DNA from: Prorocentrum cordatum
Lineage: Eukaryota; Sar; Dinophyceae; Prorocentrales; Prorocentraceae
Length of the DNA: 64,000 nucleotides
Direction: 5' to 3'
Assembly (NCBI GenBank): GCA_963575745.1
Contig: CAUYUJ010014324.1
Location: 74,810-138,809, forward strand
In this document: positions 1-64,000 of the stretch, piece after piece
Numbering within the stretch: position 1 is the first letter of the stretch
Layout of the letters: the number at the start of each line of letters is the position of its first letter
The notes under the pieces: model-generated
Database searches by the model: none
What the model was told of the DNA's origin: nothing
The model's input: the letters and a program-made list of their open reading frames with translations, nothing else
Translations under genes and position numbers: made by a program

Positions 1-243
<243 letters not shown>

Positions 244-420
244 GTGTGCCAGCATTGGCCCGAGGCATTCGATGGAACCTCTTATCTGGGGCCGCGAAAC
301 GTGTGCGGGGTGCGCCGAACTCGCCCCGAAGCCTTCGGTGGTTCCCCTTGTGGGGCCACGAAACGTGTCAGGGTTATGCAGACATGGACCCAAGGCTCTC
401 GGTGGAGCCCCCTGTGAGGC
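244..420 (-). repeat. Diverged 64-bp units of the 90-bp satellite
   Basis: Two and a half units in reverse orientation to the large array at 27403-29260. The shared core contains CGAAACGTGT (near 295 and 359) and CTTCGGTGG. These units are about 64 bp long because a 26-bp segment present in the 90-bp units is missing. As in the large array, one side abuts a trinucleotide tract. Confidence 0.75.
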
Positions 421-574
421 CGTCTTCAGCCCATCATCGCGATCATCATCATCCTCATCCTCATCCTCATTACTATCATCATCATCGTTTCCATCGTCGT
501 CGTGGTGACCATCGACAAAACAATCGTCGTCGTGATCATGGTCATCAATCACAATCTAATAGCACCAGGGAAGT
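421..574. repeat. Imperfect TCA/TCC/TCG triplet tract
   Basis: Interrupted TCA, TCC and TCG triplets fill most of this stretch. It follows the satellite units directly. No gene is supported. Confidence 0.8.
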
Positions 575-1225
575 TTCCTAGGGTTCCATAGAAAGCTTCC
601 CTAAGGGCTCCTAAGGATTCCCTAAGGATTGACAACATTCCCTAGGGATTCCGAAGGATCCCCAATGGATTCTTAAGGATTCCCGAGTGGGTTCCCAAGG
701 ACTCCCAAGGGTTTCCTAAGGATCCATCAGGGTTTTGTAAGATTCCAAATGATTCCTGTGGGTTACCAAGGATTCCCTACGGATCCTTCAGGAACGATTC
801 GCTCCCAAGGGACCTCTAAGGATCCCCCCGGGATTCCTAAGATTCCCGAAGGATTCCCTCAGGATTCCGAAGATTCCCTAGGGACTCCTAAGGAATCCCG
901 AGGGAGCCCTAATGATTCCCTTGTGATTCTCAAGGATTCCCTAAGGATCCCTAAGATTCCCAATGGATTCTTAAGATTCCCAAAAAGGATTCCGAAGGAT
1001 TGCCTGGGGACCCCTAAGGATTCCGAACATTCCCATGGAAGTAATAAGAACTGCCTAAGGAGTCCTTAGAAATCCCTAGGTGTCCTTAGGGATCCCTATG
1101 GTTTTCTTGGGGACCCCTAGGGAGTCCCTAGGAATCCCCTAGGGAGTCCCACGATTCCCTTGGGAATCCTAAGGGAGTCCTACGATTCCCCAGGGAATCC
1201 TACGATTCCTTAAAAGATCTTACGA
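575..1225. repeat. Degenerate CCTAAGGATT minisatellite
   Basis: Short units of the type TTCCCTAAGGATTCC recur with substitutions and small indels across about 650 bp. The 106-residue open frame at 749-1069 simply translates this repeat and is not a gene. Confidence 0.85.
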
Positions 1226-1800
1226 TTCCCTTGGATTGGTGGTCGCACTCCCCGTGTGCCAACGACCGTCCCAGCCCAGGTGGCCTGTTCGGGGGCGATA
1301 ATCCTAACAACCCTCGGGATCCTGTAGGGTTGTTGGTCGCACTCCCCGTGTGCGGCCCCGCTGTGCATACGCCCCTCCCGGCCCCGGGGGGGGGGCTAAG
1401 CTCCACTAGCTCCTTCTCATGCCTTAAAGCTACCAACTTCACTTTCCAAGAAGAAATTCCTCAACAACGAACCGGGGCCAGGACGGTGGTTGCAACGAAC
1501 AACCACACCAACCTCATCAACAACAACAACAACACCAACACCACAAACAACAACAACAACAACAATCACTTTACCCGAACGCTCAGTGTTTTCACCAGTG
1601 CCAGGGTTTTCATGCGACGCCAGCCAATACCCCCACTTTGTGGGGGGGCCGGTTCAAGCTCTACCAAATATCCACACGACTCTTCGCCACCACCCACACC
1701 CAGCTTCCCGCCCTATGACGTTCGGACACTTCACTTCGTGGCCTGCGGACGACCGTGGCTACTACACTGGCGTGGAGTACACACCCACAGAAGTTGTTAG
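1226..1800. other. Unassigned stretch with a CAA tract
   Basis: A short direct repeat containing GGTCGCACTCCCCGTGTGC occurs near 1240 and 1334. A CAA/CAC tract lies at about 1518-1563. I see no recognisable coding sequence. Confidence 0.6.
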
Positions 1801-2230
1801 GACAGCGCGCGCGGGTAGAAATTTTGAAAAGTCGTGCAGGTGTTTTTCGAGGACCTACGGTGCGATTCGTGTGATTTTATGATGCGCGGTGCTAAAATTC
1901 TTAAGAACCCAATGGTTTTTGGAGATTTCGGCGTGCGCGCGCGAAGAAAAAACGAATGTGTCCCGCATGGTATTATTTGACAGGGATGATGGCCCTGGCA
2001 GGTGCGCAACCGTTGTCGCAGAAGTTCGAAAAAGTTGCTCGCAAAAGCCCGTTTGACAGAAATGTTTAAAAAGTGTTGGGTTTCCTACGAATCCGCAAGA
2101 GCGCGCGGGATGAGATTTTGACATTTTTTTGTTGAAAAACCATTGGTTTTTTGATGTTTTTATGTTAAAATCGCTCCGAACACTAAGCTTTTGGAAGGAT
2201 TTCGTCTTGCGCGCGCGAATGTCCACTTTA
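1801..2230. repeat. AT-richer region with two diverged direct copies
   Basis: Two diverged copies (about 1850-1945 and 2110-2220) share CCATTGGTTTTT, a GATTTCG motif and GCGCGCGCGAA in the same order. The region is clearly more AT-rich than its surroundings. No protein family is recognisable. Confidence 0.5.
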
Positions 2231-2465
2231 CCTTATTTTTTGCAAGGGATTCTTGAAATTTGATTATATTAGAACAAGAAATGTCATTTTATAGTGTTTT
2301 TTGCAAGGGAAAACGGATTACAACAAAACAACCGGATCTGGACCCCATCCACTTTTCTGAAGCTTTCGCGAAAAATGATGAAAATGTAGCTGCGGCCTAG
2401 GCGCGGCGGGGGGGCCGTGCACCAGGGGTCCCAACAATAATTATTCTTTAGAATTAATAATGTTC

Positions 2466-2508
<43 letters not shown>

Positions 2509-2558
2509 CCAACACCAACAACAACAACAACACCAACAACAACAACACCAGCACCACC

Positions 2559-2590
<32 letters not shown>

Positions 2591-2639
2591 CGCTCCCGTG
2601 CGATGCTTCCTGACCGTTTACTCAACTCCGAGAGGCCCT
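2231..2639. repeat. Unassigned DNA followed by (CAA/CAC)n tract
   Basis: Unique-looking AT-rich sequence is followed by a CAA/CAC triplet tract at 2463-2592. The poly-Asn/Thr frame here is repeat translation. Confidence 0.8.
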
Positions 2640-2960
2640 GGCCAGAGAGGGCCCGAACCTCAGGCGCTCTTGCTTGAGACGTCCTCGCAATTTAGCACCA
2701 CAGGGGTCCTTCAGAGCAGTCTTGCAGATACTTGCGGATGCCAGAACGGCCGTTTCGCCTGAGGCTGCCTCGCAAATTACTAAAGCAAGGGGGTGCTTCA
2801 GAGCCAAATTGCTACTACTCGCGGATGCCGGAACGGCCTTTTCGCTTGAGACTTTTTCGCAATTTAGCACCACAAGGGGGCGTTTCAAGGCATTATTGCT
2901 GCTGCTTCTCGCTTGAAGCTTCCTAGCAATTCAACATCACAGGGGAATCAGTCAGAGCAG
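2640..2960. repeat. Tandem repeat of about 88 bp, four degenerate copies
   Basis: Anchors of the type GCTTGAGAC-TCGCAATTTAGCACCACA occur near 2670, 2757, 2846 and 2911. Each is followed by a CAGAG and GCGGATGCC-type segment. The last copy is shorter. Confidence 0.75.
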
Positions 2961-3528
2961 TCTTGCGTTCACCTTTCATGACGCTTTGGGGCTCCTTTGT
3001 GGCCCCTTTGGCGCACAAAAAGGACACATTTCTTCACACCTATATTTATCGCACCCACATTTCTCGACGCCCGACCGAGCTCAGGGGCCGAAGACTTCCC
3101 TTCACCGGCACGGCCGCACGTGCCAGCGCGCCAGGCAGTTCCGTCAGAACCAGAAGCAACATACGCAGGGATGCCATGAGAGATAGAACCAGCGGCTCCC
3201 AGCAGGCAGGCGAAAGTGGCGCCCACGACGCCCTGAGGTGGGGGCGCGCGAGTAATGATGTTCTGCGCGCCCTTTCGCCAGGGGGGTTCGTTCGTGCGGG
3301 GTCCAATCAACTTTGGAAAAACCATGTAAGCGACGAAAAGAAGAGGGTCTCACGAGGGATGACACAGCGATCTTACGCGGTGCCTTATGCGGGCCGCCGT
3401 CGCGGAATGCTGCATTGCAAACGAGGGCGCGTGGGCGCGACCTAACGAGCCAATGTCGTTGAAGACGACCCCGCTTTCTTGCGTCGCCCATGTTGGTGCA
3501 TGGATTTGTATAACTACTCCCTTGAAAA
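2961..3528. other. No recognisable feature
   Basis: Moderately GC-rich sequence with several short overlapping frames on both strands. None shows a known motif, and I support no gene here. Confidence 0.6.
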
Positions 3529-3768
3529 CAAACACACACACAAACACACACACACACACACAAAAACACACACACACACAAAAACACACACTCACACACA
3601 CACACACCCACCCACCCACCCACCCACCCCCACCCCCACCCCACCCCCCACCCCCACCCCCACACACAACACACCCACACACCCACACACCCACACACCC
3701 ACACACCCACACACCCACACACCCACACACCCACACACCCACACACACCCACACACACACACACTCAA
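3529..3768. repeat. Compound (CA)n / (CCCA)n tract
   Basis: CA dinucleotides, then CCCA and CCCCCA runs, then CACACC hexamers. The poly-His/Thr/Pro frames across it are artefacts. Confidence 0.97.
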
Positions 3769-3921
3769 GCCTATAGGGATGAGGCGTAGGGAAGGGCGCG
3801 CAGGTTGAGGCGCTGTAGGTGTGGGTGCGGGCTGTCGGACCTCGATGGGGGGCTCCCGTTCGAGCGGAGACCCCCACCTGACAACGTACAGCCACACCCC
3901 CACGGATTTCTCTCCAGAAGT

Positions 3922-4040
3922 CCGAGCACCGTTTCACCGATCCCTATCCCCCCAGTGTGGCGTGGCCTGTGTCCCACTGGCCGATTTGCCCCCCCTAGAT
4001 GGGGCGATGGGCTCTGTCCCTCGGGTTTCGAAGGGCATGC
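3922..4040 (+). mobile_element. Family C inverted-repeat element, left part
   Basis: It begins CCGAGCACCGTTTCACCGAT and shares the internal CACTGGCCGATTT and CGGGTTTCGA motifs with the complete copies at 13804-14000 and 63606-63770. The right terminus is not recognisable, so this copy looks truncated or diverged. Confidence 0.6.
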
Positions 4041-4395
4041 GTCCCCCACCCTGGAGCAGGCGCGGGCGCCCCGCGACCAGCTTTGCACTGGCTTTTTTAG
4101 ACAGGGGCGGCGGGGGTGCCGGCATGTGGTTTGAACGTGGAGCGCGTGCCGCACCCGGCGCGCGCGCGCGGCTCGCTTGGGCCTCCAGGCCTCCAGGGTG
4201 CCCGGCGCACCTGGAACCCGTGGCGCGCACGGCGTGCACGGCACTCCCCGGCAATGTTCTGAGACTCCCTCAGGTGTTGCTCGTGCGTTGGGAGGGCCAG
4301 TGGGAGGGAGCGGAGCGGCTTGCGGGCGAATGGGTGGCCCCGGCGCCTCCCCCCTACCCCCGTCCCCTGGGCCTCGGGGGGGGAGGGGCGGGTAG
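4041..4395. other. GC-rich stretch without recognisable feature
   Basis: Very GC-rich sequence with overlapping frames on both strands. No motif-supported gene is visible. Confidence 0.55.
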
Positions 4396-4940
4396 GTAGA
4401 GTTTAAAGATGGGCCCAAGATGGCTCCAAGAGGGACGCCCTCGGCAGTCCAAGACGGCCTCCAAGATAGCTCAAGATAGCCGAAGGTGGTCCAATCTGGC
4501 ATCCTACATACCTCTAAGAGGCCCCAAGGCAGCCCCAAGACGGTGTCATGTGCCTTTCAAGCCTTCCGAGGCACCCGCCACGAGGTTCGCATACTTCAGA
4601 ACCAAAACCAATCAATGCGTTTTGCATTCTTGCTTTTCGTTTCCGATTTACTTTCTGAGGCCTGGAGAGGCCCCAAGACGGCCCAAGAGAGTCCCAGACG
4701 GGGCCCAAGAGGGCCCCAAGAACGCTCCAAGGGAGGCCCAAGAGGGAATTAAGACGCAATGCTCGAGTATCCGAGGGGGGACCCGAATTGGTTAACCCCC
4801 CCTCTGTTTGAGCCTTGGGGCCCAATAGGCCTCCCAGACCCCTCCAGTGGCCCCTAGAGGGCCCAACGGTTCCCAACATGAGCCCCAAGAAGGCCCCAAG
4901 AAGCCCGACGGGGACCCCAAGAGAGCCCCTACGATGGCTT
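4396..4940. repeat. CCAAGANGGCC-type minisatellite, block 1
   Basis: Degenerate 10-15 bp units such as GCCCAAGAGGGCC and CCAAGATAGC run through the block. The same motif recurs at 5478-5655, 33560-35340, 38590-39170 and 52620-53220. Open frames here are repeat translations. Confidence 0.8.
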
Positions 4941-5477
4941 TGACCGTCCTCCAAGAATCTCTCACAACAGCATATCTCCAAAGCCCGACTTCTCATCCTC
5001 CTTGTCATCGTCCGTTCCTTCCCTCCTCCTTTCCTGCATCCTCCTTCCTCCTCCTCGTCGCCCTCGTGCTGCATTCCTCCACCTCCTCCTCCTCTTCCGC
5101 CTCATCCTCCTTCTCTCTTTTTTTCCCTCCTCGATGCAGCCCTGCGGACAAGTTACGTTGGCCATATGCAACAGCCCTCGGCGGATGGCACGACGGGCTA
5201 CCCGACAGGGTCAGACACCACTAAAAGGTGAGCACGGGAGGAAGAGACCTCGCCTGCCCTCACAAGGCGAGCGGTCCTCCAGGGCTGATCCAGAGTGTGC
5301 CACGTGTGATTGACTTGGTATCTTTCCCGTGCCAGGTTAGCCAGCACCCGCACACCCCAGGACACAAGGGCTCGCTGACCTGGGCACGGGGAAGACAGCT
5401 CCTCCTCCTCCTCCCCCTCCTCCTCCTCCTCCTCCTCCTCCTCCTCCTCCTCCTCCTCTGCTTCCTCCTACCCCCAA
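4941..5477. repeat. Pyrimidine-rich region with a (CTC)n tract
   Basis: CCT/CTC-rich DNA at about 4990-5130, an unassigned middle, then a CTC tract at about 5399-5470. No gene is supported. Confidence 0.75.
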
Positions 5478-5655
5478 GATGGTCCCAGGAGGTCGAGCAT
5501 GGCTCAAGATAGCCTCTGACAGACCTCCCAAAAGGCCTCAAGACAACCTCAAGATGGCCCCAAATAGCTGTGTATGGCTCAGGATAGCCTCCGGCAGCCT
5601 CTAGCCGAGCATGGCTCAAGATAGCCTCCAAGAGGCCTTACGAAAGCATCCGATC
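5478..5655. repeat. CAAGATAGCCTC minisatellite block
   Basis: Units such as GGCTCAAGATAGCCTC recur about ten times with variation. This is a variant of the CCAAGANGGCC minisatellite. Confidence 0.75.
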
Positions 5656-6059
5656 GTGCCCGAATGGGCTGGTGAGGATACGCGAAGCGTCAAGACTTGC
5701 TACTCACAGAGAGGAGGACGACGACGACGAGCAGGACGGGGAAGGGGAAAGAGGAGGTGCGTAGGAGCTGACAACACTGCCACGGGCTGCTTGCAAACTA
5801 CGCTGGGCTGCGGCGTGATGAAGGCTGAACGCGCGTGAACACACTCGACTGCAATCGTATCGTCTTCTGAAGGTGATCTGTGGGCCACGCCAATAATTGA
5901 GGACCTCGGAGTCGATCTTGAATCCGAGCTTCACAACCCGGGGGGGCAGCCATGTGCTGCCTCTGCGTTACTGCTCCTCGCCCTCCACCTTCTCCTCTTT
6001 GGTGGGCAAATTCTGCCCGCCGCTACTATATGTAGGACGGGGGAGAAGGGAGGATGAGA
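5656..6059. other. No recognisable feature
   Basis: Mixed-composition sequence with no known protein or RNA signature on either strand. Confidence 0.55.
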
Positions 6060-6335
6060 AGGTCCTCCTCCTCCTCCTCCTCCTTCCTCCTCCACGCCCT
6101 CCTCCTCCTCCTCCTCCTCCTCCTCTTCCTCCCCCTCCTCCTCCTCCCCCTCCTCCTCTTCCTCCTCCTCCTCCTCCTGCTCCTGCTCCCCTCCTGCTCC
6201 CCCTCCGCCTCCTCCCTCCTCCTCCTCCTCCTCCTCCTCCTCCTCCTGCTCCCCCTCCGCTTCCTCCTCCCCCTCCTCCTCCTCCTCCTCCTGCTCCTGC
6301 TCCTCCTCCTCCTCCTCCTCCTGCTCCCGGGGTGC
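6060..6335. repeat. (CTC)n tract
   Basis: About 270 bp of CTC/TCC triplets on the plus strand with occasional TGC and CCC interruptions. Poly-Pro, Leu, Ser, Glu, Arg and Gly frames across it are artefacts. Confidence 0.97.
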
Positions 6336-6552
6336 ATCCCGACCAGAGTCTCGTGGCGACGAGGACGCCTCCACGCGGCCCCCAGAGAAACGTCCTCGAG
6401 CCTCGAAGCCCGGTTGGGGCGAGCGGGCTCGAGCTCGCCCCGCGAGCTCGCCGCCCGCACAGCTCAGGGCTCGACCTGCACAAGGTGCTTCGCTCACGCT
6501 TCGTCCTCGTGCTCCCTCGCGTTGTCCTAAAATCCGCCTTTGCTTCTCAATA

Positions 6553-6752
6553 GAATAAGAAGAATACGATAAACCTACACTTTCGGCGCTCCGCGAGGAT
6601 TTCTTGGATCTGCGCTGGAAGCCCCTCCCTGGCGCGCGGAGAGCGCCAGGGGCGGCGCCGGAGGCGCCGCCGGGGGGGCCCAGCGCGGATTCAAGAGATT
6701 CGCGCGGAGCGTCGAAAGTTTATGTTTATGGCGTTTTTCCTTCTTCGTTTCA
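6553..6752. mobile_element. Family B foldback element, copy 1
   Basis: Inverted arms of about 60-70 bp surround a short GC-rich centre. The inner arms read TTTCGGCGCTCCGCG on the left and CGCGGAGCGTCGAAA on the right. The outer arms end in AGAAGAA-type and TTCTTC-type sequence. Homologous copies lie at 36618-36836 and 54217-54402. No transposase is present. Confidence 0.75.
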
Positions 6753-7178
6753 AGACGACCTCGAAACGACGACGGCCCACGAAATCGCCACAGCACCGTT
6801 CGGGTCCACCCCTGCCACGACTGTTTCGGCACGGGCCCTCCCAGAGCCCAGAGGTCCCCACCCCCCTTCCCATGGGGCAGGCGTCTCATCCCGAGCCGCC
6901 TTGTGGGCGGTCCGCCGGGGTACTGGAGGCCGAACACGGCGAAGGGCACCCGCTCTGCTTGAGAAAAAGCGCGCGGAGCGGGGTCATCATAAAAAGGTGG
7001 TTCATCGCCTCGCCGGTTAAGCCGACGAAGCTGTGCGGAGTCCAACCATTCGCCTATGTCCAGTGTTTTGGCTTGACGCCTGGTGTGGTGCATCAATTAC
7101 AGCTTGACCGAACAGGCTGGTTGCGCCCCTTGAAGTCCGCTTGGGGTACTCTGCAGACCAGACCCCCCAGCCCTACTC
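6753..7178. other. No recognisable feature
   Basis: Unassigned GC-rich sequence between a foldback element and a partial family A element. Confidence 0.55.
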
Positions 7179-7303
7179 TTCGGTCGGGCATGTCGCCCTA
7201 CAGGCGGATTCTGGGGAACAAATGACAAATAGTGAACAAATACCCGAAAATGGTCAAAACGTAATCAAACAATCGCCCCCAGACGATTCGACTATTTCTT
7301 AAT
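7179..7303 (+). mobile_element. Family A TIR element, right end missing
   Basis: The left end reads CGGTCGGGCATG with CCCTACAGG following. The interior has the AAATAGTGAACAAATACC-type segment of the family. The right TIR (GAGGGACAGGCCCGACTT in the full copies) is absent. Confidence 0.75.
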
Positions 7304-7466
7304 ACAGTGCGGGCGCGGTCGCAAGAAACCCTCGAAAGAAGCCCAACCCTGAAAACCCGCGCTCGAGTTGCACCTGAGGGAGAACACGCAGTACCCTGAA
7401 CGCAGCAGCTCCTTTGACGGCCGCGGGAGGTCACCGCGCAGCGCTCGGAGCGAAGAAACTCTGCGA

Positions 7467-7628
7467 TTGACAAACCTCCCTTTAGCACACCAAGCTTTAG
7501 TGAAAACCGCCTGGGACAGAAACCGACGGACATGGACCCGCAGAAATGACGGCTGCGACGCCCTTTCGCGAACCGAAAACGGCCAACTCACTAATCGACG
7601 TGCCAGGGTAGGAGGCCTATCAACCTCC
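7467..7628. mobile_element. Family D inverted-repeat element, copy 1
   Basis: The left end TTGACAAACCTCC matches in inverted form the right end, whose complement reads TTGATAGGCCTCC. The interior carries TTTAGTGAAAACCGCCTG, then ACTCACTAATCGACGTG. Other copies lie at 13558-13723 and 31866-32034. Confidence 0.75.
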
Positions 7629-7917
7629 AAGAAGCCCAGGGTACCCTTACGAACAGTACATGGTTTCTTGGTAAGCGCCCCCACTCCGACCCAACCCCCC
7701 TGGAAGTGGAGGGCAAATTGAGGCCTTCCGGTTGGGTTGGGGTGGTTTGGTGGGTAGTTTGACAACTGTGCTCCCCCCTGCAGAGGCACGTGCCCGACTC
7801 GACCCTGCTCAACGGCGGAGGCCTCGGACGCTCGGCGGCCTTCTGGCCACCACTTAAGTGGCGGCCCGCCCGGGACGCTCCGGCCACCCCAGGAGCGCTC
7901 TCGGCGAGGCGCAGCTC

Positions 7918-8240
7918 CCTCCTCCTCCTCCTCCTCCTCCTCCTCCTCCTCCTCCTCCTCCTCCTCCTCCTCCTCCTCCTCCTCCTCCTCCCCTCCTCCT
8001 CCTCCCCTTCCTCCCCCTCCCCCTCCCCTCCTCCCCCCCCCCTCCTCCTCCTCCTCTCCTCCTCTCCTCCTCCTCCTCCTCCCTCCCTCCTCCCTCCTCC
8101 TTCTTAGCGCCCTCCTCCTCATCCTCCTCCTCCTCCTCCTCCTCCTCCTCGCTCCTCCTCCTCCCTCCCCCTCCTCCTCCTCTCCTCTTCTCAGCGCCCT
8201 CCTCCTCCTCCACCACCTCCTCCTCCTCCACCACCTCCTC
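7918..8240. repeat. (CTC)n tract
   Basis: About 320 bp of CTC/CCT triplets on the plus strand, with CCCC-rich and TCCACCACC variants toward the end. Confidence 0.97.
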
Positions 8241-9057
8241 CTCGCTTCGCCCCCTGGGTGGGGGGGGGGCCGCTGTCGCACCAACGAGATCTGCGCGGGC
8301 CCCGAGATTTCATGAGGCTGAAGATCTCCAGGCGAACGATCTCTCACTCAGCGTTTCGGCATTGGGCGGAAGGGGGGAGAAGGGGGGGTCTGGCTCCGGA
8401 GCTGTGCTCACTGCGGCTGTTTGCAGCAGTGCGTCCTATGGGGGAGACTCCCCCTGCGTGAAACAGGCGCCCGAAACAGCCCAAATCCACTCCATGGGAG
8501 GGCAGGGGGGGTGCGAGGGCCCGCGCTGATCGGCAGAACAGTGACTAAGACAACGATCGCCAGGAACCGACGACATTGTCTGAAAACCTCGAGCCTCGAG
8601 ACCGAAGCCTGCGATGCTTTGATTTGTTCCATCAAGGGTCTCGGGGAGTCCCTGCCCTCTCCCCCGGGCCGCTGTCCGCCCCCAGCTTCTCCATGTGGCC
8701 CCAGGGCCCGCTGGAGGCCCACGATGGCCGAACACGAGGACGCAGTTTCCACATAGGGAACCTCTACAAAAGGGAACCCTCACGAGGAATCTGACCAAGG
8801 AGCCCTTTCGAAGGAACCCTTTCTAGCTCCCGTCGTGCCTTGTCGTGGCTCGAGCATGGCTGGGGGCTTGGAGATGCCCACCCCCGCGCTGGAGATCCGC
8901 CCCCCGCCACCCGCGAGACAGACTGCCGAGCTGCGGAGAGGCGTTCGGGGGTCCCGCCTCGAGGAAGAGAGCCTGGGCTACCCTCCAGTGAGGGGCGTCC
9001 TCGCTGCTGGGCTGAGGCGGAGAAACGGGCCCGCAATCGTCGTCGTCGTCGTCGTGC
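8241..9057. other. No recognisable feature
   Basis: GC-rich sequence with frames open on both strands and no recognisable domain. A short GTCGTCGTCGTC run precedes the next tract. Confidence 0.5.
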
Positions 9058-9215
9058 TTCCATCCTCCTCCTCCGCCTCCCCAGCGCTCCTCCTCCTCCT
9101 CCTCCTCCTCCTCCTCCTCCGCCCCCTCCTCCTCCTCCTCCTCCTGTTCCTCCTCTTCCTCGTCCTCGTCCTCGTCCTCCTCCTCCTCCCCCTCCTCCTC
9201 CTCCTCCTTCTCCTC
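9058..9215. repeat. (CTC)n tract
   Basis: CTC/TCC/TCG triplets on the plus strand, immediately left of the dispersed segment at 9216-10190. Confidence 0.95.
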
Positions 9216-10190
9216 TGCCTTCGTTCCATCTTTCTCCCTGTCGCACCCGAGGCCAATTTGTTGGGCGGGCCAGGCGTTTTGCCTGAGACTTCCTCACCGT
9301 TTATGACTCTGAAACTTTTAAAGTGATCGCGATTTCACGGTTGGAGGGCGGGTCGCTTTCAAAATGTGGCTCTCGCCTTAGCGCCGCGCACATCCGTTTT
9401 CAAACCTTGCAAGAGTTTCACGGATTGAGGGCGGGTCGTTTTCAAAATGTGGCTCTCGCCTTAGCGCCGCGCACATTCGCTTTCTGAATTTGCAAGAGCT
9501 TCACGGATTGAGGGCAGGTCGTTTTCAACATGTGCCTCTCGCCTGAGCGCCGCGCACATTCGTTTTCAACACGGCAAGAATTTCGCGAACTGAGGACGGG
9601 TCGTTTTCAAACTGTGGCTCTCGTCTTAGCGCCGCGCAAATTGCAAGAGTTTCACGGATTGAGGGCAGGTCGTTTTCAACATGTGCCTCTCACATGAGCG
9701 CCGCGCACATTCGTTTTAAAAACTTGCAAGAGTTTGGCAGCTTGAGGGCGGCTCCTTTTCAAAATGTGGCTCTCGCCTTAGCGCCGCGCACATTCGTTGG
9801 AGTTTCACGGATTCGCATGATCAACATACGAGAAGTGGTGTTTTGGAAGGGTTCAGGACTATGCGGGCGCAACAGTTCTGTTGATTCGCGGTGTTGAAAT
9901 CCCCAAAGTGGCGTTCTGGCATGATTCCAGATCGTCAAGACGCAGCAGTCAGGTTGCTACGTGCCGTTGAAATCTAGAGAACCATGTTTTGGCACGCTTC
10001 AGGCTCTTCAAACGGATGTCCTGCAACGAGGCAGTTTCCTCAATGGAAATGAACCGTTGTAGGAGCCTATGAAGAGGGAGCTTGGAGGGAAGGTACATTC
10101 CAACATCGTTGATGACTCTTGGGTTTACACTTGTCGTCCTCCTCCTCCTCTTCCTCCTCCTCCTCCTCCTCCTCCTCCTCCTCCCCCTTC
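9216..10190 (+). repeat. Dispersed 0.9-kb segment, copy 1, with 83-bp internal repeats
   Basis: It starts near CTCCCTGTCGCACCC. Six degenerate units of about 83 bp follow at 9330-9800, each with TTCACGGATTGAGGGC, then AAAATGTGGCTCTCGCC and GCGCCGCGCACATTCG. A non-tandem part then ends in GATGACTCTTGGGTTTACAC, directly followed by a CTC tract at 10137-10190. The same order, including the terminal CTC tract, recurs at 37270-38195. Conservation of the 3' end plus a microsatellite tail recalls a tailed retroposon, but no coding sequence is present. Confidence 0.8.
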
Positions 10191-10619
10191 TCACATACAT
10201 ACGTACATACAACTCCATAACAAAGAATTATTCGCTGAACGGAACCTTTCCCCACCTGTGCGGGGTATAACTCGAACAAACAATTCTAGGGACATTTCCG
10301 TCAACGGCCAACCGCAGCAGGTGGGCGGTGACGGCGGGAAGCTCAACCCAGAAAAGCATAAACAACCAAACACGTCAGGAGCCCTGGAAATGTTCCAAGG
10401 TCGTTTGGCCCGAAATTGCCCGCTAGGGCTGCGAGAACCGAACTCCTCTGGGGCACGGGAGCTTGCAGTTACGAAGCATACGGAGCTTGACGTGCTCAAG
10501 GGTCGCGCACCCCTCCACAAGGTGACCAAGCCGTCACGTGGCGTTGGACCCAGAAAGGCTAAACTCGAGATGGGATACTCAAAACAGATTCCCAACATGC
10601 TCGAACACAGTTTAAACAT
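10191..10619. other. No recognisable feature
   Basis: Unassigned sequence. Frames on both strands continue from the neighbouring CTC tract and show no known motif. Confidence 0.5.
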
Positions 10620-10675
10620 AATCCCTTTTTGACTATTTTTGAATCTCCTTCCTGTAGAGAGACGGCCCCGATTTA
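10620..10675 (+). mobile_element. Family A TIR element, right end only
   Basis: It carries TTTTTGACTATTTTTGAAT and then CCTGTAGAGAGACGGCCCCGA, matching the right third of family A copies. No left end is visible. Confidence 0.65.
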
Positions 10676-10999
10676 ACAAAAATAGTCCCTTCTGCTCCAG
10701 TCGCGCGATGTCGCCCAGCCCACAGAGCACGAGCTGGCTCTGGCGGCTCTCCGTCAAGAGAGAGAGCGAGCAGAGAGGGCAAACATCTGGACAGGGGTGC
10801 GCAGGGCCCTCTCTGCGGCAAGAGGAGAGCTTCGCGACGGCTCTGCCGCCCTGTGCACCGCCAGCGCTTCAACATCCAGACACAAAGGGTTAAGTCGGAC
10901 AGTCGGGCGTGTCCCTCTACAGGCCCAATCAGAGCTTGCCTCTGTAATGGTCCTAGCGGATTCATATGGTTAAATTAGGTTTGCCGCCGATTTTCGCCG

Positions 11000-11135
11000 C
11001 ACGCCCGGGTGCCCGGGTGCCCAGGGGTACCTGGGGGTGCCCGGGTGCCAATGCAGGGGTGCCCGGAGGTGCCCAGGGGTGCCCGGATGTGCCCCGGGGT
11101 GCCCGGGTGCCCCGGGGTGCTTGGGTGCTCTATCG
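11000..11135. repeat. GGTGCCCG minisatellite, block 1
   Basis: Short units GGTGCCCGG, GGTGCCCAG and variants. Equivalent blocks lie at 11590-11750 and 12196-12330, each after the CTAGCGGATTCATATGGTT segment. Confidence 0.9.
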
Positions 11136-11139
11136 CCCT

Positions 11140-11435
11140 AGAACCCATATATAGCTCTATAGCCCGATATCCCTATAGACCTATAGACCTATAGCCCTAT
11201 AGCCCTATAGCCCTATAGCCCTATAGCCCTAATAGCCCTATAGCCCTATAGCCCTATATTCCTTATGCCCTATAACCCAATCGCACTATAGCCCTTATAG
11301 GCCTATAGGCCTATAGCCTTATTGCCTTGTAGCCCTATAGCCCTATGTTCCCATAGCCCTATAGCCATATAGTCCTATAGCCCTAGCCCTATGGTCATAT
11401 AACCGTATAGCCCCATAGCCTTACAGCCCTAAAAA
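11140..11435. repeat. CTATAGCC octamer minisatellite, block 1
   Basis: Period-8 CTATAGCC units with scattered substitutions. The core CTATAG is self-complementary. Equivalent blocks lie at 11757-12080 and, much reduced, at 12333-12366. It is not the plant-type TTTAGGG telomere repeat. Confidence 0.95.
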
Positions 11436-11589
11436 TATCATGATCGGGGTTGTTCTCCGGTATCATTCCAACATCGTTAAAAATAGTATGGGGACTATTT
11501 TTTGAATATTTGTTCCCCAATCAGAGCTTGCCTCTGTAGGGGTCCTAGCGGATTCATATGGTTAGGTGAGGTGCGGCGCCGATTTGGTG

Positions 11590-11750
11590 GCCGGCGGCTG
11601 GGTGCCCGGGTGCCCGGGTGCCCGTGGGTACCCGGTGCCCCAAGATTTCGGTGGCCGGTGGCCGGGTGGCCGGATGCTCGGAGGTGCCCGTGGGTGCCGG
11701 GGTGCCCGGGTGCTCGGGGGTGCCCGGAGGTGCCCGGGGGCTCCCAGGTA
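11590..11750. repeat. GGTGCCCG minisatellite, block 2
   Basis: Second round of the composite unit, with units GGTGCCCGG and GGTGGCCGG. Confidence 0.9.
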
Positions 11751-11756
11751 CCCTAT

Positions 11757-12080
11757 ATCCATATAGCCCTATAGCCGTATAGCTCTATAGCCCTATAGCC
11801 CAATAGCCCAATTGCCCAATAGCCCATATAGCCCATATGGCCCAATAGCCCTATAGCCCTAGCCTTATAGCCCTATAGCCCTATAGCCCTATAACACTAT
11901 GGCCCTATAGCCCTGAGCCCTAGAGCCCTATAGCTCTATAGCCCTATAGCCCTATAGCACTATAGCTCTATAGCCCTATAGCCCTATAGCCCTAAGGTCC
12001 GATAGCCCCTATAGCCCAATAGCCCTATATCATTATACCCCATATAAACATATAGCCCATATAACCCCATTGCCCCAACA
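11757..12080. repeat. CTATAGCC octamer minisatellite, block 2
   Basis: Second octamer block, same unit and orientation as block 1, with variants such as CCCAATAG and CCATATAG. Confidence 0.95.
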
Positions 12081-12195
12081 AAAATCAGATTGGGTTTTTC
12101 TCCGGTATCATTGACCATTTTTGCTTATTCCCTAATCAGAGCTTGCCTCGAGGCAAGGTTAGGTTAGCTGGGTCCTAGCGGATTCATATGGTTAG

Positions 12196-12335
12196 GTTAC
12201 CGGGTGCCCGGGTGCCCGGGGGTGCCCGGGGGCCCCGGGGCCCATATGGGGTGCCCAGGGGTGCCCGGGGGTGTCCGGGTGCCCGGTTGCTCGGGCGTGC
12301 CCGGGGGTGCCTGGGGGTGCCAGGGGGTGCCCTAT
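12196..12335. repeat. GGTGCCCG minisatellite, block 3
   Basis: Third round, followed by only a few CTATAGCC units before the right end of the TIR element. Confidence 0.9.
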
Positions 12336-12744
12336 AGCCCTAAGTTCTATAGCCCTATAGCCCTCATTGGGGTTTTTCTCCGGTATCATGTTCTGAATAT
12401 CCTTATTGTTCATCGAACATCTCCCTATTGGGGGACACGCCCGACTTAACACAAGGGTTCCGCTCCGACGGATGCTGCCTCTGGCTGAGCCTCTGGGGGC
12501 CCTGGGGCCGCGGGAGCTCACCCAACACACATCAGACGCGTTGCTCCAGGGACATAACAAAAAACAAGAGACATAGGTAGCATAGGGCCGTAGTTTGTGG
12601 CCAGCTTCTCCTCTCCAGCGCCATCTGACATGACATGTCGGCAGATTCCTTGGCAATGGCATCCGCCTGCCTATGTCCAAGGACTCTCTTTTGCTCCTCC
12701 GTCCTGTATCCCATTGGCATGACCTGATGGGCTTTGCTTTCGTG

Positions 12745-12746
12745 TA

Positions 12747-12794
<48 letters not shown>

Positions 12795-12918
12795 TGTGTG
12801 TGTGTGTCTGTGCGTGTGCGTGTTTGTGTGTGTGTGTGTCTGTGTGTGTGTGTCTGTGTGTGTTTCTGTGTGTGAGTGTCTGTGCGTGCGTGTGTTCGGG
12901 TGTGTGTGTGTGTGTGTG

Positions 12919-12958
<40 letters not shown>

Positions 12959-12961
12959 CGG
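12745..12961. repeat. (GT)n tract
   Basis: GT dinucleotides with TC and GC interruptions. The poly-Cys/Val and poly-His/Thr frames are artefacts. Confidence 0.97.
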
Positions 12962-13456
12962 GTGTGCGCCAGTCTCGCATATTAGTGAGGCGATGTATCT
13001 GCCTCCAGTGACCTGCTTACTGCCCGCGGCCGTGCCCCGATCTGACATCACTGGTGGCTCCGTGCGCAAGTGTAGCGCAGCCTTGAAGAATGGGGCTGGT
13101 TCGTCACCTGCCCAGAAACAAGCATGGGCACAACTCGCACGGACACGTTGGGCGCCGAGGGGCGCTGGTAAACGTCTAGAAGGCAGGGGGCGGGTAGAAT
13201 CCTAGAAGGCGGGGGCTCACTCCCCCTCTCGAAAGACGCTCCCACCGAGGGGAGCGGGGGGGAACGAGGCTCCCCCAAATCGGGCCCCCGCCCCTGCACG
13301 TTCCCCAAGTCCGGAACGGAGTGCTTCGGAGCGCGCGAGAAGCCATCGGCGCTCAGACGCGATGGTCTTGCAGGGCGCGGAAAAGAGACGCCTCGCATGG
13401 CCCGCTTCAGATCCCCATGCGCGGCAATCCCACCAGCGCACCCTGCCCCCTCTGGC
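12962..13456. other. No recognisable feature
   Basis: GC-rich sequence between the GT tract and a direct repeat. No motif-supported gene. Confidence 0.5.
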
Positions 13457-13535
13457 CAGGAGGGGACAGCGGGGTGGACACGTATCCGTCGATGGAGGTC
13501 TCAACCCCAGGGGAAGCCAAAACACACTGATCGAT
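13457..13535 (+). repeat. 79-bp direct repeat, left copy
   Basis: This segment (starting CAGGAGGGGACAGCGGGG, ending ACACTGATCGAT) recurs almost perfectly at 13724-13803. The pair brackets the family D element. The left copy continues uninterrupted into CGGCCGCGAGCGGTCAA. The right copy is broken at the corresponding point by a family C element. Confidence 0.9.
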
Positions 13536-13557
13536 CGGCCGCGAGCGGTCAATCGGC

Positions 13558-13723
13558 GGTGGACAAACCTCATCTTAATAAACTACCCTTTAGTGAAAAC
13601 GGCCTAGGACCGAAACCGACGGACCTGGACCCGCAGAAATGACGGCCACGACGCCCTCTCGCGAACCGAAAACGGCCCATTCGCTAATTGACGTGTCAGG
13701 GTAGGAGGTCTATCAACCTCCGA
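13558..13723. mobile_element. Family D inverted-repeat element, copy 2
   Basis: The left end is GGTGGACAAACCTC; the right end, complemented, is GGAGGTTGATAGACCTCC. The interior shares TTTAGTGAAAACGGCCTAGG, GAACCGAAAACGGCCCA and CTAATTGACGTGTCA with the other copies. Confidence 0.75.
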
Positions 13724-13803
13724 CAGGAGGGGACAGCGGGGTGGACCACGTATCCGTCGATGGAGGTCTCAACCCCAGGGGAAGCCAAAACACACTCATC
13801 GAT
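13724..13803 (+). repeat. 79-bp direct repeat, right copy
   Basis: Near-identical to 13457-13535 with one extra base. Its natural continuation (CGATCGGCC...CGGTCAA) is found only after the family C element, at 14001. Confidence 0.9.
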
Positions 13804-14000
13804 CTGAGCATCGTTTATCCGACCCCCATCCCCAGCGGCATGGCCTAGGCCCCACTGGCCGATTTAGATTTACCCCCCTAGATGGGGATATGGGCCGTTC
13901 CCTTCGGGTTTCGAGGGGTGCATCCCCAACTGGGGTGGTAATTTGGTGGGGGTCTCGAAAGAGACGATGATGGGGATGGGGGTCGGTCAAACGATACTGA
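13804..14000. mobile_element. Family C inverted-repeat element with 4-bp target duplication
   Basis: Ends are CTGAGCATCGTTTATCCGA on the left and TCGGTCAAACGATACTGA on the right. The inner arms are CCCCCATCCCC and its complement. CGAT flanks both sides (13800-13803 and 14001-14004). The uninterrupted paralogous site at 13532-13535 has CGAT once, so this is a filled/empty pair inside the window. No coding capacity. Confidence 0.85.
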
Positions 14001-14473
14001 CGATCGGCCCCGACCGGTCAAGGTGCTCAACCTGGCCCTGATCAGGACCAGGGCTGGCCTCCAGGACCGCAGCAACCCTCCTCCTGCTCCGCCCGCTCCT
14101 CCCTCTCCGTCGCTCCCTCTCGCCCGCCCTCGACCTCACTCTCTCCCTCCCTCCCCCTCCCTCCCCCTCCCTCCCTCCCTCCCTCTCTCTCCCCCTGGCC
14201 CTTGCTCCCTCCCTCGCTCCCCCCCTCCCTCGCCGCCTCCCTCCCTCTCTCCCTCCCCCTCCTCCCTCTCCCTCGCTCCCTCGCCCACGCCTCGCGCGCC
14301 GGTGCCCCGCCTGCCCGCGAATGCCCCGTGAGCCCGCCCGCTCACCGCGGCGCACCGGCCTGCACTGACCTAGACCCCCGACGTCATGATTTTTGCAGGA
14401 CGCCACCCCCACCGTGCCGAAGACCCCCCCTCGAGCCATGAAAAAACCACAGCGGCAAGTGTTGCTCCAGTTT
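14001..14473. repeat. Pyrimidine (CTCC)n-like tract and flanks
   Basis: CTCCCTCC-type repeats occupy about 14085-14290. The remainder is unassigned GC-rich sequence. Confidence 0.85.
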
Positions 14474-14683
14474 CGGCCTCTGGGGGCCCTTACCGGGCCT
14501 TGGGACAGTCCAGAAACGACTCACAATGAAAAACGATCACCTCTGGCGATCGGGTCATGAGCAGAATCGTGAAGTCGGGGGTCTGGGCCCAGAGGTCCAG
14601 ACCCACTCCCCAGGACTGGCTATTCTCATCCTGAGCCGTTCCGTGACGGCCCCGAGGCCTGGTAAGGCCCCCCTGAGGCCGAC
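14474..14683. mobile_element. Family E inverted-repeat element
   Basis: The left arm TCGGCCTCTGGGGGCCCTTA is inverted at the right end (complement TCGGCCTCAGGGGGGCCTTA), with about 35 bp of imperfect pairing. Fragments of the same family occur near 33421, 36530, 55570 and 63937. No clear target duplication is seen. Confidence 0.65.
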
Positions 14684-15033
14684 AATAGCGAAAAACCTCC
14701 CGTCGCTTTGTGTACATATCTATACATGTTTATACACACATATTTATATATAACTATAACATGGGTTGCTGCTGCTCTTGTTGTGGTGTGTTTAACGCTA
14801 TCTATACATATGTATATATATATATATATATATACATATGTTTGGTTTTAAAAGAAAATCACTCGAAAGGGGCCTCGCGCCCAGGGCCACCAGGGCGGTC
14901 TGGGCGGCCGCGCGGGCCACCGCCGCCTCGGCCTCTGTCCGCAGGGCGCGCAGGCTCGGGGCGACGGCGCGGCCCGCCGCCCGGCCGGAGCCTGCCGAGC
15001 TCCGCGGGAATCCTGTGTGTGTGAGTGTGTGTG

Positions 15034-15070
<37 letters not shown>
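14684..15070. repeat. TA and GT dinucleotide tracts in unassigned DNA
   Basis: A TA tract at about 14813-14836 and a GT tract at about 15017-15069 flank a GC-rich block. No gene is supported. Confidence 0.85.
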
Positions 15071-15071
<1 letters not shown>

Positions 15072-16069
15072 GGGGCCCTGGGACACAAAAATAGATAGAC
15101 ACAAACAGCAGGATTCCCCATCTTTTCCCATATTTTCTGGGTTTTTGTCTTCCCCCCCTCCACTTCCCATCTTTTCCCATACTTTCTGGGGGATCGACGA
15201 CTAATTATTTCTGTGTTTTTTCCCCTCCTGAGTGTTGTCGAACTCTTCGGCGTCTGAGCGTCCTCTCTTCCTCTCGGCCGTCCCCCCCTCCCTCTTCGCT
15301 CGCCGGCCACTTCGCCAGTTGGTGCCCCTATCCAGCTTCACGCTGGAGCGGCGCTCGTCGCTGCGCCGCTGACGGAAAAAGTGTTTGCCGGGCCTCCCCC
15401 CTCGTCCCCACGTGCCTTGCGGCCTCATTCGCACCTGTGTGCCCTGCACCTGCTCTTTCCGCCAACGCAGTCGCTTCGCCTGGCAAAGTGTGTGCGGAAG
15501 GCACTTGCCTCTCTGACCGTGCTGAGCGGCCGCCGGAATGTGCTCCCAGAGTCTTGCCCGCGGCCTGCAGGCTGGGTGCTGAGCGACCGCCGGCGCCGCG
15601 ACAAAAGCCGTGTCGGACAACATTTGGGGGGCCGGTGGGTGAGCGGAGGGGTGCTGCCACAAGAGAAAGGGGACCAGCACAGCCATCGTGCTGCCAAGAG
15701 TGGCTGGCGCCGAGTCAGGAATGAAAGGGCCTCTCCTGCCACGACGAGCCCTGGTCAGGAATCTGAGACTAGGGTCCCGACTTGGGACCTCAAGGAACGG
15801 CCCAGGAGCCCGGGCCCTTCCCTGAGCCCAAAGCGGCCCCTGTTTTCGCGTCTGGACCACACACAGGCCACGCTCCGCTGTCGTGGAACAGGAGGAGGGG
15901 GGGGAGTTAGCTTCGCTGGCGCCACCTGCGCCGACGCTCGTCGTCGCTGCTGGCCGGCGCCCCCGGCGCCGCCGCAGACCATCGAGCAGAAGAGAAAAAC
16001 ATAACCTCGTGGAGGTCCGCGCGGTGCTCCGAAAATGTTTGTGTTTTCTTCGAGCCGCCGTCATTGCCA
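15071..16069. other. No supported gene; long open frames on both strands
   Basis: Frames of 322 residues (minus) and 207 residues (plus) overlap here. Neither shows a known domain, and the minus frame's N-terminal poly-Asp comes from the TCG tract. I cannot choose a coding strand. Confidence 0.4.
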
Positions 16070-16114
<45 letters not shown>

Positions 16115-16440
16115 CGTGAGCCGCCGCCCTCGGGCTCGGCCGGGCAGGTCCCTGGCGCCCGGCCGCCACCGCGACAGGTCGGTGGCGAAGGCGCTGAGGC
16201 AGTAGAGCAGCTCCGTGGGGCCCAGCTCCCGCTTGCGCGAGAGAACCTGGGCCCTGCCGCTTGTTCCCGTGCCCTCTGTCCTGCCTCCTCCTCCTCCTCC
16301 TCCTCCTCCTCAGTTCCTCCTCCTCCTCCTCAGTTCCTCCTCCTCCTCCTCCTCCTCCTCCTCCTCCTCCCCCTCCTCCTCCTCCTCCTCCTCCTCCTCC
16401 TCCTCCTCCTCCTCCTCCTCCTCCTCCTCCTCCTCCTCCT
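16070..16440. repeat. (TCG)n tract and (CTC)n tract
   Basis: A perfect TCG/GTC tract lies at 16071-16112 and a CTC tract at about 16283-16440, on either side of a GC-rich unassigned block. Confidence 0.95.
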
Positions 16441-17096
16441 CTATCCTCATCAATCCTTCTCCTCTGTCCTCCCCTTCAACCTCCTCTGTCCTCCTCGTCC
16501 TCCTCTTCATCCCGTGTCCTCCTTCTCCTTCCCCTGGCCACCTCCTGCACCCTCCTTCCCGTCTTCTACCCTCTACCGCCTTCTCCTGTATTCCCTTCCG
16601 TCCTTCTCATCCTCTTCCGTCACATGCAAGGTCACGAACCCTTCAATGACGCACTTGCTCCTGATTTTCGTTCCAGGTTCGTTCCAGTTTCGTTCTGGTA
16701 CGTTTCGCCCTGGGGCAACACTAAACAGACATTGATACGAAAGCCGAACGAGACTGAAACGAAACCAGAACGAACAAGCGACGACAGTGGAGCGAAAACA
16801 GAACGTCCCACCGCTGATTAAAAAACGAGTATCAGGCGACAACGTAACATATTATTTGACACCTCGAGAGCCTAAAGACCACACACCAAACCTCCTCTCT
16901 CCCCCCATCCACCGTTACAGCGGGTACAGCGGTGCTGTACCACAGCACCTCGATATGTAACACTCGAGGAACACAATTGCCTCCGATCCACAAACACCCT
17001 GGGTTCTGTTCGTCCGGGGGCCGCAGGGGGATGATAACAACACCCTCAGGGCACCCTCTGGCAGGCCCATTCCCCTTTCGATGTGCCTGATGTATC
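16441..17096. other. Pyrimidine-rich DNA with an imperfect inverted repeat
   Basis: CTC-rich DNA runs to about 16620. At about 16676-16775, GTTCGTTCCAGTTTCGTT faces an inverted GTTTCGTTTCAGTCTCGTTC copy. No gene is recognisable. Confidence 0.5.
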
Positions 17097-18167
17097 CTCC
17101 TCCTCCTCCTCCTCCTCCTCCTCCTTGGTCCTCCTCCTGTATCCTCATTGCCCTCCTGTGTCATCCTCCTCGGTTTCATATCCTCTTCTCTGACCCCCCC
17201 TGCCCCCACCCACGCCCTCGGTGCGGGCCACCGTGCCCTGGAGGCTGCAATGTCAACTCGCGTCGAATCTGGAAAAACGGACCAAGTCGGAACGTGCGTC
17301 AGATCAGCCGCGCCAAGGTGCACAATACCGCCGTGCAAGCATCGTGTCGCAGCGGAGTGTCGGAGAACATCGGAACCGAATCGGACTGAGCTGGCCGCAG
17401 TCGAAATCGACTCGGATCGGTCGAATCGATGTGGGCCCAGCCCGAGCCGTTTCTTGACGGGCTTGGGGCCCAGAAGGAGCCTTGAGGGGGAATTCGGGGG
17501 GGGACGGGCTCAGGGCGAAAAGCATCGACCCGAAATCGGCGAAGCATCGCCGATAGCTCGGCGATCGGCTTCCCCATTGCGCATTCCGAGCGTTCATCGG
17601 GGGTCATCGGGCCCCCATCGGCGCTCAACGGGCAATTCGGGGTTGATGCGCCCCCGACCTGAACCTGCCCCCTCCCGACGTGGCCGCTCAGTTCCCGAGG
17701 CCTCCAAGGGCCGAACACGCAACAGAACCGCCCCTCGCGCCCTCCGCGGCGGCTGCCCGGATCTGGCCAGCGGGAGACCGCCGAATGCCGCCGACGGCCG
17801 CCGACTCGCCGACGGGCCGCAGACGGCCGCCGACGGCCGTCGAAAGCCGCCAGCGGCCGCCGATCACCGCGGACGGCCGGCGATGGCCGCCGGAGGCCGC
17901 CGGAGGCCGCCGACAGTCTCCGACGACCAGCGAAGACCGGCGGCGGCCACGACGGTGGCAGCGTCGTGCGATGAGTCAGTGGGGATTCGGGGTGACTGCG
18001 CGATTCGAGTCGTTCTTTGAAGATGTCGCTGGCGATTCGGACTTCCAAGGTCTCAAAACGGCGCGGTGAAATTGCGGTCAGGGCACCGAAGGCCTTCGGG
18101 CCGATCTCAAGCCCTTTGTGATTATGTCTGGGGCTCGCATGTGTATGCGGATGAGTTCTCGACAGTA
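17097..18167. repeat. Short CTC tract, GC-rich DNA and GCCGCCGA minisatellite
   Basis: CTC units at 17097-17130, then GC-rich sequence without a recognisable gene. A degenerate GGCCGCCGAC-type minisatellite lies at about 17755-17960. Arg/Pro-rich frames follow this composition. Confidence 0.6.
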
Positions 18168-18177
18168 AATGCTAGCT

Positions 18178-18336
18178 TTAGGTCGGGCATGTCCCCCTTC
18201 AGGGGGATTCTGGACGAAGAAAAACAAATAGCCCAAATAATACTCCCAACAATAAATATAAATAGTAGAAGAATCGTCCCAGACTCTGGTTTGACTATTT
18301 TCGAATATTCCTCCTGTAGAGGGACAGGCCCGACTT
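18178..18336. mobile_element. Family A TIR element, complete, with target duplication
   Basis: The 159-bp element begins TTAGGTCGGGCATGTCCCCC and ends GAGGGACAGGCCCGACTT. AATGCTAGCT flanks both sides (18168-18177 and 18337-18346). The interior is AT-rich (AAATAGCCCAAATAATAC, then TTTGACTATTTTCGAATA) and non-coding. Confidence 0.9.
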
Positions 18337-18346
18337 AATGCTAGCT

Positions 18347-18676
18347 GCGTGTGTATGACCGTACGAGATGCGGCGCGACAAGGAGATGAGGCCGCGCGTA
18401 AACGCGCGAGTGCGCGACTTCATTGACTCCCGCCTCGCGTATCCGAAATGCCGCGGGCGAAGGCCCCTATCCTCGAACCTCGGGGGAATGGAGGAGAGAG
18501 AGAGAGAGAGAGAGAGCGGGGCGGGGAGAGGGACTGGACGGACCAGGGCCCCCCCCCCAACCCACGCGGGGTGCACCCTTTTTTTCCCAACCATCCTGTG
18601 GTGTTGGGTCCTCGTTTTGAAGAGACGGCGCCCCGCGTTCCTCACCTCCTCCCCCTCCTCCCCCCCTCCCTCCTCC
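18347..18676. other. Unassigned DNA with a short (GA)n tract
   Basis: A GA tract at about 18493-18517 and CTCC-rich DNA before the TCA tract. No gene is supported. Confidence 0.6.

Positions 18677-18735
<59 letters not shown>
18677..18735. repeat. (TCA)n tract at left edge of the retroelement
   Basis: A perfect CAT/TCA triplet run. Read on the minus strand it is (TGA)n, and its last triplet (18733-18735) is the stop codon of the endonuclease ORF. A matching tract in the same orientation lies at 27359-27402. Confidence 0.97.
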
Positions 18736-18737
<2 letters not shown>

Positions 18738-20892
18738 CGGCCGAGCCGAGCTGGCGCGAGGGGGCGGGGGTGGGATCACGCTGATACCCTCCGCTGATGC
18801 GGCTCCCCTTTCCCGCCCCCGACGCCGACGCATCGCTGACGCCCTCTCCAGTGGCCCTCGCACTGCTGGCTGCCGCTGCCGCTGCGAGGCTCGCGAAGGA
18901 GTTCACTTGGGGCTGGGGTGGGATCGCGCTGTCCCCGTCCGCAGATGCGGCTCCCATCCCCGCCCCGTCAGACTGGCCCTCTGTGACGCCGACCTGCTCA
19001 CCCTCGTCGCCATTGCCACCCTCGTACTGGCTGAGGCGCTCGTAGGCGTAGTGCGTGCAGAGGTCCATCCACTCTACCTTGTCCTGCTGCGCGTCGGGGG
19101 CGTGCAGGCGCGGCAGCCAGCCGTTGGCCAGTCGCGCCAGTGTGCGCCTGACGCCTGCCTCACCCACCTCGATGGCACTCCACCCCCCCGCGTCCATTGG
19201 GCAGGTGGCAGGCCTGCGAAGCACTGGTGGTAGGGGAGCGACGTCGCGTATGCCATTCTCCGTCTCGGGATAGCCGTGGACGATGGGCGCGCCTGGGAGG
19301 GGCCTGCTGTAGCCACCCCGCTCCTCCAGCCAACGCCTGGACTCGTGGTAGCTGTCCGCCGTCCTGCGCAGCTCCTCCTCCCAGCAGTCGGGGTCGAGAA
19401 GGCCTAGCTGCTGAAGAATGCGCACCAGCTCATGCCTGCCTGTGCCGCCGCGACGCCAGGCAGACTCGCATACTTCCCTGGCCGTCTGCAGGCGACGCCC
19501 AAAGTTCTGGGCCAGGCCCGTCGCAATGTGCGTCGGCAGCCCCAGCATGCGAAAGATGTAGGGCACGCAATTTTCCAACCACTCGTTCTCGTCCGCGTAG
19601 TGGTCGGGGTTGCTGGGGTTGGAGACCCACCCGCGGGCACGGCGCCCGAGCACCCGCTTGTAGCGCTTGATTGCCCTGGCCTCCATACGCTCCGCCGCCC
19701 GCTCGTCGTTGTCCAGCTGGCACTGGATGAGCCCTGCCGAAGAAACGGCATCCGAGCCTCCGCCGACGAGCTGATGGAGCTGCGTGAAATAGTCGCTCAG
19801 ATGCATGAGCTTCTTGCCCTTGTAGCTGGCCTTGGGCCCCTTGATGGGGCGCGCCCTGGCCTGCGTGCCGAAGCTGAAGCTCGGCGGGCCCCCGCGGCCA
19901 CGGTGCAAACTGGCGTCGTCAGGCGGGATCTGGTAGATCCAGACGAGCTCGTTCTCCACTCCCCGGCACAGGGCGCGGTCTACCCCCGCCATTGCCTGCG
20001 TGTCCTCCCCCACGCCGATAGCGTCCCGCAACTCGTCGTGGTTCCACTCCTTGGCTGGCATAGGCCCATAAGGCCTGTCCTTGGGAAAGGCTGCGGGGCC
20101 TTTGACGCGGAATGACTGGCCAATGTCGCCCTGACAAGCCAAGGAGAGCTTGACCCCGATGTGGGGCCTGCACGGGTTGGCGTAGCCCTGCTCCGTCATG
20201 TTGAGGCGCTCGCACCCGCTGACGAGGTCCAGCATATCTACGCTGACGATGAACCAATCGAGCTCAGATGGCTCCTTGACGGGGGAGTGCTGGCAGGTGC
20301 CCTTGCCCGTGTCGACGACGTGTCCGCCCAGCTTGCGCAGCCAGTGCCCCGCGCGGAGGTGGAACCTGCCAGGCTCGACGTTCCAGTCCCCCGCCAGGAC
20401 CCAGGGCTTGCCAGTGCACTTCAGCGTGGCTCCAACCTGCTGCAAGACGCTCTGGCTGCGCTCGCCCACGTCGTCGTTGTCCAGGTAGACCGAGCCCAGC
20501 AGGAAGCCTCCAGGCACGAGGCCATTGATGTGCACGATGGTAGCGCGGCCCTCGGCTGCGTGGCAGCTGTCCTTGCTGCCGCCATCGCCTGGCCCGCACA
20601 TGCCACGCGAGGTGCGCACGGCCACGCCAGTGCCGCTGCTGACGGCGCGCTGGAGGCCTGCGCCGACCGAGCCCACCCCTGGGGTCAGCACGGCGCTCCA
20701 GCCAACCTGCCGACACCACTGCTCCTGCTCCACGGCGCGGTAGCCGTTGAGGTGGTGCTCCTGGATGCACAGTGCGTCGCCGAGGTGAGCCACCGCCACC
20801 GCCTGCTGTTGCGGGTCCTGCTGCTCGCCGAGGATGGTGGTGAAAGGGCCCCATCCGCTGCCGTTGAGGCTCACGATGGTGAAGTGGGGGCG
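18733..20892 (-). CDS. EEP-type (AP-like) endonuclease ORF of the retroelement
   Basis: The frame encodes an endonuclease/exonuclease/phosphatase domain at about 20885-20140. Expected catalytic positions are visible: Asn in TIVSLNGSG, Glu in CIQEHHL, Asp and Asn in LAGDWNVEP, Asp in LDWFIVS, and His in RPHIGV. In LINEs this enzyme nicks the target DNA to start reverse transcription. About 470 further residues follow without a recognised domain, including a basic segment (ERMEARAIKRYKRVLGRRAR) and an Ala/Ser/Gly-rich end. No reverse transcriptase motif follows on this strand. The stop TGA is the first unit of the flanking (TGA)n tract, so the native C-terminus is probably lost. The frame is open upstream too, with no clear start Met; it overlaps the end of the ORF1 frame. 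Confidence 0.8.
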
Positions 20893-20893
20893 G

Positions 20894-22098
20894 CTACCCC
20901 CGCTTCCCCCTTCTGCGTATCCCCGCGGAGCGGAGGCCTTGGAGGAGCTTCTGGGCACGAAGCTTGCGCATGGCGGCGGCTGCGGCGGCCTTGGCTGCGG
21001 CGTCGCCTGCTGCCTCGCCGTTGCCCACCTCGCCCGCCACGGCCTCTGCTGCCCCCTCCTCGGTGGCCTCTTCCTCCAGGGAGTCCAGGATGACGTCGAC
21101 GTCCTTCTCGTCGATCTCCTGCTCGTCGCCGCTCCCGTCGCGCTCCGCCGCGGCACCTGCTGTGGCAACGCGCTGTGCCAGACGCCGCAACTCTGCGACT
21201 TGGCCGTCCCATTGCTCAGCGAAGCCAGGGGCGAGCATGCCTGAGCACTGGTTAAGAGCGGCGAGGAAAGCGGTGGCTCGCTCCCCCTCGCTGAGTTGGG
21301 CGCCTGGGGACGCTGGGGCAACCGTCCCTCGCGGCCCTTCCTCCCGCTGCTGTGCTTCACGCTCGCGGAGCTGTTGCGCCAGGAGGTTGTCGATGAGCGC
21401 CTGGAGCTCCTTCTCGCCGGCCTGACTCTGCGCATGTTTGCCCTCCAGCTCGAGCTTGTGGGCCTGTAGTTCAGCGAGCTGCTTGTCCGCCGCCGAGATC
21501 CTGCTCGCCAAGGCCGCCGTGGTGGCCTCCTGGTTCTTCTGCTTGCGCTCCAACTCGCTGAGCTGGACTGATGTGGGCTTGGTTGCTGCCAACTCGTTCT
21601 CCAACTGCTGCGCCTCCTGCCGTTTGGATTCGAGAATGGCCTCCGCGCCGTCCACGCCCTCGATCTTCTTGATCTCACTTCGTAGCTTGCCCAATCGGCG
21701 GACACGTTCAGACTTGTCGTCAGGCTGCGACCCGACGCCTGCCGCCCCAGCGCCACCGCCATCGACTCCTGGTCCTGCTTGGCTGCTGGTCTCCAACTTT
21801 TTGACCTTCCTCCGCAACTGGTTGAGCTCGTGGCGTTCTCTGGCGTCCAGTTGTGACATGCCCTCCACCAAGAACTCGTACCAGAACCGCTTTCCCACCA
21901 GTCGTAGCCGCAGCTCCTGCAGACGTGCCGAGAGCCCCAATTCTTCTTGGCTCCGCACTGGGGGCAATCCCAGACCCTGGGCGCTGCACCGCTGCCGCCC
22001 GCGCCTGGAGCTTGGCCGCCCCGCTGTCCACGGCTGCCACTGGCTCTGCCGCCGCCGCCGCGCGCGGCACCACGAGCACCGCCTCCACGTCCTGCCAT
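20894..22098 (-). pseudogene. ORF1-like zinc-finger and coiled-coil protein, frameshifted
   Basis: I chose the ATG at 22098-22096 because it opens an RGG-rich segment (MAGRGGGARGAARGGGGR). A zinc ribbon-like finger follows with Cys 45, 48, 60 and 63 in WDCPQC...CRSCGYDWW, close to the RanBP2 pattern but with one extra spacer residue. Near 21894 the sensible reading moves to another frame, which carries a long Glu/Lys/Gln-rich coiled coil (for example LDARERHELNQLRRKVKKLE) and ends at a TAG at 20894. Going from finger to coiled coil needs a -1 shift or an indel; I see no canonical slippery heptamer. LINE ORF1 proteins are typically RNA-binding and self-associating, which this domain mix fits. 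The lesion may be decay, a sequencing indel or recoding. Confidence 0.65.
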
Positions 22099-22286
22099 TG
22101 GTCGAGCCCGCCGCGGCTGGGCTCCCAATCGGGCGACTGGGGCCGGGTGTCGGTGATGTAATATGGAAAGAACTGTGGCCCAAAAGGCCTCACTGAAAGC
22201 TTGGAAGATTGGGAATCTGACCCAAGAATGGACGCGACGGCTAGAGCCAGCCTCATGAGACCAGACATCTGCCCTGATCGCGCCAC
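22099..22286 (-). other. 5' leader between spliced leader and ORF1
   Basis: This 188-nt stretch follows the spliced leader and precedes the chosen ORF1 start. Two other ATGs occur soon after the leader in a frame that does not reach the zinc finger. It is the expected position for a 5' UTR of a trans-spliced mRNA. Confidence 0.55.
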
Positions 22287-22308
22287 CTTGAGCCAAAATG
22301 GCTACGGA
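22287..22308 (-). other. Dinoflagellate spliced leader (DinoSL), complete 22 nt
   Basis: Read on the minus strand from 22308, the sequence begins TCCGTAGCCATTTTGG and ends CTCAAG at 22287, matching the conserved DinoSL at all 22 positions. DinoSL is added to nuclear mRNAs by trans-splicing and is not normally encoded at gene 5' ends, so its presence implies that the adjoining minus-strand sequence was copied from a mature mRNA. No Sm-binding motif follows, which argues against an SL RNA gene. Its first base is the junction with the plus-strand half. Confidence 0.95.
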
Positions 22309-25300
22309 CATGCGTGAGGACAGCTGGCAGGCCCCCGAGGGCGCGCGCAACAAGTACGCGCGCAAGGTCCGCGAGTTGGAGGCCAGCGACCCCGGCGCAT
22401 GGGCCATCGCTGACGACGAGCACTACTGCTACCTGCAGGGCGTAAAGCAGTTCATGCGGTACCACGGCGGCAGGCGCGAGGGCAGCGACTGCAGCTCCGA
22501 CGGCGACGTCAGCAGCAGCGGCGACGGAGCAGCGCAAGCGAGCAGCAGGGCGCCCAAGCCCCCGTCCACGGTGGGCCTTCCCCTCGGCGCCCAGTGGGCA
22601 GCACGCGTGGCCCTGGCCGCCGAGTGCCCCAGCCTGCCCCCCTTGGCCGACTGGGCCGCTGAGGCCAGGGCCGAGGCGGAGGCCGATGGAGCAGCCTTCG
22701 CCGTCATTCGAGGCCAGGGCTTCAAGGAGTGGATCCGTCACTCCATGGCTGAAGGCGCAGGCGGGCTCCACGCCTATCGGCGCGGGCCCAGGGCATGGGC
22801 CCCTGACGACGAGTACAATGGGGCCCCAGCCCATGCCCCAGACCGAGTGAAGGTTGTGGCGAAGCAATCGTCAACAGAGGTCTGGCGGGTCAGGCGAGAC
22901 CGTGACAGGTTTCGGCCGCAGCTCCCGCGCTCTGGCGGCGAGGCCCTCCCCAGGCCCTCAGCCGATGAGCTGCGCATGGCCGCCAGGACCTTCAGGCACG
23001 GCACTGGCGTCGGCAGCGACCGCCTCAACCCGCGGAAGGCCGCGGACCTCAGCGACGAGCTTCTGGAGGCAGTCGTTGACTTCGGGATGAAGTGTGAGGA
23101 GATCGGCGGCTGGCCCGACGTCATCACGGACTCGCTTGTGGTCATGCTTCCGAAGCCACAGGGCGGGTTTCGGCCCATTGGGCTGCTGGGCTGGCTCCCT
23201 CGCCTTTGGAGCCGAGTCCGTCAGCCCGTGGCGCGGCGCTGGGACTCGCAGATTGACCCTGGCGTCGCAGGCGCCTTCTGGGGGGGGCGCGGCCGCGCGG
23301 CCGAAGAGGCCGTCTGGTGGCAAGCCCTGCGCGCAGAAGCCGCACACGCACGTGGAGAAGGAGCAGCAGCGGCGCTCATCGACCTATGGAAGGCCTACGA
23401 GCTCGTGGACCTGGCCATCATCCAGGGCCGTGGCGTCCTGGCTGGCTACCCTCGGCGCCTGCTGGGCATGGCCCTCACCCTGTACGCGGGGGAGCGCCGC
23501 TTCATGCTTGATGGTAGCGTGTCCGAGCCCTACCTGCTGGATGCGGGACTCATCGCGGGGTGCTCGCATGCGGGTCGGCTCCTCAAGTGCGGCCTGCTGG
23601 TGCCCGCGGACGAGCATGCGCGGCTGTGGCGGGCGCTCGAGCCCAGAGTCACCCTCGCCATCATGTTCGACGACTGCTGCGTCGGCTGCCACGGACCGAT
23701 GGCACAGGTCGCAGCCTACATGGCCCAGGCGGCGAAGGCGGTCATCTCACAGCTGGAGGCCCTAGGCTGCAAGGTCTCAGCAGCAAAGAGCGAACTGCTG
23801 GCCAGCTCGCCAGAGCTGGCATCACTGGTCGCCAAGCTAATGGGAGGCATCGCCTTCCCCATCGCCGACTCGGTCAAGAACCTGGGGGTCGACTACTGCC
23901 TCGACGGCCAGGCGTTCGTGGTCCTCGAGAAGCGGCATACGAAGGCGGCACCCCAGTTGCAGAGGTTGCACGCCATCCGCTCGCAGGAGACCCCAGCAGC
24001 AGCTCGAGTGGCGAACACTGGTCTGCGGCCTGCTACTCGCTATGGGCTGAGTGTGGTGGGTTGGCCGACGTCGCAGCTCAACAAGTGGAGGAGCCAGGTC
24101 AACGCCGTTCACCATGGGCGCGGCCAAGGCAAGAGCCTCAGCCTCAGTTTCCTCCTCAACAAGCGTCTGCACTGCGACCCGCTGCACGGCCACGTGGCGC
24201 TGCCCATTGTCGCATGGGCCAAAGCGGTGCAGTTCAACTCGGACAGTAGGGACCTGAGGGCCCTGGGCAGCGCTTTCGCAGGGGCTAGGACGTTGCTGGC
24301 CAGAGGCGGGCCTGAGGCGTTGGCTGGACGCGGGCCAGCTGCTGCGTGCGTGTTAGCCTGCCACCGCCTGGGCTGGACCGCCACACTGCCAGGGTTGCTC
24401 ACCAACGACAAGCAGCAGCCTCTGGACCTACGGACCCTGGGGGCCTCCACGCTCGCCAAGCACATCGCCGACGGCCACGAGAGGGCGCTGTGGCGAGCAG
24501 CGAGCAAGCACCCAGGGCTGGAGCACCTGCGCGATGGAGGCGCCCTGTCCAGTATCAGGCGCACACTGGCACGCAAGCGCATGAGCAAGCAGAAGGCCAA
24601 GCATATGAGTTCTGCCAAGAACGCGCTGGTCGGATGTCTCTGGCCCGTGGCGCGGCGGTTCTTTGAGGAGCGCCCATTGGCCTCCTCTCCTTGGTGCCCC
24701 AGGGGGTGCCCTGCGCACGGCGCAGTGCGGCGCCTGGCGTGGCAGTGCCCAGCCACCGAGGCTAGCCGCGCCGAGTGGATCTCCAACGAGGAGGCGGACG
24801 AGCGGTGCCCCCATGGCGACACCCCCTTCCGCTCCATCGTCGGTATGGCCAGCATCGGGGGAGAGGAGGACCCGCTCTGGTCCCGCGCTCTTGCACCCGA
24901 GCACCGAAGGGCCCTGCCACCGCCCACCGACACCAGGGAGGCGCGGAAGGAGGGCCGTGCCGACTTGGTGGGGCAGCCGCTCTCGGGCGACCTCTTCACG
25001 GACGGGAGCGTTCTGGACCCCAGCCTCGTCTCGGCGCGCGGCGGCTGGGCGGTCGTCGTCATGGGGCCCGACGGCGAGGCAGTCAGCCTCTTCGGGCCGC
25101 TCCCCTGGCCGTATCCACAAGAATCAGGGGCAGCGGAGCTGGTGGCGGCCATCGAGGGCATCCAGAGCTGCTTACCACCTGTGCGGATCTTCACGGACTG
25201 CAAGCTGCTCGTGGACGGCTTCGCGGCGGGCAAGGCGTGGTGCCTGCAGTGGCAGCGGCCTTACCGCGAGCTATGGGTGCGGTTCTGGGCGGCCCTCGAC

Positions 25301-26263
25301 GACGTGGGGGTCGGCAGCGTCACCATCCACAGGGTGAAAGCGCACGCCGCGCTGGCGGACGTGCAGGCGGAGCGCGTCACGGCCTGGCAGCGGCGGGGCA
25401 ATCACAGCGCCGATGCCCGCGCCGTGCAAGGCGCGCAGATGCATCCCAGCGACGACGACGTGCGAGATAGGAGCCGCAGGCAGGATCGTCTCGTCAAGAA
25501 GGTCTTCTGCTGGCTGGGTGCGGCGATGCAGGACGGCGACGCCGAGCTCACGGCAGCGGACGGGCACGAGGGCCCAGGCATGGAAGCAGTTCGGTGCGAT
25601 CGGCGCGGCTGCAAGATGCGATGGCGAGCTCGCTGCAGTTTCCCCGACTGCCCGCAGCGCGCGTGCGGGCGGCACGGGACGTGGCTGGACGTCGACGGCG
25701 ACACGGTCTGGGCCTGCCAGCGGTGCGCGGGCAGGGGCGACGCGCTCGCGGGCTCCTGGGCCTCTGGGGCCGAGAGCAGTGGCGGATCGGTAGCTGCAGC
25801 CGCGGCGCTCATCACGGCGGGCGCGGCGCTGCTGTCCCACAGTCAGGCCAGCGAGGCACCAGCACAGGTGGAAGGAGACGAGGCGCGTGCAGGGCGAGTC
25901 GGCAGCGGCGCGCCTGGCGGCGGCCAGCGGGGAAGCCCACCGACGTCTGGGGGCCCTTCTGGGGCCGTTGGCGGGCCCCCGCCGCTGCCGCCGCCGCAGC
26001 TCCCGCCGTGGTGGGGATTCGACGCCCACGGCTCCCACGACCTGTGGCGGGCTGGTAACCACCTCTTCTGCGTGAAGTGCGGCTACTGGACGCAGAGCCG
26101 TAGGATGGCGGGCCTGGCAGCGGAGTGCCCGAAGGCCCCCAATAACGATAGGCAGAAGGCGGTGCTCAGCAGGCTGAAGCGCGGCCTGCAGCCCGCTGGG
26201 ACGGGCGGCATCGGTGACCCTGAGCCGCTGCGGCGCATGCGCAGGCGCGTCGATGGTGGCTAG
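22298..26263 (+). CDS. Reverse transcriptase / RNase H / zinc-finger polyprotein
   Basis: An intact 1321-residue frame. RT motifs: GVGSDRLNPRKAADLSD (about 237-253), VVMLPKPQGGFRPIGLLGWL (281-300), motif A with Asp362 in ALIDLWKAYELVD, a variant motif B LIAGCSHAGRLL (418-429), and motif C with FDD at 457-459. A Cys/His cluster (CPRGCPAH...WQC, 800-817) precedes RNase H. RNase H has Asp902 (FTDGS), Glu947 (AAELVAA), Asp967 (FTDCK), and His1036/Asp1039 (GNHSADA), a full catalytic set. The C-terminus has more cysteine clusters (1100-1143) and a final FCVKCGYW finger. The enzyme would copy element RNA into DNA and degrade the template. The first ATG (22298) lies inside the antisense spliced leader, with an in-frame TGA just before it; ATG 22310 is an alternative. 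The native N-terminus is probably missing. Confidence 0.9.
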   Translation: MATDMREDSWQAPEGARNKYARKVRELEASDPGAWAIADDEHYCYLQGVKQFMRYHGGRREGSDCSSDGDVSSSGDGAAQASSRAPKPPSTVGLPLGAQWAARVALAAECPSLPPLADWAAEARAEAEADGAAFAVIRGQGFKEWIRHSMAEGAGGLHAYRRGPRAWAPDDEYNGAPAHAPDRVKVVAKQSSTEVWRVRRDRDRFRPQLPRSGGEALPRPSADELRMAARTFRHGTGVGSDRLNPRKAADLSDELLEAVVDFGMKCEEIGGWPDVITDSLVVMLPKPQGGFRPIGLLGWLPRLWSRVRQPVARRWDSQIDPGVAGAFWGGRGRAAEEAVWWQALRAEAAHARGEGAAAALIDLWKAYELVDLAIIQGRGVLAGYPRRLLGMALTLYAGERRFMLDGSVSEPYLLDAGLIAGCSHAGRLLKCGLLVPADEHARLWRALEPRVTLAIMFDDCCVGCHGPMAQVAAYMAQAAKAVISQLEALGCKVSAAKSELLASSPELASLVAKLMGGIAFPIADSVKNLGVDYCLDGQAFVVLEKRHTKAAPQLQRLHAIRSQETPAAARVANTGLRPATRYGLSVVGWPTSQLNKWRSQVNAVHHGRGQGKSLSLSFLLNKRLHCDPLHGHVALPIVAWAKAVQFNSDSRDLRALGSAFAGARTLLARGGPEALAGRGPAAACVLACHRLGWTATLPGLLTNDKQQPLDLRTLGASTLAKHIADGHERALWRAASKHPGLEHLRDGGALSSIRRTLARKRMSKQKAKHMSSAKNALVGCLWPVARRFFEERPLASSPWCPRGCPAHGAVRRLAWQCPATEASRAEWISNEEADERCPHGDTPFRSIVGMASIGGEEDPLWSRALAPEHRRALPPPTDTREARKEGRADLVGQPLSGDLFTDGSVLDPSLVSARGGWAVVVMGPDGEAVSLFGPLPWPYPQESGAAELVAAIEGIQSCLPPVRIFTDCKLLVDGFAAGKAWCLQWQRPYRELWVRFWAALDDVGVGSVTIHRVKAHAALADVQAERVTAWQRRGNHSADARAVQGAQMHPSDDDVRDRSRRQDRLVKKVFCWLGAAMQDGDAELTAADGHEGPGMEAVRCDRRGCKMRWRARCSFPDCPQRACGRHGTWLDVDGDTVWACQRCAGRGDALAGSWASGAESSGGSVAAAAALITAGAALLSHSQASEAPAQVEGDEARAGRVGSGAPGGGQRGSPPTSGGPSGAVGGPPPLPPPQLPPWWGFDAHGSHDLWRAGNHLFCVKCGYWTQSRRMAGLAAECPKAPNNDRQKAVLSRLKRGLQPAGTGGIGDPEPLRRMRRRVDGG

Positions 26264-27358
26264 GCTCTTTCTTGCCACGCTTGCCGCCTCGCTCTGTCTG
26301 CCATCAATTGAACAGACGTGTGTTTAGCACACGGCTGTTCGGGCTGCCTCTGCAAGGCAACCAAACCCTACTTTGGTGCCTCAGGTCGCGTGAGGGTGTT
26401 GCCTTGCGGGGGCAATCGCTGCTGCGAGGCGCGTTCCGCGCCGCTCTCCAGCAGCGCCGCCCGTCCCAGTGCTGAGGCGGAACCAAGTGCGCAGGGGTTT
26501 CCACACGCACGGGATCGGGCTCGGCTGCCAGCGGCAACGTAGCAGGTTGGCATCTGGCCAGGACCCGCTGCGATGTTGGTGGCGAAGTGCGGCCGCTTGC
26601 ACGGTGTTTAGTCGGGCGCGCTTGTGCCTTGCATGCTCGCCCTGCGGAAGCTGAACCAGGTGCGTAGGTTCGCCCACGCACGGGATCGGGCTCCGTCTGT
26701 TCTGTGTTGCTCTGCCCCCGCTCTCGGGTGGAGGCTGAACCAGGAGCGTAGGATTTCACACGCTCGGGATCGGGCTCTGCTGCCAGCGGCAACGTTAGGT
26801 CCCTTGGACGCGGCGATGCTGCAGGCTAAGCAGCCTTTGCTCGGCGCTCGTGTCCCGCTCTTGAGCTAGCTCGTGCCGTTGCACGGCTCTCGCTCGAGCG
26901 GAAGCTGGACCAGGTGTGTTGGTTTCCACGCACTGGAGCGTTCCGTTTAATGTAGTGGCTGGCGCGCTTGCCGCGACGGCCAGCGCTTCTTGCGCCCCAG
27001 TTTGCTCTGCTCTGTGCCGCCAGTCGGAGGCTGGACCGTGGTGGTAGGTTCGCACACCGCCATGGTTGCCTCCGAAGGCCACCGCATTGCAAACCTTCCC
27101 TGTCTGTGGCCTGGTGCCAGCGGGAGGTTTGCGGTGCTGTGGCACCTCGAGCCAGCATGCTGAGTTGCCGTGAATGCTCGATGCCCTGCCTTCCGCTTGC
27201 CTCGGCCGAGGCGGATGGCGTGGCCTCTAGTCTTCAGGCGAGGCTGCGAGTGTGCCTTGGGCACGGGTCAGGCCTTGCGTCCGCAGCGCCAGAGGGAAAG
27301 GCCATGGCTTCGGGAGGCTGTATCGAGCGGGGAGCTCCAGACCTTCTTGGATGCGTGG
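26264..27358 (+). repeat. 3' region of the retroelement with degenerate internal repeats
   Basis: No convincing gene. A motif of the type CTGAACCAGGTGCGTAGG with CACGCACGGGATCGGGCT recurs near 26475, 26651, 26733, 26900 and 27010. Two copies are followed by CTGCCAGCGGCAACGT. It ends at the (TCA)n tract. Confidence 0.65.
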
Positions 27359-27401
<43 letters not shown>

Positions 27402-27402
27402 C
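27359..27402. repeat. (TCA)n tract at right edge of the retroelement
   Basis: A perfect ATC/TCA run of 44 bp, same orientation as 18677-18735. It is either the target microsatellite or a 3' tail. It directly abuts the 90-bp satellite. Confidence 0.95.
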
Positions 27403-29260
27403 CACCGATTTCGGCATACCCCTCATACGTTTCGTGGCCCCATAGGGAGCTCCGCCGAAGGCCCCAGTGGCAGGGTACGCATGCCTCCCCACCACCCATT
27501 TCGGCACACCCCTCACACGTTTCGTGGCCCCATAGGGAGCTCCACCGAAGGCCCCACGCCCGCGCTCGGAGACGTTCCTCGCGGCTCAGACGCTCAGAAG
27601 TTCGCATTCGAAAGTGCGGCCTTCAGCTGCAGCGCTCCTCTGGAAGTGCCACAGACCGAACGGGGCGTCGTCGGCCACTGCTCGCCGGTTCCTCCCTGTC
27701 CTGGAAGCAGGCAGGCGGACCCCCGCAGTGCTCCTCACTCCTATCAGCGCCCCTGGGACAGTGCCGTTGTCGAGGCAGGAGATGCGATCCGAAGCGCGCC
27801 TTCCAGTGCCGTGGCAACAATTGGGGGCGCTGCAGAAGGCGCGCCTCCGCTCGGAAACGTTCCTCACTGTTCAGGCGCTCAGGAATTTGCATCCGAAAGT
27901 GCGGCCATCAGCTGCAGCAGTCCTCTGGGAGCGCCACAGACCGAACAGGGCGTCATCAGCCGCACCGCGCCGATTCCTCCCTCTCGTGGCAGCAGGCAGC
28001 AGGGTCCGCATGCCTCCCCACCACCCATTTCGGCACACCCCTCACACGTTTCGTGGCCCCATAGGGAGCTCCACCGAAGGCCCCAGTGGCAGGGTCCGCA
28101 TGCCTCCCCACCACCCATTTCGGCACACCCCTCACACGTTTCGTGGCCCCATAGGGAGCTCCACCGAAGGCCCCAGTGGCAGGGTCCGCATGCCTCCCCA
28201 CCACCCATTTCGGCACACCCCTCACACGTTTCGTGGCCCCATAGGGAGCTCCACCGAAGGCCCCAGTGGCAGGGTCGCATGCCTCCCCACCACCCATTTC
28301 GGCACACCCCTCACACGTTTCGTGGCCCCATAGGGAGCTCCACCGAAGGCCCCAGTGGCAGGGTCCGCATGCCTCCCCACCACCCATTTCGGCACACCCC
28401 TCACACGTTTCGTGGCCCCATAGGGAGCTCCACCGAAGGCCCCAGTGGCAGGGTCCGCATGCCTCCCCACCACCCATTTCGGCACACCCCTCACACGTTT
28501 CGTGGCCCCATAGGGAGCTCCACCGAAGGCCCCAGTGGCAGGGTCCGCATGCCTCCCCACCACCCATTTCGGCACACCCCTCACACGTTTCGTGGCCCCA
28601 TAGGGAGCTCCACCGAAGGCCCCAGTGGCAGGGTCCGCATGCCTCCCCACCACCCATTTCGGCACACCCCTCACACGTTTCGTGGCCCCATAGGGAGCTC
28701 CACCGAAGGCCCCAGTGGCAGGGTCCGCATGCCTCCCCACCCATTTCGGCACACCCCGGCACACCCCTCACACGTTTCGTGGCCCCATAGGGAGCTCCAC
28801 CGAAGGCCCCAGTGGCCTGGTTCGCATGCCTCCCCAACACCCATTTCGGCACATCCCTCACACGTTTCGTGGCCCCATGGGGATTTCCACTGAAGGCCCC
28901 AGTGACTGGGTTCGCATGCGCCCCCACACCCATTTCGGCACACCCCTCACACGTTTCGTGGCACCATAGGGAGCTCCACCGAAGGCCCCAGTGGCTGCGT
29001 TCGCATGCCGCCCCCACACCAATTTCGGCACACCCCTCACACGTTTCGTGGCCCCACAGGGAGCTCCACCGAACGCCCCAGTGGCTGCGTTCGCATGCCG
29101 CCCCCACAACAACTGCGGTGCACCCCTCACACGTTTCGTGGCCCCATAAGGAGCTCCACCGAAGGCCCCAGTGGCAACGTTCGCATGCCGCCCCCACACC
29201 CATTTCGGCACACCCCTCAAACGGTTCGTGGCCCCATAGGGAGATCCACCGAAGACGGTA
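27403..29260 (+). repeat. 90-bp satellite array, about 16 units
   Basis: Units of exactly 90 bp, each with CATTTCGGCACACCCCTCAC then ACGTTTCGTGGCCCCATAGG and GCCCCAGTGGC, recur from 27403 to 29260. Units at 28021-28720 are nearly identical; outer ones diverge. Because 90 is 30 codons, both strands stay open and encode 30-residue repeats, but an 89-bp unit (near 28270) and a longer one (near 28740) break the frame. There are no spacers, so it is not CRISPR-like. Confidence 0.97.
27558..28009 (-). repeat. Inserted piece of the 295-bp satellite inside the 90-bp array
   Basis: About one and a half units, opposite in orientation to the main array at 43290-45770. Shared marks are CGAAAGTGCGGCC, CAGACCGAACGGGGCG and AGGCAGGAGATGCGATCCGA. 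It interrupts one 90-bp unit between its GAAGGCCCCA and GGGTCCGCATG parts. Confidence 0.9.
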
Positions 29261-29744
29261 CTCACACCAGCATTACTCACAACTGCATATGGTTGGGTCC
29301 TTCGCCAGGCTAATTGTTTTCTTGCTTGTGTTAAAAAATAACGGGCACACCGCAGAGGAGGGATGCCCCAACAGCTCCGCAAAAGGGGCGGGGTCTGGTC
29401 CCAGGCCGGTGCTTGGCGGGTGCTTCGCCGATATGGGGTTGGGAAGTCGCGCAAGCAGGCCGGGGGGGGACCCTGACCACTCGCAAAAGGCAGCCGTCAA
29501 GAGCAGCCAAGATCTGGTCGCGATGGGGGGGAGATGGGGAAGGGCCAGGGGCCCGCGCCCATCGGCGAAGCAATATGAACAAAAACCGTCGCCGTGGGCC
29601 TCCTCGTTCGCCGCAAACCTCCACCAGCCACGGGTGGGGGCTCGGTAGACGGAAGCGGCAAGGCGGCGGCGGCGGTCCTTGACCTTCAGCGCGGGGACGG
29701 TTTGGGGGCGACAAGCGTGCAGGCGCGCACGAAGAGGAGACCAT
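29261..29744. other. No recognisable feature
   Basis: Unassigned sequence between the satellite and a GAG tract. No gene is supported on either strand. Confidence 0.5.
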
Positions 29745-29965
29745 GGGCAACACGAGGAGGAGGAGGAGGAGGAGGAGAAGGAGCAGGAGGAAAAGAAGGG
29801 AGGACGAGGAGGAGAGAGGAGGAAACGGAGGAGGAAAGACGAGGACGAGGACGAGGACGAGGAGGAGTACGAGGAGGAGGATGAGGAAGAGGAGGGGGAC
29901 GAGGAGGAGGACGAGGAGGAGGAAGAGGTGGAGGTGGAGGAAGAGGAAGAGGGACGAGGAGGCTA
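29745..29965. repeat. (GAG)n tract
   Basis: GAG/GGA/GAC triplets on the plus strand, one of the few tracts here with the purine strand on top. Confidence 0.95.
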
Positions 29966-30216
29966 CCAGGACCCCACTTGGGAGGCCTGAGTGGGAGGAG
30001 GCAGGGCGAGGACAAGGACCAGGACATCCGCATAAGGGGGCCAGCGTCAACACCTACGAAGGAGCTGTGCGTGCGACTCGCCAATCCCCTGCGATCAGAC
30101 TGTGCCGCAGGCCCAGTCGTGAGAGTTTCGGTATAATCCTCCCTCCGTCGGGACTCCCAGTGCCTGAGCCTCCGACGCCGACTGGGCAGGGCGAGGAGGA
30201 GAGGGAGGAGGATAGG

Positions 30217-30380
30217 GCGACGCAATCTATACATATCCACTGCTCCCTGGCCAGGCCCATCCTGAACACAGCAGCTGTGTATACGCCACGCCCTCCTGGT
30301 TTGGCTAGGAGGGCGTATACACAGCTCCTGGGTTCAGGATGGGCCTGGCCAGGGAGCAGTGGATATGTATAGATTTCGTC
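30217..30380. repeat. Near-perfect palindrome with arms of about 75 bp
   Basis: The left arm (from about 30217, with ATCTATACATATCCACTGCT) is repeated in inverted form up to 30380. Differences are a few mismatches around 30267-30273 and a 4-nt insertion, with a loop of about 8-10 bp near 30296-30304. It could extrude as a cruciform or fold as a long RNA hairpin. It matches none of families A to F. Confidence 0.95.
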
Positions 30381-30540
30381 CCCCGAGAGGAGCACCCGCC
30401 GGCGCGAGGAGCAGGAGGGAGGCGCACGGACGGCGCGCCTGCAGCCCGAGCTCGGGGAGCAGCGCGGCGGCGCCGTCGGCCTCCACCGCCAGGAACGACA
30501 CGGCGGCGTAGGCGAGCGACCGGCCTGCGCGGCCGCTGCC

Positions 30541-30545
30541 CTCGA

Positions 30546-30580
<35 letters not shown>

Positions 30581-30700
30581 AGGCCGGGGCTCCCCGTCCT
30601 CGTCCTCTGCGTCCTCGTGCTGCCTCGTGCTGCCGCCTCATCGCCCCCCTGCTCACTCTCCGCTTCCTCCTCCTCCTCCTCCTCCTCCTCCGCCAAGCGT
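30541..30700. repeat. (GTC)n and (CTC)n tracts
   Basis: GTC triplets at about 30545-30580 and CTC triplets at about 30666-30692. Confidence 0.95.
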
Positions 30701-30778
30701 CGAGGCTGCGGCTCCTCCTCTTCCTCTTCGTCGTCCGCTCCGTAGCGATGCCGATCAGCTGCATACCCGCCGGACTCC

Positions 30779-31790
30779 GACTCTGGGATGATCTGGGCTC
30801 GGTGTCATCCTCGTTCAGCGCCAACTCTGCGCCCGTGTGTTTGCCCTTCTTGTGGCGCCAGGCTCCGAAAATGAACCTCTTGCGCAACTTCTCGCAAGTC
30901 GCCTCGAACTGCTCGCCGGCTCCGCCCGCGACGTCGTCCACCGCGAGGCGCGCGATCCCGAGCGGGACCCTCTGGCCCCCCAGGCAGAAGACGCAGCCAT
31001 CGAAGGCGGAGCACTGACAGCCACTCTCCTTAGCGTAGTCCGTGAACGAAGATAACCGCTGCACTGGGGCATCTCCCAATCCGTAGAATTAGGTCGGGCA
31101 TGTTCCCCTACATGGGGATTGTGGGCGAAAAATAAAAAATAGTCAACACATACACCTAAAATAATCAAACACATGCTGAAAAAATCGTCCCAAGACTATT
31201 GTTTGACTATTTTTGGATATCCCTCCTGTAGAGGGACACGCCCGACTTATCCGTAGACCGTAGACGGCCATGGGCAACTCCGCCAGCGAGCCAGTCCCGA
31301 CGTCGGAGGCGCCTGTCCGATGCAAGTCCACATGCCGGCCTCCCTGCGTTCGATCGAGGGGGTCGCGTGCCGCGGAGGCGGAGGTGATGTCGGCCAGCTG
31401 GAGCGTCCACTTGTTGGTTCACAGAATCTGCAAGATGAGGAACACAGAGTCCTTGCCGACCACGGGACTGTGGGTCTCCAGGTCGAGCAAGTCGAGGTTG
31501 GCATGGCCCTGACCGTCCACGGTGCCTTGGCCATCCTCCAAGTGCCGTCGATTTGGAAAAGCAGGGGCACCTTGCTTGCATCTGCGTCCTCGGAGTCGCC
31601 ATCCTTGTCCGTCAACGCCCATCGGGGGACCATGATACAACGGGCCTTATCGGGATCCTGTCGAACTGCATCCGATTCCCCAGGTGGTAGTACTCGCGCG
31701 GCGCCAACGCGCATGATGTTAATCCACTCGCGCCGCTTGGCTGAGACATAGGGCTGATATCTGTCAGAGTGAGGAGGGCGGACGGTCATT
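30779..31790 (-). pseudogene. Ty1/copia-type reverse transcriptase fragment, decayed
   Basis: Pieces in order on the minus strand resemble the RVT_2 domain of copia polyproteins: REWINIMRVGAARVLPPGE and VPRWALTDKDG (about 31735-31610), DLLDLETHSPVVGKDSV in a second frame (about 31500-31430), LHRTGASDVGTGSLAELP and AVYGL in a third frame (to about 31258). After the inserted family A element come GDAPVQRL, CSAFDGCVFCLGG and LAVDDVAGG (31079-30930), the last being the catalytic VDD box, then LRKRFIFGAWRHKKGK. Frame changes and the insertion make it non-functional. Gag, integrase and LTRs are not recognisable. Confidence 0.75.
31088..31248. mobile_element. Family A TIR element inserted in the copia fragment
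   Basis: The element is 161 bp with ends TTAGGTCGGGCATGTTCCCC and GAGGGACACGCCCGACTT. ATCCGTAGA flanks both sides (31079-31087 and 31249-31257). Removing it brings two parts of the RT domain (AVYGL and GDAPVQ) together, which confirms the insertion. Confidence 0.92.
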
Positions 31791-31865
31791 CACTCTCCCT
31801 GGGTGCGTGGCTGAAGTGGACTTCCGCGGTGCGGACTCTTGTTGTGTTTTTGGTGCGCATCTTTC

Positions 31866-32034
31866 GGGGATGGACAAACCCCCCTTTAGTAAAACGTGGT
31901 TTAGTGAAAACGACCTGAGGCCCAAACCTGGCGGGCGCAAGCCTGGAAAATAACGGCCACGGCGCCATCTCGAGAACCGAAAACGGACAATTCACTAATC
32001 GACGTGTCACTGTTGGGGGTTCTGTCCACCCCCG
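31866..32034. mobile_element. Family D inverted-repeat element, copy 3
   Basis: Ends are GGGGATGGACAAACCCCC and GGGGGTTCTGTCCACCCC, inverted to each other. A 26-28 bp direct repeat (TTGTTGTGTTTTTGG-GCGCA-CTT) sits just outside both ends, at about 31839-31864 and 32037-32063. Confidence 0.85.
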
Positions 32035-32069
32035 ATTGTTGTGTTTTTGGGGCGCACCTTCTCGCTTCC

Positions 32070-32199
32070 GCCGCCTTCTGCCAGCCGTCCGCTGGCTTCC
32101 GCCAGCGCAGGCGGCCTCGCGCTGGCTTCCGCCAGCGCGAGGCGGCCTCGCTCTATACTTCCGCCGACCTCCCGCCGCCCTCCGCCGAGGAAGACGTCA
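32070..32199. repeat. Short CGCTGGCTTCCGCCAGCG repeats
   Basis: Two to three copies of a CTGGCTTCCGCCAGCG unit, itself a hairpin, followed by GGCGGCCTCG. Non-coding. Confidence 0.7.
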
Positions 32200-32535
32200 A
32201 CTCCTCCTATCCTCGAAGGCAAGGCCCTTTTCGGAGGATTGCAAAAAAAACGAAGGATTGCAAAAAAAACCCTGGATTGAAGGATTGCCAAAAAACCCTG
32301 GATTGCAAAAAACGAGGGTTTTTTTGAAATCCTGTTTTTTTTTTGCAATCCTTCGTTTTTGCAATCCTTCTATCCTCGAAGGCAAGGCCCTTTTCGGAGC
32401 GCCCCATATGCCCCCCCCCCCGCCGAGGAGCTCGAGAAGGGGATCGACTCCTTCTATCCTCGAAGGCAAGGCCCTTTTCGGAGCGCCCCATATGCCCCCC
32501 CCCCCCCCGAGGAGGAGCTCGAGAAGGGGATCGAC
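32200..32535. repeat. Tandem repeat of about 82 bp with an internal A/T hairpin
   Basis: TCCTCGAAGGCAAGGCCCTT begins copies near 32211, 32379 and 32459. The last two continue through CGGAGCGCCCCATATG, a C-run and GAGCTCGAGAAGGGGATCGA. Between the first two lies an inverted GGATTGCAAAAAA / TTTTTTGCAATCC segment. Confidence 0.85.
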
Positions 32536-33155
32536 CACAGGATTGATGTACCCGAAAACTGATTCGTTCGTCGAATCTGTTCCGTAGATCTACTTGATAT
32601 TCTGCATGTTTGCCGTGGGTTCGACGAACAAATCAGCTTTGGGGCAAGTCAATGTTGTAGTCGATCCTCTACTCGAAGGGCGTGATCGCGCGCGGGCGCC
32701 TGAGAAGTCCCGGAGGCGTGGCCGGATCCAGGGCGACGCGGCGGCGAAGAAGTCGGCCACCGCCGCCTCGGAGGCCTCTCGCGGCGTCCGGCGCGCAGGC
32801 GGTGCTGGGCGGCTTCTGGCGTCTCCCAGAGCAGAGGCCTCCCACTTGGAACACCGCGGGGACTGCTAAGTGGACAGGGGAGGTATAAGCGGATGCCACG
32901 GTGGGTCAAATCTGGCCTGACCTGGCTTACAAGTGGATTGCTTGTGCCCTGAAACGGTGAGGGGCCTTCGATAACCCCTCTGAGCGGGTGGGGACTACTT
33001 CGCCCAGATCTTTAATTCCTTAAGCCAGGCATGTCTAGCCATCTAAAATCAAGCTAGGTGCTCGTTTAGGGGTTAGACTCGGTACAATCCTGGTTAGCAT
33101 TCCCCTTTTAACCCTCGCATCCCCTTAGCAACTCCAGCGGTGATCCAAGCACATG
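32536..33155. other. No recognisable feature
   Basis: Mixed-composition sequence. A small inverted TTCGTCGAA / TTCGACGAA pair lies near 32565-32630. I considered an RNA gene at 32880-33130 but see no supporting motif. Confidence 0.45.
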
Positions 33156-33343
33156 GGGTCGGAGTAAATGTTGTCGGAGGATCGTGCCACATTGTCGATG
33201 CACCGATGCATCGGCAATACACTGCCGACGTCGGCGATGCATCGTCACCGTCGGCGACGATCAAATCGGGCTGCACATCGAGCCGCATCTCCAGTGCCTC
33301 GGCGAAGCGGCACGTTTCTCCGACACCATTTACTCCGACCTTA
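33156..33343. mobile_element. Family F inverted-repeat element
   Basis: The left arm GTCGGAGTAAATGTTGTCGG and the right arm, complemented, GTCGGAGTAAATGGTGTCGG extend to about 35 bp of imperfect pairing. The centre carries repeated GATGCATCG and CCGACGTCGGCG palindromes. Single copy here; no clear target duplication. Confidence 0.65.
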
Positions 33344-33420
33344 TTTGGGAGGCCTGGAATGAAGCAAGCGGGTCCTGAGGTAAGCGGGTTCTGGATTGTG
33401 GCTCGCCAGAATCATGCAGA

Positions 33421-33540
33421 CTTGAACCTCTGGGGGCCCTCGCCGGGCCCCAGAACTGTCAAAGAACGACTCGGCCTGCAGGGACCATGCATGGAAACAA
33501 CACGACATCATCCAGACGTGCGAGGTCATGATTTTTTTTC
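33421..33540. mobile_element. Family E fragment
   Basis: CTCTGGGGGCCCTCGCCGGG followed by CTGTCAAAGAACGACTC matches the left part of the element at 14474. Only part is present. Confidence 0.5.
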
Positions 33541-33559
33541 AATGCGCTGCTGCAACCAA

Positions 33560-35340
33560 GATTGTAGTTTCTTCAAGGCCCGGACCACCAATTTCCCAGG
33601 CGCTCCGGGACGCTCTTGGGCGCTCCTAGGGTGTTCGGCATGGGCCTCCGGAGCGGTTGCAACACCCCAAACGACCTGGAGAACTTCGTGGAGCCCCCCA
33701 CCAGGCGGCCAAAACTGTCAAGGAGCGCCTCTGGACGGCCCAAGCGGCATCCAAGACGCCCGACGAGGCCCCCACGAGGGCCACAATATGCAAGAATCGC
33801 CCCATGCCGTCTCGAAAACGCATATTTCAAGCTTATTCGCCTCTTGGGGTTCAAGGCGTCCAAGACGGCCCCAGAGGCCCCCAAGAAGGCTCCAAGACCG
33901 CCAAAGAGGGCCCCAAGACGGCCCAAGAAGCCCCCAAGACGGCCCCAAGAGGAGGCCCACAGGAGGAACCCGAACGGACAGTTCGAGCCTTCGGTCCGGA
34001 GACGCCACTAGGAGGCCCCACGAGGCCCCCAGGAGGCCCCAAGATGGCCCCAAGAGGCCCAGTAGCTGCTTCCAACATTGGCCCTGAGCGCGATCCGAAG
34101 AGACCCCAAGAAGCATCCCTGAGGACTCTGACTCACAAGTCAAGCCCGCTGGCGGGGTGGGCCAAAGGCCATCAGATCCGCCGCCCCCTGTTGGCTTGCC
34201 ACAGGGGTGCCTGGCGTGCTAAACCCAGCTGGTTTGGCTTGGGCTCTTTTTCCCAAAGAATTTCCCCTGGGGCTTCGGCCCATCCCGCCGACCACCCGGA
34301 AGGGACCGCAAGGCGCCGAATTCTTCCAAAAACTCGCCAAAGACGACTCAAGATGGCCTTCAAGACCGCCATAATGGCCCAAGATGGCCTCCAAGATGGC
34401 CAAGATGGCCTCCAAGACGGCTAAGATGGCCTCAAGATTCTTCCAAGGCGTCCCAAGATGCACCCAAGACGGCCCAAGATGGCCTCAAGATGACGGCAGA
34501 CGGCACAAGAGGCCCCCAAGAGGCTTCCAAGACGGCCCAAGAGGCTCCCAAGAGGGCCTCCAGGAAGGCCCGAAGAGGCAAAAGCATTGATTTGTCAGAT
34601 GGTTTGTGCTAAAGGATTTACTCCTTTTCGGCCTTCCGACGGCCTTCCGACGGCCCAAGTGTCCCCAACGATCGCCCCAAGATTGCCCAAGACGCCTCCA
34701 AGATGGCCCCAGAACGTCCCAAGAGGCGCCACGACGGCCCCGAGAGGCATCCAAGAAGCCCGAGATGGCCTCCAAGACGGCCCTGGAACACACCAAGAGG
34801 GCTCCAAGTCGGCCGAGAGAGGCTCCCAAAACGGCTTCCGACGGCGTCAGACGGGCCAGGAGGCCATCAAGACGGCGAAAGATTGCTCTAAAGGTTGCCC
34901 AATACGGCCCACGAGGCCCCCAAGAAGGCCTCCAGGAAGGCCTAAATATGCCAACATGATTGATGTACCTGTGGTGCTTGAAGGATTTGGGGATATGCTT
35001 CTTCTCGGCCTTCCGCGACGGCCAAAGAGCCCCCAGAGATCGCCCCAAGATCGCCCGAGAGGCCTCCACGGTGGCCCCAGAACGGCCCAAGAGGTCCCCA
35101 AGGCAGCCCCAAGACAGCTCAAGAGTCCTCCCGAACACCCAAGGTGGCCTCCAAGACGGCCCTGGAGCACCCCAAGAGGGCCCCAAGTCGGCCGAGAGAG
35201 GCGCCAAAGACGGCTGCCGACGGCGTCACACGCGCCACGAATGGAGGCCCCCAAGAGGCCCAAGGATGCCTCCAAGATGCCTCCAAGATGCCCAAGGACG
35301 CTCCAAGGAGGCCTCAAGTGTGCCCCCAGAGGCTCTCAAG
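33560..35340. repeat. CCAAGANGGCC-type minisatellite, largest block
   Basis: Degenerate units (GCCCCAAGAGGCC, CCAAGACGGCC and similar) run for 1.8 kb. Higher-order structure is clear: about 34585-34950 and 34955-35330 are diverged copies of a 370-bp segment with CTTCGCGGCCTTCCG-like, CGGCCCTGGA-CAC and AAGTCGGCCGAGAGAGGC marks in the same order. Long plus and minus frames are repeat translations. Confidence 0.85.
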
Positions 35341-35355
35341 ATACCTCATCCTCCT

Positions 35356-35400
35356 CCTCCTCCTCCGCCTCCTCCCCTCCTCTTGCTCCTCCACTTCCTG
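35356..35400. repeat. (CTC)n tract
   Basis: A short CTC/CCT run at the end of the minisatellite block. Confidence 0.9.
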
Positions 35401-35564
35401 ATCTTCCCCGCCGTCCTCCCCCAAGTGTTCCCCGAGGGGGTTCCACAACGGCTGGGGGAACACGTGAACGGATAGCTTGGCTGAGCTCCTGCCACAACGC
35501 TCGGCCACATGGGCGATTCCACAAGGCAGGGGCGACGGTGACTCGCCGCAGGCGTCTTCGGTAT

Positions 35565-36260
35565 TCGGGATTCGAGGATCTGGCGCGCAGGCGCCAGATC
35601 CACAGAGGGGGGAGACTACGCCCCGAAAAATGATGCCCGTCTTTGCGACAGAAACCGCCAATCGCTAATCCACGCGTCGTGATCCATGTCTGCGTTTCCT
35701 CGACGCTCATCCTCCCCCTCCTCCGAGCAGGGCCGGCCGTCCCAGTAATCCAACACGCCAGCCACCGAATGCTCTCAGAGCAGGGCAGACTGAGAGCAAC
35801 ATCGACTGAAAGACTGGACTCCAAAGAAGGTTCTCAGCCAGTCATGTTGGGAGAACACCTGGTGCAAACCACAAAAAGAAGGCTGCTCGTGCGTTCTCTG
35901 GTGGGCCTACGAGCAGGCCAAGACGCCTCGCCACTGTTCCAATAGCAGAGAGCAACGCAATCGTTGGTCGGGCACATGCTGACACGGTGAGATCCGCGAA
36001 CCTGCAGCGAGGGCGCCAGACCCACGGATCGGGGAGACTACATCCCAAAACATGCTGCCCGACATTGCGACGGAGGCCGGCCACCGCTAACCCACGCGTC
36101 GTGACCCGTGTCTGCGTTTCCTCGACGCTCCTCCTCCTCCTCCTCCTCCTCCTCCCCCTTCTCCTCTTCCTCCTCCTCCTCCTCCTCCGCCTCCTCCCCT
36201 TCCTCCTCCTCCTCCCTCTCCTCCTCCTGCTGCTCCTCCTCCTCCTCCTCCTTTTGATCC
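35565..36260 (+). repeat. Pair of 150-bp direct repeats, each ending in pyrimidine triplets
   Basis: About 35565-35715 and 35985-36130 share GGCGCCAGA-CCAC, GGGGAGACTAC, CTAA-CCACGCGTCGTGA and TGTCTGCGTTTCCTCGACGC. The second runs directly into a CTC tract (36125-36255); the first runs into a short CTCC stretch. The intervening sequence is unassigned. Confidence 0.8.
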
Positions 36261-36617
36261 GATGCATTTCCCGCTGGGCCTACGGAAAATTCATGCGGCG
36301 ACAGCGCGCCAGCGACGCCGGCGAAGCCATTCAAGGTTGAACTCCGCATGATAGAACGACGCGGAAGCGATGAGAAACACGGTAACGCCACAAGATCAGA
36401 CGGAATTCAACCGTGAACGAGAAGGGCTACGATCAGTTCAAGAGTGAACGATCGAGGCATTGTTATGACGCGACCCCCCAAAAAGTCCGGACCCATTGCC
36501 CGCGACCAGCTCTTCTCCCTGAGTCTACTTTTTAACGGTCCCGAGGCCCGGTATGGGCCCCCAGATGCAACGAAAAACCTCCGGTCGCTTTTTTGGGGGG
36601 TCTGCTGTGCCAGATCT
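36261..36617. other. Unassigned DNA with a family E right-end fragment
   Basis: About 36530-36595 (CCCGAGGCCCGGTATGGGCC and CGAAAAACCTCCGGTCGCTT) matches the right end of the element at 14474-14683 and its flank. Nothing else is recognisable. Confidence 0.5.
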
Positions 36618-36836
36618 AGAAGAAAAGAAAACTGCATAAAATCAAAACTCGTGGCGCCCTGCATGCGCAGATTTCTTGGATCTGCGCTGGACCCACCCTC
36701 TCTGGCGCGCGGAGCCCGCCAGGGGCGGCGCCGGGGGGGCCCAGCGCAGATCCAAGAAATCCGCGCGGAGCGCCAAAGATTTATGTTTATAAAAAGTTGT
36801 TCCTTCTTGTTCTTCTGCTTCTTCTTCTTCTTCCTC
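36618..36836. mobile_element. Family B foldback element, copy 2
   Basis: Inner arms ATTTCTTGGATCTGCGCTGG and CCAGCGCAGATCCAAGAAAT are perfect complements. Outer ends are AGAAGAAAAGAAAA and TTCTTCTGCTTCTTC. Part of the left arm (GGCGCTCCGCG) is altered. Confidence 0.8.
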
Positions 36837-37269
36837 TACGACGATGGCCCGACATCCTGCCCCACAGAGGCATCCGAGAGCGCTCCGAGAAGACCCCAAA
36901 CAGCATCCCTCAGGACTCTGACCCACGTCAGCGCCGTCGTCGTCGTCGCCGCCGCCATCCTCGTCGTCGCCGCCGCCGTCGTCGTCGCTGTCCCCCTTCG
37001 GGGTCGGCGGCGCCGGCCGCAAGGCCTTCGCAGCCCTCCCTCGCCGTGCCGGATCGCGCCGGCCGGCGGGCGCGCCTGTCCCCTCCCCCTCTCCGCGCTG
37101 TGGCCGTACGCCTGCGCGCGGGGGGGGGCGCGCAGGGCTCCCCCGTGGCGCTGCGAAGCGCAGACGCCGGCCTTCGCCTCCTGCCAAGGATCTGGAGGCG
37201 AAAGGGTCCATCGGATGCCGCCCTTCGCCTGGTGCTGCTCCGCCTCCTCCTCCTCCTCCTCCTCCTCCG
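36837..37269. repeat. GTC/GCC triplet-rich DNA and a short CTC tract
   Basis: GTCGTCGTCGTCGCC runs at about 36928-36990 and a CTC tract at about 37237-37267. No gene is supported. Confidence 0.7.
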
Positions 37270-38195
37270 TGCCTGTTCCTTACTTCTCCCTGTCGCACCC
37301 CGAAGCAAGTTTTGAAGGCGGTCCCGGCGATTCGGCTGGGACTTCCTTACCACTTATGACCCTGAAGCCTACAAATTGGCAGCGGCTTCGCAGATGGAGG
37401 GCGGGTAGTTTTCGAAATGTGGCTCTCGCCTTAGCGCGGCGCACATACGTTCTGGAATTTTGCAAGAGTTCCACGGATTCAAGGCGGGTGGTTTTCAAAA
37501 TGTAGCTCTCGCCTTAGCGCGGCGAAGAGGTTAAAACATACACAAGTTTCGCGGATTGAGGGCGGGTGGTTTTCAAAATGTAGTTATCGCATTAACGCGG
37601 CGCACATTCGTTTTGAAAATTCGCCACAGTTTCACGGATTGAGGGCGGGTGGTTTTCAAAATGTGGCTCTCGCCTTAGCACTGCGCAGATTCGATTGAAG
37701 AACTTGCAGAACAAATCACGGATTCACATCATCAACGTGCCAGAACTGGTGTTTTGAAAGGATTCTGGATTATGCGGGTGCAACAATTATGTTGATTCGT
37801 TGTGTTGAAGTCCCAGGAAGGGCGTGCTGGCGCGATTCACGATTGTCAGGACGCAACAGTCAAACTGTTCCGTGGCGTTGGAATCCCGAGAACAATGTTT
37901 TGGCAGGCTTCAGGGTCTTCAAGCGGTTTTCCAAAGAGGCAGCTCCTTCCATGGAAATGAACCGTTGCAGGGGCCTGTGAAGAGGGAGCCTGGGGGGAAG
38001 GTTGCTTCCAGCATCGTTGATGACTCTTGGGTTTACACTGGTGCTCCTCCTCATCCATCCTCCTCCTCCTCCTCCTCCTCCTCCTCCTCCTCCTCCTCCT
38101 CCTCCTCCTCCTCCCCTTCCTCATCCTCCTCCTCCTCCTCATCCTCCTCCTGCGCCTCCTCCTCCTCCTCCTCCTCCTCCTCCTCCTTCCCTGCT
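37270..38195 (+). repeat. Dispersed 0.9-kb segment, copy 2, with terminal CTC tract
   Basis: It matches 9216-10190 in order and orientation: CTTCTCCCTGTCGCACCCC, four 83-bp-type units at 37390-37690, the TGGTGTTTTGAAAGGATTC and GGAAATGAACCGTTGCAGG marks, then GATGACTCTTGGGTTTACAC and a CTC tract (38046-38195). A CTC tract also precedes both copies. Confidence 0.85.
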
Positions 38196-38589
38196 GCCTC
38201 GGTTTCGGGGCGCGGCGGGGCGCGGCCCGCGTCCGACGCGCTCCGCGGGGCCTGCGCCGGAGGGCCAGCCTTGCCTCCTGTGTGTTGCGATGTGCTGGAA
38301 CTGCACATGCGCTGCGCGTGTGCTGCAAAGTTGTTTTACCCAGGCCGCAATGTGTCCTTACCACAGAATTGCGGGAGGTGCGAATAAATCTAACTCGCGC
38401 GGTGTTTATGACAGATTGCAGGTGTTACACCTGAATTGCAATGCGCTTGCGCAGCTCATATTCGTCCTACCAGCCCTCTGGGCGCAGGTGGTCGAGAGCG
38501 TTTCCTTTTCCGGCCTCCTTCGTTTCCCTGCTCGGGAGGTGCAACTCCCCGCTTCCCTAGGTCTGGACGGGCTCCCCCGCGACGGGTCA
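38196..38589. other. No recognisable feature
   Basis: Mixed sequence with short repeated TGTGTTGC/TGCGCTTGCG-like words. No gene or RNA signature. Confidence 0.45.
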
Positions 38590-39170
38590 GAGCGTCCATG
38601 ATGGCCAAATATAGCTTCAAGACGGCCTTAGCTAGCCCAAGCTGACCTCCAATATCGCCCAAGATACGTCAAAACGGCTCAAGGTAGCCTCCAACACGCA
38701 TCCAAGGAGGCCGCAAGACGGCCCAAAAACGGTTTCAAGTGCCCTCCGAACCCTCTAGTACAGTGTGTTCTGCCTTTTCGCTTTGGAGGCGTCAAGGTGG
38801 CCCCACGATGGCCCAACATAGCCCAAAGAGAGGCCCAGGAGGGCCCCAAGACGGCCACATAAGCGTCCACGAGCACCCCAAGAACGGTCCAAGAGGGCCC
38901 CAACACGCCCCTTCTGGGCCTCCGAGGGGGGAAGAACTAAATTGAATACCCCCCTCTCTTCTTGAGCGAAGGGGACCTACCCGGCCGCAGGAGGCCTCTC
39001 AGACGACCCCAAAAAGCCCCAAGAGGGCCCCCAGACTCCAAAAAAACTAAAGAAATCTCAAAATAGCCCCATTCGAGCCCGAAGGAAGCCCCACGGGGAC
39101 CCCATGGGAACCCGCAAGGTGGGTCCAACTGTGCCCCAAGAACCTCTCGCAACAACTTTTCGGGCCCCCG
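38590..39170. repeat. CCAAGANGGCC-type minisatellite
   Basis: Same degenerate unit as at 4396-4940 and 33560-35340, interrupted near 38930-38970. Confidence 0.8.
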
Positions 39171-39233
39171 TATACTAGAACATCCGATTTTACGACGGAT
39201 TCCAATGTGAGGGGGTCGGGCCTCAGTTCAACC

Positions 39234-39600
39234 TCCTCGCGCCGCGTTCCTCCTGCTCCTCCTCCTCCTCGCGCCGCGCTCCTGCTCCTCCTCCTCCTCC
39301 TTCCCTTCCTCATTTTCTGTTTGTCTCATTCGCCTCTTCCTCCTGCTCCACCTCCACCACCTCCTCTTCCTCCTCCTCCTCTTCCTCGTCCTCCTCCTCC
39401 TCCTACTCCTCTTCCTCTGACCCCCAAAATGGCCCCAATCATCACCAACGCCAGCAGCACCACTTGCCCTAATGTGGTTCCAACAGGGCAACAGAGCACC
39501 ACAAACAATAACACCAGCAGCATCACCACCACCGCTACCACCACCACCGCCGCCATCACCAGCAGCCGCACACGAGTCCGAGATAAACTTCATTGCGGGG
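39234..39600. repeat. (CTC)n tract followed by CCA/CAC triplets
   Basis: CTC-rich at about 39234-39420, then CCACCA/CAACA-type triplets to about 39570. Confidence 0.9.
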
Positions 39601-40589
39601 GAAATAAATCAATGATGCATATGGGGATGCGAATCTCAACTGTGTGACGAGGGCGACGAATTATAGATGCAGTCGCCTGCGCCAGAGACGCTTACCACAA
39701 GGAACAGCCCGGCGTATGTTGCACCGGTTTGCATCTTAAACATCGCTGCGGCAAGCTATGTGTGATCCGCCCAGGGTGGACGCAGCCACCTGCGATTGAG
39801 ACGGTCGCCACGGGGGTCACTACGTCATCTCTTGCGCCGTTTTGATTCTCCAACTTCAACGCGGGACTCTATGCGTGATTTTTGGTTTGAGGGCGGCCGC
39901 GCACTTGCATGCTTCCAGCCGTCCATGATTTACCAATTCCCCTGTTGATCGTTTCTGGGTGGGCTGGTGGAGATACGTTTTTAATCAACGGCCACAGGCG
40001 AGCGCGCCAGCGGCGAGTCCAGTCAGAGCGGGGCGCGCAGAGACGAATTAACCTAAAGCGGTGGGCCGAAGCCTCAGCAGCACCTCGACGGCGGGCTGGC
40101 GAGTGGAAAAGGCTGGCGGGAAACTGGGTAACAGTACTGCCTGGGTGCATGCATGCAACGCGTCGGAAGCAGCTGGCGGCCAGGGAGACCGGCGACCAGG
40201 GACACCAGCAGACTTGGAATTAGTTGCAAGGGCGCAGGCCCCCCGACTACTGCGAGCGAGCTGGTGGGGGCACTTTTTTTGTTCGCGGCCGCAAGCGAAG
40301 GCGCAGGCGGCGGGTCGGTAAGTCCGGGGCGCGGTCCTTACTAATTTACAGCGAGCAGCAAACTAGAGCGCGGGGTCAAACCTAAGCTGCAAAAGCCGCC
40401 GAGCTGCGCTGCGGTGAGCTGGGGGCGCCAGGGCCAGGAGGTCGGAAGCGGTCCACCATCACCGACATGCATCAAATTGCCAGGCCAAATGAATCAGGCT
40501 GGTGGGGAAATTCAGGAATCGCAGGCCAATATGCCGGTGCTAGTAGCTTCTACACATCACTTGCCACGAAAGTAATTAGCTGTGCCAGG
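39601..40589. other. No recognisable feature
   Basis: About 1 kb of unique-looking sequence with only short overlapping frames. No known domain or RNA fold is apparent. Confidence 0.45.
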
Positions 40590-40935
40590 GCAACGAATCC
40601 AGGAACGGATGACGGCCGTTTGCACGTGCGTAGCAGGGGCCGAAACCCATCCAGGAATGGCATTGCGACCAGGGCAAAACATAGCACCCGAAGGCCAGGA
40701 ACGGCTGACAGCCGTACATACTCGTGTAAACCAACCCCAACTGAACCAGGCTGATACCATGCAGAACTGTCGGTGCAAAACGGCAGCGTGAATGCCAGGG
40801 GCCAGGAACGGCTGACGGCCGTCTGCACGTGTGAAGCATGAGACCGAAACGAAACCCAGGAACATGGCATAGCGGCCAGGACATAGCATAGCACCCGATG
40901 CCCAGGAACGGCTGACGGCCGCACATACGTGAGCA
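40590..40935. repeat. Tandem repeat of about 100 bp, four copies
   Basis: CCAGGAACGGCTGACGGCCGT anchors of this type occur near 40600, 40698, 40807 and 40905. Each is followed by CACATAC or CACGTG words; between them lie AGGAATGGCATTGCGACCAGG-like segments. The three minus-strand frames of about 300-370 residues over this area conflict with one another and are not supported. Confidence 0.75.
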
Positions 40936-41705
40936 ACTGGACCAGCACCAGGAGCAGGGGCCATGGCGACCAGAAGCCACAGCGTGCAGCCTTGTCGCCG
41001 CGACGGCGCCAGAGGCGGTTGCAACCCTGAGCGCGCCGAGGTAGACCGACTGTCGTGGCCGACCTCGGCGGCGCGGGGAGCGTGAGAGAGCGCAGGCTGG
41101 GCCGCGTGCACTCGGGGGCCCCATGCGCCAACGAGCGGTTGGGCATGTGAAGCAGGGGGGGGGGGGGGGGGGGGCAGGAAGCCAGGGCCGCGGGGGCTGC
41201 TGCGGGCGCGGCTGCCTGGGGAGGGGCGGAGGGGGCGAGGGGCCCCAAGAGGCGGCGATGGCAAGAAGGGGCGGCGTAGGGCCACCACCCCGGAATGCAC
41301 CTTTGCGCCGCGGAGAGCCCGGGGGCGGCGGGAAGAGCAAGCCCGCTGAGCGAGGGCAGGGGCTTGCGGGCTGGCAGCGCCCAGCCAGAGGTGAAACAAG
41401 TATAGCGCACGCAGCGCTGACACCGACGCACCAAGGAGCGACGGCGCGGGGCGGTCCAGGCGGCGCGCGGTGCGGGCCAACATGACGGACGGCGCCGACA
41501 CGCCCGAAGGCGTCAGCTGCGTCCGCGGCGCTGGCGGGGGCGCGCGCGCGGACGGCCCTGGCCGCCGCAGCCGCCGGGGGCAGCCAGCGAGGGGCGACAG
41601 GGCCACCGGCGAGCAGTGGGCGGCGAGGGGCAGGAAGGGCGGGGCGGCGGCAGACAAGTGTGAAACACGGGCGAGCGCCCCCGCAGAGCTTTAGGAGACG
41701 ACCAC
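40936..41705. other. GC-rich DNA with a G homopolymer
   Basis: A run of about 21 G lies at 41154-41176. Otherwise very GC-rich sequence with open frames on most strands and no recognisable domain. Confidence 0.5.
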
Positions 41706-44372
41706 TCACTGTTTCTTGCCCTTCCTGGGCGCGCGGCTGTCAGCGTGGCCCTTCGCCGCCTGGCGACCCCTGCAAGCGCCGCCGCTTCCGCCCAGGTACC
41801 GATGCCGCAGCTGCGCCCAATCAACGCCGAGGTCCAGCGCGTCGTTCACGGCCCGTGCGTCGCACTTGTGGCTGCGGAAGGAGCACAGGAGGCAAGTTAG
41901 CTGGTCGCGCCGTAGCGGGTCGAGCGCGCCTTTGCTGCTGGGCAAGGCATGCTGCTTGGCGAACGCGTGCCGGGCGCCTGCGAACATCGCCCCAAGGGTG
42001 ACTTGAAGCCGCCCCATCGCCTCGCCAGGTGTCTCCCCGGGAAGGTCCCACTGGATGTCGCCGATCTTAGCTTTATACAGCTGCTGTCCCGAGTCGGGGT
42101 CCAAGGGTTCTGGCCATTGGCACGCGGCGGGCCCCGTTGCCAAAGGTGGGGTGATCAGCGGCTGGTCCTTGGCCCGGCGACTGCTGCTGCTGCTGCTGCT
42201 GATGCTGCTGCTGCTGCTGCTGCTGCTTCTGCTGCCGTTGCTGCTGGCGCGCCCGCCGCCCGTTGTCTGCCGTCTGCCAGGCCCGCCAGCGCGGTCGACG
42301 TCGCTGGGGGCCAGGTTTCGGCCCGAAGGCGGCGGGGAGACTGGAGAGTCGCCGGTCGGGGAAGCCAGGCAGGGCGTCCACCCGCTGCTAGGCAGACGCG
42401 CTGGGGGCGCGTTCCGGCCGCGCCGCCGTCGCCCATCGGCGCTCGAGCTCGCGCCATTGCCAGAGAGGGAGGGGCCAGGATTAGAAGTGGCAGCCAGGGG
42501 AGTGCGGCGGCGGGCGGTTGCCTGCCCCTGTTCCTGTCAGCGTTTCAAGTCCTGCGCTGGCGCCACTTCCGCGCCCGTCCCGTGAGCGGCGGGCAGCTCC
42601 TGTTCAGCGGGCTCTCCCAGCGTGTGCTCCGCAAGATGCTCTGGTTCTCTACTCGGTTGCGCCCGCCCCTGGCCCTGCTGTCTGCGCTGCCGCGCGCCCT
42701 GGTCGCGAGTCTCCGGCGAACCAGCCCCGCTGTCCTTGACAGAGGGCTCGAACTCTGTTTGCGACAGCTCTGGTTGCTTGATTCCGCCGAAAAGACCGCG
42801 CATGGCGTCGAGCAGCGCGGCGGCAGCTGGGGCAGGGGCGCCCGGCGGGGCCATGCGGGCTGGCGCGGGCCGCGCAGTTGGCCGCCAGGCAGGGGCTGGA
42901 TCGCTTCCGGCAGCTCGGGCAGAAAGGGGCGTTGCCCTGAGGCGTGCGGGGGCAGGCCCCTTTCGCTGGCGTTCGCCTTCGGGCCCGTGCCCGCCCTCGC
43001 TCACGGGCGCGCCCCCATCGGTCGCCGCGAGGCTCTCGCCGGTCGCGGGAGTGCCGCCGGTCGTGCCAGGTGCGTGCACGTACGGCGACGCCGTTTCCAT
43101 CGCCAGAGCGCAAGTCTCTTTGTCGGGCGTGTCCTGGGCGCCTGGAGGGAGCGGCTGAGGTTCGCCGTCCACTCGGGCGGATTCATTGGCAGGGGCAGGA
43201 GGGCGAATGGGCGCGAAGGGGCTTCTCCCGACGAGCTGGCGGATGGCTTCGATGTCCTGCCCCTGTAAGGCTGGCCCACGGTCCCCCTGTTCGGTCCGTG
43301 GTGCTCCTAGAGGACTGCGGCAGCTGAAGGCCGCACTTTCGGAAACAACTTCCTGAGCGCCTGAGCTGCGAAGAAAATCTCCGAGCGCGGGCCCGCCCTC
43401 TGCAACGCCCCCAATTGTCGCCGCGGCACTGTCTCCAAGAAAGAGCGCGCTTCGGGTCGCATCTCCTGTCTCGACGACGACACTGCCCCAGGGGCGCTGA
43501 CAGGAGCGAGGGGCACTATAGGGGGTCTGCCTGCCTGATTCCAGGAGAGGGGGGAACCGGCGCGCTGCGGCTGACGCCGCCCCGTTCGGTCCGTGGCGCT
43601 CCCTGAGGACTGCTGCAGCTGATGGCCGCACTTTCGGATGCAAATTCCTGAGCGTCTGAGCTGTGAAGAAAGTCTCCGAGCGCGGGCGCGCCCTCTGCAG
43701 CGCCCCCAATTGTCGCCGCGGCGCTGTCTCCAGGAGGAGGCGCGCTTCGGGTCGCATCTCCTGCCTCGACAGCGACGCTGCCCCAGGGGCGCAGGCAGGA
43801 GTGAGGGGCACAATGGGGGCCCGCCTGCCCGGTGCCAGGAGAGGGGCGAAACGGCGCGCCGCGGCGCACCGCGCCCTGCTCGGTCTGCGGCGCTCCCAGA
43901 GGGCTGCGACAGCTGAAGGCCGCACTTTCGCGCGCGGATTCCTGAGCGTCTGAATTGCGAGGAACGTCTCCGAGCGCAGGCGCGCCCTCTGCAGCACCCC
44001 CAATTGTCGCCGCGGCACTGTCTCCAGGACGAGGCGCGCTTCGGGTCTCATCTCCTGCCTCGACAACGACACTGCCCCAGGCACTGCGGGGGTCAGCCTG
44101 CCTGCTTCAAGAGGGAGGAATCGGCGCGGCGCGGCTGACGACGCCCAGAGGACTGCTGCAGCTGATGGCCGCACTTTCGGATGCAAATTCCTGAGCGTCT
44201 GAGCTGTGGGGAGCGTCTCTGAGCGGAGGCGCGCCCTCTGCAGCGCCCCCAAGTGTCGCCGCGGCACTGGAAGGCGCGCTTCGGGTCGCATCTCCTGCCT
44301 CGACAACGGCGCTGTCCCAGGGGCGCTGATAGGAGTGAGGGGCACTGCGGGGGTCCGCCTGCCTGCTTCCAA
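41706..44372 (-). CDS. Possible protein gene interrupted by one in-frame TGA
   Basis: Function not recognised. One minus-strand frame is open from 44372 to 41706 except for a single TGA at 42539-42537. The first half (to about 43290) translates the 295-bp satellite. After it the composition looks like a protein: LLDAMRGLFGGIKQPELSQ (about 42830), a Gly/Ser/Pro-rich stretch, poly-Ser encoded by an AGC tract (42180-42245), then a C-terminal part with YKAKIGDIQWDLPGETPGEA, CLLCSFRSHKC and LGVDWAQLRHRYLGG, and a basic end (RAPRKGKKQ). The segment 42536-41706 beyond the TGA shares the frame exactly (396 bases from TGA to the next ATG). It could be one gene with a nonsense mutation or base error, two exons, or a fossil. 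No intron borders can be proven. Confidence 0.4.
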
Positions 44373-45770
44373 GAGAGGAACCGGCGAGCTGTGGCTGACG
44401 ACGCCCCGATCGGTCTGTGGCGCCCCCAGAGGAGTGCTGCAGCTGAAGGCCGCACTTTCGAACGCGAACTTCTAAGCGTCTGAACCGTGAGGAATGTCTC
44501 CGAGCGCGGGCGCGCCCTCTGCAGCGCCCCCAATTTGTCGCCGCGGCACTGTCTCCAGGAGGGGGCGCGTTTCGGGTCGCCCCACCCTGCTTCGACAGCG
44601 ACGCTGTCCCAGGGGCGCTGATAGGAGTGAGGGGCACAATGGGGGTCCGCCTGCCTGCTGCCAGGAGAAGGGGGAAACTGCGCTCCGCGGTTCGCGAAAC
44701 CCTGCTCGGTCTGTGGCGCTCCCAGAGGACTGCTGCAGCTGAAGGCCGCATTTTCGGATGCAACTTCCTGAGCGTCAGAAAAATAAGGAAAGTCTCCGAG
44801 CGCGGGCGCGCTCTCTGCAGCGCCCGCTATTGTCGCCGCGGCACCGTGTCCAGTAGGGGGCAAGCTTCAGGTCGCATCTCCTGCCTCGACAACGACGCTG
44901 TCCCAGGTGCGCTGATAGGAGTGAGGGGCGCTGCGGGGGTCCGCCTGCCTGCTGCCAGGAGAAGGAGGATACGGCGCGCCGCGGCGCACCGAGCCCTGTT
45001 CGGCCTGCGGCGCTCCCAGAGGGCTGCTGCAGCTGAAGGCTACACTTTCGGACGCGGATTCCTGAGTGTCTGAATTGCGAGGAACGTCTCCGAGCGCGGG
45101 CGCGCCCCTCGCAGCGCCCGCCCATCGCCGCGGCGCTGTCTTCAGGAGGGGGCGAGTCTCGGGTCGCATCTTCTGCCTCCGCAGCGACGCTGTCCCGACG
45201 GCGCTGATAGGAGCGAGGAGCTGTTGGGATGACGGTCTGCCTATTGCGAGGGGAAGGTGGGAATGGCGCGCTGAGGCAGGCGAGCCCCTTTTCGCCCTGG
45301 ATCTCGCTTTGCGGACTGTTGCAGCTGCCGGCCGCACTTTCGGAAACGAGCCCCGGTTCTGCTCCAGGGGCACGGCTGACGGCCGTCCGATCGCTTTGTA
45401 TCAGTGGGGGCGCCAGGATCACGGCTGATGGCCGTCTGATCGCCTTGCATCAGGGGGATGCCAGAATCACGGCTGATGGCCGTCTGCGCGCTTTGAAATT
45501 TGCGAGGGGGGTCTTTGAGCGCGCGCTCGCCCCCTGCAGCAAACCCATCTGCCGCCGCGTTTCCAGGAAGGGGCGCGCTTTCGGGCGCCTCGGCGGCGCC
45601 CGCGAAACCACTGCGCCTGGGGCGCTGATAGGCGCGAGTAGCTGGAGGGGCGCCTGTTTGCTTGCCTCCAGGGGAGGGAAGGACCGACCCGCTGTGGCTG
45701 ACGATCGCCTGTTCTTTCTGTAGCTCTCGATGGCGACTGCTGCGGCTAACGGCTGCGCGGCAAGATGCGC
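43290..45770 (-). repeat. Satellite of about 295 bp, 8-9 tandem units
   Basis: The anchor GGCCGCACTTTCGGA-type recurs near 43328, 43624, 43917, 44168, 44448, 44745, 45042 and 45330, spacing 251-297 bp. Each unit has TGAGCGTCTGA, CTCTGCAGCGCCCCCAATTG, TCGGGTCGCATCTCCTGCCT and GGGGTCCGCCTGCCTGC. Unit lengths are not multiples of three, so no frame persists. An inverted piece lies at 27558-28009. Confidence 0.95.
45355..45500. repeat. Short 56-bp tandem repeat with CGGCTGATGGCCGTC
   Basis: Three units, each with TCACGGCTGATGGCCGTCTG. The core resembles the CGGCTGACGGCCGTC motif of the 100-bp repeat at 40590-40935. Confidence 0.85.
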
Positions 45771-46471
45771 AGTCCAGGATATCGTCGGATTGGCGATTGT
45801 CTGCAAGCGAAACGCCACCTTCCAATGAATGTGCGACGGTCGTCGAGCGAAGAGCTAACCTCAGATTTGTGACTGTCTCCAGGTGGGTCCGCTCTATGCC
45901 CAGGGAGCGCGTTCGCAACGGCGTCCGCCGCGCGCCTAGCAGCCTGGGCTTGATCCACGACGGCCGACCAGAGGGAGGCCTGCGAAGCCCTCGCAGCGGC
46001 AGCGGCGCAGGCCATGGCGGCGGCAGCGGCAGCTGCGTCGGGCGCATCACTGGCGGCGCGGACGCGGAAAGCGTCGGCAGCGCTGGCGGTGCCGGGGGCG
46101 TCGGCCGCGGGCCAGCGAGCGCGGGCAGCGCCGCCCCGCCCGTGGGCGTCGGCAGCGTCCGCGGCGTTGGCGGGGGGGCGCGAGTAAGCCGCCCTGGCCG
46201 CACCAGCCGCCTGGAGGGCGCTGGCGGCGGAAGCGGCGGCGGGGCTACCCAGGCCAGCGGCGTCAGCGGCGTTGGCCGCGCTCGCGGCGGCGGGCGCGCC
46301 ACGAGGACAGGTCGCGTCTGCCGCGCCAGCAGCGCGCGTCGCGTTGGCAGCGCTGAGGAACCCCAGCGGGCAGTCGCGGGACGCGGCAGCAGCGTCCAAG
46401 CGGCGCTGGGCAGCCGCGCGCATCTGCCGGCGCCGCCGCGCCGCCGCGGTCTCCATCACCCGGGCCCGCAC
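45746..46471 (-). CDS. Possible Ala-rich ORF of unknown function
   Basis: A 241-residue minus-strand frame, Ala-rich (about two fifths) with Arg-rich N-terminus (MRARVMETAAARRRRQMRAA), short repeated AANAADAA words, and a less biased C-terminus (SSSLDDRRTFIGRWRFACRQ). It lies upstream of, and on the same strand as, the possible gene at 41706-44372, so it might be an upstream exon. An overlapping minus frame (45241-46302) is equally open, so coding status is uncertain. Confidence 0.25.
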   Translation of the reverse strand: MRARVMETAAARRRRQMRAAAQRRLDAAAASRDCPLGFLSAANATRAAGAADATCPRGAPAAASAANAADAAGLGSPAAASAASALQAAGAARAAYSRPPANAADAADAHGRGGAARARWPAADAPGTASAADAFRVRAASDAPDAAAAAAAMACAAAAARASQASLWSAVVDQAQAARRAADAVANALPGHRADPPGDSHKSEVSSSLDDRRTFIGRWRFACRQSPIRRYPGLRILPRSR

Positions 46472-46795
46472 GCCGCACCTGAGCAGGGGCGGGCTCGAGC
46501 CGAGACGGCTTGAGCCAGAGGGCTACGGAACCGCGCAGGCGGGGCTACGCGAAGCGTCGATAATTAACTTACACTGGACATATTTAAAAGTATTAAACGA
46601 CCGCCGAGATACGACAGTGCTAAACGGACGAGCGCAGACTCTGTAATCTTACGAGCCATAGCAAGCAGTTGCTTTCGGGCCATCGGGCGCCTCTTACGCT
46701 CTCTTACTCGAGCGCAAGCGCATCCGGGACGGTGGAAGCGGCTGGGGCGGCGACGCGTCGTGCAATCCAACAAAAAAAGGATCTGGCAAACCCCT
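46472..46795. other. No recognisable feature
   Basis: Unassigned, partly AT-richer sequence before a CTC tract. Confidence 0.5.
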
Positions 46796-47105
46796 CCTCC
46801 TCCTCCTCCTCCTCCTCCTCCTCCTCCTCCTCCTCCTCCTCCTCCTCCTCCTCTTCCCCTCCTCGGCGTCGCGCGGCGCGCGCCGCCGCCGTTAGTCACG
46901 CGGTGGTCGATGTTTCGGCCGCGTGCGCTTCAGCAGTCTCCGCCCTGTCACCCAGGACAGGCTTGGGGGTAAGCGACAGGCTCGTATTCGCTACCGTTGC
47001 GCGTGCTTCGCGACCTCGGAAGTTTGGCCAGCATGATCCAGCATGCTATCCTCCTCCTCTTCCTCCTCCTCCTCCTCCTCCTCCTCCTCCTCCTCCTCCG
47101 CCCTC
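46796..47105. repeat. Two (CTC)n tracts
   Basis: CTC tracts at about 46796-46857 and 47047-47105 separated by unassigned sequence. Confidence 0.95.
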
Positions 47106-48840
47106 TCCTTCCCTGTGGGGTTTCGGCCCCGCTGTGCCTCCTCGATCGGTCCCCGTCGGTCTTCTCGGGCCCTCGGCGTGCGTTCGGTGTTCGCGGACCC
47201 TCGGTCGGTCCCGCGGTCGTCGGTGCCCCCCTCTCCTCAGTGCGGGCTGCGCCCCCCCTGTGCATCCCTCCGTCTCTCTCCGTAGTCAGTTTGGCTTCAA
47301 GGCTCGTGCGCTTGCTTTCGGCTCCCACGCGCGATCGGGAGGAAGCAGGACTGCTGCGGGTGCAGGGTCGGGGAGGGCTTCTGCCGAGGGGGCAAGGGAG
47401 AGCGGGGGAGGAGACGGGGCGGAGAGGAACGGGAGCACAGCTGGAGGGCCAGGGAAGTGGGAGGAGCGATGTGGGGGCGGGGGGGACGCACGAGCACGGA
47501 GACCGGGCAGGAGCAGGTGCGTCGGGGGGGAGAGGAGGAGGACGAGGGCAGGCAGGGGCACGCGGGGGGGGACGAGGAGGAGGAGCATGCGTATGTTTAG
47601 GGACATGTGTTGCGTGTTGCTGGCTGGCCCGAAACACGGTCGGCGATCAAAACGGGCACGAGAATGATGAGGAATTGGGTGCCGCAGGGGACGACACAGT
47701 CTATGAGAAATTGAGGCGGAGATGGGGAGATGAAAGAAAAGGGTATCGAGTATCCGGGGATCCCTTAACTAATGATCAAGTTGTGGATGAGTGTCATTGC
47801 TCTAGGCGCCAGAATTGATTGATTTTGAAGTCCTATCTTCAGGGCATCGCTAAGAGGTCAGGGTGTGAGAGGCGTTGCCCGTCTGTGAGGAGCCCTGTAG
47901 GCAAACCAGAACTAGCATATAGACGATATGAATTCGACATCGAAGGCCGCTCTGTAGTGGGGATGGAAAGAATGGTATGGCGATATCCTCAGGCGCCCCT
48001 TGACTCTTCCTTAAACCTCAAAATGTCTTCAGAATTGCGTACGGCAGGTTCGTGTCGTGATGATCGATGATCCCAGCGTCAATGTCTGGCATCGCGTGGG
48101 CCATGCAACACTGAACGATGGGCAACTTTTCGATTGCCAAACCGTACCATGCTGGTTGTTGTTGGGCCGCTGGCGGTGTTCAACCTTGAATGCCTACGGC
48201 GGGGCCGCTGCCGCGTCGACTCTGCCGTAGGTGTCCCTGTGTCCCTCGAACTTCCTTGAATGTTCACATGTTTCGTTGGGTCCCTTGGACTCTCTGGAAC
48301 TCTTGTGCGGACCTATATATTTCTGGCCTTGCCCATGATTGCCCTGCAGCCCCGCACGCAAGAACCTATCAATCAATATAGCGGGACGGTTCAGAACATC
48401 CGTGGGCAACAACGGCGCGCATAACTATCTAGTAGCGTCGGAGTTCGCTTTGTAGGATTACCCATCCTCCCATCCCATCTTCCTCCTCACGCCTTCTCCT
48501 TTCCACCCGGCGCCCCAGAGCCCCTAGAACCTAGAATCCAGAACAACCGATAGACATATCCAAACCAACCCTGGAACGCTCCTCCTCCACTGCAAGGGTG
48601 TCATTTCGCAAGCTGGATACCTGGGTCGTGCTGGGGGGAGACGAAGCGGCGGCGAGCAGCGCGACGAAGAGGAAGAGAAAGGAGAAGGACGAAGTGGGGC
48701 CTGGGGGAGCGAAAGAGGAGGTGGAGATAGGGGAGGCTGGCTCTTGCGAACCGACGCGGGTTCGAAGCTGCCCAACGCTGTCTCATCACTCACCAGGCGC
48801 TGATTGGAGCCACTGCGCTCTTGAGACGGCGTTGCGAGGG
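47106..48840. other. No supported gene; AT-richer part at 47640-48120
   Basis: GC-rich to 47600, then more balanced. The frame ending at 47818 and the one at 47819-48070 have ordinary composition (for example DDTVYEKLRRRWGDERKGY) but no recognisable domain and no support for being exons. Confidence 0.35.
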
Positions 48841-49336
48841 CAAACGAGGCCCCCATGACTTGCCAGATGGAGCGGGAGGTGGGTTGGTTTGCCCGCTTCC
48901 GACGACACTTCTCCCGCGGCCACCACCGTGTCAATGTTGAGCTATAGCAGCAATGCCTCGCTCTCCTGGGGCTTTGCTGTGTTCCTGCTCGTTAACATGT
49001 ATCACGTGTGCGGAGCTACACTGTCAATGTCGCGCTTTCCTGTGGCGTTGCTGTGTCCCTGCTCGTAACGCACAACGCCAGAGGCGGCGGAGAGCTTGAC
49101 AGATCCACCTACCGAAAGTGGGCTGGCTTGCCCGCTTCCGACGACACCTCTCCCGGGAGGATACTGGCCACCCCGCACGGGCCGTGGGCGACAGGCCCCC
49201 GGCCGCGGCTCGCTGCCCTGCCTGGCTTCGTCTGCGGCTGCCTCTCGCTGCCGGCCGCCACTCCGACGCCCCCCCGCATATGTGCCCCCATGGCTCGCCC
49301 AGGAAGGAGCAGGGAGATGAATCCCTGCCCGAATTA
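48841..49336. repeat. Two diverged direct copies of about 250 bp
   Basis: Words such as GGTTTGCCCGCTTCCGACGA and ACACTTCTCCCG near 48890 recur near 49128. GTCAATGT and CTTTGCTGTGT/GTTGCTGTGTCCCTGCTCG recur near 48935-48985 and 49025-49065. Confidence 0.7.
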
Positions 49337-50050
49337 TCAGGATGCGCGATAAGGATGCAAGGGCCTGGGGCGCCCATTTCGAAGCTCCCCGAGCGGGGCG
49401 CGGCCAACGAGGTTGGTCAAGGATGGACCGAGGAGGCAAGGATGCAAGGGTCCCCTTGGGAAAATCGCTCACCCTTACTATGCTTGTAGACTGTACGGCT
49501 GGGCCTCGGACAGATTAACATCCTTCAAGAACACGAGACCCTCCACTGGCCAAACTGAACAACACCCGAGAGCACCCTCCCCCAGGATGCACAAGAACAT
49601 CCAACAGAAACGAAGAACATCAGGGTACCCTCCCCGAACTGACTTCGATCACATACAGTCGGTCCAGATTATCAGGATGCGCGATAAGGATGCAGGGGCC
49701 TTGGGCGCCAATTTCGAAGCTTCTCGAGCGGGGCGCGGCCAACAAAAGTGGCCAAGGATGGACAGAGGAGGCAAGGATGCAAGGGTACCCTTAGGAACAT
49801 CGCCCATCCTTAATTTGCGGGACAACTGAACGGCCGGACCTCGGACAGAAGAACATCTTTCGACCCTCCATTGGCCAAACTGCACAACACTCGAGGGCAA
49901 ACTCCCTCAGGATGCACAAGAACATCCAACAGACACGAAGAACATCAGGGCACCCTCCCCGAATCGACCTTGATCACCCTCATGAGGCACACAGTCAGCA
50001 GACACGAAGAGCATCAAAGTACCCTCCCCGAACCGACCTCGTGGGGAGCC
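49337..50050 (+). repeat. Tandem duplication of about 336 bp
   Basis: ATTATCAGGATGCGCGATAA begins copies near 49337 and 49670. Both continue through TTTCGAAGCT, GGGGCGCGGCCAAC, AGGATGGAC, GGAGGCAAGGATGCAAGGG and end in GAAGAACATCAGGG-ACCCTC. A shorter 66-bp sub-repeat (ACACGAAGA-CATCA) extends it to about 50040. Confidence 0.9.
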
Positions 50051-50053
50051 AAA

Positions 50054-50160
50054 AGGTACCGATACCGCTGCTCCTCGGACCTCTCCCAGGGTAAGCTCTG
50101 ACCAGGATTTCGAGGCGCATCCAGCGTTCGTGACGAGAGCCTCCCAGGAGCCCCCAAAAA
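50054..50160 (+). repeat. 100-bp dispersed direct repeat, copy 1
   Basis: CCAAAAGG-ACCGAT-CCGCT, CCTCTCCCAGGGT, CAG-ATTTCGAGGCG and GACGA-GCCTCCCA recur in the same order at 51748-51850. A short inverted fragment (CAGCGGTATCGGTAC) lies at 52265. Confidence 0.85.
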
Positions 50161-51069
50161 GAAGAAAACGACGAAGGGAGGGTCGCTCGATCATATCGAC
50201 CTCGGTCCGACCGTATGGATATGGCCCCCTGGGGGGGGGGGAGGCCTTCGCGGCGGCGAGCAGCGCGACGGAGAGGTCCTGCCCCGGTGGGGGGCCGCAA
50301 TTGCGCCGCCCGCTGGAGGGCGCGGGGGGGCACGCCGCCGAGGCCGAAGCGGAGAGGCGGCGACGGGGGGCGGGGGCAGAGAGAGAGGGAGCGGAAGGGA
50401 GGGGCAGAGGGGGAGAGAGCAACGGAGAGAGAGAGAGAGAGAGACAGAGAGGAAGAGAGGCAGAGAAATAACGATACATGCATATATCTATATATATAGA
50501 TATATATACTGATGTACCAATCTATACAGAGACAGAGAGCGGCAGACAGAAAGAGAGAGAAAGAGAGAGCGAGATAACAAAAGAGAGAGGGAGCAAACTT
50601 GACTGATAGAGAGAGAGATGCTTGTGCATGTGTGTTTCCACACTCACATATACACATGCATGCGTGTTGGTGTGAGTGTCTGCGTGCACATATTAGACAC
50701 ACGCGTACGGTACAGCTGCACATGATTATATAGGTGCGCGTAGGCCCGTGCGTGCACATGTATAAGCACACATGTACTCATACCTCATACATATCTATAT
50801 ACGATTACACATCCTTTGCATATCAGTTGTATAAGGGCACGTGAAAGCAAAGGTACCATTGGGACTTCGATAATCCTTACGATCAATGTTGACTGTAGCG
50901 TACAGGGGCCTCCTTGGGACCTCTCAAGCTCCTTGGAACCCAGCACACCCCGTGACAACAAAGTCGGGACCCTAGGACGGCTGATCGGGCAATCCCGCGT
51001 GCCCTCGCACTCACCGTCAAACACCAAACGATTGACTCAAGCCCTTGCTCCTCGCACGCCTCGGCACTG
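50161..51069. repeat. GA tract, TA/CA-rich DNA and unassigned sequence
   Basis: GA dinucleotides at about 50425-50460 and 50530-50610, short TATA runs at 50485-50510, then alternating CA/TG-rich DNA to about 50790. No gene is supported. Confidence 0.7.
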
Positions 51070-51480
51070 CTAGACATTGGACACTGGCCAATCCTGCCAA
51101 GATCTGTCCAACTCCACCGTGTTTTCGCTCGGGCCCCGCACCACTGGGTCTGCGCCGATCTGGCTCCCGCAGGCGAAGGATGCAACTGGGCCGAGGACGG
51201 ATCTGAGGGATCCGATGAGGCGTTCTGCGTCTTCCGGGCCCTGGCACACAGGCCCGCGGCACGGGGCTGCGCCGCGCCGCACTTTCGAGCCGCGCTCCGA
51301 CGAGGCGACGAGAAAGGCACATTGGGCGACCCGCGCCAGGAACACCACAACGGCCCAGCGAGGATCGCACATCTCGTCGGGATGACCCTCCGCACGCACG
51401 CGCCCACCTCGTCGGAGCGACCTCGTCGAGAAGACCTGAGCGCCACGGCACGCCAGCGCACCTCCCGCTCGGCAGGGGGA
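51070..51480 (-). CDS. Possible exon, function unknown
   Basis: A minus-strand frame with balanced composition (for example HPDEMCDPRWAVVVFLARVA and FACGSQIGADPVVRG) ends at 51070. It is open upstream to about 51480 without a clear start Met. Two other minus frames are also open but are Arg/Pro/Ser-biased. No family is recognised and splice borders cannot be assigned. Confidence 0.25.
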   Translation of the reverse strand, partial: SPCRAGGALACRGAQVFSTRSLRRGGRVRAEGHPDEMCDPRWAVVVFLARVAQCAFLVASSERGSKVRRGAAPCRGPVCQGPEDAERLIGSLRSVLGPVASFACGSQIGADPVVRGPSENTVELDRSWQDWPVSNV

Positions 51481-51747
51481 GCGGCCCTGCCTCCCGCGAG
51501 TTTTCGGCGGCCAGCTCGAGCACGTGGCCGCGGGCGGGCACGGGGAGGGCTAGAGACCGAACGCGACCCGTCTGGTGCGACGGTACGCGCACGGGCATGC
51601 TCGCTGTGATCGGAGGGGTCCTGGTGGGTGGCGGCGAGCCAGGGGGGGGGACTGAGAAGGAGAAGACCTCCCCAGAGGACGGCGGGATTTCTCGCCGAGG
51701 TGGGGCAGAACCCAGCCCAGAGGCTCGTCCTCGGAGCGCACGGGAAA

Positions 51748-51850
51748 TCCAAAAGGCACCGATGCCGCTACTCCCAGACCTGTCCCAGGGTGCGTTCTGA
51801 TCAGAATTTCGAGGCGGGTTCAGCGGTGACGACGAAGGCCTCCCAAAATG
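51748..51850 (+). repeat. 100-bp dispersed direct repeat, copy 2
   Basis: Second copy of the segment at 50054-50160. Confidence 0.85.
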
Positions 51851-51889
51851 CCTCAATTCAAATGGTGCAAAACGAGCCAGGGATCTACT

Positions 51890-52020
51890 GACCCAGGTCA
51901 ATCCAAACCCAGGTCAGCCAGGCCCTGCAAGACCCTGCAAACCTGCAGCATCCTGCAGGATCCTGCACCCAATACCAGGTCAACGTGACCTGGCTCTGCA
52001 AGATCCTGCAAGATGTGGCG
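51890..52020. repeat. CCTGCA-rich minisatellite
   Basis: Units such as GACCCTGCAA, CATCCTGCAGGATCCTGCA and ACCCAGGTCA repeat with variation. Confidence 0.8.
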
Positions 52021-52427
52021 CTCTGACTGACCTCCGTTTGCATTGACCCCCGTCTCTTGAGCCCCGAAACGAAGCAATGGTAGCGGTGCAGTGGAGGCCA
52101 GTCCACAAGAAACCTTCCACAAGAAACCCTCCCCTGGGGCCCCAGGACGTCCATTGATTTTTGGTGTGGGGACGTCGCGCTCTCCACATCAAAACCATCG
52201 AAACCCAAGAAACCCAGGGCAGCCTGGAGGCAAGCAGGGTGGTTCTTGGCATGGGCCCCCACTACAGCGGTATCGGTACTTTTTCCTCCTCTGAAAGGAA
52301 GACCGCTCCGCAGGTCCTGGGGCGTGAAGGTCCACACCCGCCTCGTGCACGCGGGCAGCAGCGCCAGGACCTGCCACGAAGGGGGCTCCTGCTCCTCCAC
52401 CCGCCACTGCGACGAAGAACGAGGCGG
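52021..52427. other. No recognisable feature
   Basis: Unassigned sequence apart from the short inverted CAGCGGTATCGGTAC fragment near 52265. Confidence 0.5.
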
Positions 52428-52475
52428 AGGAGGAGGAGGAGGAGGAGGAGGAGGAGGAGGAGGAGGAGGAGAACG
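52428..52475. repeat. (GGA)n tract
   Basis: GGA triplets on the plus strand, purine strand on top. Confidence 0.95.
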
Positions 52476-52619
52476 ACGAGGACGTTGCTGAGGTCGTGGA
52501 CGGAGGCGTGCTAAGACTCTCCAACATCTGGGTATAACAACATTTCCGGTCTGCGCGCGAAGGGGCGGCCCCTGTTTGTCCCCGCACCCAGAGTACCCCT
52601 GGCGGCAGCCTGGGAGCAG

Positions 52620-53220
52620 CCCGGACTCCCCCGGAGCACTTCGGGAGTGCTCCAAGAAGGCCCCTGAGACGGCCCAAGAGGGCCCCGAGTCACCGAGCGA
52701 CCTGTCCAAGACGCCCAAGATGGCGTCCAGAAGGCCCGAGACGCCTTTCAAGACGCCCCAAGAGGCCTCCAAGAGACCCTCCAAGAAGGTTCCCAGAAGT
52801 AGCATTTAGTAATTAGCCATAGGTTTTTGACACATTTTGGCGTTCTCGTCTTTTCGGCTACCCGGCGCACCAAGACGGCCTAAGAAGTCCCCAAGATCGC
52901 CCCAGCACGGTCCAAAATACCTCCAAGACCGCCCCAAGACAGAACCAGAGGCCTTCAAGATGGCCCAAGAAGCCCCCAAGATGGCTTCAAGAGCGAGCCC
53001 AGACGGGGGACCCGAACGGGCATTTCGAGCTGCAGGCCTCAAGGGGCCGCCAAAAGGCCCCCCAAGAGGCCCCCAAGAAGTCTCCAAGAGGCCCCAAGAG
53101 GTCCTAGAAATACAGCCAGGAGGCACCAGAGAGGCCCCCCAAAGCCCCCGAGACGCCTTCTAAAGAGGCGACTGTCCACGTCCAAATTTGGCCACACAAT
53201 GGCCCAAGAAGCTATCGAGA
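52620..53220. repeat. CCAAGANGGCC-type minisatellite
   Basis: Same degenerate unit as the blocks at 4396, 33560 and 38590. A non-repeat gap lies near 52800-52860. Confidence 0.8.
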
Positions 53221-53221
53221 G

Positions 53222-53620
53222 GCCTCCTACTCCTCCTCCTCCTCCGCTCCTCCTCCCTCCTCCTCCTCCTCCTCCTCTTCCTCCTCCTCCTCCTCCTCCT
53301 CCTCCATGTCCTCGTCCTCATACTCATCCTCATCCTCCTCGCTCGCCACGAGCTCACCAACGAATAGCACCAGTCATGCAAGATGGGCTCAGGGGCCATC
53401 ACAAAACAGGCCGCGGGACGGAAGACCAGCCCCGAAGAGGTCGAGAGGTCCGGGGGCCTGCGCCGCAGCGCATTAAAGAAGGCCACGCAACACCGGATGT
53501 CTGCAATGATAGGGGGGGCTCTGCAGGGGCTCCTCCTCTTTCTCATCCTCGTTCTCCTGCTCCTCCTCCTCCTCCTCCTCCTCCTCCTCCTCCTCCTCTT
53601 CCCTCCTCTTCCCTTTCCAG
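53222..53620. repeat. Two (CTC)n tracts
   Basis: CTC/CCT triplets at about 53222-53345 and 53528-53612. Confidence 0.95.
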
Positions 53621-54216
53621 GGGGGCTGCCACCACCCCAATATGCCGAACGCAACGCCTCAGAAAAACAACCGCCGCCCCCTGCAGCTCCCACACTGCCG
53701 ACGACCACTCGGCCAGTCGACCGCGGTCCGCCAAATGGGCCGGCGGAATAAGCGAAGCGATTCAATATATACCCGTCGGTCGGAAGAAGTGGGTAGAAAC
53801 ATGAAGTAGGAAGGCGTCGGAAAACGATTGGGCTTCCACCCGCCCTCTGAACAGAACGGACGAGGGAATACCACTCGACTCTTGAAATACATATTTTCGA
53901 CGACTGGCGTGTAGGTACAAATCCAAGGATTGCCCATGTTTCTCATGTGTCCTGGACGTTCGTCTTCCACTCCACTTCCAATAGGTTCCCATCTTTTCAT
54001 CGGAATCGGCGATTATCTGTGTCTGTGCCTTTACTTTCCCCTCCTGATCTACTGGGGGAACAGCGGGAATCTCTGAGAAGCGGCGTGCCTGAGGATTGTA
54101 CGGAGTGCAGTGGCCGTGTCAGGGCGCGCTCAGGAACGCCCCCGAGCGGTTTCTCATCCAGGGCCTGCCTGACCTCCGCCTCATCCCCCTGCCGCAGTCG
54201 CCGCTGGCCTTACATT
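53621..54216. other. No recognisable feature
   Basis: Unassigned sequence of mixed composition with no supported gene. Confidence 0.45.
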
Positions 54217-54402
54217 AGAAGAAGAACGAAACAACGTAAGCATGAACTTTTGGCGGATTTCTTAAATTCGCGCTGGACCGCTCTCTGGCGCGCGGAGCGC
54301 GCCAAAGGCGGCGCTGGAGGCGCCACCAGGGGGCCCAGGCGCGGATCCAAGACAAACGCGCGGAGCGCCACAAATTTATGTTAATGTGCTTTTGTTCTTC
54401 TT
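54217..54402. mobile_element. Family B foldback element, copy 3
   Basis: Outer ends AGAAGAAGAACGAAAC and TTTTGTTCTTCTTTT are inverted. The inner arms (GGATTTCTT, CGCGCTGG and their counterparts CGCGCGGAGCGCCA) match copies 1 and 2. Confidence 0.75.
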
Positions 54403-54496
54403 TTATGCATACCCGGAGGTTGCGGCCGCGAGTCGGAGAATGGCGATGTCTGATGGACCTGTTTTCCACCACCACCATAAGCTGGAGGGGGGACGG

Positions 54497-54620
54497 AGGT
54501 GGAGGACGAGGAGGAGGAGGAGGAGGACGAAGAGGAGGAGGAGGAGGAGGAGGACGAAGAGGAGGAGGAGGAGGAGGAGGAGGAGGAGGAGGACGAAGAG
54601 GAGGAGGACGAGGAGGAACC
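54497..54620. repeat. (GGA)n tract
   Basis: GGA/CGA triplets on the plus strand. Poly-Glu/Arg/Gly frames are artefacts. Confidence 0.97.
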
Positions 54621-54823
54621 CCTCCCCCTGCAACTGATGATGGTGGTGGTGGAAAACAGGCCCATCAAAATCGGCTCAAAGTAGGTCCCCCGACCCATCC
54701 CGGGGCCCAAACGCAACACTTGCCCGAACCGCGCCCAGCCGTGGCGGCGAGGGGGCCCCCCTGAAGACCAGCTGCTGGCCAGTGTCTCGAAAAACCCTCC
54801 GCTGACTGAGGGTGCCCTGTGGT

Positions 54824-54900
54824 TAGGTCGGGCATGTCCCCCTACATGTGGATTTTTTGCGAAAAATGAAGAATACTCAAAAGGAATACTCCAAACAATT
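54824..54900 (+). mobile_element. Family A TIR element, left half
   Basis: TTAGGTCGGGCATGTCCCCC starts the element, followed by GCGAAAAATGAAGAATACTC. The right end is missing. Confidence 0.75.
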
Positions 54901-55019
54901 GTGGGGCCACCAGGCTGTAGGGCGAAGGTTCGCAGTTTCCTGTGCCAGTTGCAGCTTCCAGTGTCCATTATTGCAATTCTGCTTCTTGCTGCTTACTGTT
55001 CCTTGTTGATGGACCGCGC

Positions 55020-55520
55020 GAGTGGGGGAGGCCAAAACCGGGCACTTCTACCACGCCCTGAGCGTGTGCTCTGAATTGCTGGGGTGGGTAAAAATTGGCA
55101 CCCCTCACGCAGATCGGCGGGGTCAGGGTCCAAAAACACAGGGGATGTGCCACATGTCTGAAATTCGGTGGCACCCCTCACGCAGATCGGCGGGGTCGGG
55201 GCCCCAAAACAGATGGGATTTGCAACATTTCTGAAATTTGCTGGCACCCCTCATGCAAATCTGTGGGGTCAGGGTTTAAAAACACATGGGATTTGCCACA
55301 TTTCTGACATTCGGTGCCACCTCTCACGCAGATCGGCGGGGTCAGAGTCCACTAATATAAAGGATTTGCCACATTTCTAAAATTCGGTGGCACCCCTCAC
55401 GCAGATCGGCGGGGTCAGGGTCCACAAATACAAGGGATTTGCCACATTTCTGAAATTTGCTGGCACCCCTCACGCAGATCGGCGGGGTCAGGGTCCACAA
55501 AGACAAGGGATTTGCCACTG
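55020..55520 (+). repeat. 73-bp tandem repeat, about six units
   Basis: GGCACCCCTCACGCAGATCG recurs near 55097, 55170, 55243, 55316, 55389 and 55462. Each is followed by GGTCAGGGTCCAAAAAC-type sequence and GATTTGCCACATTTCTGAAA. The frames spaced by 73 bp are repeat translations. Confidence 0.95.
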
Positions 55521-55544
55521 ATCATCCTCTTCTCCAGATCGCCC

Positions 55545-56210
55545 AAACCAAATCAAAACTAAAGTTTTGTCGTAATCTTCGGCCTCTGGGGTCCCTCGAC
55601 GGACACTGGGGCTGTCAAACAAATAGTTCGGGGTAAAATTTTGGCCCCGGGGAAGGGGTCGGGGCTTCCAGGGACCGCGTATTGAACAACATCCAAGATT
55701 CCTCATCCTCCTCCTCCTCCTCGTCCTCCTCCTCCTCCTCGTCCTCCTCCTTTGGGGGCCGGACGAGAGGGGGGTGGGGGGGGGCAGCAAAGGGGGGGTC
55801 AGCGAATCGGCTCACCCAGCTGGTTGTCCTTCCTCATGCTCTTCCTCCTCTTCCTCCTCCTCCTCCTCCTCCTCCTCCTCCTCTCTGGTTCTCCTCTCCC
55901 CCCTGCTCCTCCTCCCCTTGCTCCTCCTCTTGCTCGTCTTCCTCCTCCTCCTCCTCCTCCTCCTCCTCCTCCTCCTCCTCCTCTTGTGCTTGTGTTTCTT
56001 CTTCTTCGTCCTATTATTATGATTATTATTCCTCTTTTCCACCTCCTCCTCTTCCTCCTCCTCGTCCTCATCCCCTTCCTCCTCTTCCTCCTCCTCCTCC
56101 TCCTCCTCCTCCTCGTCTTTTTCGGTATCCCCCTCGTCCTCCCCCTCCTCCACCTCCGCGTCCTCGCCGTCGCCCTCGTCCTCGTCTTCGTCCCCCTCTG
56201 CCTCCTCCTA
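55545..56210. repeat. Family E fragment and long (CTC)n tracts
   Basis: About 55570-55620 carries TTCGGCCTCTGGGGTCCCTC of family E. CTC/CCT triplets then dominate 55700-55755 and 55845-56210, with a short ATTATTATGATTATT run near 56010. Confidence 0.85.
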
Positions 56211-56639
56211 TTTTTCATCCTCGGGCATCCCCCGTGCCCGGTGCCCGACATTTCCCCGATCGGTCCACGGGTGCAAACTTGGCAAACAAGAGTTGTGTTC
56301 TGCGTTTTCTCCATCCCCTCCTCCTTCACCTCCCCCGCCTTTGCTTCCTCCTTTTCCTACTCAGTTTTTTACTGTTGCTCCTTATTAACGATGTGATTCC
56401 TACTATCTTTATCGATCGTATTATTTATTGCATATCGGTACGCTCGTTCCTTTTCGTAGGTTGTGCATTAGTAATACGTTCGAATGCTGACTACTCTTGT
56501 TCATACTCGTTTCCTTGTTTCTTACTCGTATGTTTATTTATCTTATTATTCGTGTTCTGTTTCCTATGGAGATCATTATTGTTATGTGTTTCCTCGTCCT
56601 CCTCCTCCTCCTCCTCCTCTTCCTCTTCCTCAAACTCAG
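56211..56639. other. AT-richer unassigned DNA
   Basis: A distinctly AT-richer stretch (56360-56590) between pyrimidine tracts. No gene is supported; a short CTC run lies at about 56597-56630. Confidence 0.5.
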
Positions 56640-59600
56640 AGCCACGGCGTCACTCGCTGTGCCGAAACGCGCCAAGAATCCACCAACACATGCTAGAGCA
56701 AACTCGACTTGTCCGGCGGATGCTCTGGGGGGGAATTGCTCAGGCGGGGGCTGCAGCACCGCTCAACGATGTGCTGCCAACCAAACCTGCAGAATGGGCC
56801 CAGTGCCTTGTCTTGTGCACTTCAGCTTTGCATTCGGCTTCAGCTGCGGGTGCACCGTGAAATGCCTTCGGGCCATCTCATCCGAATCGGATTTTCCGCT
56901 CGCGCGGACACTCCTCTCTATCTTGTTGTCGCTTGCCTTGCTCGCCCCGTCGGTCTTGCCTCCCCTCCCCGCTGCTGCTGTTGCTCCCCCCGTCCAGCTC
57001 AGAGGATACCGAGTTCCTCGAAGTCTGGCTTCGCACGCCGCCACGTTCGCATGCGTCGGCCACCGCCACTGTCGCTGTCGCCGTCACCCGAGTCGGCGGC
57101 ACTGACGAGGGGGCGACGGCGGCAGCGGCACTGCCGAGACGCGCCCAGTCCGGCAAGGCACGAGGGTGCAAACCAGATTTGTCTGGCTGATGCTCTGGTG
57201 GGGGGTCTGTGCTCAGGAGAGGCTGCAAAACCGCTTTGCGATGCGCTGTCAATCAAACCTGCAGGATGGGCCCTGTCCGCTCATCTGTGCCCTTCAACTT
57301 TGGTTTCGGCGTCAGCTGTTGGCGCACCGTGGAGCGCCTTCGGGCCAGCTCACCAGGAGTCGGAGTTTCCGCTCGCGCAGGTGCTCCCCTCTGTCTTGTC
57401 TTGTCTGGCTCCCCCCTTCCTTGTGTGGTTGCGTTTCTCCCCCCGTCTGGCTCAAAGGATATCGGACTCCTCGCAGCCTGGCTTTGCGCGCCGCCAATCT
57501 TGGACGCGTCGGCCAGAGCCACTGTCGCTGTCGCCGTCGCCCTGGTCGGTGGCCCTGACAAGGTCGACGGCGGCAGCGGCACTGCCGAAACGCGCCCAGC
57601 GCTCAGCAAGGCACGAGGGCGCAAGCCCGACTTGTCTGGCTGATGCTCTTTGGGGCGGGGGGCCTGCGCTCAAGGAGGGGCCGCAGCGCCCTTCAACGAT
57701 GCGCAGCCAATCGAATATGCATGGGCGGGTCTCCCCATCTTGCTGTGCACTTCAGCTTTGGCTTCGGCTTCAAATGTCGGGGCATGGTAGAACGCCTTCG
57801 AAACAGCTCGCCCAAGTCGGATTTTCCGCTCGCACGAGCGCTTCCCTCTATTCTGTCTTGTCATGTCTTGCCCCCGTCGGTCTTACCTCCCCTCCCGTCT
57901 GCTGCCGCTGCCCCCCCCACCCGGCGCGCAAGATGCGAGCTCCTCGCAGCCTGGCTGAGCAGCGTCCAGGCTTGGACGCGTCGGCTATCGCCACTGTCGC
58001 CGCCGCCCGAGTCGGCGGCCCTGACGACGGGGTCGACGGCGGCAGTGGCAGCGACGAAACGCGCCCAGGGCCCAGCAAGGCACGAAGGTGCAAACCCGAC
58101 TTGTCTGGCCGATGCTCCGGGAGGGGCCCGCGCTCGGGGGGGGCTGCAGCACCTCCCAACGACGCGCGGTCAACCGGATCTGCAAAGTGGGACCTGTCCA
58201 TTTTTCTGTGCGCTTCAACTCTGGCTTCGGCTTCAGCTGCGGGCGCGCCGTGACGCGCCTTCGGGCAAGCTCGCCCGAGTCGGACTTTCCTCTCGCACGG
58301 GTGCTCTCCTGTCTTCTGTTGTCGCGTTTTGCTTTCCCCGTCGGTCTTGCCTGCGCTCCATGCTGCTGCTGCTGCTACTCCCGTGCCGAAGCGCGCCCGG
58401 AGTCCAGGGTGCAAGCCCGACTTGTCTGGCTGGCGCCTTAGGGGGGGCCTATGCTCAGGGGGGGCCGCAGCGCCGCTCGGCCATGCGCTGTCGACCAAAT
58501 CTGCAGAGTGGTTTCCATTCCATGTGTCTGTGCACTTCAGCTTGGGTTTCGGCTTCAACTGCGGGTGCACCCCGGAGCGCCTTCGGGCCAGCTGGCCCGG
58601 GCCGGATTTCCCGATCGCGCAGGTGCCCACCTCAATCTTGTCTTGTTTTGGCTTGCTCTCCCCGTCGGTCTTGCCCCCCCCCCCCCCCCCCCCCGCGGCG
58701 CCGCATTTGCCCCTCCCCCGTCAGGATCACCTCCACGCAATCTGGCTTCGCGCGCCGCAAGGCTTGGGCGCGTCGGCCACTGCCGCTGTCTATGTCGCCG
58801 CCGCCCACGTCGGTGGCCCTGGCGAAGGGGCGACGCGGGCGGTGGCGATGCCGAAACGCGCCCAAAGCCCAGATCCCAGCAAGGCACAAGGGGGGTGCAA
58901 ACCCCGAACTTTCCGGCCGAAGCTCTGGGGGGGGCCCGCGCTCGGGGGGGGCTGCAGCACCTCCCAACGATGCGCTGTCAACCGAATCTGCAGGGTGGGC
59001 CCGTGACATTTCTCTGCGCTACAGCTCTGGCGTTGGCTTCAGCCGTGGGTGCGCCGTGGTGCGCCATCGGGCCAGCTCGCCCGAGTCGGACGTTCCGCTC
59101 GCGTAGGTGCCCCTCTCTGTCGCGTCATGCATGGCCCTGTTCTCCCCGTCGGCTTTGCCCCCCCCCCCCCCCCCCCCGTGGCCCCCTGCAACTGCTGTTG
59201 CTCGCCCGATCCGGCTCGGAGGCTCGCAGGACGCCGGGCTCCTCGCAGTCCGGCTATGCCCGCCGCCAGGCTTGGGCGCGTCGGCCACCGTCGCCGTCGA
59301 CGTCGCCGCCGCCCGAATCGGTGGGCCTGACGAGGGGGGCACGGCATCAGTGGCAAAGCCGAAACGCGCCCAGAGCCCAGCAAGGCACGAGGGCGCGAAC
59401 CCGATTTTTCTAGCTGATCCTCTGTGCCGGGCCCGTGCTCAGAGGGGGCTGCGACGCCGCTCAACGATGTGCCGTCGACCAAACCTGCAGGGCTGGCCTT
59501 TCTAATTCCTGCGTTCTTCATCTCTGGCTTCGGCTTCGCCGTGTTCGGGCCGCATCGCGCGAGTCGGATTTTCCGCTCGCGCGGGTGCCCTCCTATGCCT

Positions 59601-62600
59601 CGTCCTGTCCTGACTCTCCCCGTCAGTCACCCCCCGCTTCGCGCCGCTGCCGCCGCTGTCGTTGCTCCCCCCGTCCGGCGCAGAAGATATCGCGCCCCTC
59701 GCAGTCTGGCTTTGCACGCCGCCAGGCTAGGGCGCGTCGGCCACCGCCGCTGTCGCCGTCGCCGCCGCCCGAGTCGGCGGCCCTGACGACGGGGGCGACG
59801 GCGACCGTGGCAGTGCCGACGCGCGCCCAGAGCCCAGCAACACACGAGGGTGCAAACCCGAGGTGTCTGGCCGATGCTCTGGGGGGAGGCTGCGCTCAGG
59901 GGGGGCTGGAGTACCGCTCAACGATGCGCGGTCAACCGCGCCTCTGCAGAATGGGCTTTGGTTTCGGCTTCGGCTGTAAGTACGCCGGGAAACGTCGTCG
60001 GGCCAGCTCGCCCAAGTCGGGTTTCCCGCTCGTGCGGGTGTTCCCATCTGTTGTTTTGTCGTGTTTTGCTCTCCGCGTCGGTCGTGCCCCCCCCCCCCCC
60101 CCGGCAGCTTCCGCCGCCCCCCGCCGTCGTCAGAAGATATCGGGCCCCTCGCGCTCTGGCCTTGAGCGCCGCAAGGCTTGGACGCAGGTGCTCCCTCTGC
60201 TTTGTCTTGTCTTGCCTGCCTCCCCTCCATTTTCCTGCTGCGTTGCCCCCCGCGCCCGGCCCGGAGGATATCGAACTCCCCGCAATCTGGCCATGCGCGC
60301 TTCCAGTCTTGGACGCGTCGGCCGCCGCCGCCGTCGCCGTCGCCGCCGCCCGAGTCGGCGGCCCCGACGGCGGGGCCGCGGCAGCCGTGGCAGCGCCGAA
60401 ACGCGCCCGACGCCCGGCAAGGCACGAGGGCGCAAATCCGACTTGTCCGACTGATGCTCTGGGGGTGGGGGCCTGTGCTCAGGAGGCGCTGCGGCGCCGC
60501 TTGACGATGTGCCGTCGACCAAATTTGCGCGGCGGGCCCTCTCCATTCCCCGTCGCATGGTGATGTGGCTTCGGCCGCGACGCCGTGGAGCGCCCTCGTG
60601 CCAGATCGACCGAATCGGATTTTCTGTTCGCGCGGGTTCTCCCCTTCTGTCCTGTTTTGTCTTGCGTTGCCTGTCTAGCTCTGCCCATCGGTTTTACCCT
60701 CCTCCCTGCCGCTGCCGTTGACCTCTCCGTCCGGCTCGAGAGTGCATCGAACTCCGCGCAGTCGCGCCGCCAAGATTGGGCGCGCCTGCCGCCGCCGTTG
60801 CCGCTGTCGCCGCCGGCCGAGTCGGCGGCCCTGACGAAGGGGCGACGGCGGCAATGGCAGCGCCGGAACGCCCCCAGAGTCTAGCGAGGCAGGCGGGTGC
60901 AAACCCGACGTGTCTGGCTAGGGGCGCGTGCTCAGGAAGGCTGCAGCGCCGCTCAACGATGCGCCGTCGACCAAGTCTGCGCGGCAGGCCCTCATGATGT
61001 TTCTGTGCACTTCAACTTTGACTTTGGCTTCAGCTGCTGGTGCACCGCGAAACGCCTGCGGGCCGCATCGCGCGAGTCGGATTTTCCGCTCGCGCGGGGG
61101 CTCCCCTCTGTCTTGTCCTGCCTTGTCCTGCTCTCCCGGTCGGCATCCCCCCCCCATGCTGCTGCCGTTAATCCCCCCGCCTGGTTCAGAATATATCGCG
61201 CACCTCGCAGTCTGGCTTGGCGCGCCGCCAAGCATGGGCGCGTCGGCCACCGCGGCGTCGCCGAAACGCGCCCAGAGTCGAACCGCGGTCCATCAAAAAC
61301 TGCAGGGTGGACCCTTCCGATGTCTCTGTGTACTTCAGCTTTGGCTTCGGCTTCAGCTGTGGGTGCACCGTGAGACGCCCTCGGGCCAGATCGCCCAAAT
61401 CTGATTTTCCGCTCGCGCGAGAGCTCCCCTGTGCTGCATTGTATTGTCTGGCTCTCCCCGTCGGTCCTTCCTGCTCTCCCTGCTACTGCTGTTGCTCCCC
61501 CCGTCTGGCTCGGAGGATATCGGGCCCCTCACAATCTGGCTTTGCGCGCCGCCAGGCTTGGGCGAGTTGGCCGCCGCCGCTGTCGCTGTCGCCGTCGCCC
61601 GAGTCAGTGGCCCTGACGAGGGGGCGACGGCGGCCGCGGCAGTGCCGACGCGCGCCCAGAGCCGAGCAAGGCACGAAGGTGCAAAACAGAGGCGCCTGGC
61701 CGATGCTCGGGGGGGGGGGGGGGCTGTGCTCAGGGGGGGCTGCAGCGCCGCTCAACGATGCGCTGTCAACCGAATCTGAAGGGTTGGCAAGTCCCATGCT
61801 CCTGTGCATTTCAATTACGGTTTCGGCTTCACCTGTGGGCGCACCGTGACACGACTTCAGGCCAACTCACCCGGGTCGGATTTCCCGCTCGCGCGGGCAC
61901 TCCCATTCTGTCTTGTCTTGTCATGCGTTGCTCTCCCCGTCGGTCTTGTCCCCCGTCTCCCTGCTGATGCTGTTGCCCCACCCGTCCGGCGCAGAAGATA
62001 TGGAACTCCTCGCAATCTGGCTCTGCACGCCGCCAGGCTAGGACTCATCGGCCACAGCCACCGTCGCTGTCGCCGTAACGTGAGTCGGCGGCCCTGACAA
62101 AGTGGCGGCAGCGGCCGTGGCAGAGCCGAAACGCGCCCAGAGTCCAGCAAGTCACGAGGGTGCAACGCCGACTTGTCTGGCTGATGTGCTTGTTGGAGGG
62201 CTTGTGTTCAGGGGGGGCCGCAGCGCCGCTCAACGATTTGCTGTCGACCACACCTGCAGGGTGGGTCCTTCTGATTTCTGTGCGCTCCAGTTTTGGTTTC
62301 GACTTCAACTGTGGGTGCACTGTGAAGCGTCTTCAGGCCAGATCACACGTGTCGGACTTTCCGCTCGCACAGGTGCTTCCCTCTGTCTTGTCCTCCCTTA
62401 TTTTGCTCTCCCCGTCGGTCTTGCCCCCCCCCTCCCTGCTGCTGCTGCTGCTGCTCCCCCCGCCAGGCTCAGAGGATATCGAAGTCTTCGCAGTCTGGCT
62501 TTGCGCGCCGCCAAGTTTGGACGCGTCGGCCGCAGCCGCTGTCGCTGTCGCCACAACATTGAGTCGGTGGCCCTGACAAGGGGGCGACGGCGGCAGTAGC

Positions 62601-62840
62601 AGCGCCGAAACGCGCCCAGAGTCCGGCAAGACATGAGGGTGCACACCGGACTTGACTGGCTGATGCTCTGGGTAAGGGGGCCTGTGTTCATGGGGGGCCG
62701 CAGCAACGCTCAGAGTGCTGTTAACCAAGCCTGCAAGGTGGGCCCTTCGCATTTTGTCGTCGGCTTCAGCTGTGGGTGCACCGTAAAACGCCTTCGGGCC
62801 AGCTCACCCGAGTCTGATTTTCCGCTCGCGCGGGTGCCCC
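56640..62840 (+). repeat. Satellite array, about 14 units of roughly 457 bp
   Basis: The anchor GCCGAAACGCGCCCAG recurs near 56659, 57132, 57582, 58049, 58382, 58848, 59356, 59815, 60393, 60861, 61258, 61644, 62125 and 62606. Each unit has, in order, GCAAACCCGACTTGTCTGGC, a G-run, CTGCAGCGCCGCTCAACGAT, CTTTGGCTTCGGCTTCAGC, GATTTTCCGCTCGCGCGGGT, TCTCCCCGTCGGTCTTG, a C-run, CTCGCAGTCTGGCTTTGCGC and GTCGCCGCCGCCCGAGTCGG. Unit lengths vary from 333 to 578 bp and are mostly not multiples of three, so the 300-500 residue plus-strand frames are chance. The array ends abruptly in a pyrimidine tract after CGCTCGCGCGGGTGCC. Confidence 0.95.
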
Positions 62841-63400
62841 CCCTCTTCTTCTTTTTCTTCTTCTTCTTCTTCCTCCTTTTTTTCCTGCTCCTCGTCCTCG
62901 TCCTCGTCCTCCTCCTCCTCGTCCTGGTCTCGTCCTCGCCCTCGTCCTCCTCCTCCTTCTCCTCCTCCTCCTCCTCCTCCTCCTCTTCCACCCCTTCCTC
63001 CTCCTCCTCCTCCTCCTCCTCCTCCTCCTCCTCCTCCTCCTCTTCGGTCTCCCCCCTCCTCCGCCTCCTCCTCCTCTTTTCCTTATTACTCTTCTTCTTA
63101 TCATTGTTATATTCTTCTTACTCGAAAGATTGCTATAATTGTTCGTTTTCTTCGCATTATTCATTCAATTCTGATTAGTCGTATGTTTCTGATTATGGAA
63201 GAATTACGATCGTTCTTCTTAATATTAGTTTTCTCCTTCTTCTTCCTCCTCCGCCTCCTCCTCCTCCTCTTCCCCTTCCCCCTCCTCCTCCTCTTCCTCC
63301 TCCTCCTCCTCGTCCTCCTCCTCCTCCTCCTCCTCCTCCCCCTCCTCCTCCTCCTCCTCCTCATCCTTCTCCTCCTCCTCCCCTCCCCCTCCTGCTACCC
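62841..63400. repeat. TTC then CTC pyrimidine tracts
   Basis: TTC triplets at about 62843-62880, CTC/TCG triplets to about 63080, an AT-richer gap, then CTC triplets at about 63230-63395. Confidence 0.95.
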
Positions 63401-63601
63401 CCCTCCCTGACCGGCGACATCCGATCCTGGCCACTTTTGCCCCCCACCCTGGGCGGAGGCCGACCGACGCGCTCAAGGCGGGGGACCTCGCGCGTGACCG
63501 CGTCAAGGCCCACCTGGCCGGCCCTCCCCGCCCTACCAACGGGGGGGGGCCCTGTCGCTGCCCGAGGCTGCCCGTGCTCCTTCCCAGCGGCTGGCACCCC
63601 A
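63401..63601. other. No recognisable feature
   Basis: Short GC-rich stretch without a supported feature. Confidence 0.5.
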
Positions 63602-63605
63602 GGCT

Positions 63606-63770
63606 CTGAGCATCGCTCAACCGATCCCCATCCCCACCAGCGTGGGCTGGGCCCCACTGGCCCCGTAGGCTGCTCTTTCCGGGTGTCGAGGGGCATATCC
63701 CCAACTGAGGTGGTGAGACGGGGGGGCTCGAGATGTAGCTGGGGAGTTGGATAGGGTTGAACGATACTGA
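63606..63770. mobile_element. Family C inverted-repeat element with 4-bp target duplication
   Basis: Begins CTGAGCATCGCTCAACCGAT and ends GGGTTGAACGATACTGA. GGCT flanks both sides (63602-63605 and 63771-63774). It shares CCCCACTGGCC, GGTGTCGAGGGGCATATCCC and CAACTGAGGTGGT-like words with the copy at 13804-14000. Confidence 0.85.
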
Positions 63771-63774
63771 GGCT

Positions 63775-64000
63775 CCCTCGCGTCGCGAGACCAAAAGCAA
63801 CAACGTGGAATGTCCCAGCGGAGAACCGCGGGTAACACCCGGAAACCGCTAAGAGGACGCCCTCATCCAATCCATCCTGCAGGTGCTGCTCAGCCATCCG
63901 GATGAATGCGACGGACGTTTTGTTATTGTTTTCGATGCTCTGCCTCTGGGGCCCTCGCTAGGCGAAACAGTCGTCAAAAACCGATGTTCCTTTGTCATCT
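63775..64000. other. Unassigned end of window with a family E fragment
   Basis: About 63937-63985 (GCCTCTGGGGCCCTCGCTAG then CAGTCGTCAAAAACCG) resembles the left part of family E. The rest is unassigned. Confidence 0.5.

Follow-up and report, generated by a model that had tools for sequence, protein, structure and literature searches.

A LINE copy with its 5' half inverted and joined at a dinoflagellate spliced leader: a probable product of twin priming

An 8.6 kb retroelement was found in two opposite halves between two perfect (ATC)n arrays in a 64,000-nucleotide stretch of DNA, which we call the window. The minus-strand half carried a zinc finger, a coiled coil and an EEP endonuclease and was headed by an exact dinoflagellate spliced leader. 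The plus-strand half carried a reverse transcriptase (RT), an RNase H and further fingers. Judged from its sequence, the element is probably one LINE copy that was inserted by target-primed reverse transcription with twin priming, and we gave this reading a probability of roughly 0.77. Twin priming had been put forward in the earlier note, and it was supported by the leader at the junction, the consecutive ORF parts, the open inner breakpoints and the matching outer arrays. The copy is best read as one more case of a known copying accident, in which the 5' end is unusually complete.

Results

Layout of the element and its internal junction

The window resembled dinoflagellate nuclear DNA: it was mostly GC-rich, held 143 tandem-repeat entries and contained one exact spliced leader. 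The coordinates of the element are given in Table 1. The earlier note had claimed that the endonuclease and RT halves lie head to head on opposite strands, and this was confirmed by the domain matches and by a profile of six relatives. We then located the junction from the leader. The sequence CCGTAGCCATTTTGGCTCAAG was present exactly on the minus strand at 22287-22307, and it was the sole match in the window with up to three mismatches allowed. The chance level was a mean of 0.00 in 100 shuffles. The dinoflagellate leader is given as DCCGUAGCCAUUUUGGCUCAAG, where D is U, A or G (PMC6050394). The minus-strand base at 22308 was T, which is compatible with the opening D and completes the full 22-nt leader. 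The join lay between 22308 and 22309, with an ambiguity of 1 nt. The junction therefore fell exactly at the first base of the leader, as had been proposed, and the RNA-5' end of the inverted half faced it. This placed the complete DinoSL in genomic DNA at the mRNA 5' end of the minus half, as in a DinoSL-tagged retroposed sequence. Behind the leader, no second leader relic was seen in the probable 5' UTR (15-mer, up to two mismatches). Repeated leader-tagged copying could stack leaders, and trans-splicing at the AG end of an old leader might replace it in each round.

Table 1. Features of the element and its flanks (positions in the window)
Feature	Positions	Strand	Basis
Left flank, perfect (CAT)n array, 19.7 copies; target microsatellite or target-site duplication	18677..18735	+	TRF, 100% matches
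Inverted 5' segment: leader, 5' UTR, zinc finger, coiled coil, EEP, first part of linker	18736..22308	-	frame open to the microsatellite
Open coding stretch to the microsatellite, without clear match in relatives	18736..19821	-	codon usage
First part of EEP-RT linker	19822..20106	-	linker profile positions 16-123, 14.3 bits
EEP (APE-like) endonuclease domain, limits by eye	20106..20883	-	PF03372, six-relative profile
Coiled coil, second frame	21330..21889	-	heptads by eye; codon usage best in that frame
CxxC zinc finger (WDCPQCG...CRSCGYDWW), first frame	21895..21972	-	by eye
Probable 5' UTR, lower GC, without clear frame signal; candidate Met codon 22098-22096	22099..22286	-	start codon by eye
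Complete 22-nt dinoflagellate spliced leader, mRNA 5' end	22287..22308	-	exact match and PMC6050394
Sense 3' segment, 5' end cut within ORF; ORF to 26263	22309..27358	+	ORF, codon and profile analysis
Last part of EEP-RT linker	22643..23056	+	linker profile positions 201-341, 62.5 bits
Reverse transcriptase; D362, D458 and D459 invariant in five aligned sequences	23150..23890	+	RVT_1, alignment
RNase H; D902, E947, D967 and D1039 invariant in five aligned sequences	24992..25435	+	PF00075, alignment
C-terminal Cys/His fingers; last (LFCVKCG) matches relatives	25592..26100	+	by eye; profile
3' UTR, 1.1 kb, five degenerate copies of a 48-nt repeat	26264..27358	+	repeat family 26475-27073
Right flank, perfect (ATC)n array, 14.3 copies	27359..27401	+	TRF, array count

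Domains of the two halves

The EEP domain matched PF03372 with E 4.4e-05 and 23.8 bits, just under the cut-off of 24.5, and the catalytic-type N, E, DxN, D and H motifs were present by eye. The zinc finger gave no Pfam zinc-finger match; Rubredoxin was obtained only at E 0.16, below its cut-off. The minus strand had been said to carry zinc finger, coiled coil and EEP. All three were present, but the coiled coil lay in a separate frame: the finger and EEP were in the ORF 18733-22422 and the coiled coil was in the minus-strand ORF 20894-22189. This difference in frame implied two frame changes, near 21890 and 20910, which cancel out. These may be mutations or base-call errors, and programmed frameshifting was considered by eye as a further conceivable cause. 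The stop codon of the minus frame was the first TGA of the microsatellite array.

The plus ORF was open from its first complete codon to its stop. RNase H was above its Pfam cut-off (E 1.5e-07, 32.1 bits against 25.8), and RVT_1 was below (E 0.0079, 16.4 bits against 29.6). The last finger was matched by positions 1590-1634 of the six-relative profile at plus ORF residues 1255-1302 (iE 0.0011). The Pfam support was modest, and the relatives make the domain assignment firm. We also compared the profile A4, which included the row of the plus ORF, with known structures. It matched ExoIII, LINE-1 ORF2p and RNase H structures in that order along its length, and the best single match was a group II intron RT (E 8.9e-06). 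When the EEP stretch alone was searched against PDB, one meaningless match was returned (E 0.78). Together with EEP and RT, the element showed no LTRs among the repeats listed, and no integrase family was among the Pfam matches of the frames scanned. This is the composition of a non-LTR retrotransposon (LINE). A poly(A) tail was not seen on the element, which had microsatellite flanks instead. As a guess, the 48-nt repeats of the 3' UTR possibly form a structure that is read by the element's own RT.

Relatives of the two ORFs

Protein searches were performed to find relatives, and those candidates that shared most words were scored: 7987 for the plus ORF, 7990 for the minus ORF and 7988 for a profile of alignment A3. 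Nine relatives (P0001-P0009) were obtained. The plus ORF, whose search reached proteins of up to about 2310 aa, gave four, and the A3 profile gave six, one of which was already among the four. The minus ORF alone gave no homologue at E ≤1e-4 among the candidates scored. No relatives were found among viral contigs or among bacterial and archaeal genome contigs, and no further copies of the element were found within the window. The relatives were distant, with about 23-32% identity. Six of the nine (P0001, P0003 and P0005-P0008) matched both ORFs, and EEP preceded RT in one ORF in all six. P0002 and P0004 matched the plus ORF only, and P0009 matched the minus ORF only. These three may have been cut by contig ends, and they could in principle come from split elements. 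Since the A3 query itself held two collinear proteins, its finds, five of the nine relatives, lean towards the collinear order.

A profile was built from the six relatives as whole proteins, without window sequence, and was run on the open frames of the window of at least 60 codons. Positions 94-439 matched the minus ORF at residues 489-845, corresponding to 19888-20958, with E 6.1e-45. Positions 547-1514, together with those of the last finger, matched the plus ORF with E 9.4e-159. These E-values refer to the small set of open frames in the window only. No other open frame of this set was matched at E ≤1e-3. It was therefore well supported, by comparison with distant relatives, that the minus and plus ORFs are consecutive, non-overlapping parts of one collinear ORF. 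The possibility that the two strands hold unrelated families was ruled out by this profile, which matched both ORFs consecutively.

The linker and the inner breakpoints

A second profile of 341 positions was made from the six EEP-RT linkers. Each ORF matched a different part of it (Table 1), and neither score was reached in any of 1000 block shuffles, where the best were 8.0 bits for the minus ORF and 5.3 bits for the plus ORF. When whole frames were scored, these ORFs ranked first and second of 666 (58.3 and 12.2 bits), and the third frame had 4.4 bits. The minus ORF gave a further match at positions 270-320, which would overlap with the plus part, but it was not significant at -0.2 bits. The matched linker blocks were kept without significant overlap. 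The middle of the linker was longer than in the distant relatives: 362 aa on the minus ORF and 111 aa on the plus ORF lay between the matched blocks, against 77 profile positions. P0006 and P0008 carry inserts in the same place. This greater length means that extra or foreign sequence near the break is possible.

Codon usage and GC phase were used to see where the frames end. On the plus strand, third-position GC stood at about 0.9 from the first complete codon beyond the leader, and the stretch just ahead of this codon contained stops and had no frame signal. With the codon usage of the plus ORF as reference, the coding frame of the minus strand scored best of the six frames down to 18790, and it was open to 18736. 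The GC phase signal of this frame was weak over its last ~150 nt (from about 18880), which were rich in Ala, Ser and Gly codons. Each inner breakpoint thus fell inside an open coding frame, and no 5' UTR was evident on the plus strand.

Outer ends and the rest of the window

The window held 36 perfect trinucleotide arrays of at least 8 units, of which 29 were of the AGG type. Only two of the 36 were of the ATC class, and these adjoined both outer ends of the element on the same strand. With (ATC)n on both sides, a target-site duplication is inseparable from the array itself. Apart from these arrays, no long direct repeat bracketed the element among the best 20 of 26 direct families. An imperfect ATC-like array with 71% matches was present at 443-486.

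Other repeats were observed elsewhere. An array of a 90-nt unit was found at 27999-29254 (13.9 copies, 93% matches), and two copies of apparently the same unit, by eye, stood directly after the right (ATC)n array at 27400-27556. Arrays of a 294-nt unit at 43285-45344 were partly open on the minus strand (644 aa, 42537-44471) and gave no Pfam match. An array with a period of 481 nt was at 61451-62752 (2.7 copies). The minus-strand open frame 31247-31789 resembled, by eye, what we take to be part of a Copia-type polyprotein; Pfam gave no match for it. Overall, seven open frames of the window beyond those of the element had no Pfam match at E ≤0.001, and Rfam gave no match in the window at the gathering threshold.

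Discussion

Twin priming as the origin of the inversion

Twin priming was reportedly described by Ostertag and Kazazian in 2001. In this process, a sense 3' cDNA is joined to an inverted cDNA that was primed in the same RNA at one target site, according to PMC2837659. It predicts an RNA-5' end that points toward the junction, two halves of one transcript and target sequence flanking the whole, and the element fits each of these. The 3' end of the trans-spliced element mRNA would have paired with an (ATC)n microsatellite that had been nicked. First-strand synthesis would have copied the 3' UTR, the RNase H and RT regions and some of the EEP-RT linker before it halted. On the same RNA, the other target strand may have annealed within the linker and served as primer for a second cDNA, and this would have extended to the first nucleotide of the spliced leader. 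Joining of the two cDNAs would have left the inverted 5' half head to head with the sense 3' half, flanked by the microsatellite. We infer the priming steps, the use of one RNA rather than two and the role of the arrays as the target.

Human L1 offers a measure for such events. In PMC12016303, 5' inversions are given for 18.4% of germline insertions (165 of 897), and for somatic and germline inversions together, the two breakpoints lay within 20 bp of each other in the element in 132 of 287. The cDNAs were 3.57 kb (inverted) and 5.05 kb (sense) in our element. The human germline medians given in the same source are far shorter, at 751 bp and 571 bp, respectively, and this difference counts against the reading.

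Weighing of the other explanations

The layout could also have arisen if two target nicks had primed cDNAs on two RNAs of one family, which were later joined head to head. Such dual priming has been proposed for L1 (PMC2837659). It yields the same layout, and the long stretch between the matched linker parts needs no single RNA. However, two RNAs need not give the consecutive, non-overlapping parts that were found, and no meaningful duplication was seen between the tail of one half and the head of the other. A comparison of 18736-20222 with 22309-23800 gave only 11-nt matches by blastn; by tblastx, two matches of 29 and 21 residues (E 0.002) were obtained with the query read in reverse. We considered this origin unlikely.

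A normal insertion in a single orientation, with the 5' half turned round later by a chromosomal inversion, would likewise give complementary halves and the leader at the junction. However, one of its breakpoints would need to hit the boundary between leader and target exactly by chance. In addition, no inverted repeat paired the neighbourhoods of 18736 and 22308 among the best 25 of 29 pairs. Arms of inverted repeats did start at 22311 and 22317, just past the junction, but their partners were elsewhere, at 25710 and 20548. This history appeared slightly less likely still.

We gave about the same small weight to an assembly artefact, in which parts of one or two copies were misjoined at 22308. 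Assemblies can break down at microsatellites and at a leader sequence that is found repeatedly in dinoflagellate genomes, and the two frame changes of the minus half could be base-call errors. However, a misjoin would have to coincide with the first base of the leader. No repeat was seen across 22308 among the best 20 of 26 direct families and the best 25 of 29 inverted pairs, and the outer arrays agreed on the same strand.

The earlier note had also raised a conserved divergent retroelement with two transcripts, which would have EEP and RT transcribed outwards from its centre. Here the layout would be stable and propagating, with the two activities complementing each other in trans from opposite strands, and the copy would be typical. 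Both halves retain much coding capacity, ATGs of the plus frame are present at 22298 and 22310, and three of the nine relatives show one domain only, which cut contigs would explain too. However, the six relatives with matches to both ORFs are without exception collinear, and the frame signal of the plus strand starts from the junction with no 5' UTR evident. There is also a logical problem, because an RNA that starts at the leader carries the minus half only and so could not propagate the layout. The results did not support this architecture, and we regarded it as very improbable.

Two independent insertions that adjoin head to head by chance are scarcely credible: each half separately ends at (ATC)n, but the minus part is without the RT, 3' UTR and tail that target-primed copies normally keep, and the halves are complementary without significant overlap and with nothing between them.

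What the leader adds

With the spliced leader, the start of the copied mRNA can be placed to the base, which is not possible for most LINE insertions. The leader also points to a mature, trans-spliced transcript as the template. If twin priming is true, the second cDNA extended as far as the end of this RNA. Relics of DinoSL in genomic DNA are an established sign that retroposition has occurred in dinoflagellates (PMC6050394, PMC12014239). Inverted copies that contain a leader could be used across dinoflagellate genomes to gauge the rates and processivity of twin priming far from mammals. The microsatellite flanks raise the question of whether this retroelement family targets (ATC)n. Many leader-tagged inversions, or a shared head-to-head layout, in the host genome would raise the interest of this copy. 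Our literature search found no paper that links dinoflagellates with twin priming and none on LINE inversion by twin priming in protists; novelty in print is claimed no further than that search.

Comparison with known systems

The element resembled mammalian twin-primed (5'-inverted) LINE-1 in its inverted 5' and sense 3' parts, its target flanks and its inner breakpoints within the element. It differed from mammalian LINE-1 in its putative dinoflagellate host, its much longer cDNAs and its microsatellite flanks, with no poly(A) tail seen. In addition, its inverted part reaches the exact mRNA 5' end, which is marked by the spliced leader. The domain order of EEP, RT and RNase H was shared with EEP-encoding LINEs that have RT and RNase H, which we take to be I-like elements. 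In contrast to these, a coiled coil and a CxxC finger lay ahead of EEP, by eye.

LINEs have been described in dinoflagellates, including SymbioLINE-Dnmt of Symbiodinium, and the present element shares with it a LINE architecture in a dinoflagellate (PMC5890265). SymbioLINE-Dnmt has a DNMT in an ORF upstream of RT according to the same source, whereas no DNMT family was found in the three frames of our element that were scanned. The likeness to DinoSL-tagged retrogenes of dinoflagellates lies in the genomic leader, which marks reverse transcription of a mature trans-spliced mRNA (PMC6050394, PMC12014239). Unlike in those retrogenes, the copied RNA was the retroelement's own, and the tagged part was inverted.
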